NCBI RefSeq assembly: GCF_025502585.1
Contig: NZ_CP106679.1
Location: forward strand, 3,317,501-3,381,500
Length of the DNA: 64,000 bases
Direction of reading: 5' to 3'
Source of the DNA: Reichenbachiella agarivorans
GTDB lineage: Bacteria; Bacteroidota; Bacteroidia; Cytophagales; Cyclobacteriaceae
The notes beneath the pieces were generated by a model that was given only the letters and a program-made list of their open reading frames with translations, was not told where the DNA came from and searched no databases. The translations under genes were made by a program, and so were the position numbers. Every line of letters starts with the position of its first letter. Within the stretch, counting starts at the first letter, position 1. Of the stretch, positions 1 through 64,000 are shown in pieces.

Positions 1-76
1 TAATATGGAGTAAATTTCATGATTCTATTCAATCAGTCACTTAACCTTAATAGCACAAATGCTCGTCCAATGCGCC

Positions 77-379
77 ATGAATAAAGTTCAAATTATGCTG
101 GTAGCATTTTGTTGTCTTTTCATGTTGAATGTGGTCGTACCTACTGTTTTTTCTTATGGTCGCAACAATCCCATCGAAAACAATGATGTGGACGAAAAGG
201 AAAGCGAGGAAAAGAGCGAGCAGAAGGAGGTTCTTCAGGTTCAATGCTCCTTGGGTTATTATTTGGATTTCGGTCGTGCCGAAATATCAATAGAGAAATC
301 ACATAGTCAGTATTTGATGTTTCTTTCTGATTCTTACTTTCCTATCCTTACACCTCCTCCAGATCAATTTTTTCTTTGA
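77..379 (+). CDS. Small exported protein of unknown function
   Basis: I do not recognise the family. The reading frame is open from an ATG at 59, but the ATG at 77 is preferred because the product then begins with a short basic end followed by a hydrophobic stretch (about residues 4-26), as in a signal peptide. The mature part is very acidic and lysine-rich (a run of E/K/S residues near residues 38-52), and the C-terminus is proline-rich and ends in FFL. It lies 80 bp upstream of the SulP transporter on the same strand, so co-transcription is possible. Small exported proteins in front of anion transporters have no standard role; the link is positional only. Confidence 0.5.
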   Translation: MNKVQIMLVAFCCLFMLNVVVPTVFSYGRNNPIENNDVDEKESEEKSEQKEVLQVQCSLGYYLDFGRAEISIEKSHSQYLMFLSDSYFPILTPPPDQFFL

Positions 380-423
380 GCGTTACCACGGGTGTTTCCC
401 GTGCCCTATTTTGTTTATTTTCA

Positions 424-442
424 TGAACTACGCTGTAGTTCA
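424..442 (+). promoter_or_regulatory. Short hairpin just before sulP start
   Basis: Inverted repeat TGAACTAC-GCT-GTAGTTCA with 8-bp arms and a 3-nt loop, ending 17 nt before the SulP start codon. There is no T-run, so it is not an obvious terminator. It could be an operator or a 5' UTR hairpin affecting translation; the sequence shows only the symmetry. Confidence 0.35.
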
Positions 443-459
443 AAACCCTATCAAAAGAA

Positions 460-2055
460 ATGAATAAATCAAGTAAGCAGGGATTCCTGTCCAATCTGGG
501 CAGCGATCTGCCTGCAAGTATAGTTGTGTTTTTAGTAGCCGTTCCACTTTGTTTAGGTATTGCTTTGGCTTCTGGAGCACCCTTGTTTTCAGGTATTATA
601 GCAGGAATCGTAGGAGGGATGGTTGTCGCTCTGATCAGTGGGTCACAGTTGGGGGTCAGTGGACCTGCAGCTGGTTTGGCGGTGATAGTCCTGAGCTCCA
701 TTACCAAATTGGGGAGTTTTGAAAACTTCCTTTTGGCGGTAGTCATTGCAGGTGTATTTCAAATTGGATTGGGTATAGCCAAAGCAGGTGTTTTGGGTTA
801 TTATTTGCCCTCCTCGGTGATCAAGGGTATGCTTTCAGGGATCGGTTTGATCATTATATTGAAGCAAATACCCCATGCGTTCGGTTATGATGCCGATCCA
901 GAAGGAGATTTGGAGTTTTTCCAAGCAGATGGTCACAATACCTTTTCTGAGTTGCTCTATACCTTAGATAATTTTACCCCGGGTGCAGTGGTCATAGGGA
1001 TGTTGGGGATTATGGTTTTGATCCTTTGGGATCAACCATTTATGAAAAAAATGACCTTCACCAAGTTTGTCAATGGGCCTTTGATCGTCGTAGCATCTGG
1101 TATTGGTTTGAATTTACTGTTTGAGCATATGGACTATTTTTCCTTGCATGGTCATCATGTGGTGAACATTCCCGTGTCCAATTCTATTGGAGAGTTTTTT
1201 GGATTATTCTCTACGCCCAATTGGTCAATGATTGGCGACAAACAGGTGTACATAGTTGCTCTTACTATTGCAATCGTAGCTAGTTTGGAGACGCTGTTGA
1301 GCGTAGAAGCAGCTGACAAGATTGATCCGCAGCGTCGTGTCACTCCCACCAACCGCGAATTGATAGCACAGGGAATCGGTAATTCCGTGTCGGGACTGAT
1401 CGGAGGCTTGCCAGTCACTCAGGTAATCGTACGTAGCTCCGCCAACGTACAGTCTGGTGCTAAGACCAAAGCATCCGCGTTCTTTCATGGAGTACTCATG
1501 CTCATCTGTGTCATTGCCATCCCTCAAGTGCTGAATTTGATACCATTGGCTAGTTTGGCGGCTGTATTGATCATGGTAGGATATAAACTGGTGAAGCCCT
1601 CCATGTTTATCGATATGTACAAGACAGGCAATGCCCAGTTTTATTCTTACATCGTGACGATCCTAGGACTGGTGTTTACGGATCTTTTGATGGGTATTGG
1701 GATGGGATTGGCCGTGGCCTTCATTTTTATACTATGGAATAATTTCAAGACACCTTATCATTTCAATCTTGCTGATGTCAAAGAGGGCGAACCCATTAGA
1801 ATTGAGCTCTCTGACAATGTCAGTTTTCTTAACAAGGCAAGTATTTTGAAGACTTTTGGTTTGATTCCCAATGACACAGTGGTAATAATAGATGCCACGC
1901 GTACCCAAGACATTCATTGGGATGTGTTGGAGTTGATAGAGGATTTTAAAATCAGCGCGAAGAATAGAGGTATAGATTTAAAACTGGTAGGTTTTGAGAG
2001 CTTTGGTAAACAAAGTTCAGAAGAAGACCTGATTAATCACATAGAGGAAAGTTAA
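460..2055 (+). CDS. SulP-family inorganic anion transporter
   Basis: Inner-membrane permease of the SulP/SLC26 family (sulfate, bicarbonate or related anions). At 531 residues it has the N-terminal signature of the family (SNLGSDLPASIVVFLVAVPL near residues 11-30), followed by roughly a dozen hydrophobic helices rich in Gly and Ala, and a conserved block around residues 270-330 containing ETLLSVEAADKID and GLIGGLPVTQVIVRSSANV. The last ~110 residues form a soluble, STAS-like tail with DNVSFLNKASILKTF and DTVVIIDATRTQ. The STAS domain is somewhat short and divergent. The substrate cannot be told from sequence; in marine Bacteroidota many such proteins with this conserved block are annotated as bicarbonate or sulfate transporters. 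A strong terminator follows immediately, so it ends its transcript. Confidence 0.93.
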   Translation: MNKSSKQGFLSNLGSDLPASIVVFLVAVPLCLGIALASGAPLFSGIIAGIVGGMVVALISGSQLGVSGPAAGLAVIVLSSITKLGSFENFLLAVVIAGVFQIGLGIAKAGVLGYYLPSSVIKGMLSGIGLIIILKQIPHAFGYDADPEGDLEFFQADGHNTFSELLYTLDNFTPGAVVIGMLGIMVLILWDQPFMKKMTFTKFVNGPLIVVASGIGLNLLFEHMDYFSLHGHHVVNIPVSNSIGEFFGLFSTPNWSMIGDKQVYIVALTIAIVASLETLLSVEAADKIDPQRRVTPTNRELIAQGIGNSVSGLIGGLPVTQVIVRSSANVQSGAKTKASAFFHGVLMLICVIAIPQVLNLIPLASLAAVLIMVGYKLVKPSMFIDMYKTGNAQFYSYIVTILGLVFTDLLMGIGMGLAVAFIFILWNNFKTPYHFNLADVKEGEPIRIELSDNVSFLNKASILKTFGLIPNDTVVIIDATRTQDIHWDVLELIEDFKISAKNRGIDLKLVGFESFGKQSSEEDLINHIEES

Positions 2056-2056
2056 T

Positions 2057-2091
2057 AAAAAGGCCGTTTCAGCATCTGAAATGGCCTTTTT
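2057..2091 (+). terminator. Rho-independent terminator after sulP
   Basis: Hairpin with arms AAAAAGGCCGTTTCAG and CTGAAATGGCCTTTTT, one G-T pair, and an oligo-T end, directly after the SulP stop codon. The A-run in the first arm makes it potentially bidirectional. Confidence 0.9.
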
Positions 2092-2151
2092 GTTTGGGAT
2101 TTAGTAGGGTCTAATGCGGATTTTTGATGGTGCAAATATTCTTTTTATTTA

Positions 2152-2196
2152 TTGCAACAATGTTGCATTATAGTGTATGTTTGCAACCATGTTGAA
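2152..2196 (+). promoter_or_regulatory. Twin palindromic Fur/Zur-type operator overlapping the regulator start
   Basis: A perfect 15-bp palindrome TGCAACAATGTTGCA lies at 2153-2167, and a degenerate copy TTGCAACCATGTTGAA at 2181-2196, 29 bp downstream. A Bacteroidota -7 box TATGTTTG (2176-2183) sits between them. This is the layout expected for autorepression of the metal regulator encoded next. If the -7 box is used, transcription would start close to the second candidate start codon (2189), giving a very short or absent leader. Confidence 0.6.
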
Positions 2197-2608
2197 ATAT
2201 TCAGATCTTAAACAACTCCTCAAGAAGCATCAACTGCGGGTCACTGACTGTCGTTTGGATGTGTTGTCCTTGTTTCAGGCTTCCGAACATGCTTTGACAT
2301 CTAGGTTTCTTGAGCATGAGTTGACAGCATATGACAGAGTCACTTTGTACAGAACACTCAATTCTTTCATTGAGAGTGGTTTGTTGCATAAGATTCCTGA
2401 TGACTCTGGGATGGCGAGATATGGTGTCTGTGATCATCATTGTGATTCGGAGGAGCATCGTCATGATCATTTGCACTTCAAATGTGACGCTTGTGGTCAT
2501 GTCGACTGTTTATCATCCTATCATGTGCCTAAGGTGCAGATTCCTGGTTTTCTCATCAAGGAAGCCAATATGATTCTCAATGGACTTTGCCAATCTTGTA
2601 ATTCTTAG
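2177..2608 (+). CDS. Fur-family transcriptional regulator, probably Zur-like
   Basis: Winged-helix metal-dependent repressor of 143 residues (139 if translation starts at the ATG at 2189, which fits the second operator better). The DNA-binding half includes DRVTLYRTLNSFIESGLLHKI (helix-turn-helix). It is followed by a histidine-rich metal segment (HHCDSEEHRHDH) and two CxxC pairs, CDACG and CQSC, that form the structural zinc site of the Fur family. It is 6 bp upstream of a TonB-dependent receptor and apparently in one operon with it. The gene is preceded by palindromes that also suit Zur. Assignment to zinc rather than iron or peroxide sensing rests on the receptor and the Cys/His content, so it is an inference. 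Confidence 0.85.
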   Translation: MFATMLKYSDLKQLLKKHQLRVTDCRLDVLSLFQASEHALTSRFLEHELTAYDRVTLYRTLNSFIESGLLHKIPDDSGMARYGVCDHHCDSEEHRHDHLHFKCDACGHVDCLSSYHVPKVQIPGFLIKEANMILNGLCQSCNS

Positions 2609-2614
2609 GACGGA

Positions 2615-5035
2615 ATGAGTGTACGATCAATCATTGGGATGAATGTCATTCTGATCCTGCTTATACTATCAGGTAGCTACCATGTCTGGGCTTGTCAAAA
2701 CCCCTGTCAATATGAATTGGTGGGACAGATTTTGGATGCAGATACCAAGCAACCGATACCCCATGTTTTGGTGCGAGCCAAAGACACAGACAAGGCTGTT
2801 GTGACCGATCTGTCCGGAGCGTTTGTGCTCAAAGGCTTGTGCAGCGAGTCAAATACCATCTTGGTCTCATGTTTTGGTTACACTGAAACTACCTACGAAG
2901 ATCACCACCAGCATGGACAAATACCTCATATCTACATGCAAGCGGATGTGAAGACACTGGAAACAGTAACCATCAGTGTGGAAAAAAACAAAGAAGAAGG
3001 GACACGCTCTTCTGCCCAACAGACGATCAGCAAACAAGACCTTTCGTCGGATCCATCACAATCGCTGGCAGGTGCTTTGTCTGAATTGGAAGGGGTGACC
3101 TTCTCATCGGCTGGGAGCAATGTGCAGTTACCTGTAATCCATGGGTTGTATGGCAATCGTATTTTGATCCTCAACAATGGATTGAAGCACGGGTTTCAAA
3201 ATTGGGGCAATGATCACGCACCCGAAATAGACATCAGCAGTGCAAACAGCATAACAGTTGTCAAAGGAGCTGCAGGCGTAAGGTTTGGTCCTGAAGCCCT
3301 GGGAGGAGCGATTATTATTGAAGCCGACCCCTTGTACCTAAACGAGGCTATGAATGGGACAGTCGGTACAGGTTATCAGACCAATGGACGAGGCTATTTT
3401 GCGAACGCAAATGTCGGTCAGGGCTACCAGAAATGGAGCTACCACGTCGGGTCAAACTACACCAAAATAGGTGACAGGCATGCGCCTGATTATTCTCTGA
3501 CCAACTCTGGCAAAGAAGAGAAGGCACTCCATGCGGGTATTCGCTATCACCTGAGCAATTGGGATTTCAAGCTCTACTACAGTTTTGTGGATCAGGATTT
3601 GGCCTTGTTGCGGTCATCGGTCGCAGAAAGTGGCGATTCATTTGTGCAGGCCATCAATTCGGACGAGCCTCTTTTTATCCAACCTTTTTCCTATGACATC
3701 AGCGAACCCAACCAGTTGACACAACACCACTTGGGCAAGGCAGAAATCAACTGGTGGTATGCAGATGATGCAAAACTCACCCTCCGAGCAGGTCGACAAT
3801 TGAACAAGCGACAAGAGTATGATGTGAGACGCAATGCAGACAAACCCATCATAGATTTGGAGCTGGTCACGGATGATGTACAATTGGAGTGGAAGCACCC
3901 TGAGTGGAGGAGACTGGATGGATTGATTGGGGTTCAGTTTTTTCAGCAAAACAATGACAACAATCCTGGCACTGGTACCACGGCCTACATTCCCAACTAC
4001 AACACGATGCGATTCAGTGGATTTATGGTGGAGAGTCTGCTGATACGAAAGAGTACGTTCGAACTCGGTGTACGCCTAGATCATGAGTATGACAATGTAC
4101 GAGGACGAGAAACCAACCAAGACCTCTTTGCCGACGACTTCAGCTTCACCAATCTGACTACCTCTTTGGGATTGATTAGGGAAGTATCTGGCAACAGTAC
4201 GTTTAGATCCAACATAGGCACCGCTTGGCGTACGCCCAACATGGCAGAACTATACAGTTTTGGGCAACATGGATTCAAAACCAACTATGGTTTGCTCCGC
4301 TACTACACCGACGAAAATGGTGAGTTGAGAACGGACGAAGTGATCACCATGAAAGACAGCGATATAGCTCCCGAAAAAGGGTACAAGTGGATCAATGAAT
4401 GGCAGACCGACAAAGACAAGGACAGTTATACCCTCACTGCATATGCCAACTACATCGAGAACTACATCTACAATCGTCCTGTAGCTGTGATCGGGACGGT
4501 ACGTGGACCTATGCCCGCTTTCATTTTTGATCAGGCAGATGCTTTGTTTCTTGGCGCAGACTTTACCTGGCAGAGACAGTGGAGCCAACACATCAATGGC
4601 ACATTGGGGTTGAGCTATCTATGGTCTAGAAATGTACGAAAGGATGAGTCACTCATTGACCAGCCGCCAGTGACTGCACACTACAAGTTGAGCTACACGA
4701 CAGGTAAGCTATGGAAGTTTGATCAATCTGTCGTCACGCTGAAACCCAGCTACACCTTTGAGCAGTATCAGGCACCTCGCACGGTGCCTCCAGAGTACCT
4801 AATCGATGGGTCAGTTGTGATCAATCCTGATTCCGAAATCTTTGACTTCAAGGATGCACCGCAGGGTTACTTTCTACTGGATCTAGCATGGAAGTACAGC
4901 ATAGGACACTTCAGCGGCCAAGTCGAAATCCGAAACGTATTCAATGCCCGCTACAGAGACTACCTCAATCAGATGCGCTATTTCGCAGATGATATGGGAA
5001 CGAACTTTTTATTCACAATCAATTATATTTTTTAA
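2615..5035 (+). CDS. TonB-dependent outer membrane receptor, candidate zinc (ZnuD-like) receptor
   Basis: Outer-membrane active transporter of 806 residues. It has an N-terminal signal peptide, a carboxypeptidase-D-like regulatory beta domain (residues ~30-105, starting YELVGQILDADTKQPIPHV), a plug domain (about 130-235; LPVIHGLYGNRILILNNGL, then ITVVKGAAGVRFGPEALGG) and a 22-strand barrel ending in the C-terminal aromatic signature FTINYIF. A His-rich patch EDHHQHGQIPH near residue 100 and the upstream Fur/Zur regulator suggest zinc as ligand, in line with ZnuD-type receptors, which carry His/Asp clusters. A small lipoprotein follows 12 bp downstream. The substrate remains an inference. Confidence 0.9.
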   Translation: MSVRSIIGMNVILILLILSGSYHVWACQNPCQYELVGQILDADTKQPIPHVLVRAKDTDKAVVTDLSGAFVLKGLCSESNTILVSCFGYTETTYEDHHQHGQIPHIYMQADVKTLETVTISVEKNKEEGTRSSAQQTISKQDLSSDPSQSLAGALSELEGVTFSSAGSNVQLPVIHGLYGNRILILNNGLKHGFQNWGNDHAPEIDISSANSITVVKGAAGVRFGPEALGGAIIIEADPLYLNEAMNGTVGTGYQTNGRGYFANANVGQGYQKWSYHVGSNYTKIGDRHAPDYSLTNSGKEEKALHAGIRYHLSNWDFKLYYSFVDQDLALLRSSVAESGDSFVQAINSDEPLFIQPFSYDISEPNQLTQHHLGKAEINWWYADDAKLTLRAGRQLNKRQEYDVRRNADKPIIDLELVTDDVQLEWKHPEWRRLDGLIGVQFFQQNNDNNPGTGTTAYIPNYNTMRFSGFMVESLLIRKSTFELGVRLDHEYDNVRGRETNQDLFADDFSFTNLTTSLGLIREVSGNSTFRSNIGTAWRTPNMAELYSFGQHGFKTNYGLLRYYTDENGELRTDEVITMKDSDIAPEKGYKWINEWQTDKDKDSYTLTAYANYIENYIYNRPVAVIGTVRGPMPAFIFDQADALFLGADFTWQRQWSQHINGTLGLSYLWSRNVRKDESLIDQPPVTAHYKLSYTTGKLWKFDQSVVTLKPSYTFEQYQAPRTVPPEYLIDGSVVINPDSEIFDFKDAPQGYFLLDLAWKYSIGHFSGQVEIRNVFNARYRDYLNQMRYFADDMGTNFLFTINYIF

Positions 5036-5047
5036 ATCCATATTAAA

Positions 5048-5662
5048 ATGAGAAAAGTAAATCATTTGAAAAAGTACAGTATTTATGCCGTGATGTTAGG
5101 AGGCTTGATTTTTACAGGGTGTAGTGATGACGATACACCTGAGGTAGAGAATGAAGAAGAAGTTATTACTGATGTCACACTGGTTTTTACCAACGATGAT
5201 GACCCATCAGATGTCGTGACAGCTCGGGCAGAAGATCCAGATGGTGCAGGATTACAGGAGTTGACCATTTTGGATGAAATCAATTTGGGTCTGAATAAAA
5301 GCTATACACTGACCTTGCAAATCGAAAACAACCTCAATTCACCAGGTGAGGATATCACCGAGGAGGTAGAAGAGGAGAGCGATGAGCATCAGTTTTTCTT
5401 TAGTTTCACCGACGGTGCCTTTGCCAACCCTACTGGAGATGGCAACATAGACAATGCGGCAGATCCGCTAAACTACAATGATGAGGATGCCAATGGCAAT
5501 CCAGTCGGTCTATCCACTGCTTGGACCACTGCTGCCAATGCTCTCAGTGCGGGTAGCTTCAGCCTCAAACTACAGCATCTACCAGACATCAAATCATCTA
5601 CATCAGAAGCCACTGACGGTGATACAGACATCGCCTTGACTTTTGTACTGAATATTAATTGA
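5048..5662 (+). CDS. Lipoprotein of the TonB receptor operon
   Basis: A 204-residue protein with a type II signal peptide (LIFTGCSDDD; lipidated Cys near residue 26), followed by an acidic linker. The mature part is highly acidic, with few basic residues and repeated TDVTLVF/SFSLKL beta-strand-like stretches, and ends DIALTFVLNIN. Its position 12 bp after the receptor gene argues for a surface or periplasmic accessory of the same uptake system. It resembles the small acidic type 1 periplasmic lipoproteins found beside ZnuD-like receptors in Bacteroidota, but no catalytic motif is visible. Confidence 0.7.
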   Translation: MRKVNHLKKYSIYAVMLGGLIFTGCSDDDTPEVENEEEVITDVTLVFTNDDDPSDVVTARAEDPDGAGLQELTILDEINLGLNKSYTLTLQIENNLNSPGEDITEEVEEESDEHQFFFSFTDGAFANPTGDGNIDNAADPLNYNDEDANGNPVGLSTAWTTAANALSAGSFSLKLQHLPDIKSSTSEATDGDTDIALTFVLNIN

Positions 5663-5663
5663 G

Positions 5664-5776
5664 TTGAAAGTGTAAAGTTGAAAGTGTAAAGTTGAAAGTG
5701 TAAAGTTTGTACGGTAGCTGGTTTATATACCTTCACGAACTTTCACTTTCTACTTTATGAACTTTTCACTTTCTAC
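5664..5776 (+). repeat. Tandem 14-bp repeats with inverted partners
   Basis: Three direct copies of GTTGAAAGTGTAAA (from about 5664 to 5706) are followed about 30 bp later by complementary-type motifs (ACTTTCACTTTCTACTTT and CTTTTCACTTTC), so the whole stretch can fold back on itself. It sits just after the lipoprotein stop codon and may act as a transcript end. The rest of the gap to 5869 holds a small GTTGC-CACT-GCAAC symmetry at about 5811-5824 and otherwise nothing recognisable. Confidence 0.6.
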
Positions 5777-5869
5777 TCCCTTTCTTGCTTATATACCCTT
5801 GAAGTGATAAGTTGCCACTGCAACATGAGAAACAAACAATGATCTCAAAATCATGTTGTTTACATATCT

Positions 5870-6427
5870 ATGATCGCAAAGTACAGAAGCAGTTCGGTGA
5901 TTCCCTTCAGGATGGCCTTTTTGATGTGGCTCAGCTTTAGTTATCAGTTCTATTCTGGGCATGATTTAGGTTTCTTGGGCATTTATCCCCGTACACTTCA
6001 CGGACTGATTGGTATCCCATTGTCCCCACTGGTTCATGGCAATCTCAATCACATCCTATCCAATACGCTACCACTGATTTTGCTTGGAGCGGTACTGTTT
6101 CATTTTTACAGCAAGGTTGCCGTGACCGTTTTTGTCAATTCGTATTGGATCACGGGGCTGCTGGTATGGATTTTTGGGCGGGAGTTTTACCACATCGGTG
6201 CGAGTGGTATGATCTACGGTTTGGCCTTTTTTCTGATGCTGTTTGGCTTGTTTCGCAAGGACCGCAAGTCTCTGCTGATCTCCATTATAGTAGTGATATT
6301 TTATGGAGGATTAGTCTATGGTTTGATGCCCGACGATCCTCAGACCTCTTGGGAGTCACATGCCTTTGGGGCGGGAGTGGGACTGGCGCATGCCTTCGTA
6401 TTTCGCAACAAACGCTCTGTGGGCTAG
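5870..6427 (+). CDS. Rhomboid-family intramembrane serine protease
   Basis: Inner-membrane protease of 185 residues with about six hydrophobic segments. The catalytic features are visible: HGNLNHILSN (oxyanion Asn, about residue 65), GASGMIYG with the nucleophile Ser112, and WESHAFGAGVG with His164, which forms the Ser-His dyad. It is short, as is usual for the compact bacterial rhomboids. It stands alone, with repeat DNA before it and the cassette region after it. The substrate is unknown. Confidence 0.9.
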   Translation: MIAKYRSSSVIPFRMAFLMWLSFSYQFYSGHDLGFLGIYPRTLHGLIGIPLSPLVHGNLNHILSNTLPLILLGAVLFHFYSKVAVTVFVNSYWITGLLVWIFGREFYHIGASGMIYGLAFFLMLFGLFRKDRKSLLISIIVVIFYGGLVYGLMPDDPQTSWESHAFGAGVGLAHAFVFRNKRSVG

Positions 6428-6439
6428 GTTCTATCCGAT

Positions 6440-6560
6440 AGAAATGATCTAGTGAAGCGCCCATAAGAAACCGCTTGGACTAATCTGACAAAGGAAGGAT
6501 CGGGTGGTGTGAGAGGCGCACCGTGGGCTTATAGCTCACAGCCGTCTACTTGACTGTGAC
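6440..6560 (+). pseudogene. Possible relic of a group II intron 3' end
   Basis: The stretch around 6508-6556 reads GGTGGTGTGAGAGGCGCACC, a GTGGGCT-TAT-AGCTCAC hairpin, and CCGTCTACTTGACT. This resembles the domain V/VI end of bacterial group II introns, typically GGTGGTGTGAGAGG, a variable hairpin, then CCTACTCGATT with the branch-point A. No reverse transcriptase frame remains, and the upstream part (GAAACCGC at about 6467) is degenerate. The comparison is from memory of the family, not an alignment. The relic lies next to an attC-like site, the known target of one group IIC lineage. Confidence 0.4.
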
Positions 6561-6674
6561 CAGTTAATTATTTCACCAGTTTAAAATTCTTGGAGTGTTT
6601 TTCCAGTCTTCATTATCCACTGTGTCAAACCATTTGCGCTACGCCCCATAATTGAATGCTAAGTCCTACACATT

Positions 6675-6770
6675 GCTCCATAACTGTCCGCCTACATCAG
6701 ACTAAATTAAGAGACAAAACGTAATTTGCACACCTTGCCCCGAAATTAAACGGACACGTTTTTATGGAGC
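6675..6770 (-). repeat. attC-like inverted-repeat site 4
   Basis: Outer arms GCTCCATAACTGTCCG (6675-6690) and CGGACACGTTTTTATGGAGC (6751-6770) are imperfect complements with extra unpaired bases on one arm, over 96 bp. On the minus strand the site starts 18 nt after the stop codon of the 6788-7408 gene. The design (outer boxes with TAAC/GTTA-type ends, inner complementary boxes, variable centre, position right after a gene) is that of integron attC sites. See the related sites at 7611-7803, 8804-9002 and 9731-9788. Confidence 0.5.
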
Positions 6771-6787
6771 GTTAATTAGATTATAAT

Positions 6788-7408
6788 TTAGTTGGACTTA
6801 GCACCACCTAGAATATGCTGGTTTTCAACCGAGTCATAAGCATAATCAATTAAGGTTACAATTTCTGTTGTCTTATCAAACTTGATTCTAAGCCAACCAA
6901 AATAAATTTTTTGATTTATTTTATTCTGTATTCCAACAATCTGCTCGGAATCAGCCCAGTTTCCTTCATAAGATACTTGGCCATTAGAAGAGGTGTTTCG
7001 TATGACTAAAGCGCCGAAATCAGGTGTCCATTGTTTATTTTGACCCACATTCAAATCTATTGTTGCGCCTTGAATTTCAGCAACTAATAAACCCATACTC
7101 AAAAAATTTTCATCGATGGGTGGCCCTGATTTGATCAAATTTGCTCCAATGGGGTTCATGCCTACGTATAGGCGATCACCCTGGCTATTTGCGGTCAATT
7201 CTACAAATATTGTAAAATCCACCTGTCCATCCTCTGACAAGTCAATTGCAATAGGAAAAGGATCCCCGTATTTTACTGTTCGTCCATCCAATTTGTATAT
7301 TATTGAATTGGGTGGGTCTAGTATTTCGTCGGCCTTATCATAATTACATCCAGAAATGAGCAGAACTCCTGTAAGGATTGTACAAAGAAAAAAATATTTA
7401 GATTTCAT
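6788..7408 (-). CDS. Lipoprotein of unknown function, cassette gene
   Basis: A 206-residue protein with a type II signal peptide (LLISGCNYDK, lipidated Cys about residue 21). I do not recognise the family. The body is rich in short beta-type stretches (VDFTIFVELT, KIYFGWLRIKFD) with no Cys after the lipobox and no catalytic motif. The gene is isolated, with 190 bp of apparently empty DNA before it, and lies between two attC-like sites. Its neighbours on the same strand are likewise unrelated lone genes, which suggests acquisition as a gene cassette. Confidence 0.7.
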   Translation of the reverse strand: MKSKYFFLCTILTGVLLISGCNYDKADEILDPPNSIIYKLDGRTVKYGDPFPIAIDLSEDGQVDFTIFVELTANSQGDRLYVGMNPIGANLIKSGPPIDENFLSMGLLVAEIQGATIDLNVGQNKQWTPDFGALVIRNTSSNGQVSYEGNWADSEQIVGIQNKINQKIYFGWLRIKFDKTTEIVTLIDYAYDSVENQHILGGAKSN

Positions 7409-7610
7409 TGTTTTTGGTTGTCTCCTTCAAAACGACTTATACGTCCCTATGGTCATTCGGGATTCGTCACTAATTATCACTTGTTTCGATTTCTTTTTCA
7501 TACGATTTGATATTCATGAATTGTCACTTTTTCACGAAACTTAACTCCTTTTTTTACTTTTTGTAGACCGAATTGTTTTCGAATTGGTCGTCACAGTTGA
7601 CTAGCCAATT

Positions 7611-7803
7611 GACCACAACGCCACTGTATCAATCGTGGCGTGTGATTTAGTTTAAGTTTCGGATACAAGATAGCCAAATCTCTGATTTGCGCTATCCCTT
7701 TTTGATTTCATAGAGCTAATCTGAGATATGGCGGGGCTTCCAGAAAGCAGAGAACTTTCATTTACAGCTGAACCGCCATGATTTGATCACAGAATGTTAG
7801 GAG
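7611..7803 (-). repeat. attC-like inverted-repeat site 3
   Basis: The arm CCACTGTATCAATCGTGGCG (7621-7640) is complementary, with bulges, to CGCCATGATTTGATCACAG (7775-7792). The outer boxes are GACCACAAC and GTTAGGAGC, and an inner ATGGCGG/CCGCCAT pair lies at 7728-7779. The right box overlaps the last codons of the 7787-8791 gene (Ala-Pro-Asn-Ile-Leu-stop), so the gene ends inside the site, as cassette genes often do. At 193 bp it is longer than most attC sites. Confidence 0.5.
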
Positions 7804-8791
7804 CTTTTTTTCTTGCCTTTTGGATGAAAAACAACCATCCAAAGTCTTTAGCAGCTTTTTTATCTTCTTTAATCTGGTTAATAGAAGATATTAGTCCAAC
7901 TGGGTTAACAGGTATTGGTAGTGGGAAATTCCCAGCTATCCCTGTCAAAATTGACTTTACCATATTTGGTTTTCTTTTTTCTATAAAGTCGAATTTGGCA
8001 TCATCAATATATTTATCAATTTTCACTTGAAACTCATCTGTGTTTTGGGATTGGTAGAACTCCTGAGTCCATTCAAACACTTTGCTTCTAAAATCTTTCA
8101 AAAATTCAGATTTTCGTAGAGTAATTATTTCATCCCAACTAAGAGTTCCGAAATCAAAATGATTTAAGCTTTGAATAGATGAAATCACCTGATTAGTTTG
8201 AATTTTTGCTTCGTACTGATTGTATGTGAACCTGTAGGCATCTTCATGTATTTCAGAAAGAAGTGCAGAAAAATTATCAAATTTATTAATCGACTCAGTT
8301 AAAATTTGAAAATCGGACGAAATTGTACCGATATAGTATTTCAAATCTTTCATGTGTTCTCTTGATTGAATTTCAGGTGAATCAAATCCATTCTTTTTTT
8401 GAACATATTTCTTTACGAATTCAATGTACTTATCAGAATTTTCACCCATCCACATTGATGTTTCTGGGTTAGATGGGGCATAATATTCCCTTAGCTGTTC
8501 TTCACCTTCGACAAAATCTTCTATCGTTAATAAAATTTCAGACAGTTCACTTTTGAATTTAATATCTTCTTTAGAATACGCATTCAAGTAAGACTCATTA
8601 GTGAATAGTTCTGAACCATCTAAAGGGCCTATGCCTTGAGGGACAATTACTAGATTTTCAAAAAGTATTGCATTTCTTTTAAGGAAATTTGCAGGACTAT
8701 CGGAGTTACATTCTGAGTACATATTCACACTGTATGGAGTGAATATTCCAAATTGCTTTGCGTAATTAGATTCTTGGTATTTGTAGCTCAT
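7787..8791 (-). CDS. Unknown protein, cassette gene
   Basis: A 334-residue protein if started at the ATG at 8791 (MSYKYQESNYAKQF). The frame stays open to 8845, but those codons run through the arm of the attC-like site at 8804-9002, so the internal start is preferred. No signal peptide, no Cys-based metal site and no catalytic motif that I recognise. It is largely helical and charged, with one glycine/proline-rich hydrophobic stretch near residue 300 (AGNFPLPIPVNPVGLISSI), which could be a membrane-associating loop. The stop codon lies within the neighbouring attC-like site. It could be a defence or nuclease-like accessory protein, but nothing in the sequence proves that. Confidence 0.6.
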   Translation of the reverse strand: MSYKYQESNYAKQFGIFTPYSVNMYSECNSDSPANFLKRNAILFENLVIVPQGIGPLDGSELFTNESYLNAYSKEDIKFKSELSEILLTIEDFVEGEEQLREYYAPSNPETSMWMGENSDKYIEFVKKYVQKKNGFDSPEIQSREHMKDLKYYIGTISSDFQILTESINKFDNFSALLSEIHEDAYRFTYNQYEAKIQTNQVISSIQSLNHFDFGTLSWDEIITLRKSEFLKDFRSKVFEWTQEFYQSQNTDEFQVKIDKYIDDAKFDFIEKRKPNMVKSILTGIAGNFPLPIPVNPVGLISSINQIKEDKKAAKDFGWLFFIQKARKKAPNIL

Positions 8792-8803
8792 TAAATATTC
8801 ATT

Positions 8804-9002
8804 GCTCCTAACGCCCATGTATGAGTCGTGGCGGTTTAAAAGCACTAAAGATAGCGGTTTTCTTCAAGCCAATCCTGCGGATTGGCCGCTAATTTAATTC
8901 TCCCAAGCGAGCCGATCCGCAGGATTGGCGGACTATCAGATACCCACCGATCCTCGACTCTACCACCAACTCGCCATGACTTCATACACAATGTTATGGG
9001 CT
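8804..9002 (-). repeat. attC-like inverted-repeat site 2
   Basis: The left arm GCTCCTAACGCCCATGTATG with AGTCGTGGCG (8804-8833) pairs imperfectly with the right arm CGCCATGACTTCATACACAA (8972-8991) followed by TGTTATGGGCTG. Nested inside is a strong inverted repeat with perfect 15-bp arms, GCCAATCCTGCGGAT (8868-8882) and ATCCGCAGGATTGGC (8915-8929), 62 nt overall. The site fills the space between two unrelated same-strand genes: the right end lies 3 bp after one stop codon, the left end 12 bp before the other start. Confidence 0.55.
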
Positions 9003-9005
9003 GTT

Positions 9006-9713
9006 TTAATTGTTCAGACTGTGGATTCTGTTCACAAAATGAAAAAATGAATCGATTTCTGCTTGGAATTTTTGACGTTCAGGGAATCCCATTCTAATGT
9101 AGGTGCTGTCGTTCGTGAAGTAAATCACTCCGTATCCACCTAAATCGAATTTGTTGTAAATTGAGCCGTCCTTTAGAGTTACAAAAGTTGAGTCCACGAG
9201 TTGATAGTTGATCCAAGAGTGTTCAAGTAGATAAAAAGCGTCTTCAAAAATCGAATCCTCAGCAGTGTGATAGTTCGGAATGTCGCCTCGGAGGGAATCA
9301 GCTTCTGTATCAGTTAATCGGAAAATGTAAATTTCAGCAAATCTCGGGTTGGAAAAACTGTCTCGTTGATAGACATAAGTTGACATGATTCGGTCATCGG
9401 GAGGCAGGATCGTCAATTCATTGGATTCAATCTGCAAAATAAGTTCCTGTTCGACACTGTCAGGAGGATAAATGAATTTGATCGTTGAATCGGTTGCAAC
9501 AAATTTCGCAGTTGGTTGTGAAGGTATTTGTTCGTTGAAACTCCAGCGATAGAAGTTGTTCAGTGAATCAAACATAAGCCAGTGAGGCCAGTTCTTGTCG
9601 TTTGTATACCATTGGCCAATTACATTAGAATTTCCTTGGAATGTTAGTTCGTCGGTTTGTTGAGAACAGCCGCAAAAAAGGAGTAAAATGAAGATAAGTT
9701 TAATTTGGTTCAT
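9006..9713 (-). CDS. Lipoprotein of unknown function, cassette gene
   Basis: A 235-residue protein when started at the ATG at 9713 (MNQIKLIFILLLFCGCSQQ), which gives a clean lipoprotein signal with Cys about residue 16. The longer frame to 9758 would add non-signal residues and run into a repeat site. The mature protein has the look of a small beta-rich lipocalin-like or unknown-function lipoprotein (IGQWYTNDKNWPHWLMF, later YNKFDLGGYGVIYF). The gene is flanked by inverted copies of the 20-bp motif CATACACAATGTTATGGGCT (8983-9002; the copy at 9731-9751 has one extra T), consistent with a mobile cassette. Confidence 0.7.
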   Translation of the reverse strand: MNQIKLIFILLLFCGCSQQTDELTFQGNSNVIGQWYTNDKNWPHWLMFDSLNNFYRWSFNEQIPSQPTAKFVATDSTIKFIYPPDSVEQELILQIESNELTILPPDDRIMSTYVYQRDSFSNPRFAEIYIFRLTDTEADSLRGDIPNYHTAEDSIFEDAFYLLEHSWINYQLVDSTFVTLKDGSIYNKFDLGGYGVIYFTNDSTYIRMGFPERQKFQAEIDSFFHFVNRIHSLNN

Positions 9714-9730
9714 TGGCAAGTTGCGGCAAT

Positions 9731-9788
9731 AGCCCATAACAATTGTGTATGCGGACAAAAGTTCCGCATACTTGCCTTATGGCATGAG
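9731..9788 (-). repeat. attC-like inverted-repeat site 1
   Basis: A compact 58-bp site: outer boxes AGCCCATAAC (9731-9740) and CTTATGGCA (about 9777-9785), and inner perfect arms GTATGCGGA (9747-9755) and TCCGCATAC (9763-9771) around a 7-nt loop. It lies 17 bp upstream of the start codon of the 9006-9713 gene on the minus strand. Its size is typical of short integron attC sites. Confidence 0.5.
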
Positions 9789-9914
9789 TAAATCTAAGTT
9801 TTTTAATTTGTCGATAAGGTGGCTTTCTTCACTCATGCCTCCTACCAAAATTAACACCTCAACCCCATATCTCACCAAAAGATGGATGCTTTGTTGCACT
9901 AATTATAGCAGTAT

Positions 9915-9941
9915 ACCCAAATCTTGGTAAATGATTTGGGT
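9915..9941 (+). repeat. ACCCAAATC hairpin, copy 1
   Basis: Nine-bp arms ACCCAAATC and GATTTGGGT around a 9-nt loop, followed by GGTGGG. A second copy with the same arms and flanks but a different loop is at 10584-10610. Conserved arms with a variable loop suggest a folded RNA or DNA element. Confidence 0.6.
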
Positions 9942-10003
9942 GGTGGGGGAGCTGTTTCCCCTGACTAACTGTTACCTCGGCAGTAACCGATTCCACCCAC
10001 CAC

Positions 10004-10030
10004 AAAAAAAAGCCTGGGAATACTCCCAGA
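10004..10030 (-). terminator. Minus-strand terminator
   Basis: On the minus strand the hairpin CTGGGA-GTAT-TCCCAG is followed by GC and an uninterrupted run of eight T. No protein gene lies upstream of it on that strand for more than 700 bp, so a non-coding transcript from the repeat region is possible. Confidence 0.6.
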
Positions 10031-10096
10031 CCTCCTATCAACCTATTGAGCACGATGATTATGATCAATTCACAATCATCCCGTTAGTATCCTGAC

Positions 10097-10143
10097 AAAA
10101 AAATGCACAGATAATCGGCTCGATTAGGACCTATATCTGTGCA
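10097..10143 (-). terminator. Minus-strand hairpin with T-run
   Basis: Perfect 10-bp arms TGCACAGATA (10104-10113) and TATCTGTGCA (10134-10143) with a 20-nt loop; on the minus strand a run of seven T follows. It is a second terminator-like structure 70 bp upstream of the one at 10004, again without a coding gene in front of it. Confidence 0.55.
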
Positions 10144-10249
10144 CCTGACTCAATTAATCACATACTTAATGGATTGAAAGATAAAAACCATATGCTGCAT
10201 TTAATTTTTTTAAGGCAATAACCTGACAGTCAATTGTCTTCAGTGAGAG

Positions 10250-10560
10250 GTCGCGAGTCTGCGTCTATGATCCGCAATACCTAGTGGATGATAGGCGAGT
10301 CTTCGTGAGCATCTAGCGAGACATCGTGGATAGTCAGCGAGACCTAGTGATAAGAAAACGAGTGATAGTGAATGATCAGCGAGTCTTCGTGAACGGCTAG
10401 CGAGACTTAGTGGATAGTCAGCGAATCTTCGTCACAGGTCAGCGAGACTTAGTGATAGGAAAACGAGTGATAGTGGATGGCCAGCGAGATTTAGTGATAG
10501 GAAAACGAGTCATAGTGGATGGTTAGCGAGATTTGTTGGATACTCATGGGAGTCGTCGAG
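10250..10560 (+). repeat. Diverged tandem repeat field, about 21-bp period
   Basis: About fourteen imperfect units of the form AGCGAGACTTAGTGGATAGT recur every ~21 bp. A subset is replaced by GATAGGAAAACGAGTGATAGT. The invariant part is GCGAG followed by CTTAGT or CTTCGT. No start codon or coding frame fits the period. It lies between the two ACCCAAATC hairpins and upstream (minus strand) of two terminators. Apart from these elements the gap 9789-10819 holds nothing I recognise. Confidence 0.6.
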
Positions 10561-10583
10561 TGATGTGATGATCATAGAAATAT

Positions 10584-10610
10584 ACCCAAATCTAGGGAGA
10601 GGATTTGGGT
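10584..10610 (+). repeat. ACCCAAATC hairpin, copy 2
   Basis: Same 9-bp arms as the copy at 9915-9941, with the shared flanks TAT before and GGTGGG after, but a different 9-nt loop (TAGGGAGAG instead of TTGGTAAAT). Confidence 0.6.
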
Positions 10611-10819
10611 GGTGGGCAGGTGTTATTTTCGTTTCATATGCTCAACCGGCTCTCTTGGACTCAGGAATGTCAGGACAGCGTGCGGCGGCTTTCCTGACGT
10701 GCAAGAAATATGAAAAATTTTTGTATTGAATTGCTTCACTTTGGAAAAGTTCAAGGTCTATTACATGCGATTGCCCTGCAAAATCTCCCTTTTTTGCACT
10801 GCCCTTTGTCTCCATTCAG

Positions 10820-10899
10820 AACCCGCGCGGGTTCGTGTGCAAACCCGCGCGGGTTTACGGCCAAACCCGCGCAGGTTTATGGTCAAACCCGCGCGGGTT
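10820..10899 (+). repeat. Four-unit GC palindrome array, 22-bp period
   Basis: Four copies of the 14-bp palindrome AACCCGCGCGGGTT start at 10820, 10842, 10864 and 10886 (the third has one base change), each followed by an 8-nt spacer, giving an exact 22-bp period. It is much more GC-rich than its surroundings. A matching four-unit array is at 45380-45459. It is probably a dispersed intergenic repeat of this genome; open frames running across it are artefacts of the repeat. Confidence 0.75.
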
Positions 10900-11241
10900 T
10901 TTGGTCGCCCATTTTCTTGTCCATAGCAGTGCGTGCAAATCATCGAAATGGAGCAGTATAGGCTATTTTTAGGCTTTTGAGGACCAAGTACAAAGAGGAC
11001 GAGCAGATCGGACTGGTAGTGCAATCAAATGGGCAAATTCAAGAAAGCATAGCTGAGTGGATAGATAAGCATGCATTAGTTCCACCCCCTAACCCCCGCC
11101 AGCGGGTGACAAAGAAGTAGCCAGTGTAGCCTCAGCTTTCCTGCAATACCCGAATGAAAAGGAACATAGACTCAATCCCAAAGAACAAAACTTAATCAAA
11201 TCAAACGATTTCCCCCGCTGGCGGGGGCGGGGGGTGGACTT
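10886..11241 (+). repeat. DUF559-associated repeat unit A
   Basis: From the last GC palindrome onward this unit holds AGCAGTATAGGC, a decayed copy of the last ~26 codons of the DUF559 gene (11043-11120; the frame reads as ESIAEWIDKHALVPPP), then CCCCCGCTGGCGGGGG and GGGGTGGACT directly before the complete gene. The same order recurs in units C and D downstream. Confidence 0.7.
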
Positions 11242-11275
11242 TTTAGTATTCTTGCAATACCTAAATCCGAACCCA

Positions 11276-11692
11276 ATGACCCAAAACAATAGCCATTACA
11301 ACAAGCGGCTTCAGCCTTTTGCTAAAGCACTAAGATCAGATATGACCAAGGCAGAAGCCTGTATTTGGAAATATGTACTCAAAGCAAGGATGATGGCGGG
11401 TTATCAATTTAGAAGACAGAGACCAGTTCTTAATTACATTGCGGATTTCATGTGCAAGGAATTAAACCTTATCATAGAAATTGATGGAATCACACATTCC
11501 TATGAGGGAGTTTATATCAAAGATCAAAAGAGAACACAGGAACTAGAATCCCAAGGCTTTACTGTTTTGAGGTATGCCGACGAAGAGGTGCTACAAAACA
11601 TAGAACACGTTAGAGAAAGCATAGCTGAGTGGATAGATAAGCATGCAGTAGTTCCACCCCCTAACCCCCGCCAGCGGGGGACAAAGAAATAG
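11276..11692 (+). CDS. DUF559 (Vsr/restriction-endonuclease-fold) protein of a repeat element
   Basis: A 138-residue protein of the DUF559 family, a small PD-(D/E)XK-like nuclease fold related to very-short-patch repair endonucleases. The ATG at 11276 (MTQNNSHYNKRLQPFAKALR) is preferred over the open frame from 11234 because family members start just before the LR.D.T.AE motif. Diagnostic blocks are KAEACIWKYVLKARMMAGYQFRRQ, then FMCKELNLIIEIDG (acidic catalytic pair E-x-D) and TVLRYADEEVLQN. The C-terminus (VVPPPNPRQRG) is encoded by a GC-rich inverted repeat, so the element's end forms part of the protein. The gene is flanked by inverted copies of CCCCCGCTGGCGGGGG-type sequences, and further partial copies follow. 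It looks like the coding member of a repeat family; biochemical activity is unproven. Confidence 0.85.
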   Translation: MTQNNSHYNKRLQPFAKALRSDMTKAEACIWKYVLKARMMAGYQFRRQRPVLNYIADFMCKELNLIIEIDGITHSYEGVYIKDQKRTQELESQGFTVLRYADEEVLQNIEHVRESIAEWIDKHAVVPPPNPRQRGTKK

Positions 11693-11811
11693 CCAGTGTA
11701 GCCTCAGCTTTCCTGCTTTGTCAGAATGAAAAGGAACATTGACTCAACCCCAAAGAACAAAAATCAAGCAATTCAAACAATCTCCCCCGCTGGCGGGGGC
11801 AGGGGGTGGAC
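11616..11811 (+). repeat. DUF559-associated repeat unit B (gene 3' end and tail)
   Basis: This stretch covers the last codons of the DUF559 gene and the conserved ~120-bp tail that ends CCCCCGCTGGCGGGGG-CAGGGGGTGGACT. Within it, TCCACCCCCTAACCCCCGCC and the closing sequence are inverted copies about 130 bp apart. The same block occurs in units A and C with only scattered changes. Confidence 0.7.
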
Positions 11812-11834
11812 TTTCTGGCATCACCGCAACACAA

Positions 11835-12184
11835 CTGAATCCGTCCGGGTTTTGAATCACCTATTTCCTAGGCCAGAGTAGTACGTAGCAATCTCCAAAT
11901 AGAGCAGTACAGGCTGTTTTTAGGCTTTTGAGCATCAAGTACAAAGAGGACTAGCAGATCGGACTGGTAGTACAATCAAATGGGCAAATTTAAGAAAGCA
12001 TAGCTGAGTGGATAGATAAGCATGCATTAGTTCCACCCCCTAACCCCCGCCAGCGGGAGACAAAGAAGTAGTCAGTGTAGTCTTGGCTTTCCTGCTATAC
12101 CCGAATGAAAAGGAACATAGACTCAATCCCAAAGAACAAAACTTAATCAAATCAAACGATTTCCCCCGCTGGCGGGGGGTGGAC
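11835..12184 (+). repeat. DUF559-associated repeat unit C
   Basis: A ~350-bp copy beginning with a degenerate GC palindrome (ATCCGTCCGGGTTTT), then CACCTATTTCCTAGGCCAGA, AGCAGTACAGGC, the truncated DUF559 3' end (11994-12075) and the conserved tail to GGGGGGTGGACT. The coding part is only a fragment with no start. Confidence 0.7.
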
Positions 12185-12202
12185 TTTCTGGCATCATCGC
12201 AA

Positions 12203-12361
12203 CACAACTGAACCTGTACGGGTTTTGAATCACCTATTTCCTAGGCCAGAGCAGTACGTAGCAATCTCCAAAATAGAGCAGTACAGGCTGTTTTTAGGCT
12301 TTTGAGCATCAAGGACAAAGAGGACTTGCAGATAGGACTGGTAAAGCAATCAAATTGACGC
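12203..12361 (+). repeat. DUF559-associated repeat unit D (truncated)
   Basis: A fourth, incomplete copy. It has the degenerate palindrome CCTGTACGGGTTTT, CACCTATTTCCTAGGCCAGA, AGCAGTACAGGC and the following ~70 bp, and breaks off before the DUF559 3' fragment. It starts about 367 bp after the equivalent point in unit C, so units C and D are tandem. From its end to the next gene at 12449 nothing else is recognisable. Confidence 0.65.
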
Positions 12362-12448
12362 TTGAATAGAGGTAGATTTCGGTAGAATCAGGACGAATTT
12401 TAACCAATCTACCCTACAGCATACGAATATTTGAAGTTTATTTGAGGG

Positions 12449-13666
12449 ATGAAGGTAGCAGTAATAGGAGGTGGAGCAGCGGGGTTCTTTGCAGCACTGT
12501 CGTGCAAGGTAGCGCATACACAGGCGCAGGTCGATATTTTGGAGGCATCTGGCAAGACCCTGTCCAAAGTAAAGGTGTCAGGCGGCGGGCGCTGCAACGT
12601 GACCAATGGCTGTGAGTCCAATGCTGATTTTCTAAGATTTTACCCCAGAGGATCCAAGGTACTGAAGAAAACCTTCGGGCATTTTGATCGGCTGAAAACC
12701 ATCGACTGGTTTGCCCAGCGAGGGGTTGAGCTCAAGACCGAAGCAGACGGCAGGATGTTTCCCGTGACCAATGATTCACAAACGATCATCGATTGTCTGC
12801 GAGATGAGGCTAGAAAACTGGGCGTAGAGGTCGTCCAGAACTACAGGGTATCGTCCATCACGCCAACTCACCGTGGCTTTGAGTTGTTTTCCAAAGCAGG
12901 CAACAGGGTCTATGATTATCTGATCATTGCGGCAGGAGGCAACAACAAGCCTGAGTCCTATGACTGGTTGAGACAATTGGGACATGCGATCATTCCTCCT
13001 GTACCGTCTTTGTTTACTTTCAATATCCCCTCGGAGAAGAAATTGACGCTACTGTCCGGTGTGGCAATGACGGCAGCTACGGTGAAGATTCAAGGAACCA
13101 AATTGGCAGAGAAAGGTCCGCTGTTGGTGACGCACTGGGGGCTGAGTGGGCCAGCTGCCCTGCGATTGTCTGCCTGGGGTGCACGCATATTGCACGACTT
13201 GAACTACCAGTTTAGCATCCAGATCAACTGGACGCAGCTGGACAATGAGGCGCAGGTACGAGAGCGATTGGAGTCAGTCTCAGCGGAGTTGGACAAGAAG
13301 CTCGTGAGCAATATCAATCCATTTGATCTACCCAAGCGACTCTGGAGCTATTTGCTGGACAGGGTAGAGGTGGACGAGAGCAAACGATGGATGGAGGTGG
13401 CCAAAAAGGACAGAAACCGCCTGATCAATGTCCTGTGCAATGATGTCTACAAGGTGGAAGGCAAGACGACTTTCAAAGAAGAGTTTGTGACCTGCGGGGG
13501 TGTAGATACCGCCGAGGTGGATTTCAACACGATGGAAAGCCGCCAGATCAAAGGGCTGTATTTTGCCGGAGAGGTGCTGGACATAGATGGTGTAACGGGA
13601 GGGTTCAACTTTCAGGCTGCCTGGAGTACAGGATATGTCGCGGGTCTATTGGGAGGGAAGGACTAA
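12449..13666 (+). CDS. HI0933-like FAD-dependent oxidoreductase
   Basis: Cytoplasmic flavoprotein of 405 residues of the HI0933/YhiN family (annotated in many genomes as NAD(P)/FAD-dependent or aminoacetone oxidase-like enzyme; the substrate is not established). The N-terminal dinucleotide-binding loop is VIGGGAAGFFAA (residues 5-16). The family signature KVKVSGGGRCNVTN is near residues 40-53, LIIAAGGNNKP is central, and the C-terminal FAD motif is GLYFAGEVLDIDGVTGGFNFQ. It is full length. The gene converges on and overlaps the pseudouridine synthase gene by 21 bp at the 3' ends. Confidence 0.9.
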   Translation: MKVAVIGGGAAGFFAALSCKVAHTQAQVDILEASGKTLSKVKVSGGGRCNVTNGCESNADFLRFYPRGSKVLKKTFGHFDRLKTIDWFAQRGVELKTEADGRMFPVTNDSQTIIDCLRDEARKLGVEVVQNYRVSSITPTHRGFELFSKAGNRVYDYLIIAAGGNNKPESYDWLRQLGHAIIPPVPSLFTFNIPSEKKLTLLSGVAMTAATVKIQGTKLAEKGPLLVTHWGLSGPAALRLSAWGARILHDLNYQFSIQINWTQLDNEAQVRERLESVSAELDKKLVSNINPFDLPKRLWSYLLDRVEVDESKRWMEVAKKDRNRLINVLCNDVYKVEGKTTFKEEFVTCGGVDTAEVDFNTMESRQIKGLYFAGEVLDIDGVTGGFNFQAAWSTGYVAGLLGGKD

Positions 13667-14356
13667 GGATTTAAATCCCAGAGCATGGATCATTCGGATA
13701 AATTCAGGCTGTGGCCCTGCCTTGAAAATTGTCTCCACCTGCGTGTATGGATGCCGAAATTTGAATTCCTTGGCGTGCAGTAGCATCGTACCCATCTGCC
13801 ATTTTTCCAAAAATAGCTTGTTTTGTTTGTTGCAGCCATGCGGTCTGTCTCCAATGATCGGATGAAAGATATGGGCAAAGTGTTTTCTGATTTGATGCAT
13901 TCTCCCAGTCTCGGGATATACTTCTACCAGAGCGTACCTAGAGGTACTGTGACCCAGATGTGGTACATTGACCTCCGTTTTTTCTAGTGTTTTGTAGCGG
14001 GTTACGGCTTCTTGCACCTTGCCTTTGTCATTGGTGAGGGCATAGTCTATGATGCCTTCTTCTTCTGTATACCCTCTCACGATGGCCCAATACACTTTGT
14101 CAATGGTCTGGCTTTCAAATTCCTTTCTGATCAGTTGAAGCGCCTCTTCACTGAGTGCGAAAACTAGCACACCACTGGTTTTCCTGTCCAATCTATGAGC
14201 AGGGTAGACATGCCTGTCAAGTTGGTTTCTGAGTTCTTGCAGCGCATAGCGATCGGTGTTGCAGGCTATTTTCGAACGGTGCACCAACAGTCCATGGGGT
14301 TTGTTGATCGCCACATAATGGTCGTCTTGGTATATGATTTCTAATTCTTGATCCAA
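13646..14356 (-). CDS. truC: RluA-family pseudouridine synthase, TruC-like
   Basis: RNA-modifying enzyme of 236 residues. The catalytic motif HRLDRKTSG places the essential Asp at about residue 57. INKPHGLLVHRS (residues 17-28), VEVYPETGRMHQIRKHFAH and HPIIGDRPHGCNKQN agree with the TruC branch (pseudouridine 65 in tRNA), which has no S4 domain. Membership of the RluA superfamily is certain; the tRNA position is inferred from similarity of these motifs. The 3' end overlaps the convergent flavoprotein gene. Confidence 0.85.
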   Translation of the reverse strand: MDQELEIIYQDDHYVAINKPHGLLVHRSKIACNTDRYALQELRNQLDRHVYPAHRLDRKTSGVLVFALSEEALQLIRKEFESQTIDKVYWAIVRGYTEEEGIIDYALTNDKGKVQEAVTRYKTLEKTEVNVPHLGHSTSRYALVEVYPETGRMHQIRKHFAHIFHPIIGDRPHGCNKQNKLFLEKWQMGTMLLHAKEFKFRHPYTQVETIFKAGPQPEFIRMIHALGFKSLVLPSQ

Positions 14357-14408
14357 TTTATTTGGGGAGTAAGGTAATTATTCAAACTGTATCTTGACCT
14401 CTGATGCT

Positions 14409-14430
14409 TTGAACTTGCTGGCAAGTTCAA
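14409..14430 (+). promoter_or_regulatory. Perfect inverted repeat between divergent genes
   Basis: TTGAACTTGC-TG-GCAAGTTCAA: 10-bp perfect arms around 2 nt, in the middle of the 107-bp gap between the divergently transcribed truC-like gene and the DUF481 gene. There is no T-run. The position suits a shared operator; the binding protein is unknown. Confidence 0.4.
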
Positions 14431-14463
14431 TAATTTACCTGTCTAAGCCAATTTGGATCTACT

Positions 14464-15264
14464 ATGAAATGCATTTTTTTTGCAGTGTTAGCTGTTTTTT
14501 TACTCATATCTATATCTACCCAAGCCCAAATCCTCAATGTCAATAAATTGGATGTGACGACAGATTCGTCACGTTATACTTTTGGGGGAATAGAGTTTTT
14601 CTTTGAAACTGACAACAGGAGTCCAACACCCGAAGAATCGGCCAAACTGTTGACCATCGAGTCAGCTGTGGATATTGTGTATGTTTCGGATTTGCATGCC
14701 TATTATTTAGCAGGGGAGTTGAATTATTATGAAGCGACAGGTGATCCCGTCATCAGTACAGGTTTTATCCACTACCGAACCAACCTGATGAGAAAAAATA
14801 GGCTGTCTTATGAGGTGTACACACAGGCTTCTTTTGACGCAAGTCGACGTTTGGATTTTAGAGGTATTGTAGGAGGGGGGATTAAATATAGAATCTATAA
14901 GACGCCAGAGTTTGAAATGGATTTTGGTACGGGGGCCTTTTACGAGCATGAAAAATGGGAGACATTTGATGAGATCAGTCAGATAGTGAGTGTGAGTTTT
15001 TGGAAGTCTTCCTCATATCTCAAGAGCAATTTGGAATTGAGTGATGCTGCCAATTTGAGTTTTATTACGTTTTACCAAGTAGGATATGATTGGGATATCG
15101 ATGCATTCAGACACCGAATCAGTGGAGAGCTGCAACTCAATTTCAACATTACAAGTCACTTTTCCTTTGTAGTCGAAGGCAGCATACATTACGAAGACAA
15201 GCCAATCATTGACATCAATAAGACAGTGTATGGAATCAAAAATGGATTGGCCTATACATTCTAG
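14464..15264 (+). CDS. DUF481 family outer-membrane-type protein
   Basis: A 266-residue exported protein with a signal peptide (about residues 1-22, ending STQAQ). The body is made of alternating amphipathic beta strands with many aromatic residues (GGGIKYRIYKTPEFEMDFGTG, FITFYQVGYDWDIDAFRHR) and ends in YGIKNGLAYTF, a C-terminal aromatic typical of outer-membrane barrels. This matches the DUF481 (YdiY-like) family, whose function is unknown. It is followed by a strong terminator. Confidence 0.75.
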   Translation: MKCIFFAVLAVFLLISISTQAQILNVNKLDVTTDSSRYTFGGIEFFFETDNRSPTPEESAKLLTIESAVDIVYVSDLHAYYLAGELNYYEATGDPVISTGFIHYRTNLMRKNRLSYEVYTQASFDASRRLDFRGIVGGGIKYRIYKTPEFEMDFGTGAFYEHEKWETFDEISQIVSVSFWKSSSYLKSNLELSDAANLSFITFYQVGYDWDIDAFRHRISGELQLNFNITSHFSFVVEGSIHYEDKPIIDINKTVYGIKNGLAYTF

Positions 15265-15274
15265 GCCACAAAAA

Positions 15275-15303
15275 AGGCTACCAATTTGGTAGCCTAGAAT
15301 ATT
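15275..15303 (+). terminator. Terminator between convergent genes
   Basis: Hairpin AGGCTACCAA-T-TTGGTAGCCT followed by a T-run at about 15301-15307, and preceded by an A-run, so it can serve both the DUF481 gene and the convergent response regulator. Confidence 0.85.
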
Positions 15304-15331
15304 TTTTTGGTGGTTGGGTTGCGTGTGTTAG

Positions 15332-15694
15332 TTACTCGGATGCCATTACCTCTTTGACAATCTGAGCCAATTGCTCAGGGCCTTCTAGTGGCTTTCTGAT
15401 GTATTTTTTAACATCAATTTTCAACTCGTCTGTTTCATACTCCAAGTGAGAAGAAACAATGATGATTTTTGGTTTGCTCTCTAGTGTTGAAATCGTCTCA
15501 TATCCATCTAGATAAGGCATTTCAATGTCTAGAAATAGGATATCTGGCTTGAGTTTAGATACGCCCACAGCACCATCAATAGCACTACTAAATGTACCCA
15601 CCAAATCAATTACGTCAACACGCTCGGCTAGTTTCTTGAATATCTCTAAATATACCAAGTCATCATCGATTGCCACACATTTGTACTTTTCCAT
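15332..15694 (-). CDS. Single-domain response regulator
   Basis: A 120-residue stand-alone receiver domain. The acidic pocket DDD (residues 10-12), phosphoacceptor Asp56 in ILFLDIEMP, SS (81-82) and the conserved Lys101 in RKPL are all present, so it should be phosphorylatable. There is no output domain. The sequence after the receiver ends at once, and no kinase is adjacent. Such proteins usually relay phosphate or bind a partner; LytTR-class receivers look similar, but the DNA-binding half is absent here. Confidence 0.85.
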   Translation of the reverse strand: MEKYKCVAIDDDLVYLEIFKKLAERVDVIDLVGTFSSAIDGAVGVSKLKPDILFLDIEMPYLDGYETISTLESKPKIIIVSSHLEYETDELKIDVKKYIRKPLEGPEQLAQIVKEVMASE

Positions 15695-15942
15695 TTATTA
15701 TTAATTGATCTCTGTTCTTAGTTCTGTAAGCAAAGCCAATCTTAACCAAAAAATACTACTTATCGAAACTGACGATGAAAAAACTCAGAAATAGACAAAC
15801 TAACATTTAAATAGTCCAACTGTTTACTAAGCATTCAATATATGTGTATATTGGTATGTATGCTCTTAATAAATCCCTAAATTGCGTTAGATATTAACAA
15901 CGTTTGGGTTGTTTTGATACAAATTTTCTAATAAGTAGCCAA

Positions 15943-18711
15943 ATGAACAGAATTCTATCAGAAGTAAAGGAAAAACTAGGTAAGCCCTATTATGATTTTG
16001 AGTTTTTACTGGAATGTCTCAAGGACATACTTGAGCAGAATGGAGAGGCTGAGATAGCCAAGGATATTCCATTTTTGAATGACTTTCCATTCAAATCTGG
16101 AGAAGAAATGTCTTCAAAACATATTCAGCTTTACTCGTTGGTCTTTCAACTCGTCAATATGGTAGAAGTCAATGGTGCTGTCCAAAACCGACGAAGAGTA
16201 GAAAACGAATTGGACTACCATGCAGTCAATGGTTTGTTTGCTAGCAATATCAACAATCTACTCACCAATAAAATAACCGAGCAAGACATATTGAGAAAAC
16301 TGCCAGATACGGTGGTAGAACCCGTCTTGACTGCTCACCCTACCGAAGCAAAACGAGCGACGGTTCTAGAACATCATAGAGATCTTTATTTGCTATTGGT
16401 CAACAGAGAAAACAAAATGTTCTCTGACAATGAATTGCTCAATATCAGACACAATATCAAGTTGGCATTGTATCGGATCTGGAAGACGGGGGAGATTTAC
16501 CTAGAGAAACCAGACGTACATTCTGAACTTAGAAATATTCTCCATTATTTGGTCAACGTATTTCCAAAAGTGATTCCAGTATTGGACAGAAGGCTCATAC
16601 AGGCATGGTCTTCCTGTGGACTGGACAAGAAGTCACTGTTGGAGAACCATGCTTTTCCTAAGATCAGTTTTGGTAATTGGGTAGGAGGAGACAGAGATGG
16701 CCATCCTTTGGTTACCGAGCAAGTGACAGAAGAAACCTTGCAAGCTCTTCGATTGAACGCTTTTGTAGTGATGAACCGAAATTTGACCACTTTGGTCAAA
16801 CACTTGAGTTTTACACATTCTGTAGATGAGTGTAGCCAAGAATTTCAAGAGCGTGTAAACGAGATGATCAGCGATTTGGGAGATCTTGGTTTGGATTCAT
16901 TTAATAGAAACAAAGAAGAGTGCTTCAGACAATTTGCCAATTTGATCATAGCTAAAATGCCGATCATTCTCGAAAGGGGACATGCAACCGAACTGACAGA
17001 AGAAGCAGGTAGGTATGTACTGGCTCAGGATATGCTAGATGACCTCAACCTGTTGAAGAAAGAGCTAATCAGTTTTGGCGCACAATCAATCGCGTATGAT
17101 GATGTCAACCTGTCTATCAGGAGTTTGGAGACTTTCGGTTTCCACTTGGCCAAGTTGGATGTGAGACAAAACAGTGCGTTTCATGACAAGGCCATAGAGC
17201 AGCTTTTGGAAGCGGCGCAGGTAGAAGATCATAATTTCTCCGAATGGAGTGAAGAAAAAAGGGTGGCGTTCCTGACACAGGAGTTGAAATCTAGCCGTCC
17301 CTTTACGCATCAAAATGCAGTTTTGGGACCCAATGCATCTGCTGTAATCTCATGCTACAGAGTGGTAGAAGCACACGTAAATAAATACGGGACAGATGGA
17401 ATAGGGTCATTCATCGTCAGTATGACTAGGTCTGTTTCGGATTTGCTGTCAGTTTACTTACTGGCAAGAGAGGCTGGTTTGGTTAGAAATACTGAAGAGG
17501 GTTTGGTCTGTCGAGTACCTGTAGTGCCGCTGTTGGAGACCATAGAAGACTTGCAGCATGGGGTATCTATTATGGAAGGTTTCTTGGCCCATGAATTCAC
17601 TCAAAGGAGCCTAAGGTACCTGAAAGAGAAGAAAGGTCTAGCAAGACTGAGTCAGCAGATCATGGTGGGGTACAGTGATAGTAACAAGGACGGAGGGATC
17701 ATTGCCAGTCAGTGGAATCTCTACCGCTCACAGTACTTATTGGCTGAACTGGCCGAAAAGCATGAGGTGGATTTGGTGTTCTTTCATGGTAAAGGGGGAT
17801 CAATCAGTAGAGGGTCTGGACCTACCCATTATTTTATCAAAGCATTGCCATACCAGTCTATCAAGCACAACATTCGTCTGACAGAGCAAGGAGAAACCAT
17901 TGCGCAGAAATACGAAAACAAAGTTAATGCAGAGTACAATTTGGAATTGCTAGTTGCCAATTCACTTTCCAAGAGTCTTCATGACGAGCAGACAGAAAGG
18001 GTGTATCACCCACAAGCTGAGATCTTGGATGTGTTGGCGGCAGAGAGTAAAGAACATTACGAAAAACTGACACACGAAGAAGGGTTTGTCAAGTATTTTA
18101 GACAAGCAACACCTATTGATGCCATCGAAACGAGTAAAATAGGTTCTAGACCTGCCAAGCGTACAGGAGCCAATACTTTAGAGGATTTGAGAGCGATTCC
18201 ATGGGTGTTTTCCTGGAGTCAGTCTCGTTACCACATGACCAGCTGGTATGGTGTAGGCACAGCCTTTACCAACCTGAAGAAAAAGTCTCCAGAAAAGTAC
18301 AACGAATTCAAAAAGGCCATCATTAGTGACACCTTTATCAGATACGTATTGACCAATGTAGATACTTCATTGGCTGCAACAGATGAAGGTATCATGAAGT
18401 CCTATGCTGAGTTAGTAGAGGATGTCAGCTTGAGAGATAAGTTCTTGGGAATGTTCTTGAATGAATTCAAATTAACCAGAGATGTCTTGTTTGATTTGTT
18501 GGGAGAAGGAATAGAAGTGAGGAGAAAAAACCATCATTACTCTAATCATCTAAGAGCACCTTTGATGAAACATTTGCATGAGAAGCAGATTCAGTTATTG
18601 AAACTCTGGAGGAAACAAAAAGAGGAAGGAGATGCGAAAAGTGCAGATACACAGATCGAATTGATGTTAACAATCAATGCAATAGCAAGCGCAATGAGAA
18701 ATACAGGTTGA
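15943..18711 (+). CDS. ppc: Phosphoenolpyruvate carboxylase
   Basis: Catalyses PEP + bicarbonate to oxaloacetate + phosphate, the anaplerotic feed of the TCA cycle. The enzyme has 922 residues from the ATG at 15943 (MNRILSEVKEKLG); an upstream in-frame TTG at 15904 is not used by the family. Conserved blocks are VLTAHPTEAKR (catalytic His), GNWVGGDRDGHP, GYSDSNKDGG, FFHGKGGSISRGSGPTHY, and RAIPWVFSWSQSRY near the C-terminal third; the C-terminus ends in MRNTG as in other bacterial PEPCs. It is full length. It stands alone with its own terminator. Confidence 0.96.
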   Translation: MNRILSEVKEKLGKPYYDFEFLLECLKDILEQNGEAEIAKDIPFLNDFPFKSGEEMSSKHIQLYSLVFQLVNMVEVNGAVQNRRRVENELDYHAVNGLFASNINNLLTNKITEQDILRKLPDTVVEPVLTAHPTEAKRATVLEHHRDLYLLLVNRENKMFSDNELLNIRHNIKLALYRIWKTGEIYLEKPDVHSELRNILHYLVNVFPKVIPVLDRRLIQAWSSCGLDKKSLLENHAFPKISFGNWVGGDRDGHPLVTEQVTEETLQALRLNAFVVMNRNLTTLVKHLSFTHSVDECSQEFQERVNEMISDLGDLGLDSFNRNKEECFRQFANLIIAKMPIILERGHATELTEEAGRYVLAQDMLDDLNLLKKELISFGAQSIAYDDVNLSIRSLETFGFHLAKLDVRQNSAFHDKAIEQLLEAAQVEDHNFSEWSEEKRVAFLTQELKSSRPFTHQNAVLGPNASAVISCYRVVEAHVNKYGTDGIGSFIVSMTRSVSDLLSVYLLAREAGLVRNTEEGLVCRVPVVPLLETIEDLQHGVSIMEGFLAHEFTQRSLRYLKEKKGLARLSQQIMVGYSDSNKDGGIIASQWNLYRSQYLLAELAEKHEVDLVFFHGKGGSISRGSGPTHYFIKALPYQSIKHNIRLTEQGETIAQKYENKVNAEYNLELLVANSLSKSLHDEQTERVYHPQAEILDVLAAESKEHYEKLTHEEGFVKYFRQATPIDAIETSKIGSRPAKRTGANTLEDLRAIPWVFSWSQSRYHMTSWYGVGTAFTNLKKKSPEKYNEFKKAIISDTFIRYVLTNVDTSLAATDEGIMKSYAELVEDVSLRDKFLGMFLNEFKLTRDVLFDLLGEGIEVRRKNHHYSNHLRAPLMKHLHEKQIQLLKLWRKQKEEGDAKSADTQIELMLTINAIASAMRNTG

Positions 18712-18735
18712 TATCAGCCTACAAATACTATCAAG

Positions 18736-18764
18736 AAGGGGAATCACAAGATTCCCTTTTTTTT
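18736..18764 (+). terminator. Terminator after ppc
   Basis: Hairpin AAGGGGAATC-ACAA-GATTCCCTTT followed by a run of eight or more T. It ends where the convergent small gene ends (stop codon complement at 18763-18765). Confidence 0.85.
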
Positions 18765-18921
18765 AGCTAAAGTTGCTTATATACATTTTGCATTGTGCTT
18801 CCGCTCCTATGAACATGATGCTGTGACCTTTGAGTACCAACCAAGCGTTATCTTCCTTGCTGAATTTAAGCTTCAGTGTTGATTCTTTGTCATTGTCTTT
18901 GAAAAAGAGAGATCGTATCAT
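18763..18921 (-). CDS. Small 52-residue protein
   Basis: An open frame of 52 codons from an ATG at 18921 to a TAA at 18763, convergent with ppc. The product begins MIRSLFFKDNDKESTLKLKF and continues KEDNAWLVLKGHSIMFIGA, ending YISNFS. The alternation of charged and hydrophobic residues suggests one small beta-rich fold; there is no signal peptide or membrane helix. The stop overlaps the T-run shared with the ppc terminator. The upstream DNA is very AT-rich with possible TA-type promoter boxes. It may be a genuine small protein; I do not recognise it. Confidence 0.5.
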   Translation of the reverse strand: MIRSLFFKDNDKESTLKLKFSKEDNAWLVLKGHSIMFIGAEAQCKMYISNFS

Positions 18922-19435
18922 TTTGCTTAGATTTAATATAATAATATAAAGTTAATCAGACAATTTGAATAATCAAAGAATATATTGGAAAGATGCAATT
19001 ATTTTGTTTTTGAATAAGAATTTTAATGTCATTTCATGTCTAAATTCAATTAGTATCAAGGTAATATAGGTTTTTGATCGAGGAGTTTGTTTCACTTAGT
19101 GACGATGAGAATGGCTAGTTATTCTTAAATAAGGCGTCTTCATTCGAAGTATGCCTGAGGCATTACATTATAGAAAGTATTGAAATAGTAATATTTATTA
19201 ATACAATACAATTTGAAGGGATGTTGATTGTGCTATCCTATACGTAGAAGAAATCCATTAATTAGTCGAAAAATGAAGCAGTTTTGTCAAGAAAATCTTT
19301 GTAAAGCTTGTTATTATAAGCATATTGTAACAGACTTATGAATTCTGAAATTATTAGAAAATTAATAAATTGAAATTGCTCAATGTTCGTATTTTCGCAG
19401 ATCGGTTCATTTGAACAAATGCCGGTATAAAAGTT
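18922..19435 (+). other. AT-rich intergenic stretch, no gene seen
   Basis: About 510 bp of AT-rich DNA upstream of the histidine kinase gene. I see one small palindrome (TGCCTGAGGCA near 19150) and no open frame with coding character, no RNA gene and no terminator. It probably holds the promoter of the kinase operon. Confidence 0.5.
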
Positions 19436-22120
19436 ATGAGAAAGGTTCTATCAATATTTTTATTGACAACTCTATTGTCTTCTATTTCCCCTGTATTCTC
19501 ACAGGAGATTTCAGAGGGCGAGGCTCAGGCTTTGCTAGAAAAAACGCAGTACAACAAGAAGAGAGGAAACCTAGAAGGTGCTTTGGGATATGGACTGCTA
19601 GGTCTAGATCAAGCAGAATACTTGGGTGATGAAAATTTGATCTTCGAATTTAGAAGCATTCTGGGGGATATCTACTTGTCCAAGAAGGATTACAAACGAT
19701 CAATCAACTATTTTTTGGGGATAGTCCTGTCAGCCAAAAGGACTGGAGAACAATCACAACTTGCACAAGGCTACTATTACTTGGCCGATACTTATACCCG
19801 AATGGGCGCCTACAACAAAGCAAGTGATTATTACTATCAAGTATCAGTTATATATGACAAAACGGGGTTCAAACAGGGAAAAGCTAGTGCAATTGAGTCT
19901 TTAGGAATCAATTATGTCACTTCCAATCAAACAGAAAAGGCAGTAGATACTTATGAGAGATTGCTCAAAATTGCAGTAGTAGATAAGTTGTATTCCTATG
20001 TAGGAAAGGCCCAAGAGCAATTGTTTACTCAATACATGATTCTCGGAAATACAGAAGAAGCCATCAAATATGGTGTCCTGTATTATGAAAGGATCAAAGA
20101 TAGGGGCAATAATGACCGTATAGCGGAAGCTGCAGATTTGCTGGCAGGTCAGTATATTTTGGCAGAGGATGATAAAAATGCATTGAAATATGCAAACATC
20201 GCTGTGCTCAAGAATCCAAATGCAGTCAACTACAAAGAGAATCAAGCGGTAGCCCTAGCCATGAACAACGAATATCAAAAGTCTATGTCTACTTTTGATG
20301 ATGCCATTGCAAAGAATGAGAAACTGCGCAAAATGTCCGATGTGGCAGAACTATACAATAGAAAGGCAGAGGTGGCCAACCAAAAGGCTGATTTTAAAAC
20401 ATCATTGAATGCATTGGAAAAGGCGGAGGAAATAGCTGTTAGTAAAAATTCTAAAGAGATTCTACTCGACACCTATAAATTCTATGCAGATATGTATAAA
20501 AGGAAGGGTAGTACTACGCAGTATGAAGAGTATCTGAAAATGTATGAAGCAGTCAAACTTCAAGTCGGAAATAATGATACAATGAGATCCAAAGTATCGG
20601 CATCTCGTGAAAACCTAGCTGAGAGTTTTGAACAAGAAGCAAGAGCTCAAATTTCAAGTTCGGAAAACCAAAAATTGGCTAAGGAACGAGAAAGATTGAA
20701 ATCAGAGCAAAAAATAAAGGAACTGGAATTGTTGGAACAAAAAAGCAAGTTGCAAGAAGTAACTATGCAGCAGATTGAGTTGGAAGCACAAAAGGCAAAG
20801 CAGGAAGTCGTAATTGTAGAACAAGCTGCCAGAGCCAAACTCAATCAAGAACAACTTGATCGACTCCAACTTGAGGCAGAAATGACCCGATTGTCTGAAG
20901 CAGAGCGTCAAAAGGAGCTAGATATTTTGCAGAAGGAGAGTCAAATTCTCCAGCAGCAAAAGGAATTTGAAGCGAAGCAAGCCAAGCAAGCTAAAATTTT
21001 ACAATACATTATCATCACAGCGGCAATCACCATTTTGACGATTTTGGCAATTGCTTTCTATAGAACTTACAATACTGGTAAGACCATTCAAGAGCAGAAT
21101 CAGAACCTAGCAGAGCAACAAAAGACGATTTTGAATAGAAATATTCAACTCAAAAAGAGTTCGGAAGCCATGCTCGCTATGAACAATAAATTGAAAAAGG
21201 CACATGTCAATTTGAAAGTTCTATTGAAGAAGGAACAGTCCACACGAGAAGAGCTAGAAAAGGCTAACAAGGAAATCAAAAACACTCAAGTTCATTTGGT
21301 TCAAGCAGAAAAGATGTCTTCACTTGGCCTATTGACTGCTGGCATAGCTCATGAAATTAATAATCCAATTAATTTCGTATCTAGTGGTGCTCAGTCCTTG
21401 TTGAGGAATTTTGAGGAATTGAAGGGGTATATCGAAAACTATCAAAAAGTACTGTCACTAGACGATATAGAGCAGATTAGAAAATATAGATCCATATTGG
21501 CTGAGGATGAAGACAATTTGAATGACCTGCAAAGTAGCAGTGAGGAATTACTTGCCGATGTGAATTATGGTATTTCACGGATTACAGAGATTGTGAACGG
21601 CTTGAGGACGTTCTCACGACATGACGAAGCAGAAGTCAAAGATGCAGATATCAACGAGAGTTTTGATTCAGCATTATTGATCCTGAAAAACAAGTACAAA
21701 AACAAGGCTGAAATTGTGAAGAACATGGATGAGACCATCCCTCAGATCCAATGTTTTCCAGGTCAATTGAATCAAGTGTTTGTAAATTTGGTGAACAATG
21801 CACTAGATGCTATGGAAGATGATGGCACCATCACCATTACTACCAAAAATCTAGACGAAGACTTTATAGAAATAAGAATTCAGGATACTGGCAGTGGCAT
21901 GCCAGATCATGTTAAGGATAAAATATTTGATCCGTTCTTTACTACCAAAGATATTGGTAAAGGAACAGGCTTGGGATTGTCTATCTCTCATGGTATCATT
22001 GAAAAACACAATGGTACGATAGAAGTAGAAAGTGAATTGGGTGTGGGTACCACATTCATCATTAGACTGCCCAAAAAGTTAGAGTTAGACGAAAAAGTTT
22101 TAGAGAACCAACTGAGTTAG
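19436..22120 (+). CDS. TPR-containing sensor histidine kinase
   Basis: Membrane-bound hybrid of an extracytoplasmic TPR sensor and a histidine kinase, 894 residues. It has a signal peptide (1-22), about seven TPR units (~25-390), a long coiled coil rich in Glu/Lys/Gln (~390-515), one transmembrane helix (~520-542, ILQYIIITAAITILTILAIA) and a second coiled coil. The dimerisation/phosphoacceptor domain is MSSLGLLTAGIAHEINNPIN, with His639. The ATPase domain shows the N box NQVFVNLVNNALDAM, G1 DTGSGMP, F box FDPFFTTK and G2 GKGTGLGLSI. It is followed 18 bp later by a response regulator, its probable partner. The ligand is unknown. Confidence 0.92.
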   Translation: MRKVLSIFLLTTLLSSISPVFSQEISEGEAQALLEKTQYNKKRGNLEGALGYGLLGLDQAEYLGDENLIFEFRSILGDIYLSKKDYKRSINYFLGIVLSAKRTGEQSQLAQGYYYLADTYTRMGAYNKASDYYYQVSVIYDKTGFKQGKASAIESLGINYVTSNQTEKAVDTYERLLKIAVVDKLYSYVGKAQEQLFTQYMILGNTEEAIKYGVLYYERIKDRGNNDRIAEAADLLAGQYILAEDDKNALKYANIAVLKNPNAVNYKENQAVALAMNNEYQKSMSTFDDAIAKNEKLRKMSDVAELYNRKAEVANQKADFKTSLNALEKAEEIAVSKNSKEILLDTYKFYADMYKRKGSTTQYEEYLKMYEAVKLQVGNNDTMRSKVSASRENLAESFEQEARAQISSSENQKLAKERERLKSEQKIKELELLEQKSKLQEVTMQQIELEAQKAKQEVVIVEQAARAKLNQEQLDRLQLEAEMTRLSEAERQKELDILQKESQILQQQKEFEAKQAKQAKILQYIIITAAITILTILAIAFYRTYNTGKTIQEQNQNLAEQQKTILNRNIQLKKSSEAMLAMNNKLKKAHVNLKVLLKKEQSTREELEKANKEIKNTQVHLVQAEKMSSLGLLTAGIAHEINNPINFVSSGAQSLLRNFEELKGYIENYQKVLSLDDIEQIRKYRSILAEDEDNLNDLQSSSEELLADVNYGISRITEIVNGLRTFSRHDEAEVKDADINESFDSALLILKNKYKNKAEIVKNMDETIPQIQCFPGQLNQVFVNLVNNALDAMEDDGTITITTKNLDEDFIEIRIQDTGSGMPDHVKDKIFDPFFTTKDIGKGTGLGLSISHGIIEKHNGTIEVESELGVGTTFIIRLPKKLELDEKVLENQLS

Positions 22121-22138
22121 GTTAGAGAGGATACGATT

Positions 22139-23278
22139 ATGGAATTAGTATTACAACGTCCAGAGAAGAAGGAAACCGTCAAAAAATATAGTGTACTATA
22201 TGTGGATGATGAACCAGTGAACCTACGGATTTTTCAACATGCGTTTAAACGTGATTACAATGTGTTCACGGCAGTGAATGGCTATGATGCTTTGGAGCTA
22301 TTGAATGAAGAAAAGATTGATTTGATCATCACAGACCAACAGATGCCACGTATGTCTGGTGTAGATTTGCTAGCCAAGATAGTACCAAAACACCCCAATA
22401 TCATCCGGATGATTATGACTGGATTTAGTGATATTGGCGCAATCATTCGTGCTGTCAACGAGTTTGGTTTGGATAAATACTTGGTCAAGCCATGGGATCG
22501 AGACCAACTCAAGGTTGAGTTTGACAAGGCGTTAGAAAAGAAGGAAAAGGAAGGAGATCGTCCTGCCAATCATGTGAACGAATCGGTCATTAAGATGAAT
22601 GATTCAATTTTGCCACGACAGTCAGATTTACAAGACCTAATTGCAGAGAGTTTTATCTTGTATGACAACAATATGAATAATAAATATTCTTATTGGTTTG
22701 GTGAAAAAGACGAAAAGGTGGTGGTTGCTTTTTTCAATACTGAAAGCAACAAAGCAGCCTCTCTGGCTCTCAAGTCTTATATTAGTTTGTCTCTTTCTGA
22801 GATTATCTACAAAGGAGTAGGTACAGATACTTCTTTGATCCTGACGCAGTTGTTTGCAAAGATTAGAAGCAAGTTTGCAGATGCTAATGATTTGGTAGAA
22901 TCTCTGGACATATCTATTGCAGTTTTAGATCAGTCTAGCAGGGTGATGACATTTAGTGGTGCCAACCAAAACATCTATTATTTTGATGAGAATGATAAAC
23001 TGAAAATGCTCAATGGTGATTCGCAATCTTTTCATTTGAAGGATAACAATATGCCTGATTTGAAAGTTGTATCTGCATCGCAGATCACTGAAGCATATTT
23101 TATTTCTAAGAATATGGTCAATCAGATTATTCCTTCTAGCAATTCAGCAACAGAAGGGGTATCTTTTTTACAGTATATGAGAGGTATGCGTGGCAAGTCT
23201 ATGGTAGAACAGGCTCAAGATATTGCCAATCAACTGACAGGGGACAAGTCAAAATGTATGCTAGGTATTCATCTGTAA
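22139..23278 (+). CDS. Response regulator with SpoIIE-like output domain
   Basis: A 379-residue cytoplasmic protein. The receiver (residues ~16-130) has DDE (23-25), phosphoacceptor Asp66 in LIITDQQMP, Thr94 in MIMTG and Lys117 in YLVKPWD. The C-terminal ~190 residues match the PP2C/SpoIIE-like phosphatase layout (ILTQLFAKIRSKF, SLDISIAVLDQSSRVMTFSGANQNIYYF), but metal-binding Asp residues look partly replaced and the terminal D-G motif is not evident, so catalytic activity is doubtful. The gene follows the TPR kinase by 18 bp; together they form a two-component pair that probably controls a protein partner rather than DNA. Confidence 0.85.
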   Translation: MELVLQRPEKKETVKKYSVLYVDDEPVNLRIFQHAFKRDYNVFTAVNGYDALELLNEEKIDLIITDQQMPRMSGVDLLAKIVPKHPNIIRMIMTGFSDIGAIIRAVNEFGLDKYLVKPWDRDQLKVEFDKALEKKEKEGDRPANHVNESVIKMNDSILPRQSDLQDLIAESFILYDNNMNNKYSYWFGEKDEKVVVAFFNTESNKAASLALKSYISLSLSEIIYKGVGTDTSLILTQLFAKIRSKFADANDLVESLDISIAVLDQSSRVMTFSGANQNIYYFDENDKLKMLNGDSQSFHLKDNNMPDLKVVSASQITEAYFISKNMVNQIIPSSNSATEGVSFLQYMRGMRGKSMVEQAQDIANQLTGDKSKCMLGIHL

Positions 23279-23355
23279 GAAGATCAATACAGCTAAGCTT
23301 TGACTCCATTGTGAGTTAATATTTGATATAAACCCATTGCATTTAATTGAGAAAA

Positions 23356-24171
23356 ATGACTAGTCAATCGGCTATATTTTTTCTATGTATGTGTTTGTAT
23401 TGTTTTTCAACCAGTAGTGATTGTTTCGGACAAAATTTGACCGAAAGAGAAGTCGAGGTTGGTGAAACCATGCAACAATATATCATGGAAAACCACATTG
23501 GAGAGATAGAAAACATGATCCATAAGTTGGCTGTGTCTAAGCCTTTCTTGGATCAGTTTGTAAGCGAAGAAGAGCGTCATCTCAACAATGTCGGTAAGAT
23601 CAAAAGGGGAGATGTGAGGATCGGTGAAGATGTGGACGTATCTGTAAGGCATATTACTGAGCATCAGACTTTTACCATGATCCTGGTGCCTATTAGTATT
23701 TACAGTTTGGCTATTTATGATACACTGCTATTCTCGGTCATAGAAGTCTCGGACGCATGGCTGGAAAGAGAGTTTCCTTATGTCGATTATACCAATGATT
23801 CTATCAAATCATCCCTTCTTTCACTCAAAAATCACGAATTACTAGCCAATCACTTGTACTCCCAAGCTATGAAGCAAACCCGCGCGGAAATTGGAAAAGT
23901 GAAGGTTGATCTCAAGGAGTCTTATATCACTACCAATAGTGTGACAGAGCATGTATCTAACTTGGATGAAGAAGAAAAAAGACAAATTCGAAATCATTGG
24001 GGCCTGTTGAAGAAGGCATTTACCCATGACATAGAGCTCAATGTGGAGTTTAATATTTATGTGTTCGGATTCAATGATCTGGAGGTTGCTTGTAGCAACA
24101 AGAGGGGGGACTTTACGGTGAAAATTACACCTACCAATATTTTTCAGAGGCATCACTTTGTTGAGGATTAA
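23356..24171 (+). CDS. Exported protein of unknown function
   Basis: A 271-residue protein from the ATG at 23356 (an in-frame TTG at 23347 is not preferred). The N-terminus has a signal peptide with two Cys (residues about 9-25, FLCMCLYCFSTSSDCFG), which could be a weak lipobox but has no clean L-x-G/A-C. The mature part is mostly helical with charged surfaces and one hydrophobic segment near residue 115 (FTMILVPISIYSLAIYDTLL) that could be a membrane helix. I do not recognise the family. It follows the kinase/regulator pair on the same strand with a 77-bp gap and its last 4 bp overlap the convergent glycosyltransferase gene. Confidence 0.65.
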   Translation: MTSQSAIFFLCMCLYCFSTSSDCFGQNLTEREVEVGETMQQYIMENHIGEIENMIHKLAVSKPFLDQFVSEEERHLNNVGKIKRGDVRIGEDVDVSVRHITEHQTFTMILVPISIYSLAIYDTLLFSVIEVSDAWLEREFPYVDYTNDSIKSSLLSLKNHELLANHLYSQAMKQTRAEIGKVKVDLKESYITTNSVTEHVSNLDEEEKRQIRNHWGLLKKAFTHDIELNVEFNIYVFGFNDLEVACSNKRGDFTVKITPTNIFQRHHFVED

Positions 24172-25190
24172 CCTGCAATAAGATAGTTGGTTCCTTCCTT
24201 GTATCCTTTTTCATTTAGGTAGCCACGTACTTCATCTCTTCGGCCTCTGTTGGTAATGTAGCTAACAATGAATGGTTGTTTAGAGAGATCGATTTCATGA
24301 AAATGAACACATTCATATCCTGGGATTTGTTTGTTTTTCTTGATGTCAATGTAGCCTCTGATGACAATGCCATGCTTTTCTAGGAACTTGCTCCTAGTCA
24401 AGGCCAATTTACCCGCGCCCCAAATCCATACTTCATGTGTTTTTTGCTGAATGGCTTGTGCTAAATAGATGGATTTAAGAGTAAAAAAGGCTTCTGTTCT
24501 GTACCTGTCATCTGATCTTGTAAGTCTTTGAGGGGAATCATACCATGTCAGTAGTCTATCTTTTAATTTTTCTATTCGGCAACCCAATTCAAGTGCTCTA
24601 AGAAACCATTCGTAATCCTCTGGAAAATCACCTTCTCTGTAATTTCCTACTTTGTTTGCAATGTCTTTGGTGAAGAATAGTGTGGGATTGACAACCGGAA
24701 ATTCCACAAAGCGATTGAGTTTAATCTCGTTTGTCGCAGTGACCGAATTGCTCCAGTTTACAAAATGTTCAAAGCCCGTATCAATTAGTTTTGATTTATT
24801 TTTGTAGTCTACACAACAAGCTGAGATGTCAATATGCGGGTTGGACTGTAGGTGGTAGAGTTGTTTGGAAATCCTCTGGGGATGTGACAGGTCATCAGCG
24901 TCCATTCTGGCTATGTACGCTCCTGTAGCATGTTTGAGTCCAAGATTAGCCGCAAAAACTACACCTTGTTGAGATTCGGACAACAACCTGATACGAGTAT
25001 CATCTAGCGATAGATTTTCACAGAGAGCCAGACTGCTATCGGTCGAATTGTTGTTGATCAATAATAGTTCTAGGTTGTCATAATCCTGATGTAGGATACT
25101 CTTGACAGCAGATACAATTGTCGATTCTGCATTGAAGTAGGGAAGTATGATGGAGACTTTAGGACGTTTGCTATCGTTATTTTGCTCCAT
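24168..25190 (-). CDS. Family 2 glycosyltransferase
   Basis: A 340-residue GT-A fold enzyme. VSIILPYFNAESTIVSAVKS (residues ~11-30) and the nucleotide-binding acidic motif MDADD (~97-101) are typical, followed by PEDYEWFLRALELG, the usual acidic acceptor-site block. The C-terminal ~90 residues (VWIWGAGKLALTRSKFLEKHGI) resemble the short nucleotide-binding-like tail seen in some sugar transferases. The target glycan is unknown. It lies 36 bp downstream of thiH in the same direction, so it may be read from the thiamine operon, although its function is unrelated; no thiF is found in that place. Confidence 0.88.
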   Translation of the reverse strand: MEQNNDSKRPKVSIILPYFNAESTIVSAVKSILHQDYDNLELLLINNNSTDSSLALCENLSLDDTRIRLLSESQQGVVFAANLGLKHATGAYIARMDADDLSHPQRISKQLYHLQSNPHIDISACCVDYKNKSKLIDTGFEHFVNWSNSVTATNEIKLNRFVEFPVVNPTLFFTKDIANKVGNYREGDFPEDYEWFLRALELGCRIEKLKDRLLTWYDSPQRLTRSDDRYRTEAFFTLKSIYLAQAIQQKTHEVWIWGAGKLALTRSKFLEKHGIVIRGYIDIKKNKQIPGYECVHFHEIDLSKQPFIVSYITNRGRRDEVRGYLNEKGYKEGTNYLIAG

Positions 25191-25226
25191 CTATTTAAGA
25201 AGATCTTCCCGATCCGTTTTGGTGAA

Positions 25227-26354
25227 TCAAAGCATTGAATGAGCTGTCTCCAAAGCCAAATCCCAATCTTTCCATACAGGTTCATATCCATTTTGGATGA
25301 GCATGTTTTGGATTGTCTGTGGGCTTCTATCATCTGAGATTTCGAATTGCTCCAAGGACTGCGGCTCTACGGCATATCCTCCAGGATTGGTTTTAGATCC
25401 CGCGCTCATCGTCGTGATGCCGAGTTTGATGGCATGATTCCTAAAGGTATTGGTTTCTCGGGTGGATAGTGAAAGTTCAATTTCTTGGTTGAAGATTCGA
25501 TACGCACAGATGAGTTGAACCAATTCTCTATCCACCATTTCTACCTTGGGTTCTAATCCCCCAGAAAAAGGTCTCAATCTTGGGAAGGAAATGCTGTATT
25601 TGGTTTTCCAGTACATTCTCTCCAGATAGTCCAGATGCAATGCAACGAAAAAACTATCTACGCGCCAATCTTCTAGACCGATGAGCGCACCCAAACCCAT
25701 TTTGTGAATTCCAGCCCTTCCCAGTCTGTCTGGGGTTTCTAGACGGTAATCGAAATTGGATTTTTTCCCCTTGGGGTGATGCTTTTTATAATCTTCTTTA
25801 TGGTATGTTTCCTGATAGACCAGGACAGAGTGCAATCCTTGAGGGATCAGGCGTTCATAGTCTTCCTGATCCAAAGGCTGAACCTCCATGCTGAGATTGG
25901 CAAAATGAGGTCGAATCTGCTTCAAGGCTTTTTCTATGTAATCCACACCGACCGTCTGATTGGCTTCACCTGTCACCAAAAGTACATGCTGAAAACCGAG
26001 TTCCTTTAAAGCTTGGACTTCTTTATTGATTTCTACTTCATTGAGGGTTTTTCTGCGGATTTTGTTGTCTAGGCTGAAGCCGCAGTAGGTACAGATATTT
26101 TGACACTCGTTGGATAGGTAGAGCGGAGCATAGAGCTGCATGGTATTGCCAAAACGCTGCAAGGTCAACTCATGACTCATTCTTGCCATCTGCTCTAAAT
26201 AGGGTGCGGCAGCTGGTGAAATCAGCGCTTTGAAATCCTCGATGTTTCTTTCGGTTTTTTGCAACGCACGTTCTACATCTGCTGACGTTTTGCCATAGAT
26301 GGATGCTTTGACTTCATCCCAAGTATATGTGTCAAATATTCGTTTAAAGCTCAT
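25227..26354 (-). CDS. thiH: 2-iminoacetate synthase ThiH
   Basis: Radical SAM enzyme that cleaves tyrosine to dehydroglycine for the thiazole of thiamine. The 375-residue product carries the cluster motif CQNICTYC (C-x3-C-x2-C) near residues 85-92, preceded by LYLSNECQN. The C-terminal half has the ThiH block [12 protein letters not shown] and [31 protein letters not shown]. It overlaps thiG by 11 bp, as last thiamine gene of the operon. Use of ThiH rather than the oxidase ThiO fits facultative or microaerobic growth. Confidence 0.95.
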
Positions 26355-27117
26355 CCAGAAAGGCAGTTAAAGGGCTACTGGCTAAAGCATGATTGACAGG
26401 AGAAGCCAACTTGGCTTCATAAGCCATACGACCTGCCTCGATCGCCATTTTGAATGCAATCGCCATTTGGACTGGATTGTCAGAGACTGCGATAGCAGTA
26501 TTGACAAGACATGCATCTGCTCCAATTTCCATGGCTTTGGCAGCATCCGAAGGAGCTCCAATACCTGCATCTACGATCACCGGGACATTGGCCTGATCAA
26601 TGATGATTTCAAGGAAATCAATGGTTTTCAATCCTTTGTTGCTACCAATAGGAGAGCCCAATGGCATGACGGCAGAAGTACCCGCATCTTCGAGTCGCTT
26701 GCACAATACTGGGTCAGCATGGATGTAAGGCAATACGATGAAACCCAACTTGGCGAGCTCCTCAGTCGCCTTGAGTGTCTCAATTGGGTCAGGCATCAGG
26801 TACTTTGGGTCTGGGTGGATTTCCAATTTGATCCAATTGGTTTCTAATGCCTCTCTTGCCAATTGAGCAGCAAATACTGCTTCTTTGGCGGTACGTACGC
26901 CAGAAGTGTTGGGTAGCAAATGGATTCGCTGATGATTCAAGTGTTTCAGTATTTGATCATTGGCATCTCCTGCATCCACACGTTTTAAGGCTACCGTAAC
27001 CAATTCTGATTCGGAGGCTTCCAACGCTTCTTTCATTAACTGGCTGTTCTTGAATTTGCCAGTTCCCGTAAATAACCTTGACTTGAATTCCCTATCTGCT
27101 ATTTTAAAACTCTGCAT
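26344..27117 (-). CDS. thiG: Thiazole synthase ThiG
   Basis: Forms the thiazole phosphate ring of thiamine from deoxyxylulose phosphate, dehydroglycine and ThiS thiocarboxylate. 257 residues; characteristic blocks [10 protein letters not shown] (residues ~14-23), [10 protein letters not shown], the Schiff-base Lys in [60 protein letters not shown]. It overlaps thiH and is itself overlapped by thiE, so expression is translationally coupled. Confidence 0.96.
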
Positions 27118-27739
27118 CTGGTAGACAGTATTTTATATCGTTGACTGTTTCTTTTTTATTGTCTGCATAGTTGATCAATGAAGCGATGGCTACTCCGTGA
27201 CATCCTGACAATTGTAGGTCAAAAACATCTTCGGTCTGAATGCCTCCTATGGCGATGATCGGCATGAATATGTCATGAATGATCATCTGATTGAGTATGG
27301 CAGAGATGCCTTTCAATCCCAAAACAGGACTCAAATTGCTTTTGGTGTCTGTTTCTCTGAATGGGCCTAGCCCTATATAATCGATTTGCTCCATGGCCAA
27401 TCTCTCGACATCTTCCCATGTATTGGCTGTAGCGCCAATGATAGGACGATCACCCAATATTTCTCTTGCCTCTTTGGGATGCATGTCTGTCAGACCTAAA
27501 TGTACACCATTGGCTTTTACCTTTTTGGCAATATGGACATGGTCATTGATGATTAGCTTGGCTTTGTATTTCTTGCACACTTCTTTTGCAAGTGTGGCAA
27601 TTTCCAAGATTTCATCGTCTGTTTTGTTCTTAATTCTTAATTGAACCCAATCCACACCTGCTTTGCATGCTTCTTCTATGTTTTGTACATGGCTTTTGCC
27701 GTCTGTTTCTTGGGATATATAATGCAACCTACTGATCAT
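27104..27739 (-). CDS. thiE: Thiamine phosphate synthase ThiE
   Basis: Joins hydroxymethylpyrimidine diphosphate and thiazole phosphate. The 211-residue TIM barrel keeps [15 protein letters not shown] (residues ~30-44), [32 protein letters not shown] (the family more often has Ser/Cys-x-H here), [15 protein letters not shown] and PIIAIGGI. It is the more canonical of two ThiE-like proteins of this operon. It overlaps thiG by 14 bp and thiD by 4 bp. Confidence 0.93.
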
Positions 27740-28485
27740 GCGTCGATTTCAAAGTGTCGGCCTAGCTTCTTGGTGCCAGACTGTAAATATTTTTCAGTGT
27801 ATGTTTTTGCTGCTTTGCAGGCTTCTTCTAGTGATTGACCTTTGTTGAGTCCCGCAGCTACTGCTGAGGATAAGACACAGCCAGTGCCATGCTTGTCCTT
27901 GCCTTCTATTCTATGTCCTTCTATTTTGATTTGCTTGCCGTCTTTCATAATCAATACATCGGAGGTGTCATCTGTATCGCTATGACCACCTTTTTTCAAG
28001 ACATTGGTAGGCCATGATTCAGAACCAAGCGCAGCAGATATTTTTTCAAATTCCCATCTATTAGGTGTGATCAAATGAACTCTCTTTAGAATATTTTGAA
28101 ACTCATCAGATTCTACTTTTTTGACAAAATCAAATCCAGAAGAGGATTTCAATACTGGATCCCATACAATCTTGGCTTTTGGGATTCTTTTCTCCAGATA
28201 TTGCAAGAGTTTGTCTAATAGATCTAAACCATTGATGATTCCGATTTTGACGACATCAAAGTTGTAGTCGGCCAACAGTGCATCAATTTGAGACTTGATA
28301 GGTTCAAAACCTTTCCATTCGATTCCCCAGAGGTCATCTTCATTTTGATAGGTGAGGGCAGTGACCACTGCCATACCTTGTACTTTCAGTTGATGCATCG
28401 TCTGTATATCTGCGAGGATGCCAGCACCACCGCAAGGATCAAAACCTGCAATACTTAATACTAGATTGTCTTTAACAATTGCCAT
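27736..28485 (-). CDS. thiD: Hydroxymethylpyrimidine (phosphate) kinase ThiD
   Basis: Phosphorylates HMP and HMP phosphate. 249 residues with the ribokinase-fold motifs AGFDPCGGAGILADIQTM (residues ~13-30, substrate loop), TALTYQN, DPVLKSSSG, and the ATP/anion-hole motif KDKHGTGCVLSSAVAAGL with the catalytic Cys. It overlaps both neighbouring thi genes. Confidence 0.96.
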   Translation of the reverse strand: MAIVKDNLVLSIAGFDPCGGAGILADIQTMHQLKVQGMAVVTALTYQNEDDLWGIEWKGFEPIKSQIDALLADYNFDVVKIGIINGLDLLDKLLQYLEKRIPKAKIVWDPVLKSSSGFDFVKKVESDEFQNILKRVHLITPNRWEFEKISAALGSESWPTNVLKKGGHSDTDDTSDVLIMKDGKQIKIEGHRIEGKDKHGTGCVLSSAVAAGLNKGQSLEEACKAAKTYTEKYLQSGTKKLGRHFEIDA

Positions 28486-29053
28486 GAGTTATGTGTTTAA
28501 GTAAGTTTAAGTGTCTTTCATATTCACCATCTATCCAGAAGCTACCCAAAAGAACCGCTCCTTTGAATCCTATTGCTCTCAGTGTTGCCAAATCATCGAG
28601 AGTAACTCCACCCAACGCATAAATAGGGAAGGGGGTGCCTTTTTCGAATTCTTCTTTCAGTTCGTTCAAGTCAAACTGTGACTGATAGTTATCTTTAGAG
28701 ATGCTATCATAGATCGGACTCAGAAAGCCGTACGCCAAGGTATGACTTTCATCCCGAATCTCTTTGAACGAGTGAAAGGACTTGGAGTTGATCATCTGAC
28801 CAGAACTTATTACCTGTTGGTTTGATTTCCAATGTATGCCCCCCAAATCCATTTCATTGACCAACTCGTGGTGTTGATGAAGGCTGATTTTGGAGTAACA
28901 TTGTGAATCAAGCTGTGTCAAATATTCCTTGGTTTGATCAAATGACCAAGAGGGTTTTCTGACATGCAAACGAATGTCAAGTTGTAACAATTCGTTGCAT
29001 GTAGATAGTTCCTTGTCCACCAGCGTCTCTGGTGTGATGATCACTAGTTTCAA
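28472..29053 (-). CDS. ThiE/TenI-like protein, divergent
   Basis: A 193-residue TIM-barrel protein of the ThiE/TenI family. IRLHVRKPSW replaces the usual QLRxK motif, HWKSNQQ replaces HLGQxD, and LAYGFLSPIYDSISKDNYQS corresponds to the glycine-rich GPxxxTxTK loop. FPIYALGGVT is retained. Several substrate-binding residues of ThiE (the D-x-x-H-x-G-x-D pattern) are missing, so it is probably TenI-like (thiazole tautomerase) or regulatory rather than a second synthase. It overlaps thiD by 14 bp and follows thiC by 1 bp. Confidence 0.8.
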   Translation of the reverse strand: MKLVIITPETLVDKELSTCNELLQLDIRLHVRKPSWSFDQTKEYLTQLDSQCYSKISLHQHHELVNEMDLGGIHWKSNQQVISSGQMINSKSFHSFKEIRDESHTLAYGFLSPIYDSISKDNYQSQFDLNELKEEFEKGTPFPIYALGGVTLDDLATLRAIGFKGAVLLGSFWIDGEYERHLNLLKHITHGNC

Positions 29054-29054
29054 T

Positions 29055-31144
<2,090 letters not shown>

Positions 31145-31195
31145 TCTTGTCGAATTGAATATTAGTTGCTTAGGAGCAGAGCGATGAGCTGTTCA

Positions 31196-31275
31196 ACTTT
31201 TCCCTTCGACTGTATTACCAGTATCAGGTATTGAGGGTATTTTCTCAGCCTGTTCGGCACCCCTAAAGCAGCTCC
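31196..31275 (-). ncRNA. TPP riboswitch (THI element)
   Basis: Read on the minus strand the region gives AGGGGTGCC, GGCTGAGA, ATACCC, ACCTGATACTGGTAATACAG, CG and AAGGGAAA, in that order. This is the conserved thi-box set of the thiamine pyrophosphate aptamer. It lies in the leader of thiS, 50 bp before its start codon. It should repress the operon when TPP is abundant; whether by transcription or translation is not clear because no separate terminator is evident. Confidence 0.95.
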
Positions 31276-31312
31276 AAATGTACAGATAATTTGATAGGAT
31301 AAAAATTCTTAT

Positions 31313-32635
31313 TTAATATTCCTGCACAGGACATGTCTCTTCGTAAGGGAAAGAGTCCCCTATGTATTCATTCCATTCTTCCAAAGTCAAATTGCGATCT
31401 ACCAAGCGACATATTCTGTCTGCTAGTTGTTGGTAATCGATGGTCCAGACTCGAATGTTTTTGTCTTTGCTGCCAGTGACGACTTTGTCACCTGTGGGGG
31501 TGAACTTGGCGGTGAATACCCAGTCCTCATGATCGTCTAGTATCAAGGGCATGATACGAGAATTGTTGATGTCCCATATACGTGTCGTGCCATCTCTACT
31601 AGCAGTTAATAGTAATTGATCATTTTGATTGAAATCTACATCGGTCACGGCAGACTGATGACCAGAGATGGTTCGGACAATTTGATGAGTGGTCAGGTCT
31701 ATGATAATTGCATCACCCTTTTCTCTCCCAACAGCCAAAAGCTTTTTGTCTGAACTGATCGCAAGCGCATTGATTGCAAATAGCTCTGGAATCAAATAGG
31801 CTGAGTCAAGCTTGTCTGTAATAATCTCCAATTTTCCGCTTTTACCTCCTAGATAGATGTTTTGGTTGTCCTCTTGCACCAGTACAGTGTTGACTTGCTG
31901 TTTGTTTTTCCTTCTGTATACAGAGTCTGTGTTGAATGCCTTGATTCGGATTTCTCCTTGTTTGTTGACTGCTAAATATTTGTATTCGTTGGGGAAGAAT
32001 ACCGCACTTTGCACCTCTTCGTTGTCTCTGGAAATGACGGGAGTGATTTCACCCATGTTGATTCTCTCAGAGGTAGAAACAAAGATAAGTCCTTGGTTTT
32101 TGGTCGTGATCATAATCATTTGATCATCGAAACTCACATCAATGGATCGGATCAAATGATCGCCTTGATAGAGCAGGGTGGGGATTCCTTTGATGTCATC
32201 GAGATTCCATTTCAACACTTTCCCATCAGAGCCAGCAGAATAAAACACCTTGGGGTCCTTACCGAATTTAAGTGAAACGACAGCTTCATTGTGTGCCATC
32301 ACTTGGTTGTACGACTCGAAGTTTAGAGAATCATATTCTAGGTATTTGTTTGCATAATAGAGTGCCGCGTAAACATTCTTGTGGGAGACGTATTTTTCAC
32401 CTTTGTTTTGAATCCAAAAATTGTATGCCTGTCTGGCAATCAATGCTTTCAAATCATGGTGATATGAAGGCATAATCTCAGACCGTTGAGACATGGATTG
32501 AATCAATTCTGTTGTTCTTAGTATTTCGATTTGAGATTGAAGCTCTTGTATAGATGGCTGGTTTTGATCCTGAGCACATATAGAATGACTCAATAGCAGG
32601 AATAGGGCGAATGAGACAATAGGTAGGTTTTTCAT
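31313..32635 (-). CDS. Exported WD40-repeat protein
   Basis: A 440-residue protein with a signal peptide (about 1-21, ending SICAQ) and at least five to seven WD40 blades. The clear ones are VVSLKFGKDPKVFYSAGSDG with VLKWNLD (~116-146), AVTDVDFNQNDQLLLTASRD with GTTRIWDI, and WVFTAKFTPTGDKVVTGSKD with KNIRVWTI. The N-terminal ~100 residues are helical (QAYNFWIQNKGEKYVSHKNV), a pattern common in the WD40/TPR exported proteins of Bacteroidota. The C-terminus has a short tail with two Cys. The function is unknown; WD40 propellers bind partners. It stands upstream of the thi leader but is separated by that leader's promoter region. Confidence 0.85.
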   Translation of the reverse strand: MKNLPIVSFALFLLLSHSICAQDQNQPSIQELQSQIEILRTTELIQSMSQRSEIMPSYHHDLKALIARQAYNFWIQNKGEKYVSHKNVYAALYYANKYLEYDSLNFESYNQVMAHNEAVVSLKFGKDPKVFYSAGSDGKVLKWNLDDIKGIPTLLYQGDHLIRSIDVSFDDQMIMITTKNQGLIFVSTSERINMGEITPVISRDNEEVQSAVFFPNEYKYLAVNKQGEIRIKAFNTDSVYRRKNKQQVNTVLVQEDNQNIYLGGKSGKLEIITDKLDSAYLIPELFAINALAISSDKKLLAVGREKGDAIIIDLTTHQIVRTISGHQSAVTDVDFNQNDQLLLTASRDGTTRIWDINNSRIMPLILDDHEDWVFTAKFTPTGDKVVTGSKDKNIRVWTIDYQQLADRICRLVDRNLTLEEWNEYIGDSFPYEETCPVQEY

Positions 32636-32704
32636 CTTGTTATATTAATGAATATAACTATAAAACTACTCAAACGAGAGGGCAACTTACCTAATCTATT
32701 CAGG

Positions 32705-33322
32705 TCAATCCATCAATCCTTTGTCAATAGCGAACACAATCAACTCAGCTGGAGATTTTAGATCCAATTTTTTTAGAATATTTTTTCTGTGAGAGTTGAC
32801 TGTGTGAGGACTCAAAAAGAGAATTTCAGATATTTCTCTAGAAGTCTTTCCTTTGGTAATCAAACTCAGTACATCCATTTCTCTTTTGGATAGGTCATAA
32901 AATGGCTTTGGTTCGTTGGGTTGGCTGACTAGATCAAGGATTGTGTTGCAATAGAATTTTTTTTGGAGGGAGAGTTGATTGAGTGCCTGTGATATTTCTT
33001 CTTCACTACAGTGATCAGTCACGATACTTTGAATACCACGTGACCATAGCCTTTTGACATGCTTTTCTTCTTGTGTGCTAGCGATGGCCAAAACTCTGGA
33101 ATGAGCAGCCGCTTTGATGGCAAGTGTCACCAGCGATTCCGTGTTTCGACTCACATTGATGATCCAGATATCTGCTTGGTGGATGTTGTTGAGCAGGGAT
33201 GAGTTGATCTCATCATGGGATTGAATGAGTTGTAAATTAGGATCTGAAGCCACAATTTTCTGTAACCCTTGCATGCTTAGGAAGTTGGTATCAGCAATGA
33301 TCACGGATTGAGTATGCAACAC
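32705..33322 (-). CDS. LuxR-type regulator with degenerate receiver
   Basis: A 205-residue DNA-binding protein. The C-terminal LuxR/FixJ helix-turn-helix is clear (LSKREMDVLSLITKGKTSRE, SPHTVNSHRKNILKKL). The N-terminal domain has receiver fold features (VIIADTNFLSMQGLQKIV), but the phosphoacceptor position in DIWIINVSRN is Asn56, not Asp, and the acidic pocket has one Asp only, so canonical phosphorylation is unlikely. It may respond to a ligand, interact with a partner, or be constitutive. The DNA upstream holds strong palindromes, which may be its own binding sites. Confidence 0.88.
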   Translation of the reverse strand: MLHTQSVIIADTNFLSMQGLQKIVASDPNLQLIQSHDEINSSLLNNIHQADIWIINVSRNTESLVTLAIKAAAHSRVLAIASTQEEKHVKRLWSRGIQSIVTDHCSEEEISQALNQLSLQKKFYCNTILDLVSQPNEPKPFYDLSKREMDVLSLITKGKTSREISEILFLSPHTVNSHRKNILKKLDLKSPAELIVFAIDKGLMD

Positions 33323-33332
33323 AAGTATTTCT

Positions 33333-33404
33333 ATTTAGAATTGTTCTAAGCAAAAGTAAAAACTAGAATGTACATTCCAAGTTTTATTTAAAACAATTCT
33401 AAAT
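33333..33404. promoter_or_regulatory. Nested palindromes upstream of luxR-type gene
   Basis: The outer arms ATTTAGAATTGTT (33333-33345) and AACAATTCTAAAT (33392-33404) are perfect complements of 13 bp. The left arm is itself part of TTAGAA-TTG-TTCTAA, and the centre holds GAATGTACATTC (33366-33377). The whole lies between the luxR-type start codon (33322) and the cvfB stop codon. It may combine a terminator for cvfB with operators for the regulator. Confidence 0.5.
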
Positions 33405-33418
33405 TAAATACGAAGTGT

Positions 33419-34261
33419 TTAGCTACTTGAATTATCGATGAGAATTATCTCTTCACCTTTTAGTTCGATCAATTTTTGCTTGTATAGAATTCCGACGGAG
33501 CGCTTAAAATTCTTTTTACTCATTTGCAATACGGCTTGGATATCTTCAGGGCTGCTTTTGTCATGCAATGGCAATTTTCCGCCTTGAGCGCGTAGGGTCT
33601 GCATGATTTTTTCTGCGCCTTCTTCCAATGCTTCAAGTCCAGGTTTTCTGAGAGAAAGATCAATCTTGCCATCGGGTCTTATGGTCTTGATGAAGCCCTT
33701 CTTGTGACTTCCTTTGAGTAATTCTTCGAATACCTCATTTTCATATATCAAGCCCAAGTGCTTTTGGTCGATGATCGCACGGATGCCATTGATGGTTGTT
33801 TCGCCGATGATGAGATCCACCTCTTGACCTTCTTCGAGCATACTGAGGTCACGGTTGATGAATAGATGGATACGTGCACTAGCCGCTACTCGCTTGGTTA
33901 TGGAGTCCAAATAGGCATATACCAATGCCCACTGACCCTTTTTCATCTTGATTTCTTGTTCACTAAATGGTACGAACAAGTCTTTTTCCAATCCCCAGTC
34001 CATGAAAGCACCATGAGCACTGACATCTTTGACTTCCAAACAGGCAAATTCGCCACGTTTGACTAGTGGCTTGAGGGTAGTGGCAACATTGCGATCCATC
34101 GAGTCGGTGTAGACGAATACGTCCACCACATCCCCAATGGCAAAGTCTTTGGCGACATACTTGTTGGGGAGCAGTACTTCTTCGGCTGCTTCATCGATCA
34201 GGTATGCACCATTGTCGGTAAATCTATTGATTCTGAGTGGGTTGTAATCGCCTATTTCCAT
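33419..34261 (-). CDS. cvfB: CvfB-like S1 RNA-binding protein
   Basis: A 280-residue cytoplasmic protein matching the CvfB/YitL family: three S1-like beta domains in the first ~220 residues (start MEIGDYNPLRINRFTDNGAY, with LLPNKYVAKDFAIGDVVDVF and GAFMDWGLEKDLFVPFSEQE) and a C-terminal winged helix (SSPEDIQAVLQMSKKNFKRS). Known members bind RNA and affect virulence gene or RNA metabolism; the target here is unknown. It precedes the luxR-type gene and follows the GlcG-like gene by 30 bp, all on the same strand. Confidence 0.87.
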   Translation of the reverse strand: MEIGDYNPLRINRFTDNGAYLIDEAAEEVLLPNKYVAKDFAIGDVVDVFVYTDSMDRNVATTLKPLVKRGEFACLEVKDVSAHGAFMDWGLEKDLFVPFSEQEIKMKKGQWALVYAYLDSITKRVAASARIHLFINRDLSMLEEGQEVDLIIGETTINGIRAIIDQKHLGLIYENEVFEELLKGSHKKGFIKTIRPDGKIDLSLRKPGLEALEEGAEKIMQTLRAQGGKLPLHDKSSPEDIQAVLQMSKKNFKRSVGILYKQKLIELKGEEIILIDNSSS

Positions 34262-34291
34262 GTGGGATGTTGCTAGTTAAGAAAGATATTG

Positions 34292-34729
34292 TTATGAATA
34301 AAGCTTGAATTTGTCTTCCGTCTTAGGAGGGACGGGTTTGATAGCCTCGACAGCCTTGAGTGCTAGTGCGGCATCAGCTGTATGTGACATACCACTGACA
34401 CCAATTGCGCCGAGGAGTTGGCCATCGAGATCAAAGATGGGAATGCCACCGGCCCATGGAGTCAATTTGGAGTCTGAGTAATAGGAGAGGTTTTCGAGAT
34501 CTTGGTCATGCATATTCCTGCCAAAACTTTCTGTGTCTTGGCGCATGCGTGCTGCTGTATAGGCTTTGTTGATGGCTACTGGAATGGACGAAAGTGGTGC
34601 ATGGTCAGTTCTGGCAAAGGAAACCAAATCTCCATTTTGATCTACTACTGCTACAACTGCTTCTTTTTTCTCTCTGATACATTCATGTATGACTGTATTG
34701 AGAGCTTGTATTCCTTTTTTTAAATCCAT
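34292..34729 (-). CDS. GlcG/HbpS-like heme-degrading domain protein
   Basis: A 145-residue cytoplasmic protein of the GlcG/HbpS-like family (often called heme-binding or heme-degrading domain, function uncertain). Typical blocks are VVAVVDQNGDLVSFARTDHA, INKAYTAARMRQDTESFGRN, PWAGGIPIFDLDGQLLGAIGVSG (residues ~88-110) and ALKAVEAIK. No signal peptide. It may share a transcript with cvfB. Confidence 0.85.
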   Translation of the reverse strand: MDLKKGIQALNTVIHECIREKKEAVVAVVDQNGDLVSFARTDHAPLSSIPVAINKAYTAARMRQDTESFGRNMHDQDLENLSYYSDSKLTPWAGGIPIFDLDGQLLGAIGVSGMSHTADAALALKAVEAIKPVPPKTEDKFKLYS

Positions 34730-34873
34730 CCTTGTTTGACTATTGATGTGGCAAATATCTTGATTAACCGCTCAACTAACTAATTTCATAGAAAATACAT
34801 CAAAGTATTACCCCAATTTATAGCACATGTAGTATCTTGGATTTTCGAAAATATGAATTACAAGACCAGTTAG

Positions 34874-35254
34874 ATGAAGAGAAGAATATTTGTGATTGAT
34901 GATGATCCTATCTTGCAGAGAATCATGAAGAAAATGCTCTCCAATTTCGATGACGGTGTTGAGGTTGAACTATTTCTACATGGAGAAGAGGCCATCGAAA
35001 AGCTAGCGACAGGAAATAATTTGCCTGATTTGATCTTTCTTGATATCAACATGCCTATCATGGATGCTTGGGATTTTATTGAAAACTATAAAAATCTGAA
35101 TTTAGCTGCTATACCTATATATATTCTGTCATCATCTATTGACTACCGTGATATCAACAAAGCAGAAGATATAGATCTAATCAAAGACTATTTGGTGAAA
35201 CCACTGAAAAAAGATCGCTTGATTGAGATTTGCAATAGGGAGTTGAAACCATAA
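34874..35254 (+). CDS. Single-domain response regulator (CheY-like)
   Basis: A 126-residue receiver: DDD at 9-11, phosphoacceptor Asp57 in LIFLDINMPIMD, SSS at about 81-83 and Lys in LVKPLKK. All essential residues are present; no output domain and no adjacent kinase. It is transcribed away from the GlcG gene. Such small regulators in Bacteroidota usually act through a hybrid kinase elsewhere. Confidence 0.88.
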   Translation: MKRRIFVIDDDPILQRIMKKMLSNFDDGVEVELFLHGEEAIEKLATGNNLPDLIFLDINMPIMDAWDFIENYKNLNLAAIPIYILSSSIDYRDINKAEDIDLIKDYLVKPLKKDRLIEICNRELKP

Positions 35255-35348
35255 TCTATACTAATCCACCAATGATATAGCCCAGGAGGAAGGTATTCTC
35301 CCTACTTGGACTTGGTAAGGGTTGATAATTAGATTGTTGGAAATAATG

Positions 35349-35377
35349 GTACATTATTTTGTACTTGTGTATATTCG
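35349..35377 (+). promoter_or_regulatory. YefM-type operator and -7 box
   Basis: Inverted GTACA/TGTAC pair (35349-35353 and 35360-35364), the core of operators known for YefM-YoeB systems, followed by TATATTCG (35370-35377), a near match to the Bacteroidota -7 box TAnnTTTG. The yefM start codon is 17 bp further on. Autorepression by the antitoxin is expected. Confidence 0.5.
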
Positions 35378-35393
35378 CTAAAATTCGCATGAT

Positions 35394-35648
35394 ATGGATC
35401 ATACTACCTATACCAACTTCAGACAAAATTTGAAATCATTCATGGATCGGGTCATGAATGACAGGATTCCTCTCTTGGTGACTCGCGCCCATGGACAGGA
35501 TGTAGTGGTTTTATCAAAGGCAGACTTTGACAGTATTCATGAAACCTTCTACTTATTGAAAAACCCACGAAACGCACAAAGAATATTTGAATCTTTGAGT
35601 GAACTACGAGATGGGGGAGGTTTTGAGAAATCAATACAAAAGCCATGA
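35394..35648 (+). CDS. yefM: YefM/Phd-family antitoxin
   Basis: An 84-residue antitoxin. The N-terminal fold RQNLKSFMDRVMNDRIPLLV and QDVVVLSKADFDSIHETFYLL (residues ~38-58) are the standard YefM pattern, and the C-terminal tail (SELRDGGGFEKSIQ) is the toxin-binding part. It overlaps the toxin gene by 4 bp, so they are translationally coupled. It neutralises YoeB and represses its own operon. Confidence 0.92.
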   Translation: MDHTTYTNFRQNLKSFMDRVMNDRIPLLVTRAHGQDVVVLSKADFDSIHETFYLLKNPRNAQRIFESLSELRDGGGFEKSIQKP

Positions 35649-35905
35649 CAAAGCTCATTAAATTTTCTTCTCATGCTTGGCTGGACTACATCCACTGGCA
35701 GAAGTCCGACAAGGAAATGAAGCAACTCATAGACAAGCTGTGCTTGTCTATTCTTGAAACTCCCTACCAAGGGTTGGGCTACCCCCAGCCGTTGAGCTAT
35801 GAATTGAATCAGATCTGGTGTCGCCGTATCAACATGGAACACCGCCTGGTCTACCGCATCAATAAAGATCAGATAGAGATATTGCAGTGTCGATTGCATT
35901 ATTGA
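35645..35905 (+). CDS. yoeB: YoeB/Txe-family mRNA interferase toxin
   Basis: An 86-residue ribosome-dependent RNase of the YoeB family. The start LIKFSSHAWLDYIHWQ, the middle YQGLGYPQPLSYEL, RRINMEHRLVYRI and the C-terminal CRLHY (with the conserved His-Tyr end, catalytic in YoeB) are all present. It is full length; no sign of decay. Confidence 0.93.
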   Translation: MTKLIKFSSHAWLDYIHWQKSDKEMKQLIDKLCLSILETPYQGLGYPQPLSYELNQIWCRRINMEHRLVYRINKDQIEILQCRLHY

Positions 35906-36255
35906 GCGTGTTTTTTTAAGCCCATTGTCGATGGTCTAGGAGCTATGGATACATAATGGTTTACCACCCATTTTTTAGTTAGAACGAGGGATTCATAGGG
36001 GACTAGAACCAACTGTTGTACATAGCTGGCCTCAACTGCCACCGCTAGGTGTAGCATTCACTACACTTTTGTATCATTTCTACCGTCCATACCTTTCGAT
36101 ACTGTCTTTGGTCAATACCGAATTTGCAAAATGCTGACTTGTGCTTCTAGATAATAATAAGGTGAAGCTTGCAAACTGCACCTCGTCACTACTTTTTGGT
36201 TTTCCTATACCAAATAGGGATATGACCTGAAGAGAAAAATTAACACTCCTAGGTT
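35906..36255 (+). other. Intergenic stretch, no gene seen
   Basis: About 350 bp between yoeB and the convergent OsmC gene. It contains no convincing coding frame and no RNA gene that I recognise. Any terminators for the two converging genes are weak here. Confidence 0.45.
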
Positions 36256-36657
36256 TTAGTTTACAGTCTCTATGGTTCCAGAAATGGTACATGACGATTT
36301 TACGGTATTGTAGATTGTGCCAAATTTTTCTATGTTCTTCTTGAGTAAATCTGTATTCAACTTTGTGTCGGAGCTGTAGATAGTCAAATGGTACAGGATG
36401 TAATCCATTCTTGGGGGATTTTCGAGGCGCGTAGCACTGACATCTAGTGTAGCCTTTGTATAGGTGAAATTCATCATGGATGAAAATCGCTCTACATTTT
36501 TGAGCATACAAGCGGAAAATGAACCCAAGAATAGCTCCGCAGGGTTTGGCAGTGTTTCAGCAGTTTTTGACGTGGTACCAAAATCTATATTTGATTCTTT
36601 GATATAAATCTGTGCATCTTGATCTGCAATAGAAGAAGCCTTGATTTGATAGTTCAT
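36256..36657 (-). CDS. OsmC-family protein
   Basis: A 133-residue OsmC/Ohr superfamily protein: NPAELFLGSFSACMLKNVERF (residues ~36-56) contains the reactive-Cys helix (Cys49), and the C-terminal half has YTKATLDVSATRLENPP and the closing TVKSSCTISGTIE with the second Cys (about 126). In the family the Cys pair reduces organic hydroperoxides. The ATG at 36657 (MNYQIKASS) is chosen. The frame stays open upstream to 36864, but that part would translate a CRISPR repeat and spacer and is not real. The gene is the neighbour of the distal end of the array. Confidence 0.85.
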   Translation of the reverse strand: MNYQIKASSIADQDAQIYIKESNIDFGTTSKTAETLPNPAELFLGSFSACMLKNVERFSSMMNFTYTKATLDVSATRLENPPRMDYILYHLTIYSSDTKLNTDLLKKNIEKFGTIYNTVKSSCTISGTIETVN

Positions 36658-36807
36658 AGTTGTGGTGTTTATTCTAAATATAACAAGATTATGGGGATCT
36701 TGTCCTGATGCATCCACAATAAATGACTTCTTCTCAGTATCCATGACAATTGTATTTGAGTCAGACCATGTGATTGTGTATGTTGGGTCAGCTTTGGGCT
36801 GAGCGTA

Positions 36808-38424
36808 TTTGTGATTGGCTAACGAATTGGTATTTTTAACAGCAGTAAACAAAGAAACCGCCATGCTCGCTAGTTGTGATTGGCTAACGAATTGGTATTT
36901 TTAACAGCGAAAAATCTAAATGAACTGAAAGCAGAGAGGTTGTGATTGGCTAACGAATTGGTATTTTTAACAGCCACAGACAACAAAGTCATGAGGTCAA
37001 CTGAGTTGTGATTGGCTAACGAATTGGTATTTTTAACAGCCATTAAATGGTTTGTAGTCGATGTAATATAGTTGTGATTGGCTAACGAATTGGTATTTTT
37101 AACAGCCTGATAGTTCAGATGTTTTCAACTTTACCAGTTGTGATTGGCTAACGAATTGGTATTTTTAACAGCAACTGGTCTTGGTCTATCTCGCTTTTAG
37201 TAGTTGTGATTGGCTAACGAATTGGTATTTTTAACAGCTTTGAGATTTTCTTTAACTGCTCTAATGCAGTTGTGATTGGCTAACGAATTGGTATTTTTAA
37301 CAGCCAAAGATGGATCAGTGGGAAGTGTACAGACGTTGTGATTGGCTAACGAATTGGTATTTTTAACAGCACCAGAGTGACGGGATCACCAAGTACATCA
37401 GTTGTGATTGGCTAACGAATTGGTATTTTTAACAGCGAAAACGCATTCACCAATTTGACTGCTGAGTTGTGATTGGCTAACGAATTGGTATTTTTAACAG
37501 CCATAAGATGGCGGTTACTCATAAATTCAAGTTGTGATTGGCTAACGAATTGGTATTTTTAACAGCAATCGGTCACAGAAGAAAGAGAGAGAGCATGTTG
37601 TGATTGGCTAACGAATTGGTATTTTTAACAGCGGAGACTTAACACCGCTTAACGTTTTTTCAGTTGTGATTGGCTAACGAATTGGTATTTTTAACAGCTC
37701 TTCCCAGACGTATTTGTCAACGGAACCAGTTGTGATTGGCTAACGAATTGGTATTTTTAACAGCAAAGATGGATTAAACCAAAAAATAAACACAGTTGTG
37801 ATTGGCTAACGAATTGGTATTTTTAACAGCTCAGACTATGCGCAGGGATACTGGACACGAGTTGTGATTGGCTAACGAATTGGTATTTTTAACAGCCTTG
37901 ATGCGGCCTGTGACTGCATCGAAGAAGTTGTGATTGGCTAACGAATTGGTATTTTTAACAGCATATCACGCATGAGAACGCACTGGCTATGAGTTGTGAT
38001 TGGCTAACGAATTGGTATTTTTAACAGCCAATTGTATCAAATCAAGATGTGCCGTTTAGTTGTGATTGGCTAACGAATTGGTATTTTTAACAGCAATTGA
38101 AATAAAATGTGTCGTGATACCCATGTTGTGATTGGCTAACGAATTGGTATTTTTAACAGCCCCATATTTCAACACCTATGTGGACACGCAGTTGTGATTG
38201 GCTAACGAATTGGTATTTTTAACAGCGTGTGTGAATGGCTGGTGTAGTGTATCCGAGTTGTGATTGGCTAACGAATTGGTATTTTTAACAGCAAGGTATA
38301 AAATTTCAAGTATTAGCACCAAGTTGTGATTGGCTAACGAATTGGTATTTTTAACAGCTAAAATGCAAAACGGATTGTACAGACACAGGTTGTGATTGGC
38401 TAACGAATTGGTATTTTTAACAGC
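36808..38424 (+). CRISPR. Type II-C CRISPR array, 25 repeats of 36 bp and 24 spacers
   Basis: The repeat runs from GTTGTGATTGGC to TATTTTTAACAGC (36 bp). Repeats start at 36808 (first base changed G to T) and 36873, then every 65-66 bp until 38389. Spacers are 30 nt (21 of them) or 29 nt (the first, and those beginning at 37437 and 37502). The GTTGTG start and the anti-repeat upstream of cas9 fix the crRNA direction as the plus strand: crRNA is spacer followed by repeat. The altered repeat is at the end far from cas2, as expected for the oldest end. In each repeat TTG (positions 2-4), 19 nt and TATTTTTA (24-31) form a Bacteroidota-type promoter pointing into the next spacer. Protospacer sources are unknown. 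Confidence 0.98.
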
Positions 38425-38452
38425 ACAGGTAGGTATAACTATCTGTGCTGTT
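38419..38452 (+). promoter_or_regulatory. Hairpin formed by the last repeat and the array flank
   Basis: The last six bases of the final repeat (AACAGC) begin a 14-bp stem, AACAGCACAGGTAG paired to CTATCTGTGCTGTT, around the loop GTATAA. It sits at the cas2-proximal end of the array, where new spacers are expected. It could be a terminator for crRNA transcripts (only a weak T stretch follows), a signal for Cas1-Cas2 integration, or both. Confidence 0.6.
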
Positions 38453-38476
38453 GTGTTTTACGACCTGTTTCACTTC

Positions 38477-38815
38477 TCAAAACATGGACAATTGTTGAGA
38501 TACTTGGGGCAGTTCCTTCGATTTTTTGCCATAGTATAGCTCCATCATCCCAAATTGTTTGTCCGTAATCACCATCACTGCGACGTGTCCGTCTGGGGGT
38601 AGGTTGAGCTTCACCCGTTTGATGTGTACGTCGGCATTTTCCCGACTGGGGCAGTGCCTCAGGTAGATCGAAAACTGAAACATGCTGAATCCATCCTTGA
38701 GCAATTTTTGCCTGAATGCCGCGGCATTCTTGCGATCTCGCTTGGTATCTGTTGGCAAATCAAAAAATACGAGTACCCACATGATTCGGTATTGGTTTAG
38801 TCGATGGGTTTGCAT
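38477..38815 (-). CDS. cas2: CRISPR-associated endonuclease Cas2
   Basis: A 112-residue protein of the Cas2 ferredoxin-like fold: [17 protein letters not shown] (conserved Asp in the first strand), [20 protein letters not shown], and [11 protein letters not shown]. If the internal ATG at 38782 is used, the protein is 101 residues, the usual Cas2 size, and starts [10 protein letters not shown]. With Cas1 it forms the spacer integrase. It overlaps cas1 by 19 bp under the longer start. The array lies 53 bp downstream of its stop codon. Confidence 0.93.
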
Positions 38816-39714
38816 CTCTCTGGGAGTTTCAGTTTGTCGCGATTGCCCAGCAGGCAGTCCGCCAGACTTGCCGTGGTGTATTGCACAGCGATCATGAGCG
38901 GTCGTCTTTCTTTGCCCATCATCACATCCACGGTAGGGAGCTGGAGCAGGTGCTTTTTGAGTTCGGGTGATAGTTCGTAGATATCTATGTCCTCCATGTC
39001 CATGATGGACAGTACCAGTTCGTCCACAAAGGGTCGGTAGGGCTCCATGATGTCATCTGCCAGGCAGTAGGCATTGTAGCGGTTGTGGTGATGGATGCCA
39101 AAGGTCGGCAACAGACCCGATCCTACAAGTGAGCGCGCCGTGATGGCACGCAGGATAGCATAGCCATAGTTGAGCATGTTGTTGGGTTCGTCCTCGAACC
39201 GTCCTCTTTTGAAGTCCTCCGTATGTGCTGAGAAGAGGTTCTTCCAATAATAAGCCGCCGCCCGTGCCTCCAGATTGTCAGGGTCACCAGATTTTACCTG
39301 TTTTGACCAGCGGATCATGTTGTCATGGTCATAGCAGATCGCCTCCAGTAGGGCAGCTTGATTTTTGATCTTAGCGGAGATGACCTGCTGCCAGAGACGC
39401 TTTTTGATGGGTTCGCTGGCTCTGGTTTGAGCTTCGAAGCGCTCTTGCTGTAGGGTGTGACCTGACAGATTGAGATGGAGACCCGTAGGCATGTGTCGAT
39501 CATCACAGCTGATCAGTGCTACGTTGTTTTCCATCAGCCTGTGCATCAGCCCTTGAGAGATGGTGATGCCATAGTGATCCAGTATCGCTACGCCTACATC
39601 CTCTATGGGGATTTTCATGTCTGGTTTGTCTTCCTCAGGGAATCGGATGACCAGCTGCTGGTCTTTGGTGCTGAGATAGGCGGGATTGCCAAAGTATAGG
39701 GTTCGTTTGATCAT
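38797..39714 (-). CDS. cas1: CRISPR-associated integrase Cas1 (type II)
   Basis: A 305-residue Cas1 of the subtype II group: [20 protein letters not shown] at the N-terminus, the beta-domain motif [20 protein letters not shown], and the metal site residues in [14 protein letters not shown] (Glu), [20 protein letters not shown] (His) and the acidic [15 protein letters not shown]. It integrates new spacers together with Cas2. The gene is separated from cas9 by the HIRAN-RAYT segment, unlike the compact cas9-cas1-cas2 order of usual II-C loci. Confidence 0.96.
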
Positions 39715-39746
39715 GGTCTTAGGGTCTTGGTTATTGTTTTATCTAG

Positions 39747-39781
39747 CAACTCTCCAAGGGTTCTAAACCCTTGGAGAGTTG
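39747..39781 (-). repeat. REP-like palindrome left of the RAYT gene
   Basis: Perfect 16-bp arms CAACTCTCCAAGGGTT and AACCCTTGGAGAGTTG around the loop CTA. It lies between the RAYT stop codon and cas1, and shares the GGTT-CTA-AACC core with the palindrome at 41315-41347. Confidence 0.8.
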
Positions 39782-39795
39782 GGGGTTTTCGTTGA

Positions 39796-40413
39796 CTATT
39801 CTAGTTTGATCTGGTCGGGATAGATGATGTTTTCTTGATGAAAAGATTTGAAAGCTGCTGTGCTCCCAAACCATTCGATAACCTCCTTTCGTTGCAGTTT
39901 CGTCGGTGCATCGCTAATCATGGCTTGATAGGAGGAGTGAGGCCAGTCGTCGTACTGCTTGCAAAAACGATGATGAATAGGGTTGTGGTGGATGCCCGCC
40001 TTCCGGACGGACAGGTAGTGGATGACCTTGGTCAGGTAGTCGTTGTTGGTGATTTCTTTTGATTTGAATGGTCTGTTGAATAACGAGCCTTGGCGATCAA
40101 GCTGTTTGTTTACTGCTTTGGTGTAAGAATTGAATAGGTTACTGAACTGCTTCGAAATTAGACCTGACAGGTTTTTAAAACCTGTCAGGTCTTTGTTTGT
40201 CAACGATAAGTTATTAGCAATTTCTAAATCTGAATAAACCCGAATCAAAGCATGAAAATGATTGGGCATCAAACAATAGGCATAAGTCTCTGCTACTGGT
40301 TCGATGTATTTTGCCCATTGCTGGAGGAAGAAGCGATAGTTCTCAGTGGACTTGAAAAGGTTTTCGCTTTCGTTGGCGTGGTTGTAGATATGGTAGTAGG
40401 TCTCAGCTTGCAT
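39796..40413 (-). CDS. REP-associated tyrosine transposase (RAYT, IS200-like)
   Basis: A 205-residue member of the Y1 transposase family (RAYT/TnpA-REP). It shows YYHIYNHANESENLF (residues 6-20), the HUH motif in CLMPNHFHALIRV (His52, His54), the catalytic Tyr candidate Tyr97 in FNSYTKAVNK and the conserved GSLFNRPFKSKEI. Such proteins cut and join single-stranded REP palindromes and are usually domesticated. An uncommon stretch KDLTGFKNLSGL (residues 74-85) is encoded by a palindrome inside the gene. It lies 14 bp after the HIRAN gene and may share its transcript. Confidence 0.9.
   Translation of the reverse strand: MQAETYYHIYNHANESENLFKSTENYRFFLQQWAKYIEPVAETYAYCLMPNHFHALIRVYSDLEIANNLSLTNKDLTGFKNLSGLISKQFSNLFNSYTKAVNKQLDRQGSLFNRPFKSKEITNNDYLTKVIHYLSVRKAGIHHNPIHHRFCKQYDDWPHSSYQAMISDAPTKLQRKEVIEWFGSTAAFKSFHQENIIYPDQIKLE
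40161..40191 (-). repeat. REP-like palindrome inside the RAYT gene
   Basis: GACCTGACAGGTTT and AAACCTGTCAGGTC, separated by the loop TTA (31 nt overall), lie in frame within the transposase gene and encode DLTGFKNLSG plus flanking residues. The inner part CCTGACAGGTTT-YTA-AAACCTGTCAGG is the same as in the palindrome at 41315-41347. Confidence 0.85.
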
Positions 40414-40427
40414 GATGGATGGCTATT

Positions 40428-41291
40428 TCATTCTTTGAAAATCACTTCGTAAAACTTCTCTCCATGCTTGTCAACTACTTCCATGAATTGTTTGATCCTA
40501 CCAGGAGATTTGGCGAGATGATCCACATTGGCGACTAGGTAGCTGTTTTCACCTAATATTGTGTCAATCTGTATCCAACTGTCATCCAGTCTTGCAGCGA
40601 ATCGCTCGATCTTTTCATCCATGACTTCTAGATTCTTTTTGATCAATATTCTGGACTCTTGGAAGGCTTGGTCAAAATCATCTGGGTGAGGAAATGAACC
40701 ATGGATGAGGTCATAGACGCTATCATCCTCGCTGTGGTCAACAAGGATTTGGTAGTAATCCTGTGCTGCTTCCATGCTGTATTTATCTTCCTCCCAATGG
40801 ACTCGGATGTAGCCATCGTCTCTGTGTCTCAGGGTGTAGTATTCGGGTGTTTCGAGCATGCTGAGGGTGGCATATTGCTCAAAGGACTCCTGAGTGGACA
40901 ATTCCTTGAGTGCATAGATGGCGACATGTACGTTTTCCCAAGTCGATGCTTTGGGTTCTACATGGGTGATTTCTGCTTGTAGTGACAGCAGGTTGGCATC
41001 CATCAGTTTGGCCAATACCTCGTTGCTCTCTCGGGGGACATAGCCAATCTTACGTTGGTTAAAGTGCAGGGCAATGGCGCAATTGTCGTGTTGGTTGGTG
41101 GGTTCTCGTACGAGCTGGAGCAGTCCGCTCTGGTTGATTTGTTGGATGATTTTAGGTCCCTCATAAAATTGAAAGCCTCTCACAAAACACTGCAATAGGT
41201 AGATCTTTTGGTATTGCCGTACCATCTGGGAGGGTAGGGCAGGGAGGCCATAGAGGCCGATCAGGTTTTTGATGAAGGTGGAGCGTTTCAT
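40428..41291 (-). CDS. HIRAN-domain protein inside the cas operon
   Basis: A 287-residue protein. Residues ~29-110 are a HIRAN domain: KIYLLQCFVRGFQFYEGPKI, LVREPTNQHDNCAIAL and KIGYVPRESNEVLA (the R-E-P-x-N-x-x-D-x-x-A-I and G-Y-V-P-R motifs). HIRAN domains bind DNA 3' ends in Rad5/HLTF-type remodellers, and stand-alone copies exist in bacteria. The rest (110-287) is an uncharacterised helical, acidic region. The first 20 residues (MKRSTFIKNLIGLYGLPALP) look weakly like an export signal. The gene is between cas9 and the RAYT gene, all in one direction; whether it acts in CRISPR immunity is unknown. Confidence 0.85.
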   Translation of the reverse strand: MKRSTFIKNLIGLYGLPALPSQMVRQYQKIYLLQCFVRGFQFYEGPKIIQQINQSGLLQLVREPTNQHDNCAIALHFNQRKIGYVPRESNEVLAKLMDANLLSLQAEITHVEPKASTWENVHVAIYALKELSTQESFEQYATLSMLETPEYYTLRHRDDGYIRVHWEEDKYSMEAAQDYYQILVDHSEDDSVYDLIHGSFPHPDDFDQAFQESRILIKKNLEVMDEKIERFAARLDDSWIQIDTILGENSYLVANVDHLAKSPGRIKQFMEVVDKHGEKFYEVIFKE

Positions 41292-41314
41292 GTTTCTTAG
41301 CTTACTTGAGTTTT

Positions 41315-41347
41315 AGCCCTGACAGGTTTCTAAAACCTGTCAGGGCT
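41315..41347 (-). repeat. REP-like palindrome between cas9 and the HIRAN gene
   Basis: Arms AGCCCTGACAGGTTT and AAACCTGTCAGGGCT around the loop CTA (33 nt), 12 bp downstream (minus strand) of the cas9 stop codon. There is no T-run. With the palindrome at 39747-39781 it brackets the HIRAN and RAYT genes. Confidence 0.85.
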
Positions 41348-41359
41348 TGGATTATGTGG

Positions 41360-44300
41360 TTATTCTCCGACTTTGATGATTTGGCCGAGGTGGTTGGTTC
41401 TAATTTTGGTTAACCGAGCTAGATGGGTATTTGACCCATGTTCATCCCAAGTTAAACCCTTTAAATCCATAGTACTTCGATTAAGAGAAGCTTCTAAATG
41501 ATGCCTGTAGGTTACTTCAAATGCTCCTGATGCTTTTTTAGTCATCTTTTGAAGCCTAAACAGCTTAGAGCTTATCGTGCTTCTGTTTAATGGATCAAAG
41601 AAATCTATCTCATTCTCGTTTTCTGGATTTTCTGAATGAATCAAATCAAAAACAAACAGGTCATTGATTTGCATTGAAAAATGAAAATCTCCCAAATCTG
41701 GATCATTGCTTTTATCTATTATAGGATAGGGCATGTCTGTGGCATTGATATTGGCGAGCCCAATTCCTACGGCGTCCCAAAAGCTGATGACTTTATCCTT
41801 GTATTTCCCATTTTCATCTTTGTATATCAGCGCGTGATGATTTCCGCCTTTTTTGACATATCCAGTCGGGATAATATGTCCCATACTAATAATACTGTTT
41901 CCTTGCAGATCTCTTTTTTGACTAGTAGGTATGGTCTGAGAGTCGTCATACACAGTGATAGATTTGACTTGTAAGCCTTGATCTTCGTTTAACCAAAGAG
42001 GGTTTTCGTTGATGCTTTTGAAAGCTTCTTTTATTTTGCCACCGTACTTATTGATTCTTTCATTAACTAATTGTTTGATTTTGTTGTCAACTATCTTTTC
42101 AACTTGAGCCTTGCTTATATTTTCAGATAGAGGGACTCTTTTTGAATTCACTTCTTCATAGACCAATACTTCTGTTACAACTTTATTCTGATAGTTAATT
42201 GGTGACTTACTCAGAGTCTTAGTTGTAAATGCTATTGATGGATTGTTTCCATGATTTTCTAAATGGTCTTTAACTATATCTCTTAATTCAGGGTTGACAA
42301 TGTTATCTACTTGTTTGAATTTGCTATTTAGTTTCGCTTTCTTTTTGGCTATTCTTTTGATACGCCCCATGACAGTTTCCTCGTGGAGTCTTGCTCGTGG
42401 TACCCACGTAGTTTGAGATTGCCCATTTTTAGGACGGTTAATGGTTTTGGTCAATACTTTTCCATTGTCCTTCTTAATAGAGATGAAAATGCTTTCTAGG
42501 TGGCTTTTTGCTTCTTTTCTAATTTTGGGTATAGGGCAGTCAAATACATGACCTTCATGGTCAATGAATTCTTTAAGATTTAACCCGTTTTCGAAGGTTT
42601 CTTGTAGGTCTTGAAGCTCTTCTTTGCTCAATGTATCTTTCTTGTATTGATAAATCTTGTTCAAGTTGTTAAGCTTAAATATGATCTTTTGATCTGTGAG
42701 TGCGCAAATGAGAGCATCTACGGCATGATGACGGTGGTCGTCTCGTTTGCTCCAGTCTTTTATAGTTTCGTAGGTTTTGATACTTCCAGAGCTGTCTTTG
42801 TATTCTTTCACTTCTATTTGACCAATGGCCTTGTATTTGTCAAAGCTTAAGTCTTGCAGTAGATGTTTCAATTCCCATTCGTCGCGAAGGAGATCAGTGA
42901 CTTGCCCTGTTGTGGTATAGGTGTCCGAGCAGACACTTTTTAAGAGTTTGACGGCTTCTTTGGTAATGTATTGCGAGTCTTTCATCATTCGTTCCACAAA
43001 ATCAGAAGGAATATCTGCTCCTTGAGTCATGAGGTTGTTGAATTTTTGTCTTGATATAGATCCAGCCCCGTCTTTGTAAAGAGTATTAACATTGGAAATG
43101 TATTGATCCAAGGCATCACCATCTTTATTGCTCATAAAGTCAAAGGCAGTTCTTTGGCCTTTGTCATTGTTGCATTTTTGATGAGCAAGGATATAATTAC
43201 TCATGGCGTTATTGAAACTCCTTGATTTTGGTAATATATGTTCGATATCTGCATTTCTGTGGAGTAAATCAGTACCAGTTATTGTTTTGTTACAGTATAG
43301 ACAGACTTTGTCTGTTTCCTCCCAAAGTCTATATCGTTTCACGTCTCTTCCGTTGACCAGTCTAAACCCATAGTTTATTTTGAGCTCATTTCTAATCCAA
43401 TCATTCCTTCGTTTATTGGAGGCATTTGATTTAGATATATTCTTTCTAGTGGCTGCTGAGTTTCTAAGTTCTCGTGCCAATTCAATACGTACTTCGTCAA
43501 ATGTGCCATAGGTGTCAATTGCTTGATTGACCATGTTGACTACTTGATTGAGTATCTGCTCTACTACTGGGTTGCGCAGACTATTCTGCTTGATGGGTTT
43601 CAGCTTTTCTTGAATTTCAATTTTGGTTTTGTACCCACTGTGGTCATAACCTACTTTGTCGCAGGCTATACTATAGCCTAGTCCTGACTCTAGATGTGGG
43701 AGCAACTTGCGAATGGCTCTGGTGGATAGTTTGCCATACTCAGACGAGTATCCAACGCTTTTGGCAATGATTTCTGATTGACTCTCGGTAAATCGAAACC
43801 TTTTGGCTAAAGATTGAGCAACTTGAGTAGTATCTGGTAGTGAGTAGGTGAGGTGCCACAATTCAAACAGACCGCCTTTTTCATCATTGGTCTTGTAGTT
43901 GAAATGCAGGTATTGCTCTGGATTTGCTACTTGACCTAGTTCTAGTGCTTTTTTTAGTGCACTGTATGTCCTGTTACCGTCTAATTCAGTAAAATTCAAG
44001 TAAATTCTCTCACGACTAGAAAAACCCAATAGTACTTTTATCTTACTTGCTGTCAACTTGTATTTTGCATTAAGGTCTGCGCCTTCCCATAGAGCTTTGA
44101 AAAGAATATTTTTCTGTTCTAAGCTGGGGAAATGAGTGATTCCCTCCGTGTCCTTCCATGACAGATCATTGATTCTTTGCCAGATTCTGTAAAGTTCGAA
44201 GTAGGGTGATGATTTAGCGATGGCTTTGTGTCCTTTTTCAAAGGAACAATTGGAAATCAATCCTTTTTGACTCTTTAATGGGCGTTGATAGAATAAAATC

Positions 44301-44989
44301 CTGTTCCTGATTAGATCGTAAAGGGTATTTTTATTAGTTGTTTCATTCACTCCTCCCGTCAATTGGGAATAATACTGTTTCTGCATAGTCCAGATTCGAT
44401 CAAATTCTTCTGTGTAGGACGACCGCAAATAGGTTCTCTCTCTAAGTAGTACTTCGTGAGGGTGTTGTTTGGCAATAAGTTCTTGATAGAGACTTTGACC
44501 AATTGTAGACTCTCCACGTCTTTTTTCCAGTTCCGCAATTCTTTCTTTATATTCTGTGGAGTTTTCCTCGTCACTGAGGGATTTTCTATTGCTTAGGAAT
44601 CCTCTCCTTTGATTGAGGTGAATTAATACACGCCCTAACTCCTCTATTGAGATTTGTTCTGTGACTGCTTTCGCTCGAAGACTGTATAGTTCTCTAGAAT
44701 TTAGGAGAAAGAGTTCTTTGGATGGGAACATGTCATGTTCTTTGAGAATGCGATAAAGCTTGTCCCTTCGTTGTTTGAATCTCTGGTTATTTCTCCTGAC
44801 TCCTCTTTTTTCTGTTCTAGCTAAATTTTTACTAGCTGTATTGCCAGAATAGAATTTTCCGTGAAAATCAGGATCCTCAGGTACTATTCTTACAGAGAGA
44901 TGCTCAATGCTAGTTTTTGTGTCATTTTTATTAATAATAGCCAGTCCCACGGAAGAAACGCCAATATCTAATCCTAGTATTCTTTTCAT
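41360..44989 (-). CDS. cas9: CRISPR-associated endonuclease Cas9 (type II-C)
   Basis: RNA-guided DNA endonuclease of 1209 residues, in the size range of subtype II-C Cas9 of Bacteroidota (no csn2 or cas4 nearby). RuvC-I is ILGLDIGVSSVGLAII (Asp6-8 region), the arginine-rich bridge helix is RRNNQRFKQRRDKLYRIL, RuvC-II is VRIELARELRNS (Glu near residue 502), the HNH domain is ADIEHILPKSRSFNNAMSNY with IEHI, QKCNNDKG (catalytic His ~584), and RuvC-III is DDHRHHAVDALICAL (His ~753, Asp ~756). The C-terminal ~400 residues form the wedge/PAM-interacting part and cannot be assigned a PAM. It is intact. The tracrRNA lies just upstream on the other strand. Confidence 0.97.
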   Translation of the reverse strand: MKRILGLDIGVSSVGLAIINKNDTKTSIEHLSVRIVPEDPDFHGKFYSGNTASKNLARTEKRGVRRNNQRFKQRRDKLYRILKEHDMFPSKELFLLNSRELYSLRAKAVTEQISIEELGRVLIHLNQRRGFLSNRKSLSDEENSTEYKERIAELEKRRGESTIGQSLYQELIAKQHPHEVLLRERTYLRSSYTEEFDRIWTMQKQYYSQLTGGVNETTNKNTLYDLIRNRILFYQRPLKSQKGLISNCSFEKGHKAIAKSSPYFELYRIWQRINDLSWKDTEGITHFPSLEQKNILFKALWEGADLNAKYKLTASKIKVLLGFSSRERIYLNFTELDGNRTYSALKKALELGQVANPEQYLHFNYKTNDEKGGLFELWHLTYSLPDTTQVAQSLAKRFRFTESQSEIIAKSVGYSSEYGKLSTRAIRKLLPHLESGLGYSIACDKVGYDHSGYKTKIEIQEKLKPIKQNSLRNPVVEQILNQVVNMVNQAIDTYGTFDEVRIELARELRNSAATRKNISKSNASNKRRNDWIRNELKINYGFRLVNGRDVKRYRLWEETDKVCLYCNKTITGTDLLHRNADIEHILPKSRSFNNAMSNYILAHQKCNNDKGQRTAFDFMSNKDGDALDQYISNVNTLYKDGAGSISRQKFNNLMTQGADIPSDFVERMMKDSQYITKEAVKLLKSVCSDTYTTTGQVTDLLRDEWELKHLLQDLSFDKYKAIGQIEVKEYKDSSGSIKTYETIKDWSKRDDHRHHAVDALICALTDQKIIFKLNNLNKIYQYKKDTLSKEELQDLQETFENGLNLKEFIDHEGHVFDCPIPKIRKEAKSHLESIFISIKKDNGKVLTKTINRPKNGQSQTTWVPRARLHEETVMGRIKRIAKKKAKLNSKFKQVDNIVNPELRDIVKDHLENHGNNPSIAFTTKTLSKSPINYQNKVVTEVLVYEEVNSKRVPLSENISKAQVEKIVDNKIKQLVNERINKYGGKIKEAFKSINENPLWLNEDQGLQVKSITVYDDSQTIPTSQKRDLQGNSIISMGHIIPTGYVKKGGNHHALIYKDENGKYKDKVISFWDAVGIGLANINATDMPYPIIDKSNDPDLGDFHFSMQINDLFVFDLIHSENPENENEIDFFDPLNRSTISSKLFRLQKMTKKASGAFEVTYRHHLEASLNRSTMDLKGLTWDEHGSNTHLARLTKIRTNHLGQIIKVGE

Positions 44990-45019
44990 TGTCAGATAGT
45001 TTTCTTTATATTCGTCTTA

Positions 45020-45107
45020 CCAATTTGTTAATCAATCACAATAAGGATTATTCCGTTGTGAAAACATTTAAAGCGGTCGCCTGCAACATGGTGGATCGCT
45101 TTTTTTA
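45020..45107 (+). ncRNA. tracrRNA
   Basis: The anti-repeat at 45020-45042 is complementary to repeat positions 1-23: 19 of 23 bases are Watson-Crick pairs, three more are G-U pairs, and one is a mismatch. It is followed by AAGGATTATTCCGTTGTG (45043-45060), the typical nexus sequence of Bacteroidota type II-C tracrRNAs, and then by a terminator hairpin AAAGCG...CGCTTT (from about 45069) with seven T at 45101-45107. A -7-like box TATATTCG (45007-45014) precedes the start. It is read opposite to cas9 and guides crRNA maturation and Cas9 loading. Confidence 0.92.
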
Positions 45108-45379
45108 TTTCCTGCCCACCATTCCTCCTTTGGTGGAATAACCATTGATTTTTCTCGAAATAGATATGCTGTGATCCGTGCTGAGTGGATCGGGGTATTA
45201 AACTAATACTTTAAGTTCAGAAAATGGAATACAAAGTTCATTTTTCTTACGCTGGTTTGTGGTGAAGCATATAAGGGTGCGCAAGCGGGTCGTAGTACAT
45301 TGATGCCTCAAATTGACATTTGACTGTAGGATTTGGTGTCTGTTTGGCACTTTGAAACTGCTGGTTAGCTAGTGAGCAA

Positions 45380-45459
45380 AACCCCCGCGGCTTTGCAGCA
45401 AAACCCGCGGGGGTTTGGCCTAAAACCCGCGCGGGTTTGATCGTGAACCCGCGCGGGTT
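45380..45459 (+). repeat. Four-unit GC palindrome array, second locus, 22-bp period
   Basis: Units start at 45380, 45402, 45424 and 45446, exactly 22 bp apart. The last two are the perfect palindrome AACCCGCGCGGGTT. The first (AACCCCCGCGGCTT) and second (AACCCGCGGGGGTT) are imperfect individually but complementary to each other over most of their length. Same unit number and period as the array at 10820-10899. Confidence 0.75.
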
Positions 45460-45871
45460 TTTTGGCACGGCACGGCGGGTTTGAAAGTGCCTGAAGTTTT
45501 AACATATTTTGGCAATGTTCACGACATTTTCGGAATGGAATTTGTTCTTAGCAAATTGTCTTCAGACACATCGAAAAGGCCACTCGATACCCCGTTTGTT
45601 TCTACCCCAGTTTCGTCAGATGATCACTGTCTTCACTACCAGTATAGACAAACACCGCTTTCGCAAGCCCAAGCCTAGCCATGTCCCACTGCTCACAGTC
45701 ACGACCTAGCAAAGCAACCCCTTTGTAGCAAGTAGTATGCAAGTCACACTTAGCAAAGTCCCAGACAACTGATGTCGGCTCAGCTAAGGTCTCACAGGAT
45801 CGGTATGTCCTAGCAACGCCACGGCACGCGAAGCAAAGTTTAATTTTTTTCACTTTTTAAATTTTAAGATC
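45460..45871 (+). other. Intergenic stretch with CTAGC/TTAGC motifs
   Basis: About 410 bp before the HU-like gene with no coding frame I trust. From about 45676 to 45823 the motifs CCTAGC, CTTAGC and CAGCTAAGG recur at irregular 25-45-bp spacing in a C-rich context. It may be the remains of another tandem repeat; nothing functional is recognised. Confidence 0.35.
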
Positions 45872-46273
45872 ATGTCAGTCATGTATAAATCCGTGCCAAA
45901 GACCCAACCGGGAGTGGTTGGGGGAGGCCAAATCAAGTATTACGCTAGTATCGTCCGTGAGCGCCCTGTGGATATCCGCAAAATCGCTACAGAGATTTCG
46001 GATATGAGCACTTTGACTACTATAGATGTATTCGCCGTGTTAGAGTCCTTTTTGCTACGCATGCATGCGTATATGGAACAGGGACGCATCGTTCGATTGG
46101 GCGATTTGGGTAGTTTTTCACCTGAGTTGACCAGCTCTGGAGAGAATGCACCCGAAGAGGTGGATCGAAATACGATCAGAAAGCTACGGGTCAATTTTCG
46201 TCCCAGTATGGAGCTAAACGATAGATTGTCACACGTAAAGTTCGAAAAACACCATGACGAACCCACTGTATAA
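45872..46273 (+). CDS. HU-family DNA-binding protein (histone-like, Bacteroidota type)
   Basis: A 133-residue nucleoid protein of the HU-related family common in Bacteroidota: YKSVPKTQPGVVGGGQIKYY at the N-terminus, DIRKIATEISDMSTLTTIDV, the long helix AVLESFLLRMHAYMEQGRIV, and RLGDLGSFSPELTSSGE, which corresponds to the DNA-binding arm. It is longer than HU proper because of the extended N- and C-terminal tails. It probably binds DNA without strict specificity. The two following genes are on the same strand but separated by a terminator. Confidence 0.88.
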   Translation: MSVMYKSVPKTQPGVVGGGQIKYYASIVRERPVDIRKIATEISDMSTLTTIDVFAVLESFLLRMHAYMEQGRIVRLGDLGSFSPELTSSGENAPEEVDRNTIRKLRVNFRPSMELNDRLSHVKFEKHHDEPTV

Positions 46274-46298
46274 ACAGTTGTATCGCATACTCAAGCAG

Positions 46299-46370
46299 GA
46301 GGCCGTCAAAGGAAGATCTTATATACCATAACATGGTAGTTGATTTCTTCTTATTGAGGGCCTCTTTTTA
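46299..46370 (+). terminator. Compound terminator after the HU-like gene
   Basis: GAGGCC (46299) and GGCCTC (46359) with a T-run at 46365-46369 form the outer stem. A nested TACCAT-AAC-ATGGTA hairpin occupies the loop. The structure ends the HU-like transcript. The remainder of the gap to 46570 shows nothing else clear. Confidence 0.6.
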
Positions 46371-46570
46371 TTTTAAGTCAGATATTAGACCTGAGATGTT
46401 AGTATCTAGACAAAAGACAAACTTGATGCTTTTTTGTCTAAAATCTAATGTTTAGCGATCTAAGTTCTTGACACAGGGAGGCAGAGAATTTCATTCTTAC
46501 TCCAATGCCTATGGTACTTTCAGTCCATGGTGATTTAATAAAACCTTTCACTCATTAAATAGAAGAAATC

Positions 46571-46951
46571 ATGAAAACAATACATATACCTTCATTCCCA
46601 CTGGTTGCGCTGGCGGGACTGATTATTTACCAATCCTTTCTCACCCAAAGAGCCGTTCAGAAAGGACAGCATTTTACCCAAAAGTTGTCTGCCCAGATAG
46701 ACAGTTTACAATCCATCTCGGAGGCTTACCAGCGCCTCCATCAGGACTATGCGGGTATATATCAGCAGCTCATACTATCTCGGCTGCATGTCAGTCAGTT
46801 GAGAGCGCAGGTGGATGGTATCTCCACTGCTCAGCAGGCAGATGTCAGACAGATTCGTGAAGGTCTGCAGGAGATCCTGTCACCCATGGATACGATACAG
46901 TTCAAACCATTGTCTGTCATGCCTCATGACGAAATCCTGTTTCAGCCATGA
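46571..46951 (+). CDS. Small membrane-anchored coiled-coil protein
   Basis: A 126-residue protein with an N-terminal hydrophobic segment (residues ~8-22, PLVALAGLIIYQSFL), then a helix-rich, Gln-rich stretch (QHFTQKLSAQIDSLQSISEA, later LHVSQLRAQVDGISTAQQAD) typical of a coiled coil. It ends in a short proline-containing tail. It overlaps the next gene by 4 bp (ATGA). I do not recognise the family. The pair looks like a two-component membrane-anchored coiled-coil complex. Confidence 0.65.
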   Translation: MKTIHIPSFPLVALAGLIIYQSFLTQRAVQKGQHFTQKLSAQIDSLQSISEAYQRLHQDYAGIYQQLILSRLHVSQLRAQVDGISTAQQADVRQIREGLQEILSPMDTIQFKPLSVMPHDEILFQP

Positions 46952-47508
46952 AAGCGCTCTATGTATTGATATTGATTCTCAGCACGCTACAGTTGCGTGC
47001 CTGGCAGGTGCTTGATTTTGAGCAAGTAGATCAGCGGATCAAGGTCTACCAGGGTCAGACGATCCATATCTTGGCGGACAGTGCCTATGTGATCAGTATA
47101 GTACGGGCAGAGAGGCTCAATGAGAAGTTGCAAGAGCTCCAAGTGGCTCATGAGGCGAATCTGCAACTGTGGCAAGTGCATCAGGAAGTCCTCGACAAGG
47201 TGCGTGAGATAGAACGACTGACGGCACAGCTATCGGAAAAGATGCTGCGAGATCAGCATGCCATAGCACTCAACATAGATGAGATCATCGCCGAACTGGA
47301 TCGCAGCATAGCCGTCCTCAAAGACGCCAATGCACAGCTGCAGGCCAGCAACGATGAGCTGAGTTGGCAATTGGCAGAAATGGAACTGACAGTCAAGCAT
47401 CTCAGACAGCAAATCCGTCGGATCTGGTGGCAGTCCACTGCTGACAAGATAGTGGTGGCGGTGGTCACCTTTGGGATGGGGTTGGTAGTAGGTATGGCTG
47501 CTTTGTGA
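46948..47508 (+). CDS. Coiled-coil membrane protein
   Basis: A 186-residue protein with an N-terminal signal-like segment (1-18), a long predicted coiled coil (~50-155, EKLQELQVAHEANLQLWQVH, and later LKDANAQLQASNDELSWQLA) and a C-terminal transmembrane helix (KIVVAVVTFGMGLVVGMAAL). The layout (export signal, periplasmic coiled coil, tail anchor) resembles small phage spanin-like or secretion accessory proteins, but no specific match is seen. It is translationally coupled with the preceding gene. Confidence 0.65.
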   Translation: MKALYVLILILSTLQLRAWQVLDFEQVDQRIKVYQGQTIHILADSAYVISIVRAERLNEKLQELQVAHEANLQLWQVHQEVLDKVREIERLTAQLSEKMLRDQHAIALNIDEIIAELDRSIAVLKDANAQLQASNDELSWQLAEMELTVKHLRQQIRRIWWQSTADKIVVAVVTFGMGLVVGMAAL

Positions 47509-47514
47509 AGTATG

Positions 47515-47544
47515 GAGATATTACAAGCATGCTTGTAATATCTC
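47515..47544 (+). repeat. Perfect 30-bp palindrome after the coiled-coil gene
   Basis: GAGATATTACAAGCA directly followed by its complement TGCTTGTAATATCTC, with no loop and no T-run, starting 6 bp after the stop codon. It could extrude as a cruciform or work as a transcript end; alternatively it is a recombination or binding site. Confidence 0.75.
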
Positions 47545-47779
47545 ATCTCTTATGAATCTAGGATAGCCTTTGATAAATCTCAACCAAGAATGCTATTTAG
47601 GTTATAGGCCAGAGTTTGGTCTCTTTTAGTCCAAAATCTAGTGGCAAGTATCTAAAATAGTGGATAGGTCATATGGGGTAGTCAAACGATCAAAGTTGGA
47701 CTAAATAAGATGCTGTGTGAAATTATTAAGACCAAAAACATTGTCAAGAAGGGCAAGCTTGTACAACTTTGCAGACTAA

Positions 47780-48163
47780 ATGCGAATAGCCAAAAACATA
47801 TTCATATATCTGCTTGCCTTGAATACCTTGGCGAGCACGCTGGCTGTACCGCTGATTTATATGGATTTTGGGATGCGTCGGGACTATATCGCCGAGGTAC
47901 TTTGTATCAACAGAGACAAACCCATGTCCACCTGTGATGGTAAATGCTACTTGGCTCAAAAGCTAAAGGCAGCGCAACAGCAGCAGGAGCAAGAAAATGA
48001 AACTGTCAACATCAAGTCTGGTCCGATCTTTTTCTCTCAGGGAATTAGCTCCATCACATGGAGCAATATTATCAGTATCTTGAATCCAAAGTATCTGATG
48101 TTACAAGATACTTTCGTTTTAGCCAATTTTTTGTATCAAGTCTTTGTCCCGCCACGGGGTTGA
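47780..48163 (+). CDS. Small exported protein with Cys pair, copper cluster
   Basis: A 127-residue protein with a signal peptide or membrane helix (residues ~6-25). The conserved part has CINRDKPMSTCDGKCYLAQK (three Cys near residues 42-56). Similar small proteins with this motif accompany MbnP/MbnH-type and copper-related clusters in Bacteroidota, as I recall the family; the function is not known. The C-C-x3-C spacing could bind metal. It is 240 bp upstream of the first MbnP gene on the same strand. Confidence 0.6.
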   Translation: MRIAKNIFIYLLALNTLASTLAVPLIYMDFGMRRDYIAEVLCINRDKPMSTCDGKCYLAQKLKAAQQQQEQENETVNIKSGPIFFSQGISSITWSNIISILNPKYLMLQDTFVLANFLYQVFVPPRG

Positions 48164-48275
48164 ATGGATTACTTATTTTTGTGGGAAGGATTGTTAGATT
48201 GGTTATCACAGCTGACGGTTTTAGTTTGATTCTTTAGTTACATTGTATGGTCTGTGAGACACAGACCACGGACTT

Positions 48276-48340
48276 AGAATCTAACATCTTGATTCTTATT
48301 TCTTGAATCTAACATCTTGGCTCTTGTCTCTAGAGTCTGG
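48276..48340 (+). repeat. Short direct repeats before the MbnP genes
   Basis: GAATCTAACATCTTG occurs at about 48275 and again at 48307, each followed by similar ...TTCTT or GCTCTTGTCTC stretches. This looks like the simple pyrimidine/purine-type dispersed repeat of Cytophagales intergenic regions. Similar TCTAAAATCTA motifs occur near 46430 and 47640. Confidence 0.45.
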
Positions 48341-48406
48341 TTTCCTCTTCCCACCCGAGTCGTTTGGCTCATTTATTCAATTAGAAGATTTTAATCAATA
48401 CAAAGA

Positions 48407-49261
48407 ATGAAATTTAATAGATTATGGATTGCCATAGCAGCAATCACTTTGTTAGCAGCTTGTGACAAAGATGACAATGGCAGTGAAATAGATATGCCAG
48501 GTACAGTTACTTTGATGTTTGACAATGTAGCAGGAGAGGCTGATTTGGTATTGGAGGCAGAAGGTTCTACCCACTACAATTTGACCAATGCTTTGGATCA
48601 GACGTTTAATATCAATCATTTGGGCTACTACATCAGTGAGATTAAACTGACTGGCATGGAAGGAACGGAAGATTATGTAGACGAGGTGGTCTACGGTGCG
48701 GAAGAGCCGTTGGGGTTCTATCTGGTAGAAGAGACAGCCGATGGCATCTCTGGCAACACAATTATGCTCAAAGATGTACCAATGGGACATTATACATCAG
48801 TGACTTTTACCCTTGGAGTGAGCATGGATTACCTCTCTGAGGGTGCTCAAGGTGGTGTATTGAGTGAGGCCAATGGATATGTATGGAGCTGGAACTCTGG
48901 CTACATAGGCTACAAACTCGAAGGAGTCGCTGCACAAGGTGCAGTGAGTGAGCATCACGGTAGGCTAAGTGAAGCAGCTGCTCTTGCATACCACCTCGGA
49001 GGAGAAGGTGAAGACTTCAGCAACATCAAGACGATCACTTTGGATTTGGGGACACATGTGATGATCAGCAGTGCGTCTACTTCTATGGTGACGATCACAT
49101 CTGATGTGTTGAAAGCCCTGACAGGAGAGACAGATATTGACTTCACTACCTTGTCTAGTGCTCATGCGCCATCTGCCAGCCAACCGATCGGAAACAACTT
49201 GATGAGTGCTTTTGCCGTGACTACTGTCGAGAACGACGCGGAAGCAACACACGCACATTAA
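48407..49261 (+). CDS. MbnP-family lipoprotein, copy 1
   Basis: A 284-residue protein of the MbnP-like family (copper-binding partner of MbnH, first known in methanobactin loci). It has a lipobox LLAACDKDD (Cys about residue 19), MFDNVAGEADLVLEAEGSTHY, NLTNALDQTFNINHLGYYIS and the family signature WSWNSGYIGYKLEG near residue 167, with the Trp/Tyr residues that MbnH oxidises to kynurenine in known members. The C-terminal region has His-rich ends (THAH). It is tandem with a second MbnP gene, 10 bp away. Confidence 0.85.
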   Translation: MKFNRLWIAIAAITLLAACDKDDNGSEIDMPGTVTLMFDNVAGEADLVLEAEGSTHYNLTNALDQTFNINHLGYYISEIKLTGMEGTEDYVDEVVYGAEEPLGFYLVEETADGISGNTIMLKDVPMGHYTSVTFTLGVSMDYLSEGAQGGVLSEANGYVWSWNSGYIGYKLEGVAAQGAVSEHHGRLSEAAALAYHLGGEGEDFSNIKTITLDLGTHVMISSASTSMVTITSDVLKALTGETDIDFTTLSSAHAPSASQPIGNNLMSAFAVTTVENDAEATHAH

Positions 49262-49271
49262 TCACAAAGGA

Positions 49272-50084
49272 ATGAAAAAAGCAGTTTATACGCTTTTGTT
49301 ATCCACTATCATCCTCTTCAGCCAATGTGCTGAAGAGGACAATGGTGTCACTACAGGGACAATTGAAATCAAGTTTGACAATGTGGTGGGAGACATACAA
49401 GCAGGGCTATTGGCCAATCCGGGCAATGAGGATTATCCTTACACCAATGCGCTCGGTCAGGCTTACAATTTGACTTTGATCAAATACATCGTCAGTGAGA
49501 TCGTCTTGGAAGGACCCGAGGGGTCATACTACGCTGTCCCACTATCCATCGCAGGAGATGAGGTCAAGGGGTACTACTTGATTGATGAATCTAATCTGAA
49601 CAGCCAGACCTTGATTGTAGATCAGATCACGCCAGGTGTGTATGATCAGATCTCATTCAAGATAGGGATAGAAGAAGAAGGGGTGGATCAAGGAGCCAGT
49701 ATCATCCTGGATGGGATGTTTTGGGCATGGAGCTCAGGCTACATCGGGATGAAAATCGAAGGACAATCCTCTTCATCCGCAGGAGAGGCTTTTGGTGATA
49801 CGATAGAAGAGACCAACCCGCATGGATTTGGCTACCACATCGGTGGGTGGAAGTCTCCCAACAACGTGAGGGAGGTGACGATCGCGATGGATGAGATACT
49901 CATCACGCCAGATTACAAACCAGAGATTCACCTAGTCATTGACATAGCAAAGTTCATGGATGGAGGCTTGCCGTTTGATTTTTCGAAGCGCAACAGCATC
50001 CATGATGCAGCGACTGGAGCAGACTATGCGGACAACATCCCAGAGATGTTTCGTTTCGATCACGTACACAACAACCCCTTGTGA
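49272..50084 (+). CDS. MbnP-family lipoprotein, copy 2
   Basis: A 270-residue paralogue of the preceding protein, with lipobox ILFSQCAEED (Cys about residue 19), IEIKFDNVVGDIQAGLLANP, NLTLIKYIVSEIVLEG and WAWSSGYIGMKIEGQSSSS near residue 152. It ends in DHVHNNPL, a His-containing tail. It overlaps the peroxidase gene by 4 bp, so the pairing with the MbnH-like enzyme is direct. Divergence from copy 1 is substantial outside the signature. Confidence 0.87.
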   Translation: MKKAVYTLLLSTIILFSQCAEEDNGVTTGTIEIKFDNVVGDIQAGLLANPGNEDYPYTNALGQAYNLTLIKYIVSEIVLEGPEGSYYAVPLSIAGDEVKGYYLIDESNLNSQTLIVDQITPGVYDQISFKIGIEEEGVDQGASIILDGMFWAWSSGYIGMKIEGQSSSSAGEAFGDTIEETNPHGFGYHIGGWKSPNNVREVTIAMDEILITPDYKPEIHLVIDIAKFMDGGLPFDFSKRNSIHDAATGADYADNIPEMFRFDHVHNNPL

Positions 50085-51106
50085 TGAGGATTTGGATCAC
50101 AAGTTTGGGTCTGTTGGCTGTGATGATGTCTTGCGATGGAGGTGAAGCGGAAGATAAACCTTTTGGTTTTGAGCAACCGCCACATTTCCCTGATGCAACC
50201 TATACATTCGACAACAACCCTGTCACACAGGAAGGATTTGAATTGGGTAAATTCATCTTCAATGATCCTCTTTTGTCAAGAGACAGTACCGTATCCTGTG
50301 CTTCTTGCCATGACCAGCGCGTGGCATTTGCAGACCCTCAGCATAGACTCAGCATCGGGATCGACGCGCAGATAGGGACGCGCAATGCACCACCCATTTT
50401 CAATTTGGCCTTTGTCAATGAGTTCTTTTGGGATGGGGGAGTGACGCATGTTGATTTCGTCCCACTCAACCCAATTGCCAATCCTGTCGAGATGGATCAA
50501 GACATAGCTGTGGTCATTGAAAAAATGCAGGCCAGTGCCCTGTATCAGCAGAAGTTTGCCCTTGCTTTTGGCGAAGGGACAGAGATCAACAGTGCGCGTA
50601 TGTTGCATGCACTCTCTCAGTTTATGGTCATGATGGTATCGGCCAATTCTCCCTACGACCAGTATTTACTACACGGAGGTGCTTTGGGTTCTACTGAGTT
50701 GCGAGGTTTGGAACTGTTCGAGAATCATTGTGCGACTTGTCATGAAGGCAACCTATTCACAGACCGCAGTTTTCGCAACAACGGGCTAGACGCTGAAGTC
50801 ACAGATGTTGGACGATACCTGATTACCCAACAGGACGAGGACTTGGCTAAATTCAAAGTGCCCAGTCTGCGCAACATTGCGCTGACAGCTCCCTATATGC
50901 ACGATGGTCGGTTCGAGACATTGGAAGCGATACTGGAGCACTATAATAGCGGTGTGCAACCGTCTGCTACGCTGGATCCATTGCTACAGTCAGGGGGCGT
51001 TTTGGGTATTCATCTGACCAAAGACGAGCAGACAGATATCATAGCCTTTTTACAAACATTGACAGACGAGGAGTTTGTATCCAATCCTTTATTTTTTGCT
51101 CCATGA
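50081..51106 (+). CDS. MbnH-like diheme cytochrome c peroxidase family protein
   Basis: A 341-residue periplasmic diheme enzyme with a lipobox-like N-terminus (LLAVMMSCDGG), two heme-attachment motifs CASCH (about residue 74) and CATCH (about 223), and the MauG/CCP-family blocks GKFIFNDPLLSRDSTVSCAS, RNAPPIFNLAFVNEFFWDGG and VPSLRNIALTAPYMHDGRF. In MbnH, the enzyme oxidises a Trp of MbnP to kynurenine for copper binding; CCPs reduce peroxide. The overlap with the second MbnP gene favours MbnH-like. The 5' end overlaps MbnP copy 2, the 3' end the next gene by 4 bp. Confidence 0.88.
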   Translation: MMRIWITSLGLLAVMMSCDGGEAEDKPFGFEQPPHFPDATYTFDNNPVTQEGFELGKFIFNDPLLSRDSTVSCASCHDQRVAFADPQHRLSIGIDAQIGTRNAPPIFNLAFVNEFFWDGGVTHVDFVPLNPIANPVEMDQDIAVVIEKMQASALYQQKFALAFGEGTEINSARMLHALSQFMVMMVSANSPYDQYLLHGGALGSTELRGLELFENHCATCHEGNLFTDRSFRNNGLDAEVTDVGRYLITQQDEDLAKFKVPSLRNIALTAPYMHDGRFETLEAILEHYNSGVQPSATLDPLLQSGGVLGIHLTKDEQTDIIAFLQTLTDEEFVSNPLFFAP

Positions 51107-52044
51107 AATATCTAATCATTACCACAATTGCAGTTTTATCATGTATCAATGCTTGGGCTTGTGACATATGTGGGTGCCAATTGGGAGGGTATTCGTTTGG
51201 GATATTGTCCCAAAACCCTACTCATTTCATTGGGGTTCGCTACAGTCAGGCACAGTTTTATGCACACATCGATAACGAAACACTCCCAGACGAATATTCA
51301 GATGATATCTACCGCACCATGGAGCTGATGGGACGCTATGTGATAAGCAAGAAATGGCAAATTTCAGCCGTATTGCCGTACAGTTACAACGTGATGGATG
51401 GCAACAGCCAAAAGACCACTGTGAAAGGCATCGGTGACCCCATATTGATTGGGTACTATAATGTCATCAATACTACCTCTGAGAATTTCAGAGATTGGAA
51501 TCACTCTTTGCTGGTTGGTGCGGGGTTGAAATTCCCGTTGGGAGAATACGATGCAGAGGAAAATGACGAAATAATCAACAGGAACTTTCAGTTGGGATCG
51601 GGGAGTTTGGATTACTTATTGGCCGTGATCTACACACTCAAGTACAAAAGTGTAGGTTTGAACCTAGAGAGTTCCTACAAGATAAATACTGAAAATGACC
51701 TGCATTACCGCTTTGGTAATCAATTTACGTCCTCGTTGAAGCTGTACTATGCCATGATTCAGCCTTCGTTTAGCCTGTTGCCCTATGTAGGACTGACCTA
51801 CGAGGCATCAGAGATGCACACTGATGACGGTTTTTTGCAGGTGAATACGGGAGGAAACGCTTTGTTGACAAATGTGGGGGTTCAAGCCTTTTATAAGCAA
51901 GTGATGTTTATGGCCAATTATGCCTTAGTCACAGCGCAAGATTACAATACGGACACTCGCAGCACCATAGAGTCTAAAAATAGGTTTCAGTTGGGTGTAG
52001 TTCTCAACATTGCCTCCAAGAGTAGTCAAGAGATCAAATTGTAA
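51103..52044 (+). CDS. Outer membrane beta-barrel-type protein of the copper cluster
   Basis: A 313-residue exported protein, signal peptide 1-19. The mature protein begins with CDICGCQLGGY, a Cys cluster (C-x2-C-x-C) that could bind metal, followed by amphipathic beta strands (QAQFYAHIDNETLPDEY, YVISKKWQISAVLPYSYNV) and the C-terminal FQLGVVLNIA. It looks like a barrel of transporter type (DUF-type Bacteroidota copper cluster component). It overlaps the MbnH-like gene by 4 bp, which ties it to the same process, perhaps export or uptake of copper. Confidence 0.7.
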   Translation: MKYLIITTIAVLSCINAWACDICGCQLGGYSFGILSQNPTHFIGVRYSQAQFYAHIDNETLPDEYSDDIYRTMELMGRYVISKKWQISAVLPYSYNVMDGNSQKTTVKGIGDPILIGYYNVINTTSENFRDWNHSLLVGAGLKFPLGEYDAEENDEIINRNFQLGSGSLDYLLAVIYTLKYKSVGLNLESSYKINTENDLHYRFGNQFTSSLKLYYAMIQPSFSLLPYVGLTYEASEMHTDDGFLQVNTGGNALLTNVGVQAFYKQVMFMANYALVTAQDYNTDTRSTIESKNRFQLGVVLNIASKSSQEIKL

Positions 52045-52084
52045 GAAAGGGTAGTCAGTCTATGGCTTCTGGACGATTGTGGAA

Positions 52085-52894
52085 TCAAAAAGCAGGCTCC
52101 TTGCCATCAAGCTCAATCAATTCACACGTAGCATTGCCAAAGGCCAATTTGGATTGGATCACGAGGGGAATGTTCCTGCCATCAGTAGACAACCAGGCAT
52201 AAACAGGTCTGCCTACGGTATATTCCTTGTCAGCGGGGAGATAGATTTGCGTGTGGTAGGTATTTACCTTTCGATCGTTGTATTTGATGGTTTCCTTGCC
52301 CAGATATATCACTCCTACAGGATATACTTTTTTATCATAGTGAGTCATGATCATGACCGTATCTCCTTTGTGCTTTTGTGACCAATTGACATCCATGAAG
52401 TAGACGAAACTACTGACTATGTCATAGCTGTCGTCGGTCATTTTTACAGTCCAAGCACGATCTGATTTTTCACCGTTTTTGGTTCTTTTGGCTTTGACGG
52501 TGATTTCCTTTTTGTTGTAATCAAAACTATTCCATTGATCCCAAAACCCATTTTTGATGGTGACATGTTTTTCAGACAAATAAGGCTTGAGCGTGCGATT
52601 GTTGATGACAGACTTGTAGTGATCATCCATGTCTGTGAAAAATGCAGCCATGCCGTCGGTATATGCGTGGGCTTTGACTACATGGTAAGGCTCGTTTTTG
52701 ACGATGAGGTTGTTTTCCTCAAAATGCAACATTCCACCACCTAAAGTAAACCAACCTAATTTAAACTTATACTTCAGGCTTTGAGCTTTCATTTTTTTGA
52801 AATCTCCATCAGTATAATCAGCTGAGTTGGCTATGACGGCAAATCCCATGATGAACGAAAAGATGACTGTTTTTTTGAGAATGTGAAGATTCAT
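52085..52894 (-). CDS. DUF3108 domain exported protein
   Basis: A 269-residue periplasmic protein with a signal peptide (1-24, ending ANSAD). LKYKFKLGWFTLGGGMLHFE (residues ~40-59) and PYHVVKAHAYTDGMAAFFTD fit DUF3108, a family of unknown function in Bacteroidota and Proteobacteria with a lipocalin-like or barrel-type fold. It is convergent with the copper cluster and 40 bp from it, with no clear terminator. No enzymatic motif. Confidence 0.8.
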   Translation of the reverse strand: MNLHILKKTVIFSFIMGFAVIANSADYTDGDFKKMKAQSLKYKFKLGWFTLGGGMLHFEENNLIVKNEPYHVVKAHAYTDGMAAFFTDMDDHYKSVINNRTLKPYLSEKHVTIKNGFWDQWNSFDYNKKEITVKAKRTKNGEKSDRAWTVKMTDDSYDIVSSFVYFMDVNWSQKHKGDTVMIMTHYDKKVYPVGVIYLGKETIKYNDRKVNTYHTQIYLPADKEYTVGRPVYAWLSTDGRNIPLVIQSKLAFGNATCELIELDGKEPAF

Positions 52895-53131
52895 GTTGGT
52901 GCTGCGCTTAGACTATGTTTATCAAATCACAATGGATATTTAGGCTTAATTTGGTTCTAATTGTTTTAAATCCCAAATGAAACCATGGCCGAAAGATCAA
53001 ATATTAGACCAATTATGACATGGGTAGCTGGAGGTAGCCGTTTTGAAGTTTGTTTATAGAAATATCCCAACGAACCAAACCTAATTGAGTGAATTCAGTA
53101 TATGTGTTGTAACAAATAAAACACTTTAGTC

Positions 53132-54151
53132 ATGTCAGATAAAATAAGGAATATACAGCCACTTGGTTTTCCATGGAAAACTGCTGATCCGTTTTTGTTT
53201 TGTGTTCATCATAGAGATGAATATCCGCAGGGAAACGAAGAAATGGGACCAGCTGTAAATCTGGCTGGCCGTAATATGGGTTCGGACTTTACGGTCAAAG
53301 ATGGTTTTAGGATGTATCATGGGATGAAAGTTCCTGGTTTTCCCTCGCATCCTCATCGTGGATTTGAAACAGTCACCGTCACCAAAGAAGGTATAATAGA
53401 TCATGCTGATTCTATGGGAGCAGCAGGTAGATTTGGTTTTGGTGATGTGCAATGGATGACCGCTGGCAAAGGTGTACAGCATTCGGAGATGTTTCCACTA
53501 CTCAACCGTGACAAGGGAAACACCTTGGAACTGTTTCAGATTTGGTTGAACCTGCCGTCCAAGAGTAAAATGGTACAGCCCTATTTTTCCATGTTTTGGC
53601 ATGAAAAAATACCCGTGATTAAGCACACGGATGACGTGGGGAGACATAGTGAAATCAAAATCATTGCTGGCAATTACAATGGACAAAAGGCCCTAGATCC
53701 AGCACCTGAATCTTGGGCAGCAGAGATGGATCATGAGGTAGGCATTTGGACCATCCAACTAGATGCTGGTGCACAACTCACACTGCCTGCGACTCAAAGC
53801 ATCGATACACATAGGACCTTGTATTTTTATCAAGGGACTGGATTGACCTTGGAAGGGAGAGAAATTGCCCCCTATCATTCTATAGAAGTGAAAAGTGACG
53901 AAGCGTTGACACTGCAGGCAGGGAATTCAGAGACCCATTTGCTGCTGTTACAAGGCAAGCCCATCAAAGAACCCGTCGTGCAACATGGGCCATTTGTGAT
54001 GAACAGCGCAGCTGAAATCCAAGAAACTATGCGGGACTATGGGCGTACGCAGTTTGGTGGTTGGCCATGGCCCAAATCAGAGCAGGTGCATGACAGAGCT
54101 AGTGGTCGATTTGCCCGTCATGCCGATGGGAGAGAAGAAAGACCTGTGTAG
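53132..54151 (+). CDS. Pirin-family protein
   Basis: A 339-residue bicupin of the pirin family. The metal-site motif FPSHPHRGFETVTVTKEGI (residues ~69-87) and the second element WMTAGKGVQHSEMF (~111-124) provide His/His/His/Glu ligands; PMFW-type FQIWLNLP follows. The C-terminal cupin (LTLPATQSIDTHRTLYF) is more degenerate. Bacterial pirins oxidise flavonols or act as transcription cofactors; which applies is not visible. It is isolated, 240 bp after the DUF3108 gene's divergent start. Confidence 0.9.
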   Translation: MSDKIRNIQPLGFPWKTADPFLFCVHHRDEYPQGNEEMGPAVNLAGRNMGSDFTVKDGFRMYHGMKVPGFPSHPHRGFETVTVTKEGIIDHADSMGAAGRFGFGDVQWMTAGKGVQHSEMFPLLNRDKGNTLELFQIWLNLPSKSKMVQPYFSMFWHEKIPVIKHTDDVGRHSEIKIIAGNYNGQKALDPAPESWAAEMDHEVGIWTIQLDAGAQLTLPATQSIDTHRTLYFYQGTGLTLEGREIAPYHSIEVKSDEALTLQAGNSETHLLLLQGKPIKEPVVQHGPFVMNSAAEIQETMRDYGRTQFGGWPWPKSEQVHDRASGRFARHADGREERPV

Positions 54152-54195
54152 GACTGGGTGTAGAAGAATCTTGCTGAAGCTCAATTTTCATAAAC

Positions 54196-55806
54196 TTAGG
54201 ATGCTTGTGTATTTTGATAGAAATCACTGAGTATGGCTTCTATCTTTTTTACTTCATCTAATTGATCCAATTGTTTCAGCGCGTGTATTTTACCTTTTAG
54301 GGCACGGGTTCTGTTGGGTGCGATGGCAAGGGAGCGGTCGAATTGAACGAGCGCCTCTTTTGCTCTGTTTTGGCTCAAAAGCCACTCCCCGTACAACTCG
54401 TATGAAGGATAGGAGATATCTGGTGGGCCATATGAATATTCTGATTCATCTTCTGTTTGAGTTGCTGATCTCAAGTATAGTTCAGCCAAATCATCTTGTT
54501 GTTTCAAAACATGAATCATAGCTTTTATCTCCTGAGTCATGACTTGAGCCCGCACGATGTGTGCATGACTAGGTTTGTAGCGTGTGGGGCCTGCTCCACA
54601 TACAGAGATGCCTTCGTCTACTGCAATCAGTTGAGCTGCTGCTATTTTGGTTTCTACGGTGTCTATTATGGATTGAATATGGACAGTATCCTTGTGATCA
54701 AAAGCCATGAGTGCTTGATTAAAATGCTGTGCAACTTGACTGTATATGGACAAGTCGTCGGCATCTATGTACATGGGTTCTAAGCTGTCTGGCCACTGTC
54801 CAGATTCTACTCTTTGGGCATTTTGCATGATAATCAGGTAGCTTTTCGCGGCTCTTGTATCAGCATTTTGGGTATAGGTTTGCATGTCTGCGAGCAATTG
54901 TCGAGCATCCTCAAACCGCCCTTGCTGGAGATAACCATAGTGCAGCCATGCATATGAATGGTAGCCTCTGGCCTTGTCATCCAAGCCTTTACGCTCCATC
55001 CGTTTTACACTGGCTGCATAGGAGGCTTCATTGGATGCTACTTCTTCATTCCACATCCCCAGTGCCAAATAGATGTGCGAGGGCATGTGCAAGGCATGGG
55101 TCGCGTCTGGGGCCAATTGACCGTATTCGTTGGCTGCAGTGATGGATCGATAGGCATAGGCAGGGTCATCGTTGGCATGAATCAAATAGTGCAGTGCTCC
55201 AGGATGTTGTGGGTTTTCGTCCAAAATACCCTTGGCAATCTCCGCAGACAAATCAAAGACCTCTGGGTCACGACCTTCTTCTACCGTCCACATCAACCCC
55301 AACGCATAAAAGGCTGCGACTTCCTGATTACCAGGGTACTTTTCATAGAGTTGTGCCATGTGTTTCGCATAGTCTTTGTTTCGAGTATAGAGTTCGCCAT
55401 CCCCATAGAGGATTTCTACTCCCATCCAAAAATCCTTCTCCAATTCTGTGTCGGCCATCTCCAACCGGTGCTCTGTATTCGAGCCAGCCTTTTGCATCAC
55501 TGCTCTACCTGAATCAATGTCTTGCAATCGCCACAATGCCTTGTAATGTGACATGGCCTCTCCCCAATAGGCCATCAACTCGGTACTGTCTTGTGTTGAG
55601 GCTTCTTGGAAGGCTTCTTTGGCATCATCATACTCGAAACTATGTAAGAGGAGCAGACCCTTCTCAAAGGCTGGCTGTGCTGCTTGATCAATGACAAAAG
55701 AATGGTTTAAAACTCCGAGTTGTTCACTTTCTTGTTTGGGTGATACCTGACAACCGATACAAATCAGAACAATGGAGAGAAGGAGGGATGACGTGATCGT
55801 TTTCAT
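54196..55806 (-). CDS. TPR-containing lipoprotein
   Basis: A 536-residue protein from the ATG at 55806 (MKTITSSLLLSIVLICIGCQ), chosen over the open frame to 55848 because it yields a clean lipobox (Cys about residue 19). It is all helical with TPR-like repeats (KGLLLHSFEYDDAKEAFQEA, MAYWGEAMSHYKALW, ALHYLIHANDDPAYAYRSI, SLAIAPNRTRALKGKIHALK). The motif MPSHIYLALGMWNEE with HALHMPSH is typical of the exported TPR family seen beside metal or oxidase genes in Bacteroidota. Role unknown; probably a periplasmic scaffold. It is convergent with the pirin gene. Confidence 0.85.
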   Translation of the reverse strand: MKTITSSLLLSIVLICIGCQVSPKQESEQLGVLNHSFVIDQAAQPAFEKGLLLLHSFEYDDAKEAFQEASTQDSTELMAYWGEAMSHYKALWRLQDIDSGRAVMQKAGSNTEHRLEMADTELEKDFWMGVEILYGDGELYTRNKDYAKHMAQLYEKYPGNQEVAAFYALGLMWTVEEGRDPEVFDLSAEIAKGILDENPQHPGALHYLIHANDDPAYAYRSITAANEYGQLAPDATHALHMPSHIYLALGMWNEEVASNEASYAASVKRMERKGLDDKARGYHSYAWLHYGYLQQGRFEDARQLLADMQTYTQNADTRAAKSYLIIMQNAQRVESGQWPDSLEPMYIDADDLSIYSQVAQHFNQALMAFDHKDTVHIQSIIDTVETKIAAAQLIAVDEGISVCGAGPTRYKPSHAHIVRAQVMTQEIKAMIHVLKQQDDLAELYLRSATQTEDESEYSYGPPDISYPSYELYGEWLLSQNRAKEALVQFDRSLAIAPNRTRALKGKIHALKQLDQLDEVKKIEAILSDFYQNTQAS

Positions 55807-56072
55807 GGGATGTAATTTGGTTTGCGATATAAAAGTTACGAAAATCATTTCATTCGTTTTTCTACTATCCTATGTATTGTGGTCTAAAGACTGATTATAA
55901 TGAAATAGCTGACGATTAACATGTGTACAAACTACATTAATCAGTTCTAAATAATGTATATTCCATGTTTGTGGATAAAATTTATACTTGCTTACATATT
56001 TCAAATGGAAATGATTACTGAGAGAAAATATTTACTAATTTCACCGCCACGCAGCTAAATGAACCAGTGTTT

Positions 56073-57623
56073 ATGAGAAAGAAATTGATTGCCACTATGG
56101 TGGCAATTTCGCTTCCATGTTTCGTGATGGCAGAGGGGCAAATGGGAGAAGATATATTGAGTAGAAATGACCTTTGGGTATTGATAGCAGCAGCCTTGGT
56201 GTTTTTTATGCAGGCTGGTTTCAAGGTATTCGAAACAGGTCTAGTCAAAAAGCAACACAGAGCAGGCATCGGGGCAAAGAACCTCATGGACTGGGTAGCT
56301 GGTAGTGTCGCTTTCTATATCTTAGGTTTTGGGTTCATGTTTGGTAGCTCAACCAACGGATGGGTTGGTAGTGGGTTGATGATGGGTGACGGCTTGGAAA
56401 TCAATGATTCCTTTGTTTTCTTTCTTTTTCAGTTGGCCTTTGCAGGTACAGCGTTGACTATTGTGTCTGGAGCCATGTCGGGACGTACAGCTCTGATCCC
56501 TTACTTCGTTGCTTCATTGGTCACGGCCACAGTGATTTATCCACTTTTTGGCCACTGGGCTTGGGGCAATCTCTTGCATGCTGACAATATGCCTTGGTTG
56601 GCTAGCTTGGGATTTATGGATTTTGCAGGGTCTACAGTGGTACACTCAGTAGGTGCTTGGATTGCTTTGGTTGGTGTTTGGGTAGTAGGTCCACGTGTGG
56701 GTCGCTATGACAAAAACGGTAAAATCCAGCGAATCAAAGCTTCGGATTATAGCTATAGCATTTTGGGGGTGATGATTTTATGGTTGGGTTGGTGGGGCTT
56801 CAATGGAGGCAGCACGTTGGCATTTAATACGCAGGTGCCTAAGATTATCTTGAATACCAACTTATCCGCAGCAGCGGCAGCCATATCTGCGATGTTTCAT
56901 GCCATTGTTTTTCAGAAGAAGAGCAATGTACTGGAGAAGATCATGGGAGGGACACTTACAGGTTTGGTAGCCATCACGGCTTGTTGCAATGTCGTTTCGT
57001 CCCAATCTAGTTTGATTATTGGTGTGTTGGCTGGTATTATTCACAACATCATGTTTGTTGTCATCTCTGAAAAATGGAAACTAGATGATCCAGTGGGTGC
57101 CATTGCTGTTCATGGATTTGGAGGGGTGTTTGGGACATTGTGTGTGGCCTTGTTTGGTCAGCAGGAATTGTTGGAATTGCCTCGTTGGGAGCAACTGGCG
57201 GTTCAGTGTGTCGGTATTGTGACTTGCTTTGTTTTTACTACTTTGGTGGCCTTGCTGATGTTTTATATCCTCAGACGTACCATAGGCTTGCGTGTCTCGC
57301 CCAAACAAGAAAGCACTGGGGCATTCTTTGATAGTGAAGAAGAGGATGGAGAGGAAGATCAAGATTCTACAACGGGGAGCAACATCGTACATCATGTGTC
57401 GGCCAAAGTTAGCAACCGTGGCTACAACGTCTACACGGTTAAGGAATACGTGGAGCTTTCTATGGATTTTAGATCGAGTTGGGAAGCCGCTGATCGAATC
57501 CAATACCTCAATGAAGAAGGCTATGTCATCCCGGTAGAAAGTGCGCAGAAGCAACTCAATGAGATGGTCGCGGTGATGGGTAGTCACACGACAAGCACAC
57601 TGAAACGGGTGAGGATTCGGTAG
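56073..57623 (+). CDS. amt: Ammonium transporter (Amt) with C-terminal extension
   Basis: An ammonia/ammonium channel of 516 residues from the ATG at 56073 (a GTG at 56067 is in frame, but the ATG fits better). The N-terminal signal is followed by eleven membrane helices with the Amt signature DFAGSTVVHSVGAWIALVGV (residues ~187-207, including the first pore His) and a second pore His in AAAAAISAMFHAIVF. About 100 residues follow the last helix and contain a predicted acidic linker (EEEDGEEDQDSTT) and a folded domain (VYTVKEYVELSMDFRSSWEA), perhaps regulatory. No glnB gene is adjacent. Confidence 0.92.
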   Translation: MRKKLIATMVAISLPCFVMAEGQMGEDILSRNDLWVLIAAALVFFMQAGFKVFETGLVKKQHRAGIGAKNLMDWVAGSVAFYILGFGFMFGSSTNGWVGSGLMMGDGLEINDSFVFFLFQLAFAGTALTIVSGAMSGRTALIPYFVASLVTATVIYPLFGHWAWGNLLHADNMPWLASLGFMDFAGSTVVHSVGAWIALVGVWVVGPRVGRYDKNGKIQRIKASDYSYSILGVMILWLGWWGFNGGSTLAFNTQVPKIILNTNLSAAAAAISAMFHAIVFQKKSNVLEKIMGGTLTGLVAITACCNVVSSQSSLIIGVLAGIIHNIMFVVISEKWKLDDPVGAIAVHGFGGVFGTLCVALFGQQELLELPRWEQLAVQCVGIVTCFVFTTLVALLMFYILRRTIGLRVSPKQESTGAFFDSEEEDGEEDQDSTTGSNIVHHVSAKVSNRGYNVYTVKEYVELSMDFRSSWEAADRIQYLNEEGYVIPVESAQKQLNEMVAVMGSHTTSTLKRVRIR

Positions 57624-57693
57624 TTTTTTCGCTGATCGCAAAACGCTTTACGCGATCATGTAATTGGCTTTTCCTAAAGCGATAAGCGACTTA

Positions 57694-60102
57694 CTAATAA
57701 TATACCACCTCACAATTTGGGAAGTTGGCTTTAAAGTCTTCTATGCCGTTTTGTGTCACACGGGTATTGTTGCACACCAGACTTTTTAATCCCAGAATCT
57801 CATAAATCACTTTTAGATTCCATATGCGAGTATTGCTCACGTTGAGAGATTCTAGTTTATGGAGTGCCGATATTTCGTTGAGTCTCTTGATACTAGTGCC
57901 AGAGCAGTTGAGTGATTTCAGACTGCTCAATCCTTCGATTTCCTTCAAATCTTCGATGGCAGTATTAGAGATGTCCAACGTTTCTAGTTGCTTCAATTGA
58001 GTGATGCCTTTCAGTGTTTGCAAAGGGCCATTGGTGCAAGTCAAATGCTTGATACTTTGATGACTATACAATTCATCTAGGCTATTGATACTGACACGAT
58101 CCAAAGTTACTTTTTGCAGATTGATGAAAATATTAAGTGGAGACAATGAAGCAATGGATAGATTCGAAATAGTGATCTCTTGTCTTTCGATCAACTCATG
58201 CAGGTGATAACTATCCTGTTTGTTTACTTTTAGTACTTTTTTCCAATCTTCTGTCAAGCCATTCCACCAGTTTTGTAGTGTTTCCGACTGATACACTACC
58301 ACGGTTTTAGGGTTTATCAGGAGATACTGTTTGATTTGATCTTCCTGTATATAAGTGTCCTCTACATCGAGTAGTTCTAGCTTGTTGAGAGAGGAGAGGT
58401 TGCTAATGTTGTTCAAAGAGCTGCTCGTCATAATGAGCCACTTCAGTTGAGGGTTGTTTTCTAATCCTGCGGTGCTTTCCATCGGCAAATCTTTTGCCTT
58501 GAGATACTCCAAATCTGTCATTTCTTTGGTGAATGCAAAACTGGAGAATTGGTTCTTGCTGATGTCTAAGTAACGGAGGCGTTTGAATTTTGCCAATGGT
58601 TCTATGTTATTGAGGCTCTGACCTGCGAGATTCAGTGAATCCATGTTGACCAACTGTGTGAGTTCCTCTTTGCTAGGGATTGCATTTCCAATCACCTTGC
58701 TCAATGCGGTTTTCCATTTTACGGGCAATGTCGTCCACCAAGTAGTCATTTCTTGACTGTTGGTGACCACCACGGTGTGAGGCTTCTTAGCCATCAATCC
58801 TGATGCTTCTTTTTCGGTGATACCAGAGTTGTCCGCATAGACCTTTTTCAGGTTCGGGACGTTGGCCAGTGCATTGAGCTGAGAGATGTTGGATTGATTG
58901 ATGGTGATGATTTCCAACATGGGGTGATTTTCCAATCCATTCAGGTTGCTGACTGTGGTTTCGGAGGCATCTAAGGATTTTAGCTGCTGAAGGTCGCGAA
59001 AGGCAGACAGTTGATCAACATAGGTTCTGGATAGATTGACGGCCTGTAGTGTCTTGTGAGTGGACAAGAGGGTAGCATCGGCAAATTTTGTATTGGACAA
59101 GTTGATGTTGGTCAAGGTACTCAACTGTTGCAGTGGAGCAAAGTTGATAACAGGGGTGTTGGACAAATCCAAGTATTTCAGTTGTTTGAGTTTGGCAATA
59201 CTCGTGATGTCTGTGACCTCTGTATGTGATAGGTCCAGGTAGGTCAATTTCTCAAAATATTCTAGGGTATTGATGTCTTTGATCTGGGTATTGGAAGCTT
59301 TCAACTTTTGTAGGTTTCTCGCATAACGTAGCGGACTTAGGTCAGTGATTTTTGACTGACTGATGTCCAGTACTTTGAGGTCTCTGAGTGCAGACAAAGG
59401 TTCAATGTCGAGAATGAACTGATTCCCCGACAAACTCAAACTGTCCAGAGAAGAGATTTTAAATAGGACTGGGTCAGAGATTACATCGAAAGGCACATAA
59501 CTTTTGAATATATTGATCCATCCATAGGAGAGGCTTGCCCACCAGTTTTTTAATTCTTCCTCACGACTGATTTTGGTACTATATATACTGGCAATCTTCA
59601 TGTCATTGGACGCCACATTTAGGTTGACTTCAATGAAACGTTTTTTGATACTGCTATGCGTCTGATTGTCAAGTGTCGTGCCGTTGACTTTGCTTTCGAA
59701 GCTCACCAAATAGAAAGAAGTCCCGTCGCTCTTAGGGACTTTCTCAATGACTATATTTTGGAATTTGAACTGGATGTCCTTGAAGAAGAAATCTACATCA
59801 CGCAAATAGGCAGCGACATCCTTGTTGGTGATGACTTTTCGATCCAAGACCAAATCATCTTCGATCTGAACCAATTGGTTGACAAATACCTTCTTATAGC
59901 TCTCCGTGATGATGACCTCCTTGTCACGAGCAGTACTCTTGGACGAACCTATGGTGTTGAGCATATATTCGTAAAAGCTCACCAAACTCCTGACCTGAGG
60001 ATAGCGAGTGGTGTCTGCCGCAGGTTGCTGTGCTAGAGCGGGAGAGAGTACAAAGAGAAACATAAGAGTGTAAGCGAATTTGTACCAATCAGTTTTTGCC
60101 AT
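57694..60102 (-). CDS. Exported leucine-rich-repeat protein
   Basis: An 802-residue protein with a signal peptide (1-24) and an N-terminal ~200-residue region. It is followed by three blocks of SDS22/internalin-like leucine-rich repeats (LKVLDISQSKITDLSPLRYA, LTYLDLSHTEVTDITSIAKL, further blocks near 370 and 690-790). The blocks are separated by helical linkers with repeated WWxxL-x-xxWK motifs (TWWTTLPVKWKTALSKVIGN, NWWNGLTEDWKKVLKVNKQD). LRRs bind protein partners. It is the last gene of a four-gene operon and overlaps the preceding gene by 14 bp. Confidence 0.85.
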   Translation of the reverse strand: MAKTDWYKFAYTLMFLFVLSPALAQQPAADTTRYPQVRSLVSFYEYMLNTIGSSKSTARDKEVIITESYKKVFVNQLVQIEDDLVLDRKVITNKDVAAYLRDVDFFFKDIQFKFQNIVIEKVPKSDGTSFYLVSFESKVNGTTLDNQTHSSIKKRFIEVNLNVASNDMKIASIYSTKISREEELKNWWASLSYGWINIFKSYVPFDVISDPVLFKISSLDSLSLSGNQFILDIEPLSALRDLKVLDISQSKITDLSPLRYARNLQKLKASNTQIKDINTLEYFEKLTYLDLSHTEVTDITSIAKLKQLKYLDLSNTPVINFAPLQQLSTLTNINLSNTKFADATLLSTHKTLQAVNLSRTYVDQLSAFRDLQQLKSLDASETTVSNLNGLENHPMLEIITINQSNISQLNALANVPNLKKVYADNSGITEKEASGLMAKKPHTVVVTNSQEMTTWWTTLPVKWKTALSKVIGNAIPSKEELTQLVNMDSLNLAGQSLNNIEPLAKFKRLRYLDISKNQFSSFAFTKEMTDLEYLKAKDLPMESTAGLENNPQLKWLIMTSSSLNNISNLSSLNKLELLDVEDTYIQEDQIKQYLLINPKTVVVYQSETLQNWWNGLTEDWKKVLKVNKQDSYHLHELIERQEITISNLSIASLSPLNIFINLQKVTLDRVSINSLDELYSHQSIKHLTCTNGPLQTLKGITQLKQLETLDISNTAIEDLKEIEGLSSLKSLNCSGTSIKRLNEISALHKLESLNVSNTRIWNLKVIYEILGLKSLVCNNTRVTQNGIEDFKANFPNCEVVYY

Positions 60103-60925
60103 AAATGTAATTCTTCATTTGTTGTTTTTCGTCTTCACTAGACAAAGCTACCAAACTAGAGATCAGCCAACCAGAGTTGTAGCCAGATCTATTGAAATTG
60201 GAGATGGAAAAGTAATAACCTTTGACCGAGAAAAAGTGGAAGTTAACGTCCTTTACAGTCTTGAACTTCATGTTTCCTTGATTGAATTCATAAAGGAAGA
60301 TCGTCAAATAGTCGGGCTCAAATTTTCTACCTGTAAATTGCTCTGCATGCTTGTTTCCTTCCAGTCCTTTTCTCAAAGTCATGAAATCCAACTCATGACT
60401 CATCGGATGTAGAAATTTTTTGGTATCGGAGGTATCCTTGTCAAACAGCTTTTGAAATTGCTCAAAAGCCACATCTTCGATGACCCATTCGTACCCTTGT
60501 CCTTGTTGTTGCAGACGCATGTACAGTGTGCCTGGTATTTCTCTGCCCTTAAACAAGAATACCGTGTTCACCTCAGCTAGCCAATCGTCCTTGTGAAAGT
60601 CAAGGTAAACAGGATCTGTTTTGCTAGTGATTTTGGAAATAAAACTCTTGGCAAGTGCTGCGTCTACTTGACCCGTTTGGGTATCAAATAGCACGGGCAT
60701 GTACTTTTTGCGGAGTGCCGGATCATGGTAGTTCTTGTCAGATGGGTAGTAGCGGTTGCCCTTTTCATCTTCTTCGCCATTGAATCGACGAAAGAACTGA
60801 TTGATTTGCTTGGTAGAGGCACTGAGCTGCTCTTCTGTCTCCTTCATGTCATCGGTGAGTCTGCCTTGACCCACCGATGTATGAAAAGATATAATTGCTA
60901 GGGTGATGATGAATGCTATTCTCAT
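60089..60925 (-). CDS. Exported protein of the LRR operon
   Basis: A 278-residue protein with a signal peptide (1-19, ending VGQG). It is mostly helical and charged with the block FFRRFNGEEDEKGNRYYPSD near residue 43 and no motif I recognise. The hydrophobic content is low. It overlaps the upstream gene by 4 bp and the LRR gene by 14 bp, so the three are translated as a set. Likely a periplasmic partner of the LRR protein. Confidence 0.65.
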   Translation of the reverse strand: MRIAFIITLAIISFHTSVGQGRLTDDMKETEEQLSASTKQINQFFRRFNGEEDEKGNRYYPSDKNYHDPALRKKYMPVLFDTQTGQVDAALAKSFISKITSKTDPVYLDFHKDDWLAEVNTVFLFKGREIPGTLYMRLQQQGQGYEWVIEDVAFEQFQKLFDKDTSDTKKFLHPMSHELDFMTLRKGLEGNKHAEQFTGRKFEPDYLTIFLYEFNQGNMKFKTVKDVNFHFFSVKGYYFSISNFNRSGYNSGWLISSLVALSSEDEKQQMKNYIYGKN

Positions 60926-61497
60926 GCAGAAGTCTCACTAACGCGAATATCTCCCAACATGACATCCCAGAATTCGATGATTCTGCCCGCAATCTGCGTT
61001 TCTTTCTTCTTGACGTAGATCGTGATGTCTTTTTTAGTAGTGTCCTTGTAGCTGAGTTTGCCGTCCTTTGACGTACCCTCAAATCTTTGGTAAATAGTGA
61101 TCACCCCTACATAGGTACCATCTGGCTGCATCTCCAAATCACTCACATAGTGAATGTCGTACCATTTGATACTGACTTTGTCGTAGTTGAGAGCCATCAG
61201 ACGCTCAAAGTACGCCCGTACTTTGTAGTAGGAGATATCTTCGTTGCTCAACGAGGATACACCCATTTCACTGTCAGGAGCAAAAAGCTCTTCGGCTCTG
61301 TCCATGACACGTTTTGCTTCGGAGAACTGTGTTTCTTTGCTGCCGATGATACTGATGTACTTGCTGAGGTCCTTGACTTTCTCTAGTGCGAGCGAATCAA
61401 TCGCTTGCTTTCTGCGAGGGTCTACACTTTTTTGAGCGAATGCGCTTACCGAGAGCAATAGCGTCATCGATAGCAGGGTATATTTGATGAATTGCAT
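60922..61497 (-). CDS. Exported protein of the LRR operon
   Basis: A 191-residue protein with a signal peptide (1-21, ending AFAQK). The mature protein carries a nuclear-transport-factor-2-like/uncharacterised pattern with alternating strand segments (KVSIKWYDIHYVSDLEMQPD, LSYKDTTKKDITIYVKKKET). No catalytic residues evident. Its 3' end overlaps the following gene by 4 bp. Confidence 0.65.
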   Translation of the reverse strand: MQFIKYTLLSMTLLLSVSAFAQKSVDPRRKQAIDSLALEKVKDLSKYISIIGSKETQFSEAKRVMDRAEELFAPDSEMGVSSLSNEDISYYKVRAYFERLMALNYDKVSIKWYDIHYVSDLEMQPDGTYVGVITIYQRFEGTSKDGKLSYKDTTKKDITIYVKKKETQIAGRIIEFWDVMLGDIRVSETSA

Positions 61498-61526
61498 ATT
61501 CTTAATTTTCTTTTGATAGGGGATAA

Positions 61527-62006
61527 TTATTTCTTGAGAACCAATTCTTTGATGTTGCCATTGGTATCGTACACGATCTCTTCGATCTGTGCTTTGTTAT
61601 TTTTGGTGTCCTTGAGGTAGTGCAAGTAATTGGTGATGGTGGTAGGCTCGTCATAGTCTGGAGCACTCCCTGCTCTGTATATCACGATTAGTACAGGAGC
61701 ATCTCCATTGCTAAACATGCCTAGAGCCTCTTGGATACTTGCATTGGCCGAAGTGGTGCTAGGGGCTGTTGCTATCGCTTCAAAGTAATTTGAAAGTTTT
61801 TGTTCTTTAGTCAATTTTTTTACCACAGGTTCTACTTCTTCTGGCTCCTCTGGATCAGCCATGGGTTCTGGTTTTGACGTGACCACTACAGGTGCGTCAC
61901 TGCCTTTGGTCAACTTCTTTTTGCCTTTGCAAGATGTGAATCCAACTGCCAACGATAAGATGATGACGACTGCCAGTGGTGAAATATTAAATGTGTATTT
62001 TTTCAT
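61527..62006 (-). CDS. Lipoprotein of the LRR operon
   Basis: A 159-residue lipoprotein from the ATG at 62006 (MKKYTFNISPLAVVIILSLA, lipobox VGFTSCKG with Cys about residue 26). The frame open to 62078 adds an unlikely N-terminus. After a lysine- and proline-rich linker (EEPEEVEPVVKK) comes a small domain containing LSNYFEAIATAPSTTSANAS and VLIVIYRAGSAPDYDEPT, resembling a nucleoside-modifying or cystatin-like fold but unidentified. It is the first gene of the LRR operon. Confidence 0.7.
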   Translation of the reverse strand: MKKYTFNISPLAVVIILSLAVGFTSCKGKKKLTKGSDAPVVVTSKPEPMADPEEPEEVEPVVKKLTKEQKLSNYFEAIATAPSTTSANASIQEALGMFSNGDAPVLIVIYRAGSAPDYDEPTTITNYLHYLKDTKNNKAQIEEIVYDTNGNIKELVLKK

Positions 62007-62325
62007 GCTTGATAATTGTGATAAGGGTTGTGTATCTGTTTTTGATTTTGTTATTGTAAAATTAACTAGATCCTCCATAGCAAATTATGTTCCACAAGTG
62101 CGTACGGGTGAAAAAATAGTTGCAAATGGATGTCCATTCTTAATATTAGAAAAGTAGTCTCATTTTGGGAGAATAGCTAGACCCATTGCATGAGATGATC
62201 ATACTTATTCATGACTGGCAAACAAACAGTAAAATCTAGATTGTAGGTAGACATTGAGTCTTGGGTAGGGGGATCACCCGCTAGGGGAGGAAAGGAGAGG
62301 GGTTATCTATCTCATAAAAAGGAAG
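62007..62325 (+). other. Intergenic stretch, no gene seen
   Basis: About 320 bp upstream of the LRR operon and after the small 62326-62538 gene. It holds a GGGGGATCACCC symmetry near 62268 and a purine-rich run near 62285; I see no gene. Confidence 0.4.
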
Positions 62326-62538
62326 TTACAATTTTCTTCTTTCTGCACGAAGCAATTCTGTTTTGTAAAAAGTCCAGCCTTTGATTTCGAAAGAATCTCC
62401 CACTTGCAGTCCTTTTGCCTTGGTTTGTAGCAGGTGTTGATAAGATACGCCTGCATAATCGGCAGCACCCTTGAGTGTCGATGCAGTTTTGATATCACCT
62501 TCTTTGATGACCGTAAATATATGTTTGGGAGCACTCAT
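62326..62538 (-). CDS. Small conserved-looking protein
   Basis: A 70-residue protein when started at the ATG at 62538 (MSAPKHIFTVIKEGDIKTAS), which lies 30 bp inside a longer frame. It contains DYAGVSYQHLLQTKAKGLQV and ends RRKL, with a compact, basic, helix-rich composition (a possible DNA-binding fold). I do not recognise it. It is convergent with nothing nearby and divergent from the 62736 gene. Confidence 0.6.
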   Translation of the reverse strand: MSAPKHIFTVIKEGDIKTASTLKGAADYAGVSYQHLLQTKAKGLQVGDSFEIKGWTFYKTELLRAERRKL

Positions 62539-62735
62539 AATTGTCTGAAAACCCTGATTCAAACGCAAAGACCGTCAATTTATCTCAATTCGACAAGAAA
62601 ACTATATGTTTTAGAGCCAATGAATTAAGTGTATGTATAAACTTTCTTGTCAAAAACATTATTAATAAGTACTTAAATATAAAGTTTTGTTTTATGTTTG
62701 TCATGAGATTTAAAAAAGCATAAACACAAACAGCC

Positions 62736-62873
62736 ATGAAAAGAGTACAGCAATTGAATCAAATCGAAGACATGATGAGACTGATCGAAAAGCTAAATGC
62801 AGAATCTAGCAAACTGATCCAGACCAGTATTCAACTAGAAAATGAGGTAAATACAAGACTCACTAGAAAGTAA
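62736..62873 (+). CDS. Small 45-residue coiled-coil protein
   Basis: A 45-codon frame from ATG at 62736 to TAA at 62871: MKRVQQLNQIEDMMRLIEKL followed by NAESSKLIQTSIQLENEV and a basic end (TRLTRK). The heptad pattern of Leu/Ile suggests a short coiled coil. It is followed directly by a strong terminator, which supports expression. Family unknown. Confidence 0.6.
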   Translation: MKRVQQLNQIEDMMRLIEKLNAESSKLIQTSIQLENEVNTRLTRK

Positions 62874-62893
62874 TCGTCCCAATGGAATAGAAA

Positions 62894-62932
62894 AGAGGTT
62901 GTCTCATACTTTTGAGACAACCTCTTTTTTTT
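62894..62932 (+). terminator. Strong terminator after the 45-residue gene
   Basis: Stem AGAGGTTGTCTCA and TGAGACAACCTCT, 13 bp, loop of about 6 nt, followed by a run of eight T. Confidence 0.92.
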
Positions 62933-63124
62933 GATAGTTTGATATGCGGATGCTGGTAGGAATCATTGAAATTCTCTCTCAAATGAGACAGGAAACCAGT
63001 AAATGTCATGCATCCCGCAATAGCACGCGTAACCTCTACAACTATCCAAAACACACCTTGTAGACTTGTTGTGGATAATTAACTTCCGCTACAAAATAGT
63101 TTGATTATCAGATGTTTATTCGTC

Positions 63125-64000
63125 CTATGATGAAATTTCCGATCTCCTTTTTTTCAAATATCCCAATATGATTCGGGTAGTGTCTGGGTCGTTGGACTTG
63201 GGCTGGATGTAGGTGTCGTACCCATTATAGTTGATGTTTTGATCCGCAAGAGGGACGTATCCGTAGCCTTGGTATTCACCTTGTTTGATCTGAATAATTG
63301 CGATTTCGTCTGAGTTACGACCGACTTCTTCGATGAAAAAATCTTCTTTTCTGAGGATGAGGTCATTGATCAGTGTTTCGACACGGGCATTGTAGTCTGC
63401 GACGGATTCTCGGTCTGCACATACGCCTTTGCACTTTTTGATTTTAGAGGCAAAGCAACTGCCTTGGGTCTTCTCCAGACCGCAGTATTTGGGGCAGAGG
63501 ATGTAAGACTCCACGGCACTCTCTAGGAACTTGGTGGCTCTGGCCAGTCCTACAAAGGTGGTCAAGGCCATGCTTCCAGCCTGTATTTTGGCGATGTTGA
63601 GTTGCAGGATACCCAGTTGATTTTCATAAGCATAAAGGCCGTGGGTAGCTTTGGTTTGCTTGAGTGCATGGTTGAATTTGGGTTGGTGTTTTTTGATCTC
63701 GTCTGACTCCAAGAGCAACGCGATCAATTCACTACCTGTCAATACATACTGTATATCCGCGGTAGCTTCAAAGAGGTTTCTTTCCTTTCGACTCTTGTCA
63801 TTGAAGTGAGAGAGTAGACGCTGTCTGATGTTTTTGGCTTTGCCTATGTACACCAGTGTCTGTGATGCATCGTAGATGTAATAGACACCAGTTGCCTGTG
63901 GCAAGCTGCGATAGACCTCTCGATCCAGCATCGGAGGAATTTTGGGTAGATTGGCAATACCTTCCAGACTAAATTCTTCGATACCCATGTCGTCTGCCTT
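63125..64000 (-). CDS. GIY-YIG nuclease-domain protein (UvrC-like), 5' end outside the window
   Basis: The window holds the C-terminal ~291 residues; the frame is still open at the right edge (after the internal ATG at 63988 the preceding codons Lys-Ala-Asp-Asp are open), so the gene very likely continues. The GIY-YIG domain is clear: ATGVYYIYDASQTLVYIGKAKNIRQRLL (residues ~32-59 of this part), with the conserved Arg and Glu. The following CPKYCGLEKTQGSCFA and KCKGVCA hold four to five Cys. In Bacteroidota such a domain is often fused behind a DnaQ-type exonuclease, which would fit the truncated start; that part cannot be seen. Related to UvrC/Cho-type repair nucleases. Confidence 0.82.
   Translation of the reverse strand, partial: KADDMGIEEFSLEGIANLPKIPPMLDREVYRSLPQATGVYYIYDASQTLVYIGKAKNIRQRLLSHFNDKSRKERNLFEATADIQYVLTGSELIALLLESDEIKKHQPKFNHALKQTKATHGLYAYENQLGILQLNIAKIQAGSMALTTFVGLARATKFLESAVESYILCPKYCGLEKTQGSCFASKIKKCKGVCADRESVADYNARVETLINDLILRKEDFFIEEVGRNSDEIAIIQIKQGEYQGYGYVPLADQNINYNGYDTYIQPKSNDPDTTRIILGYLKKRRSEISS

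Follow-up and report, generated by a model that had tools for sequence, protein, structure and literature searches.

The type II-C CRISPR operon of Reichenbachiella agarivorans carries, between cas9 and cas1, one gene for a HIRAN-domain protein and one for a RAYT (a TnpA_REP-like Y1 HUH protein). Since both genes have been kept or recruited repeatedly in the cas operons of relatives, they look, on sequence comparison, like previously unreported CRISPR helpers and not like a chance insertion. We give an even chance to the reading that they are separately recruited accessory genes on the cas1–cas2 (adaptation) side of Bacteroidota type II-C systems. To our knowledge, how spacers are chosen and trimmed in type II-C systems without Csn2 or Cas4 is an open question, and two small, separable genes from families of known biochemistry (3'-end binding and single-strand hairpin cutting) that recur with cas1–cas2 make it testable. 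No report of a HIRAN–cas or RAYT–cas link was found in the accessible parts of the open-access literature.

Layout of the cas operon

The window, i.e. the whole stretch of DNA analysed, is 64,000 nucleotides long. Genes were called from open reading frames and from Pfam, PADLOC and NCBIfam profiles, and the gene positions, shared orientation and two outer palindrome sites of the original prediction were all borne out by the open reading frames and inverted repeats. The features are:

36809..38424, plus strand: CRISPR array with a 36-nt repeat, 24 exact copies (36873–38424) and one 35/36-nt copy (36809–36843)
38477..38815, minus strand: cas2 (TIGR01573, E 1.9e-19)
38797..39714, minus strand: cas1, type II (TIGR03639, E 2.6e-90)
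39747..39781, no strand: palindrome between RAYT and cas1, perfect inverted repeat with 16-nt CAACTCTCCAAGGGTT arms
39796..40413, minus strand: RAYT, 205 aa, HUH histidines H52/H54 and tyrosine Y133
40160..40192, no strand: in-frame palindrome within the RAYT gene, perfect inverted repeat with 16-nt AGACCTGACAGGTTTT arms
40428..41291, minus strand: protein of 287 aa with a HIRAN domain (residues 31–126; PF08797, E 4.7e-15)
41315..41347, no strand: palindrome between cas9 and HIRAN, perfect inverted repeat with 15-nt AGCCCTGACAGGTTT arms
41360..44989, minus strand: cas9, 1209 aa (TIGR01865, E 1.1e-149), RuvC/HNH motif strings as expected
45018..45041, minus strand: probable tracrRNA anti-repeat upstream of cas9, matching the repeat at 21/24 nt on the opposite strand

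With its array, anti-repeat and Cas9 motif strings, the CRISPR system of the window looks complete. The type II-C assignment rests on gene content, namely cas9, cas1, cas2 and an array without csn2 or cas4, the additional HIRAN and Y1 proteins being neither Csn2 nor Cas4. The locus departs from the usual three-gene II-C operon in having HIRAN and RAYT between cas9 and cas1. The intergenic gaps are 68 bp (cas9–HIRAN), 14 bp (HIRAN–RAYT) and 81 bp (RAYT–cas1), and the cas1 and cas2 reading frames share 19 bp.

The HIRAN protein and its relatives

The HIRAN domain scored 55.6 bits against PF08797 (cut-off 24.7). HLTF HIRAN structures matched in a profile search at E about 2e-6, and a Foldseek search with the predicted model retrieved 4s0n at E 2.2e-6, the block at residues 31–130 having a pLDDT of 79–91. 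The C-terminal half matched no Pfam family above cut-off and had a low-confidence structure model, and no motor or RING domain was detected in the protein with Pfam. The motif RxPxNxYDxxAI is common to the window's HIRAN and HLTF HIRAN. N66, the equivalent of HLTF N91, is invariant in 16 aligned HIRAN rows. At the position equivalent to HLTF Y93, 10 of these rows have Y, 3 have H (the window among them), 1 has F and 2 have V. The predicted 3'-end-binding motif is conserved. The HIRAN region was also matched by PADLOC PDC-M03B (E 1.4e-16; about 106 residues aligned).

According to the original prediction, a CRISPR role would be unlikely if HIRAN/RAYT pairs occurred mostly away from cas genes and the empty site in relatives showed a recent chance insertion. 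This HIRAN family is not found mostly away from cas genes: of 18 near-full-length relatives (the window, L037, L123–L137 and L280), 12 are located within or next to a type II cas operon, and 6 have no cas gene in view. The cas-linked genes come from several orders of Bacteroidota and occur in three arrangements, cas9-HIRAN-cas1-cas2, cas1-cas2-HIRAN and HIRAN-cas9-cas1-cas2; in four loci HIRAN is downstream of cas2. When genome contigs were scanned, which covered 80 of the 101 relatives, 10 of 15 full-length HIRAN genes clustered with type II cas1 and cas2, and cas9 was present in all 9 of these clusters whose contig reaches it. None of the 10 contained a RAYT. The window and L280 are cas-linked as well, and L037 is unlinked. 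In L124 HIRAN is separated from each neighbour by 10 bp, and in L036 (= L136) the gap is 3 bp. On a 26-row HIRAN tree the CRISPR label requires 2 changes, as compared with 8.9 in shuffles, of which 0/500 were as low. A full-length HIRAN is rare among type II loci outside the window's family (1/56), and a search for a clean empty site of HIRAN by itself found none.

The possibility that HIRAN is phage or plasmid cargo was considered and rejected, as the matches were partial domain matches in 5 phage records and 1 plasmid record, none covering 80%; viral contigs held 3 partial relatives. Short HIRAN proteins (156–187 aa) are encoded upstream of cas9 in L042 and L111. They were set aside as support for a cas link because they form a separate branch and because L041, from a genus-mate of L042, has the same short gene in like surroundings without CRISPR.

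The RAYT and its spread in cas loci

The RAYT scored 51 bits against NCBIfam REP_Tyr_transpos (NF047646; cut-off 80) and 20.3 bits against Pfam Y1_Tnp (cut-off 23). H52, H54 and Y133 are invariant in 25/25 aligned homologues; the catalytic residues are intact in all of these, and by family the protein is a putative single-strand hairpin endonuclease.

Of 42 type II loci in the window's family, 24 have a RAYT between cas9 and cas1 on the same strand, all 24 agreeing in strand and position. In this count a decayed locus with no cas9 seen and a broken cas1 (L084) is included, the tandem copies of L093 are taken once, and a RAYT on the opposite strand beyond cas2 (L101) is disregarded. The gene is missing from 18/42 loci, one of which ends at a contig edge 472 bp upstream of cas1 (L090). 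Outside the family, 1/56 type II loci of the phylum has a RAYT in the gap. Among these 56, L304 has no cas1 ORF in the map, L283, L293 and L297 have no cas9 labelled, and cas9 is on the opposite strand beyond cas2 in L292, L294–L296 and L298–L300. Left out of the count were weak RAYT-like matches (23–36 bits) on the opposite strand after cas2 (L294, L297, L298, L300), as well as a strong match lying several genes off in L303.

For the RAYT, the question whether the genes are mostly away from cas loci has a mixed answer: most copies are solitary, the cas9–cas1 gap accounting for 24 of about 129 places across the 196 family genomes (places counted by eye, some of them fragments), yet more than half of the type II loci in the family have one. 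The RAYT tree requires at least five switches between cas and non-cas sites. Fragments of the RAYT N-terminus precede intact copies in L093 and L107, with a palindrome at the end of the fragment in L093, and one RAYT has been swapped for another in L042 and L083. In L269 an IS200-type Y1 protein (Pfam) is encoded between cas9 and cas1, and a near-identical one lies between HIRAN and cas1 in L123; the Y1 proteins in this same gap represent convergence. Other small genes likewise enter gaps of the cas operon.

In the genus-mates G436 and G504 the RAYT is present and HIRAN absent. Because of these genomes and of the 10 HIRAN-bearing cas loci without RAYT, the two genes evidently have independent histories.

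Array length was tried as a gauge of RAYT activity and discarded, since there was no clear difference: arrays located away from the locus edge had 14–60 repeats with RAYT (window included) and 9–67 without, and these ranges overlap.

Palindromes

The outer palindromes have a GGTT...AACC core in common, and their arms are unlike (CAACTCTCCAAGGGTT vs AGCCCTGACAGGTTT); they therefore do not mark the two ends of a single cassette. The third palindrome, which falls within the RAYT ORF, had been overlooked in the original prediction. It resembles the one between cas9 and HIRAN (88%), and the genome (4.47 Mb) has 5 sites of the CTGACAGGTTT...AAACCTGTCAG form, of which 2 lie in this locus, with 0 sites for a control pattern. 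The in-gene palindrome scored 16, as compared with at most 9 in 40 codon shuffles, and the same position is palindromic and in frame in most homologues. It was excluded as a novelty, as the available part of PMC6006769 reports REP insertions within genes of RAYT subclass 2.4.

Both flanking and in-gene palindromes are present in 17 of the 24 loci. When flanks were chosen by rule in these 17, the best flank shared more 5-mers with the in-gene palindrome of its own locus than with those of other loci (0.53 vs 0.29; permutation p 0.0001), and the own flank was clearly closer in 12, pointing to cognate REP palindromes beside the RAYT.

Co-variation and selection

The divergence of both genes follows cas1 better than cas9. 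Mantel tests with 23 loci gave r 0.70 (p 1e-4) for RAYT–cas1 and r 0.22 (p 0.01) for RAYT–cas9. For HIRAN, where L134 and L137 were left out as near-copies and L123 was omitted where cas9 was needed, r was 0.70 (10 loci) or 0.67 with cas1 and 0.34 (9 loci) with cas9. The decayed L084 was excluded from the cas1 tree and the Mantel tests. In close pairs cas9 has been swapped and RAYT and cas1 retained, e.g. L103 and L107 share 97% identity in cas1, 84% in RAYT and 30% in cas9. With breakpoints located between cas9 and RAYT, mere adjacency to cas1 could produce the correlation with that gene. The estimated dN/dS ratios, 0.08–0.26 for HIRAN (5 pairs) and 0.04–0.24 for RAYT (8 pairs), show purifying selection on both genes at the sequence level; the RAYT ratio exceeded that of cas1 in 5/6 comparable pairs.

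Discussion

The original prediction left open a mobile cassette or a recruited accessory pair. Recruited accessory genes agree with the data; a single palindrome-bracketed mobile cassette does not. That HIRAN and RAYT arrived as one recent cassette by a chance landing in the operon is highly improbable, for although the two genes are 14 bp apart with a palindrome on either side, the arms differ, genus-mates have RAYT without HIRAN, and each gene recurs separately in cas operons. The main rival explanation for the RAYT, which we regard as rather doubtful, is that it is merely a tolerated REP-type element in the cas9–cas1 gap: the palindromes of an old insertion would attract or recombine with further RAYTs, the module would spread with cas1–cas2, and only HIRAN, if either, would be functional. 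Flanks resembling the copy's own in-gene palindrome, the N-terminal fragments, RAYT-for-RAYT replacement, and solitary RAYTs and REP palindromes, with repeats mostly sited elsewhere, are all in line with such an element. It fits less well with the deep co-variation with cas1, the intact catalytic residues, a slot that is refilled and not only emptied, and another Y1 type occupying the same slot in L269 and L123; the uniform strand and slot also argue against it, although selection in the operon might remove a reversed copy.

It is also conceivable, but unlikely, that HIRAN acts at interference, binding the non-target-strand 3' end after the Cas9 cut and freeing Cas9 or steering end processing. 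According to the accessible text of PMC11237066, the human counterpart of HIRAN takes hold of single-stranded DNA at its 3' end, also where that end has been freed by Cas9 cleavage, the HIRAN domain of HLTF binds post-cleavage complexes of Cas9, and an N90A-N91A mutant of HLTF is largely unable to remove Cas9. The invariance of N66 is consistent with this. A bacterial HIRAN encoded beside cas9 would be a natural match for the reported ability of human HLTF to clear Cas9 from cut DNA through its HIRAN domain. However, HIRAN divergence follows cas1 over cas9, the gene is downstream of cas2 in four loci, and no motor domain was detected in the window's protein, whereas HLTF needs its motor.

We infer that the separately recruited HIRAN and RAYT may act in spacer capture or where Cas9 has cut. 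HIRAN would hold a 3' end for Cas1–Cas2, either that of a prespacer or that of a strand cut by Cas9, filling the slot taken elsewhere by Csn2 (II-A) or Cas4 (II-B), and RAYT would nick or trim single-stranded intermediates near the integration step; alternatively, RAYT might control cas1–cas2 expression through the palindromes of the operon and of its own gene. More tentatively, Bacteroidota type II-C systems might build an expanded adaptation complex in which a Y1 HUH transposase, now domesticated, and a HIRAN protein that binds 3' ends capture or finish spacers with Cas1–Cas2. It would be the missing II-C counterpart of Csn2/Cas4 and a second alliance of an HUH protein with the Cas9 lineage after TnpA–IscB.

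Comparison with known systems

Csn2 (II-A) and Cas4 (II-B) are encoded by extra genes beside cas1–cas2 and act on DNA ends; their likeness to HIRAN and RAYT is an analogy only, the families being unrelated. IS200/IS605 elements pair TnpA (Y1 HUH) with IscB, a nuclease of the Cas9 lineage. The window likewise has a Y1 HUH protein beside such a nuclease, but its RAYT follows cas1, not cas9.

Type II-C is described in the available part of PMC10309648 as cas9, cas1, cas2, array and tracrRNA. The window has Cas9, a type II Cas1, Cas2, an array and a probable tracrRNA upstream of cas9 in common with it, and adds two same-strand genes between cas9 and cas1. With the HIRAN of HLTF/Rad5 the window's protein shares the fold and the RxPxNxYDxxAI motif, whereas it has no detected motor or RING and a different C-terminal half. 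The candidate defence proteins of PADLOC PDC-M03B have the HIRAN region in common and are not cas-linked by name. Another bacterial setting of HIRAN, as a predicted antitoxin next to HipA, is given in the accessible text of PMC11706625.

The word CRISPR is absent from the main text of PMC6006769 on RAYT subclasses. As far as that source was available, RAYT/TnpA_REP subclasses 2.4 and 2.6 share with the RAYTs described here NHxH, YxxxNP, flanking palindromes and, for 2.4, the in-gene REP; the RAYTs described here differ from them by their placement inside cas operons.

The cas operon of the window

The ORF map bore out the gene calls and positions of the original prediction, and family models confirmed the window proteins Cas9, Cas1, Cas2 and HIRAN; the Y1 protein is RAYT-like (TnpA_REP-like), but scores under curated cut-offs. 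The two perfect palindromes proposed on either side of the HIRAN-RAYT pair are present, but their count was too low, as a third perfect one was found inside the RAYT ORF.

Features of the cas operon (window positions)
41360-44989, minus strand, cas9
41315-41347, palindrome, cas9/HIRAN gap
40428-41291, minus strand, HIRAN gene
40160-40192, palindrome inside the RAYT ORF
39796-40413, minus strand, RAYT gene
39747-39781, palindrome, RAYT/cas1 gap
38797-39714, minus strand, cas1
38477-38815, minus strand, cas2

The CRISPR system looks complete as judged from sequence: the array has 25 repeats, cas9 is preceded by an anti-repeat, and Cas9 carries the expected motif strings. GC-rich interleaved palindromic repeats with CCCGCGCGGG cores lie upstream of cas9 (45375-45461). 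Approximately 1 kb from the array, two small neighbouring ORFs (35394-35905) resemble, and may be, a YefM/YoeB-type toxin-antitoxin pair.

One HIRAN family is linked to type II cas genes

The HIRAN protein is single-copy in the window's genome. HIRAN matches were found in 71 of 390 genomes of the order, most being weak HIRAN-domain matches. The top four outside the window (genomes G020, G036, G079, and G120) all adjoin type II cas1-cas2, and the fifth-best (G130, locus L037, 235 aa) had no cas gene across the 19.5 kb examined. A profile scan of genome contigs for HIRAN relatives (80 of 101 retained) gave 15 full-length HIRANs (L123-L137), four of which match the contigs of those four genomes; cas1 and cas2 were in the same cluster in ten of the 15.

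Gene orders at cas-linked HIRAN loci (L133/L134 and L135/L137 are near-copies)
cas9-HIRAN-cas1-cas2: L124 (Flavobacterium), L130 (Pedobacter segetis), L132 (Sphingobacteriales)
HIRAN-Y1 gene-cas1: L123 (Flavobacterium), grouped with the preceding order; upstream cut off, starting at HIRAN
cas1-cas2-HIRAN: L131, L133, L134, L136 (Cytophagales/Bacteroidetes MAGs)
HIRAN-cas9-cas1-cas2: L135, L137 (Flavobacteriia)

One further cas-linked HIRAN (L280, genome G623) has small ORFs flanking it on both sides. Near-full-length HIRANs without cas genes were L037 and L125–L129, where L125 and L126 are from one genome and L129 stops at a contig edge. Tblastn with the window proteins detected no cas9, cas1, or cas2 at any of the other 65 HIRAN loci of the scan, which matched more weakly and in many cases lie on short contigs. 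Since type II cas1 occurs in 59 of 395 phylum genomes and a 20-kb neighbourhood was considered in approximately 4 Mb, we estimate the chance expectation of a HIRAN gene near type II cas1 at less than 1 in 1000.

HIRAN domains in general show no link to cas genes: with the window included in both counts, type II cas1 was within 10 kb at 3 of 22 HIRAN places in family genomes, two of them being short genes that precede cas9, and at 2 of 35 places in phylum genomes. Thus, it is one near-full-length HIRAN family, not HIRAN generally, that is CRISPR-linked. Upstream of cas9 in two genera lie short HIRAN genes (L042:9323-9793, L111:15269-15832) whose N-terminus resembles a signal sequence; a genus-mate of one has such a short gene (L041:9276-9746) in similar surroundings without CRISPR.

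RAYT in the slot before cas1

In the 196 genomes of the window's family, good type II cas1 matches in 41 and a remnant in G504 gave 42 loci, and 24 of these (L084 included, although its cas9 is lost) carried a RAYT relative immediately ahead of cas1, in the same orientation and after cas9; outside the family, this slot held a RAYT in 1 of 56 type II loci (L261). Most RAYTs sit elsewhere, because the same profile finds approximately 129 RAYT places in the family versus 24 in the slot; tblastn found a cas neighbour in none of 29 non-cas RAYT stretches (1.7-6.6 kb each). Mapping the slot label onto the RAYT tree (55 rows) takes nine changes, at least five forced, versus 18.3 when shuffled, and on the cas1 tree RAYT presence takes ten, at least eight forced, versus 13.6 (15 of 500 shuffles as low). 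Therefore, neither single undisturbed inheritance nor random scatter describes RAYT in the slot.

RAYT divergence tracks cas1 and hardly cas9. Over 23 loci, RAYT distances correlated with those of cas1 at r 0.70 (p 1e-4) and of cas9 at r 0.22 (p 0.01), the cas1-cas9 correlation being 0.30. In L103/L107 and L105/L108, cas1 is 96-97%, RAYT 84-87%, and cas9 30% identical; passages of PMC10309648 describe cas9 exchange at a fixed place in Flavobacterium psychrophilum. RAYT itself has been swapped for another RAYT (L042 vs L104, L083 vs the window). HIRAN likewise tracks cas1 (0.67-0.70) over cas9 (0.34). Both genes are under purifying selection, several dS values being saturated.

The HUH and Tyr residues are invariant in all 25 aligned RAYT rows (24 slot copies and L101). 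Seven extra residues (LSVRKAG, 134-140; window 39994-40014) directly follow the catalytic Tyr in the window RAYT and its genus-mate L084 and are missing from the other 23 rows. N-terminal RAYT fragments precede an intact RAYT at L093:8600-8854 and L107:2991-3241; at L093 a palindrome ends the fragment, as if a newer copy had displaced an older one.

For 21 RAYT genes of the 25 aligned, the best in-gene palindrome scored at least 12, exceeding each of 40 codon shuffles. These palindromes lie near residues 61-97, with arms that vary between homologues while complementarity is kept; at this site the palindrome is shorter in L088 and degenerate in L092, and the best-scoring palindromes of L091 and L096 are located elsewhere. 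RAYTs outside the slot also have one (L101/L224 and four of five others with ORFs shown). Flanking palindromes resemble the in-gene palindrome of the same locus (17 loci, p 0.0001), a likeness absent in L099, L104, L106, L111, and L113. REP insertion within RAYT genes is already known for subclass 2.4 (passages of PMC6006769).

Other genes in the operon gaps

IS200-type Y1 proteins were found between cas9 and cas1 (L269:5967-6398, Pfam), between HIRAN and cas1 (L123:964-1395, Flavobacterium, near-identical to the former by sequence likeness), and between cas1 and cas2 (L272:7456-7911, recognised from sequence). The Y1 motif YIKNQxEHH is similar to non-IS subclass 1.2 in passages of PMC6006769.

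Further genes in the cas9-cas1 gap
L100:5489-6619 and L033:11305-12525, ATPase_2 AAA ATPases
L035:1020-2159, ATPase_2-type by sequence likeness to these two
L089, DUF4143 ATPase
L042, PRiA4_ORF3

Since Y1, ATPase, and PRiA4_ORF3 genes all occur there, the gap admits various accessory kinds, among which Y1 proteins and HIRAN recur; the ATPase_2-type genes, in three genomes, are possibly another recurrent accessory. Small ORFs between cas1 and cas2 (L263:3580-4032, L274:6017-6515, L278:4739-5059) appear by eye to be putative DUF559-type and GIY-YIG nucleases.

Interpretation and comparison with HLTF

The association of HIRAN and RAYT with type II cas operons is solid. We favour a role for both in adaptation, because they follow cas1-cas2 and each belongs to a protein family that works on the ends or hairpins of single-stranded DNA. 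That RAYT is instead a REP element tolerated in the cas operon is a serious alternative.

In the open-access literature, as far as covered, no paper was found that connects type II cas operons with either HIRAN or RAYT, and HIRAN together with 'type II-C' gave no match. The HIRAN passages checked in HIRAN papers do not concern cas genes, one placing HIRAN beside HipA (PMC11706625); 'HIRAN' is missing from the main text of a large CRISPR-gene survey (PMC10910872), and the sole open-access paper with both RAYT and CRISPR-Cas is, in the part consulted, about reverse transcriptases.

The window HIRAN protein can be compared with human HLTF, whose HIRAN domain (4xzf, 4s0n) is matched by the profile of the window family (E ~2e-6) and shares its RxPxNxYDxxAI motif. 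The AlphaFold model of the window HIRAN protein matches HIRAN-DNA structures; its mean pLDDT is 69, with blocks of 79-91 over residues 31-130. In HLTF, Y72 and Y93 stack on DNA and N90/N91 mutation disables the domain (passages of PMC4666394 and PMC11237066). As we read the profile alignment with HLTF, the stacking residues have counterparts at residue 42 (F or Y in all 16 rows) and residue 68 (Y, H, or F in 14 of 16), and the N90/N91 pair has its counterpart in invariant N66. Prokaryotic HIRAN domains were termed uncharacterised in 2024 (PMC11090510, in part); HLTF is described as gripping, through its HIRAN domain, the 3' end released by Cas9 (PMC11237066, in part).
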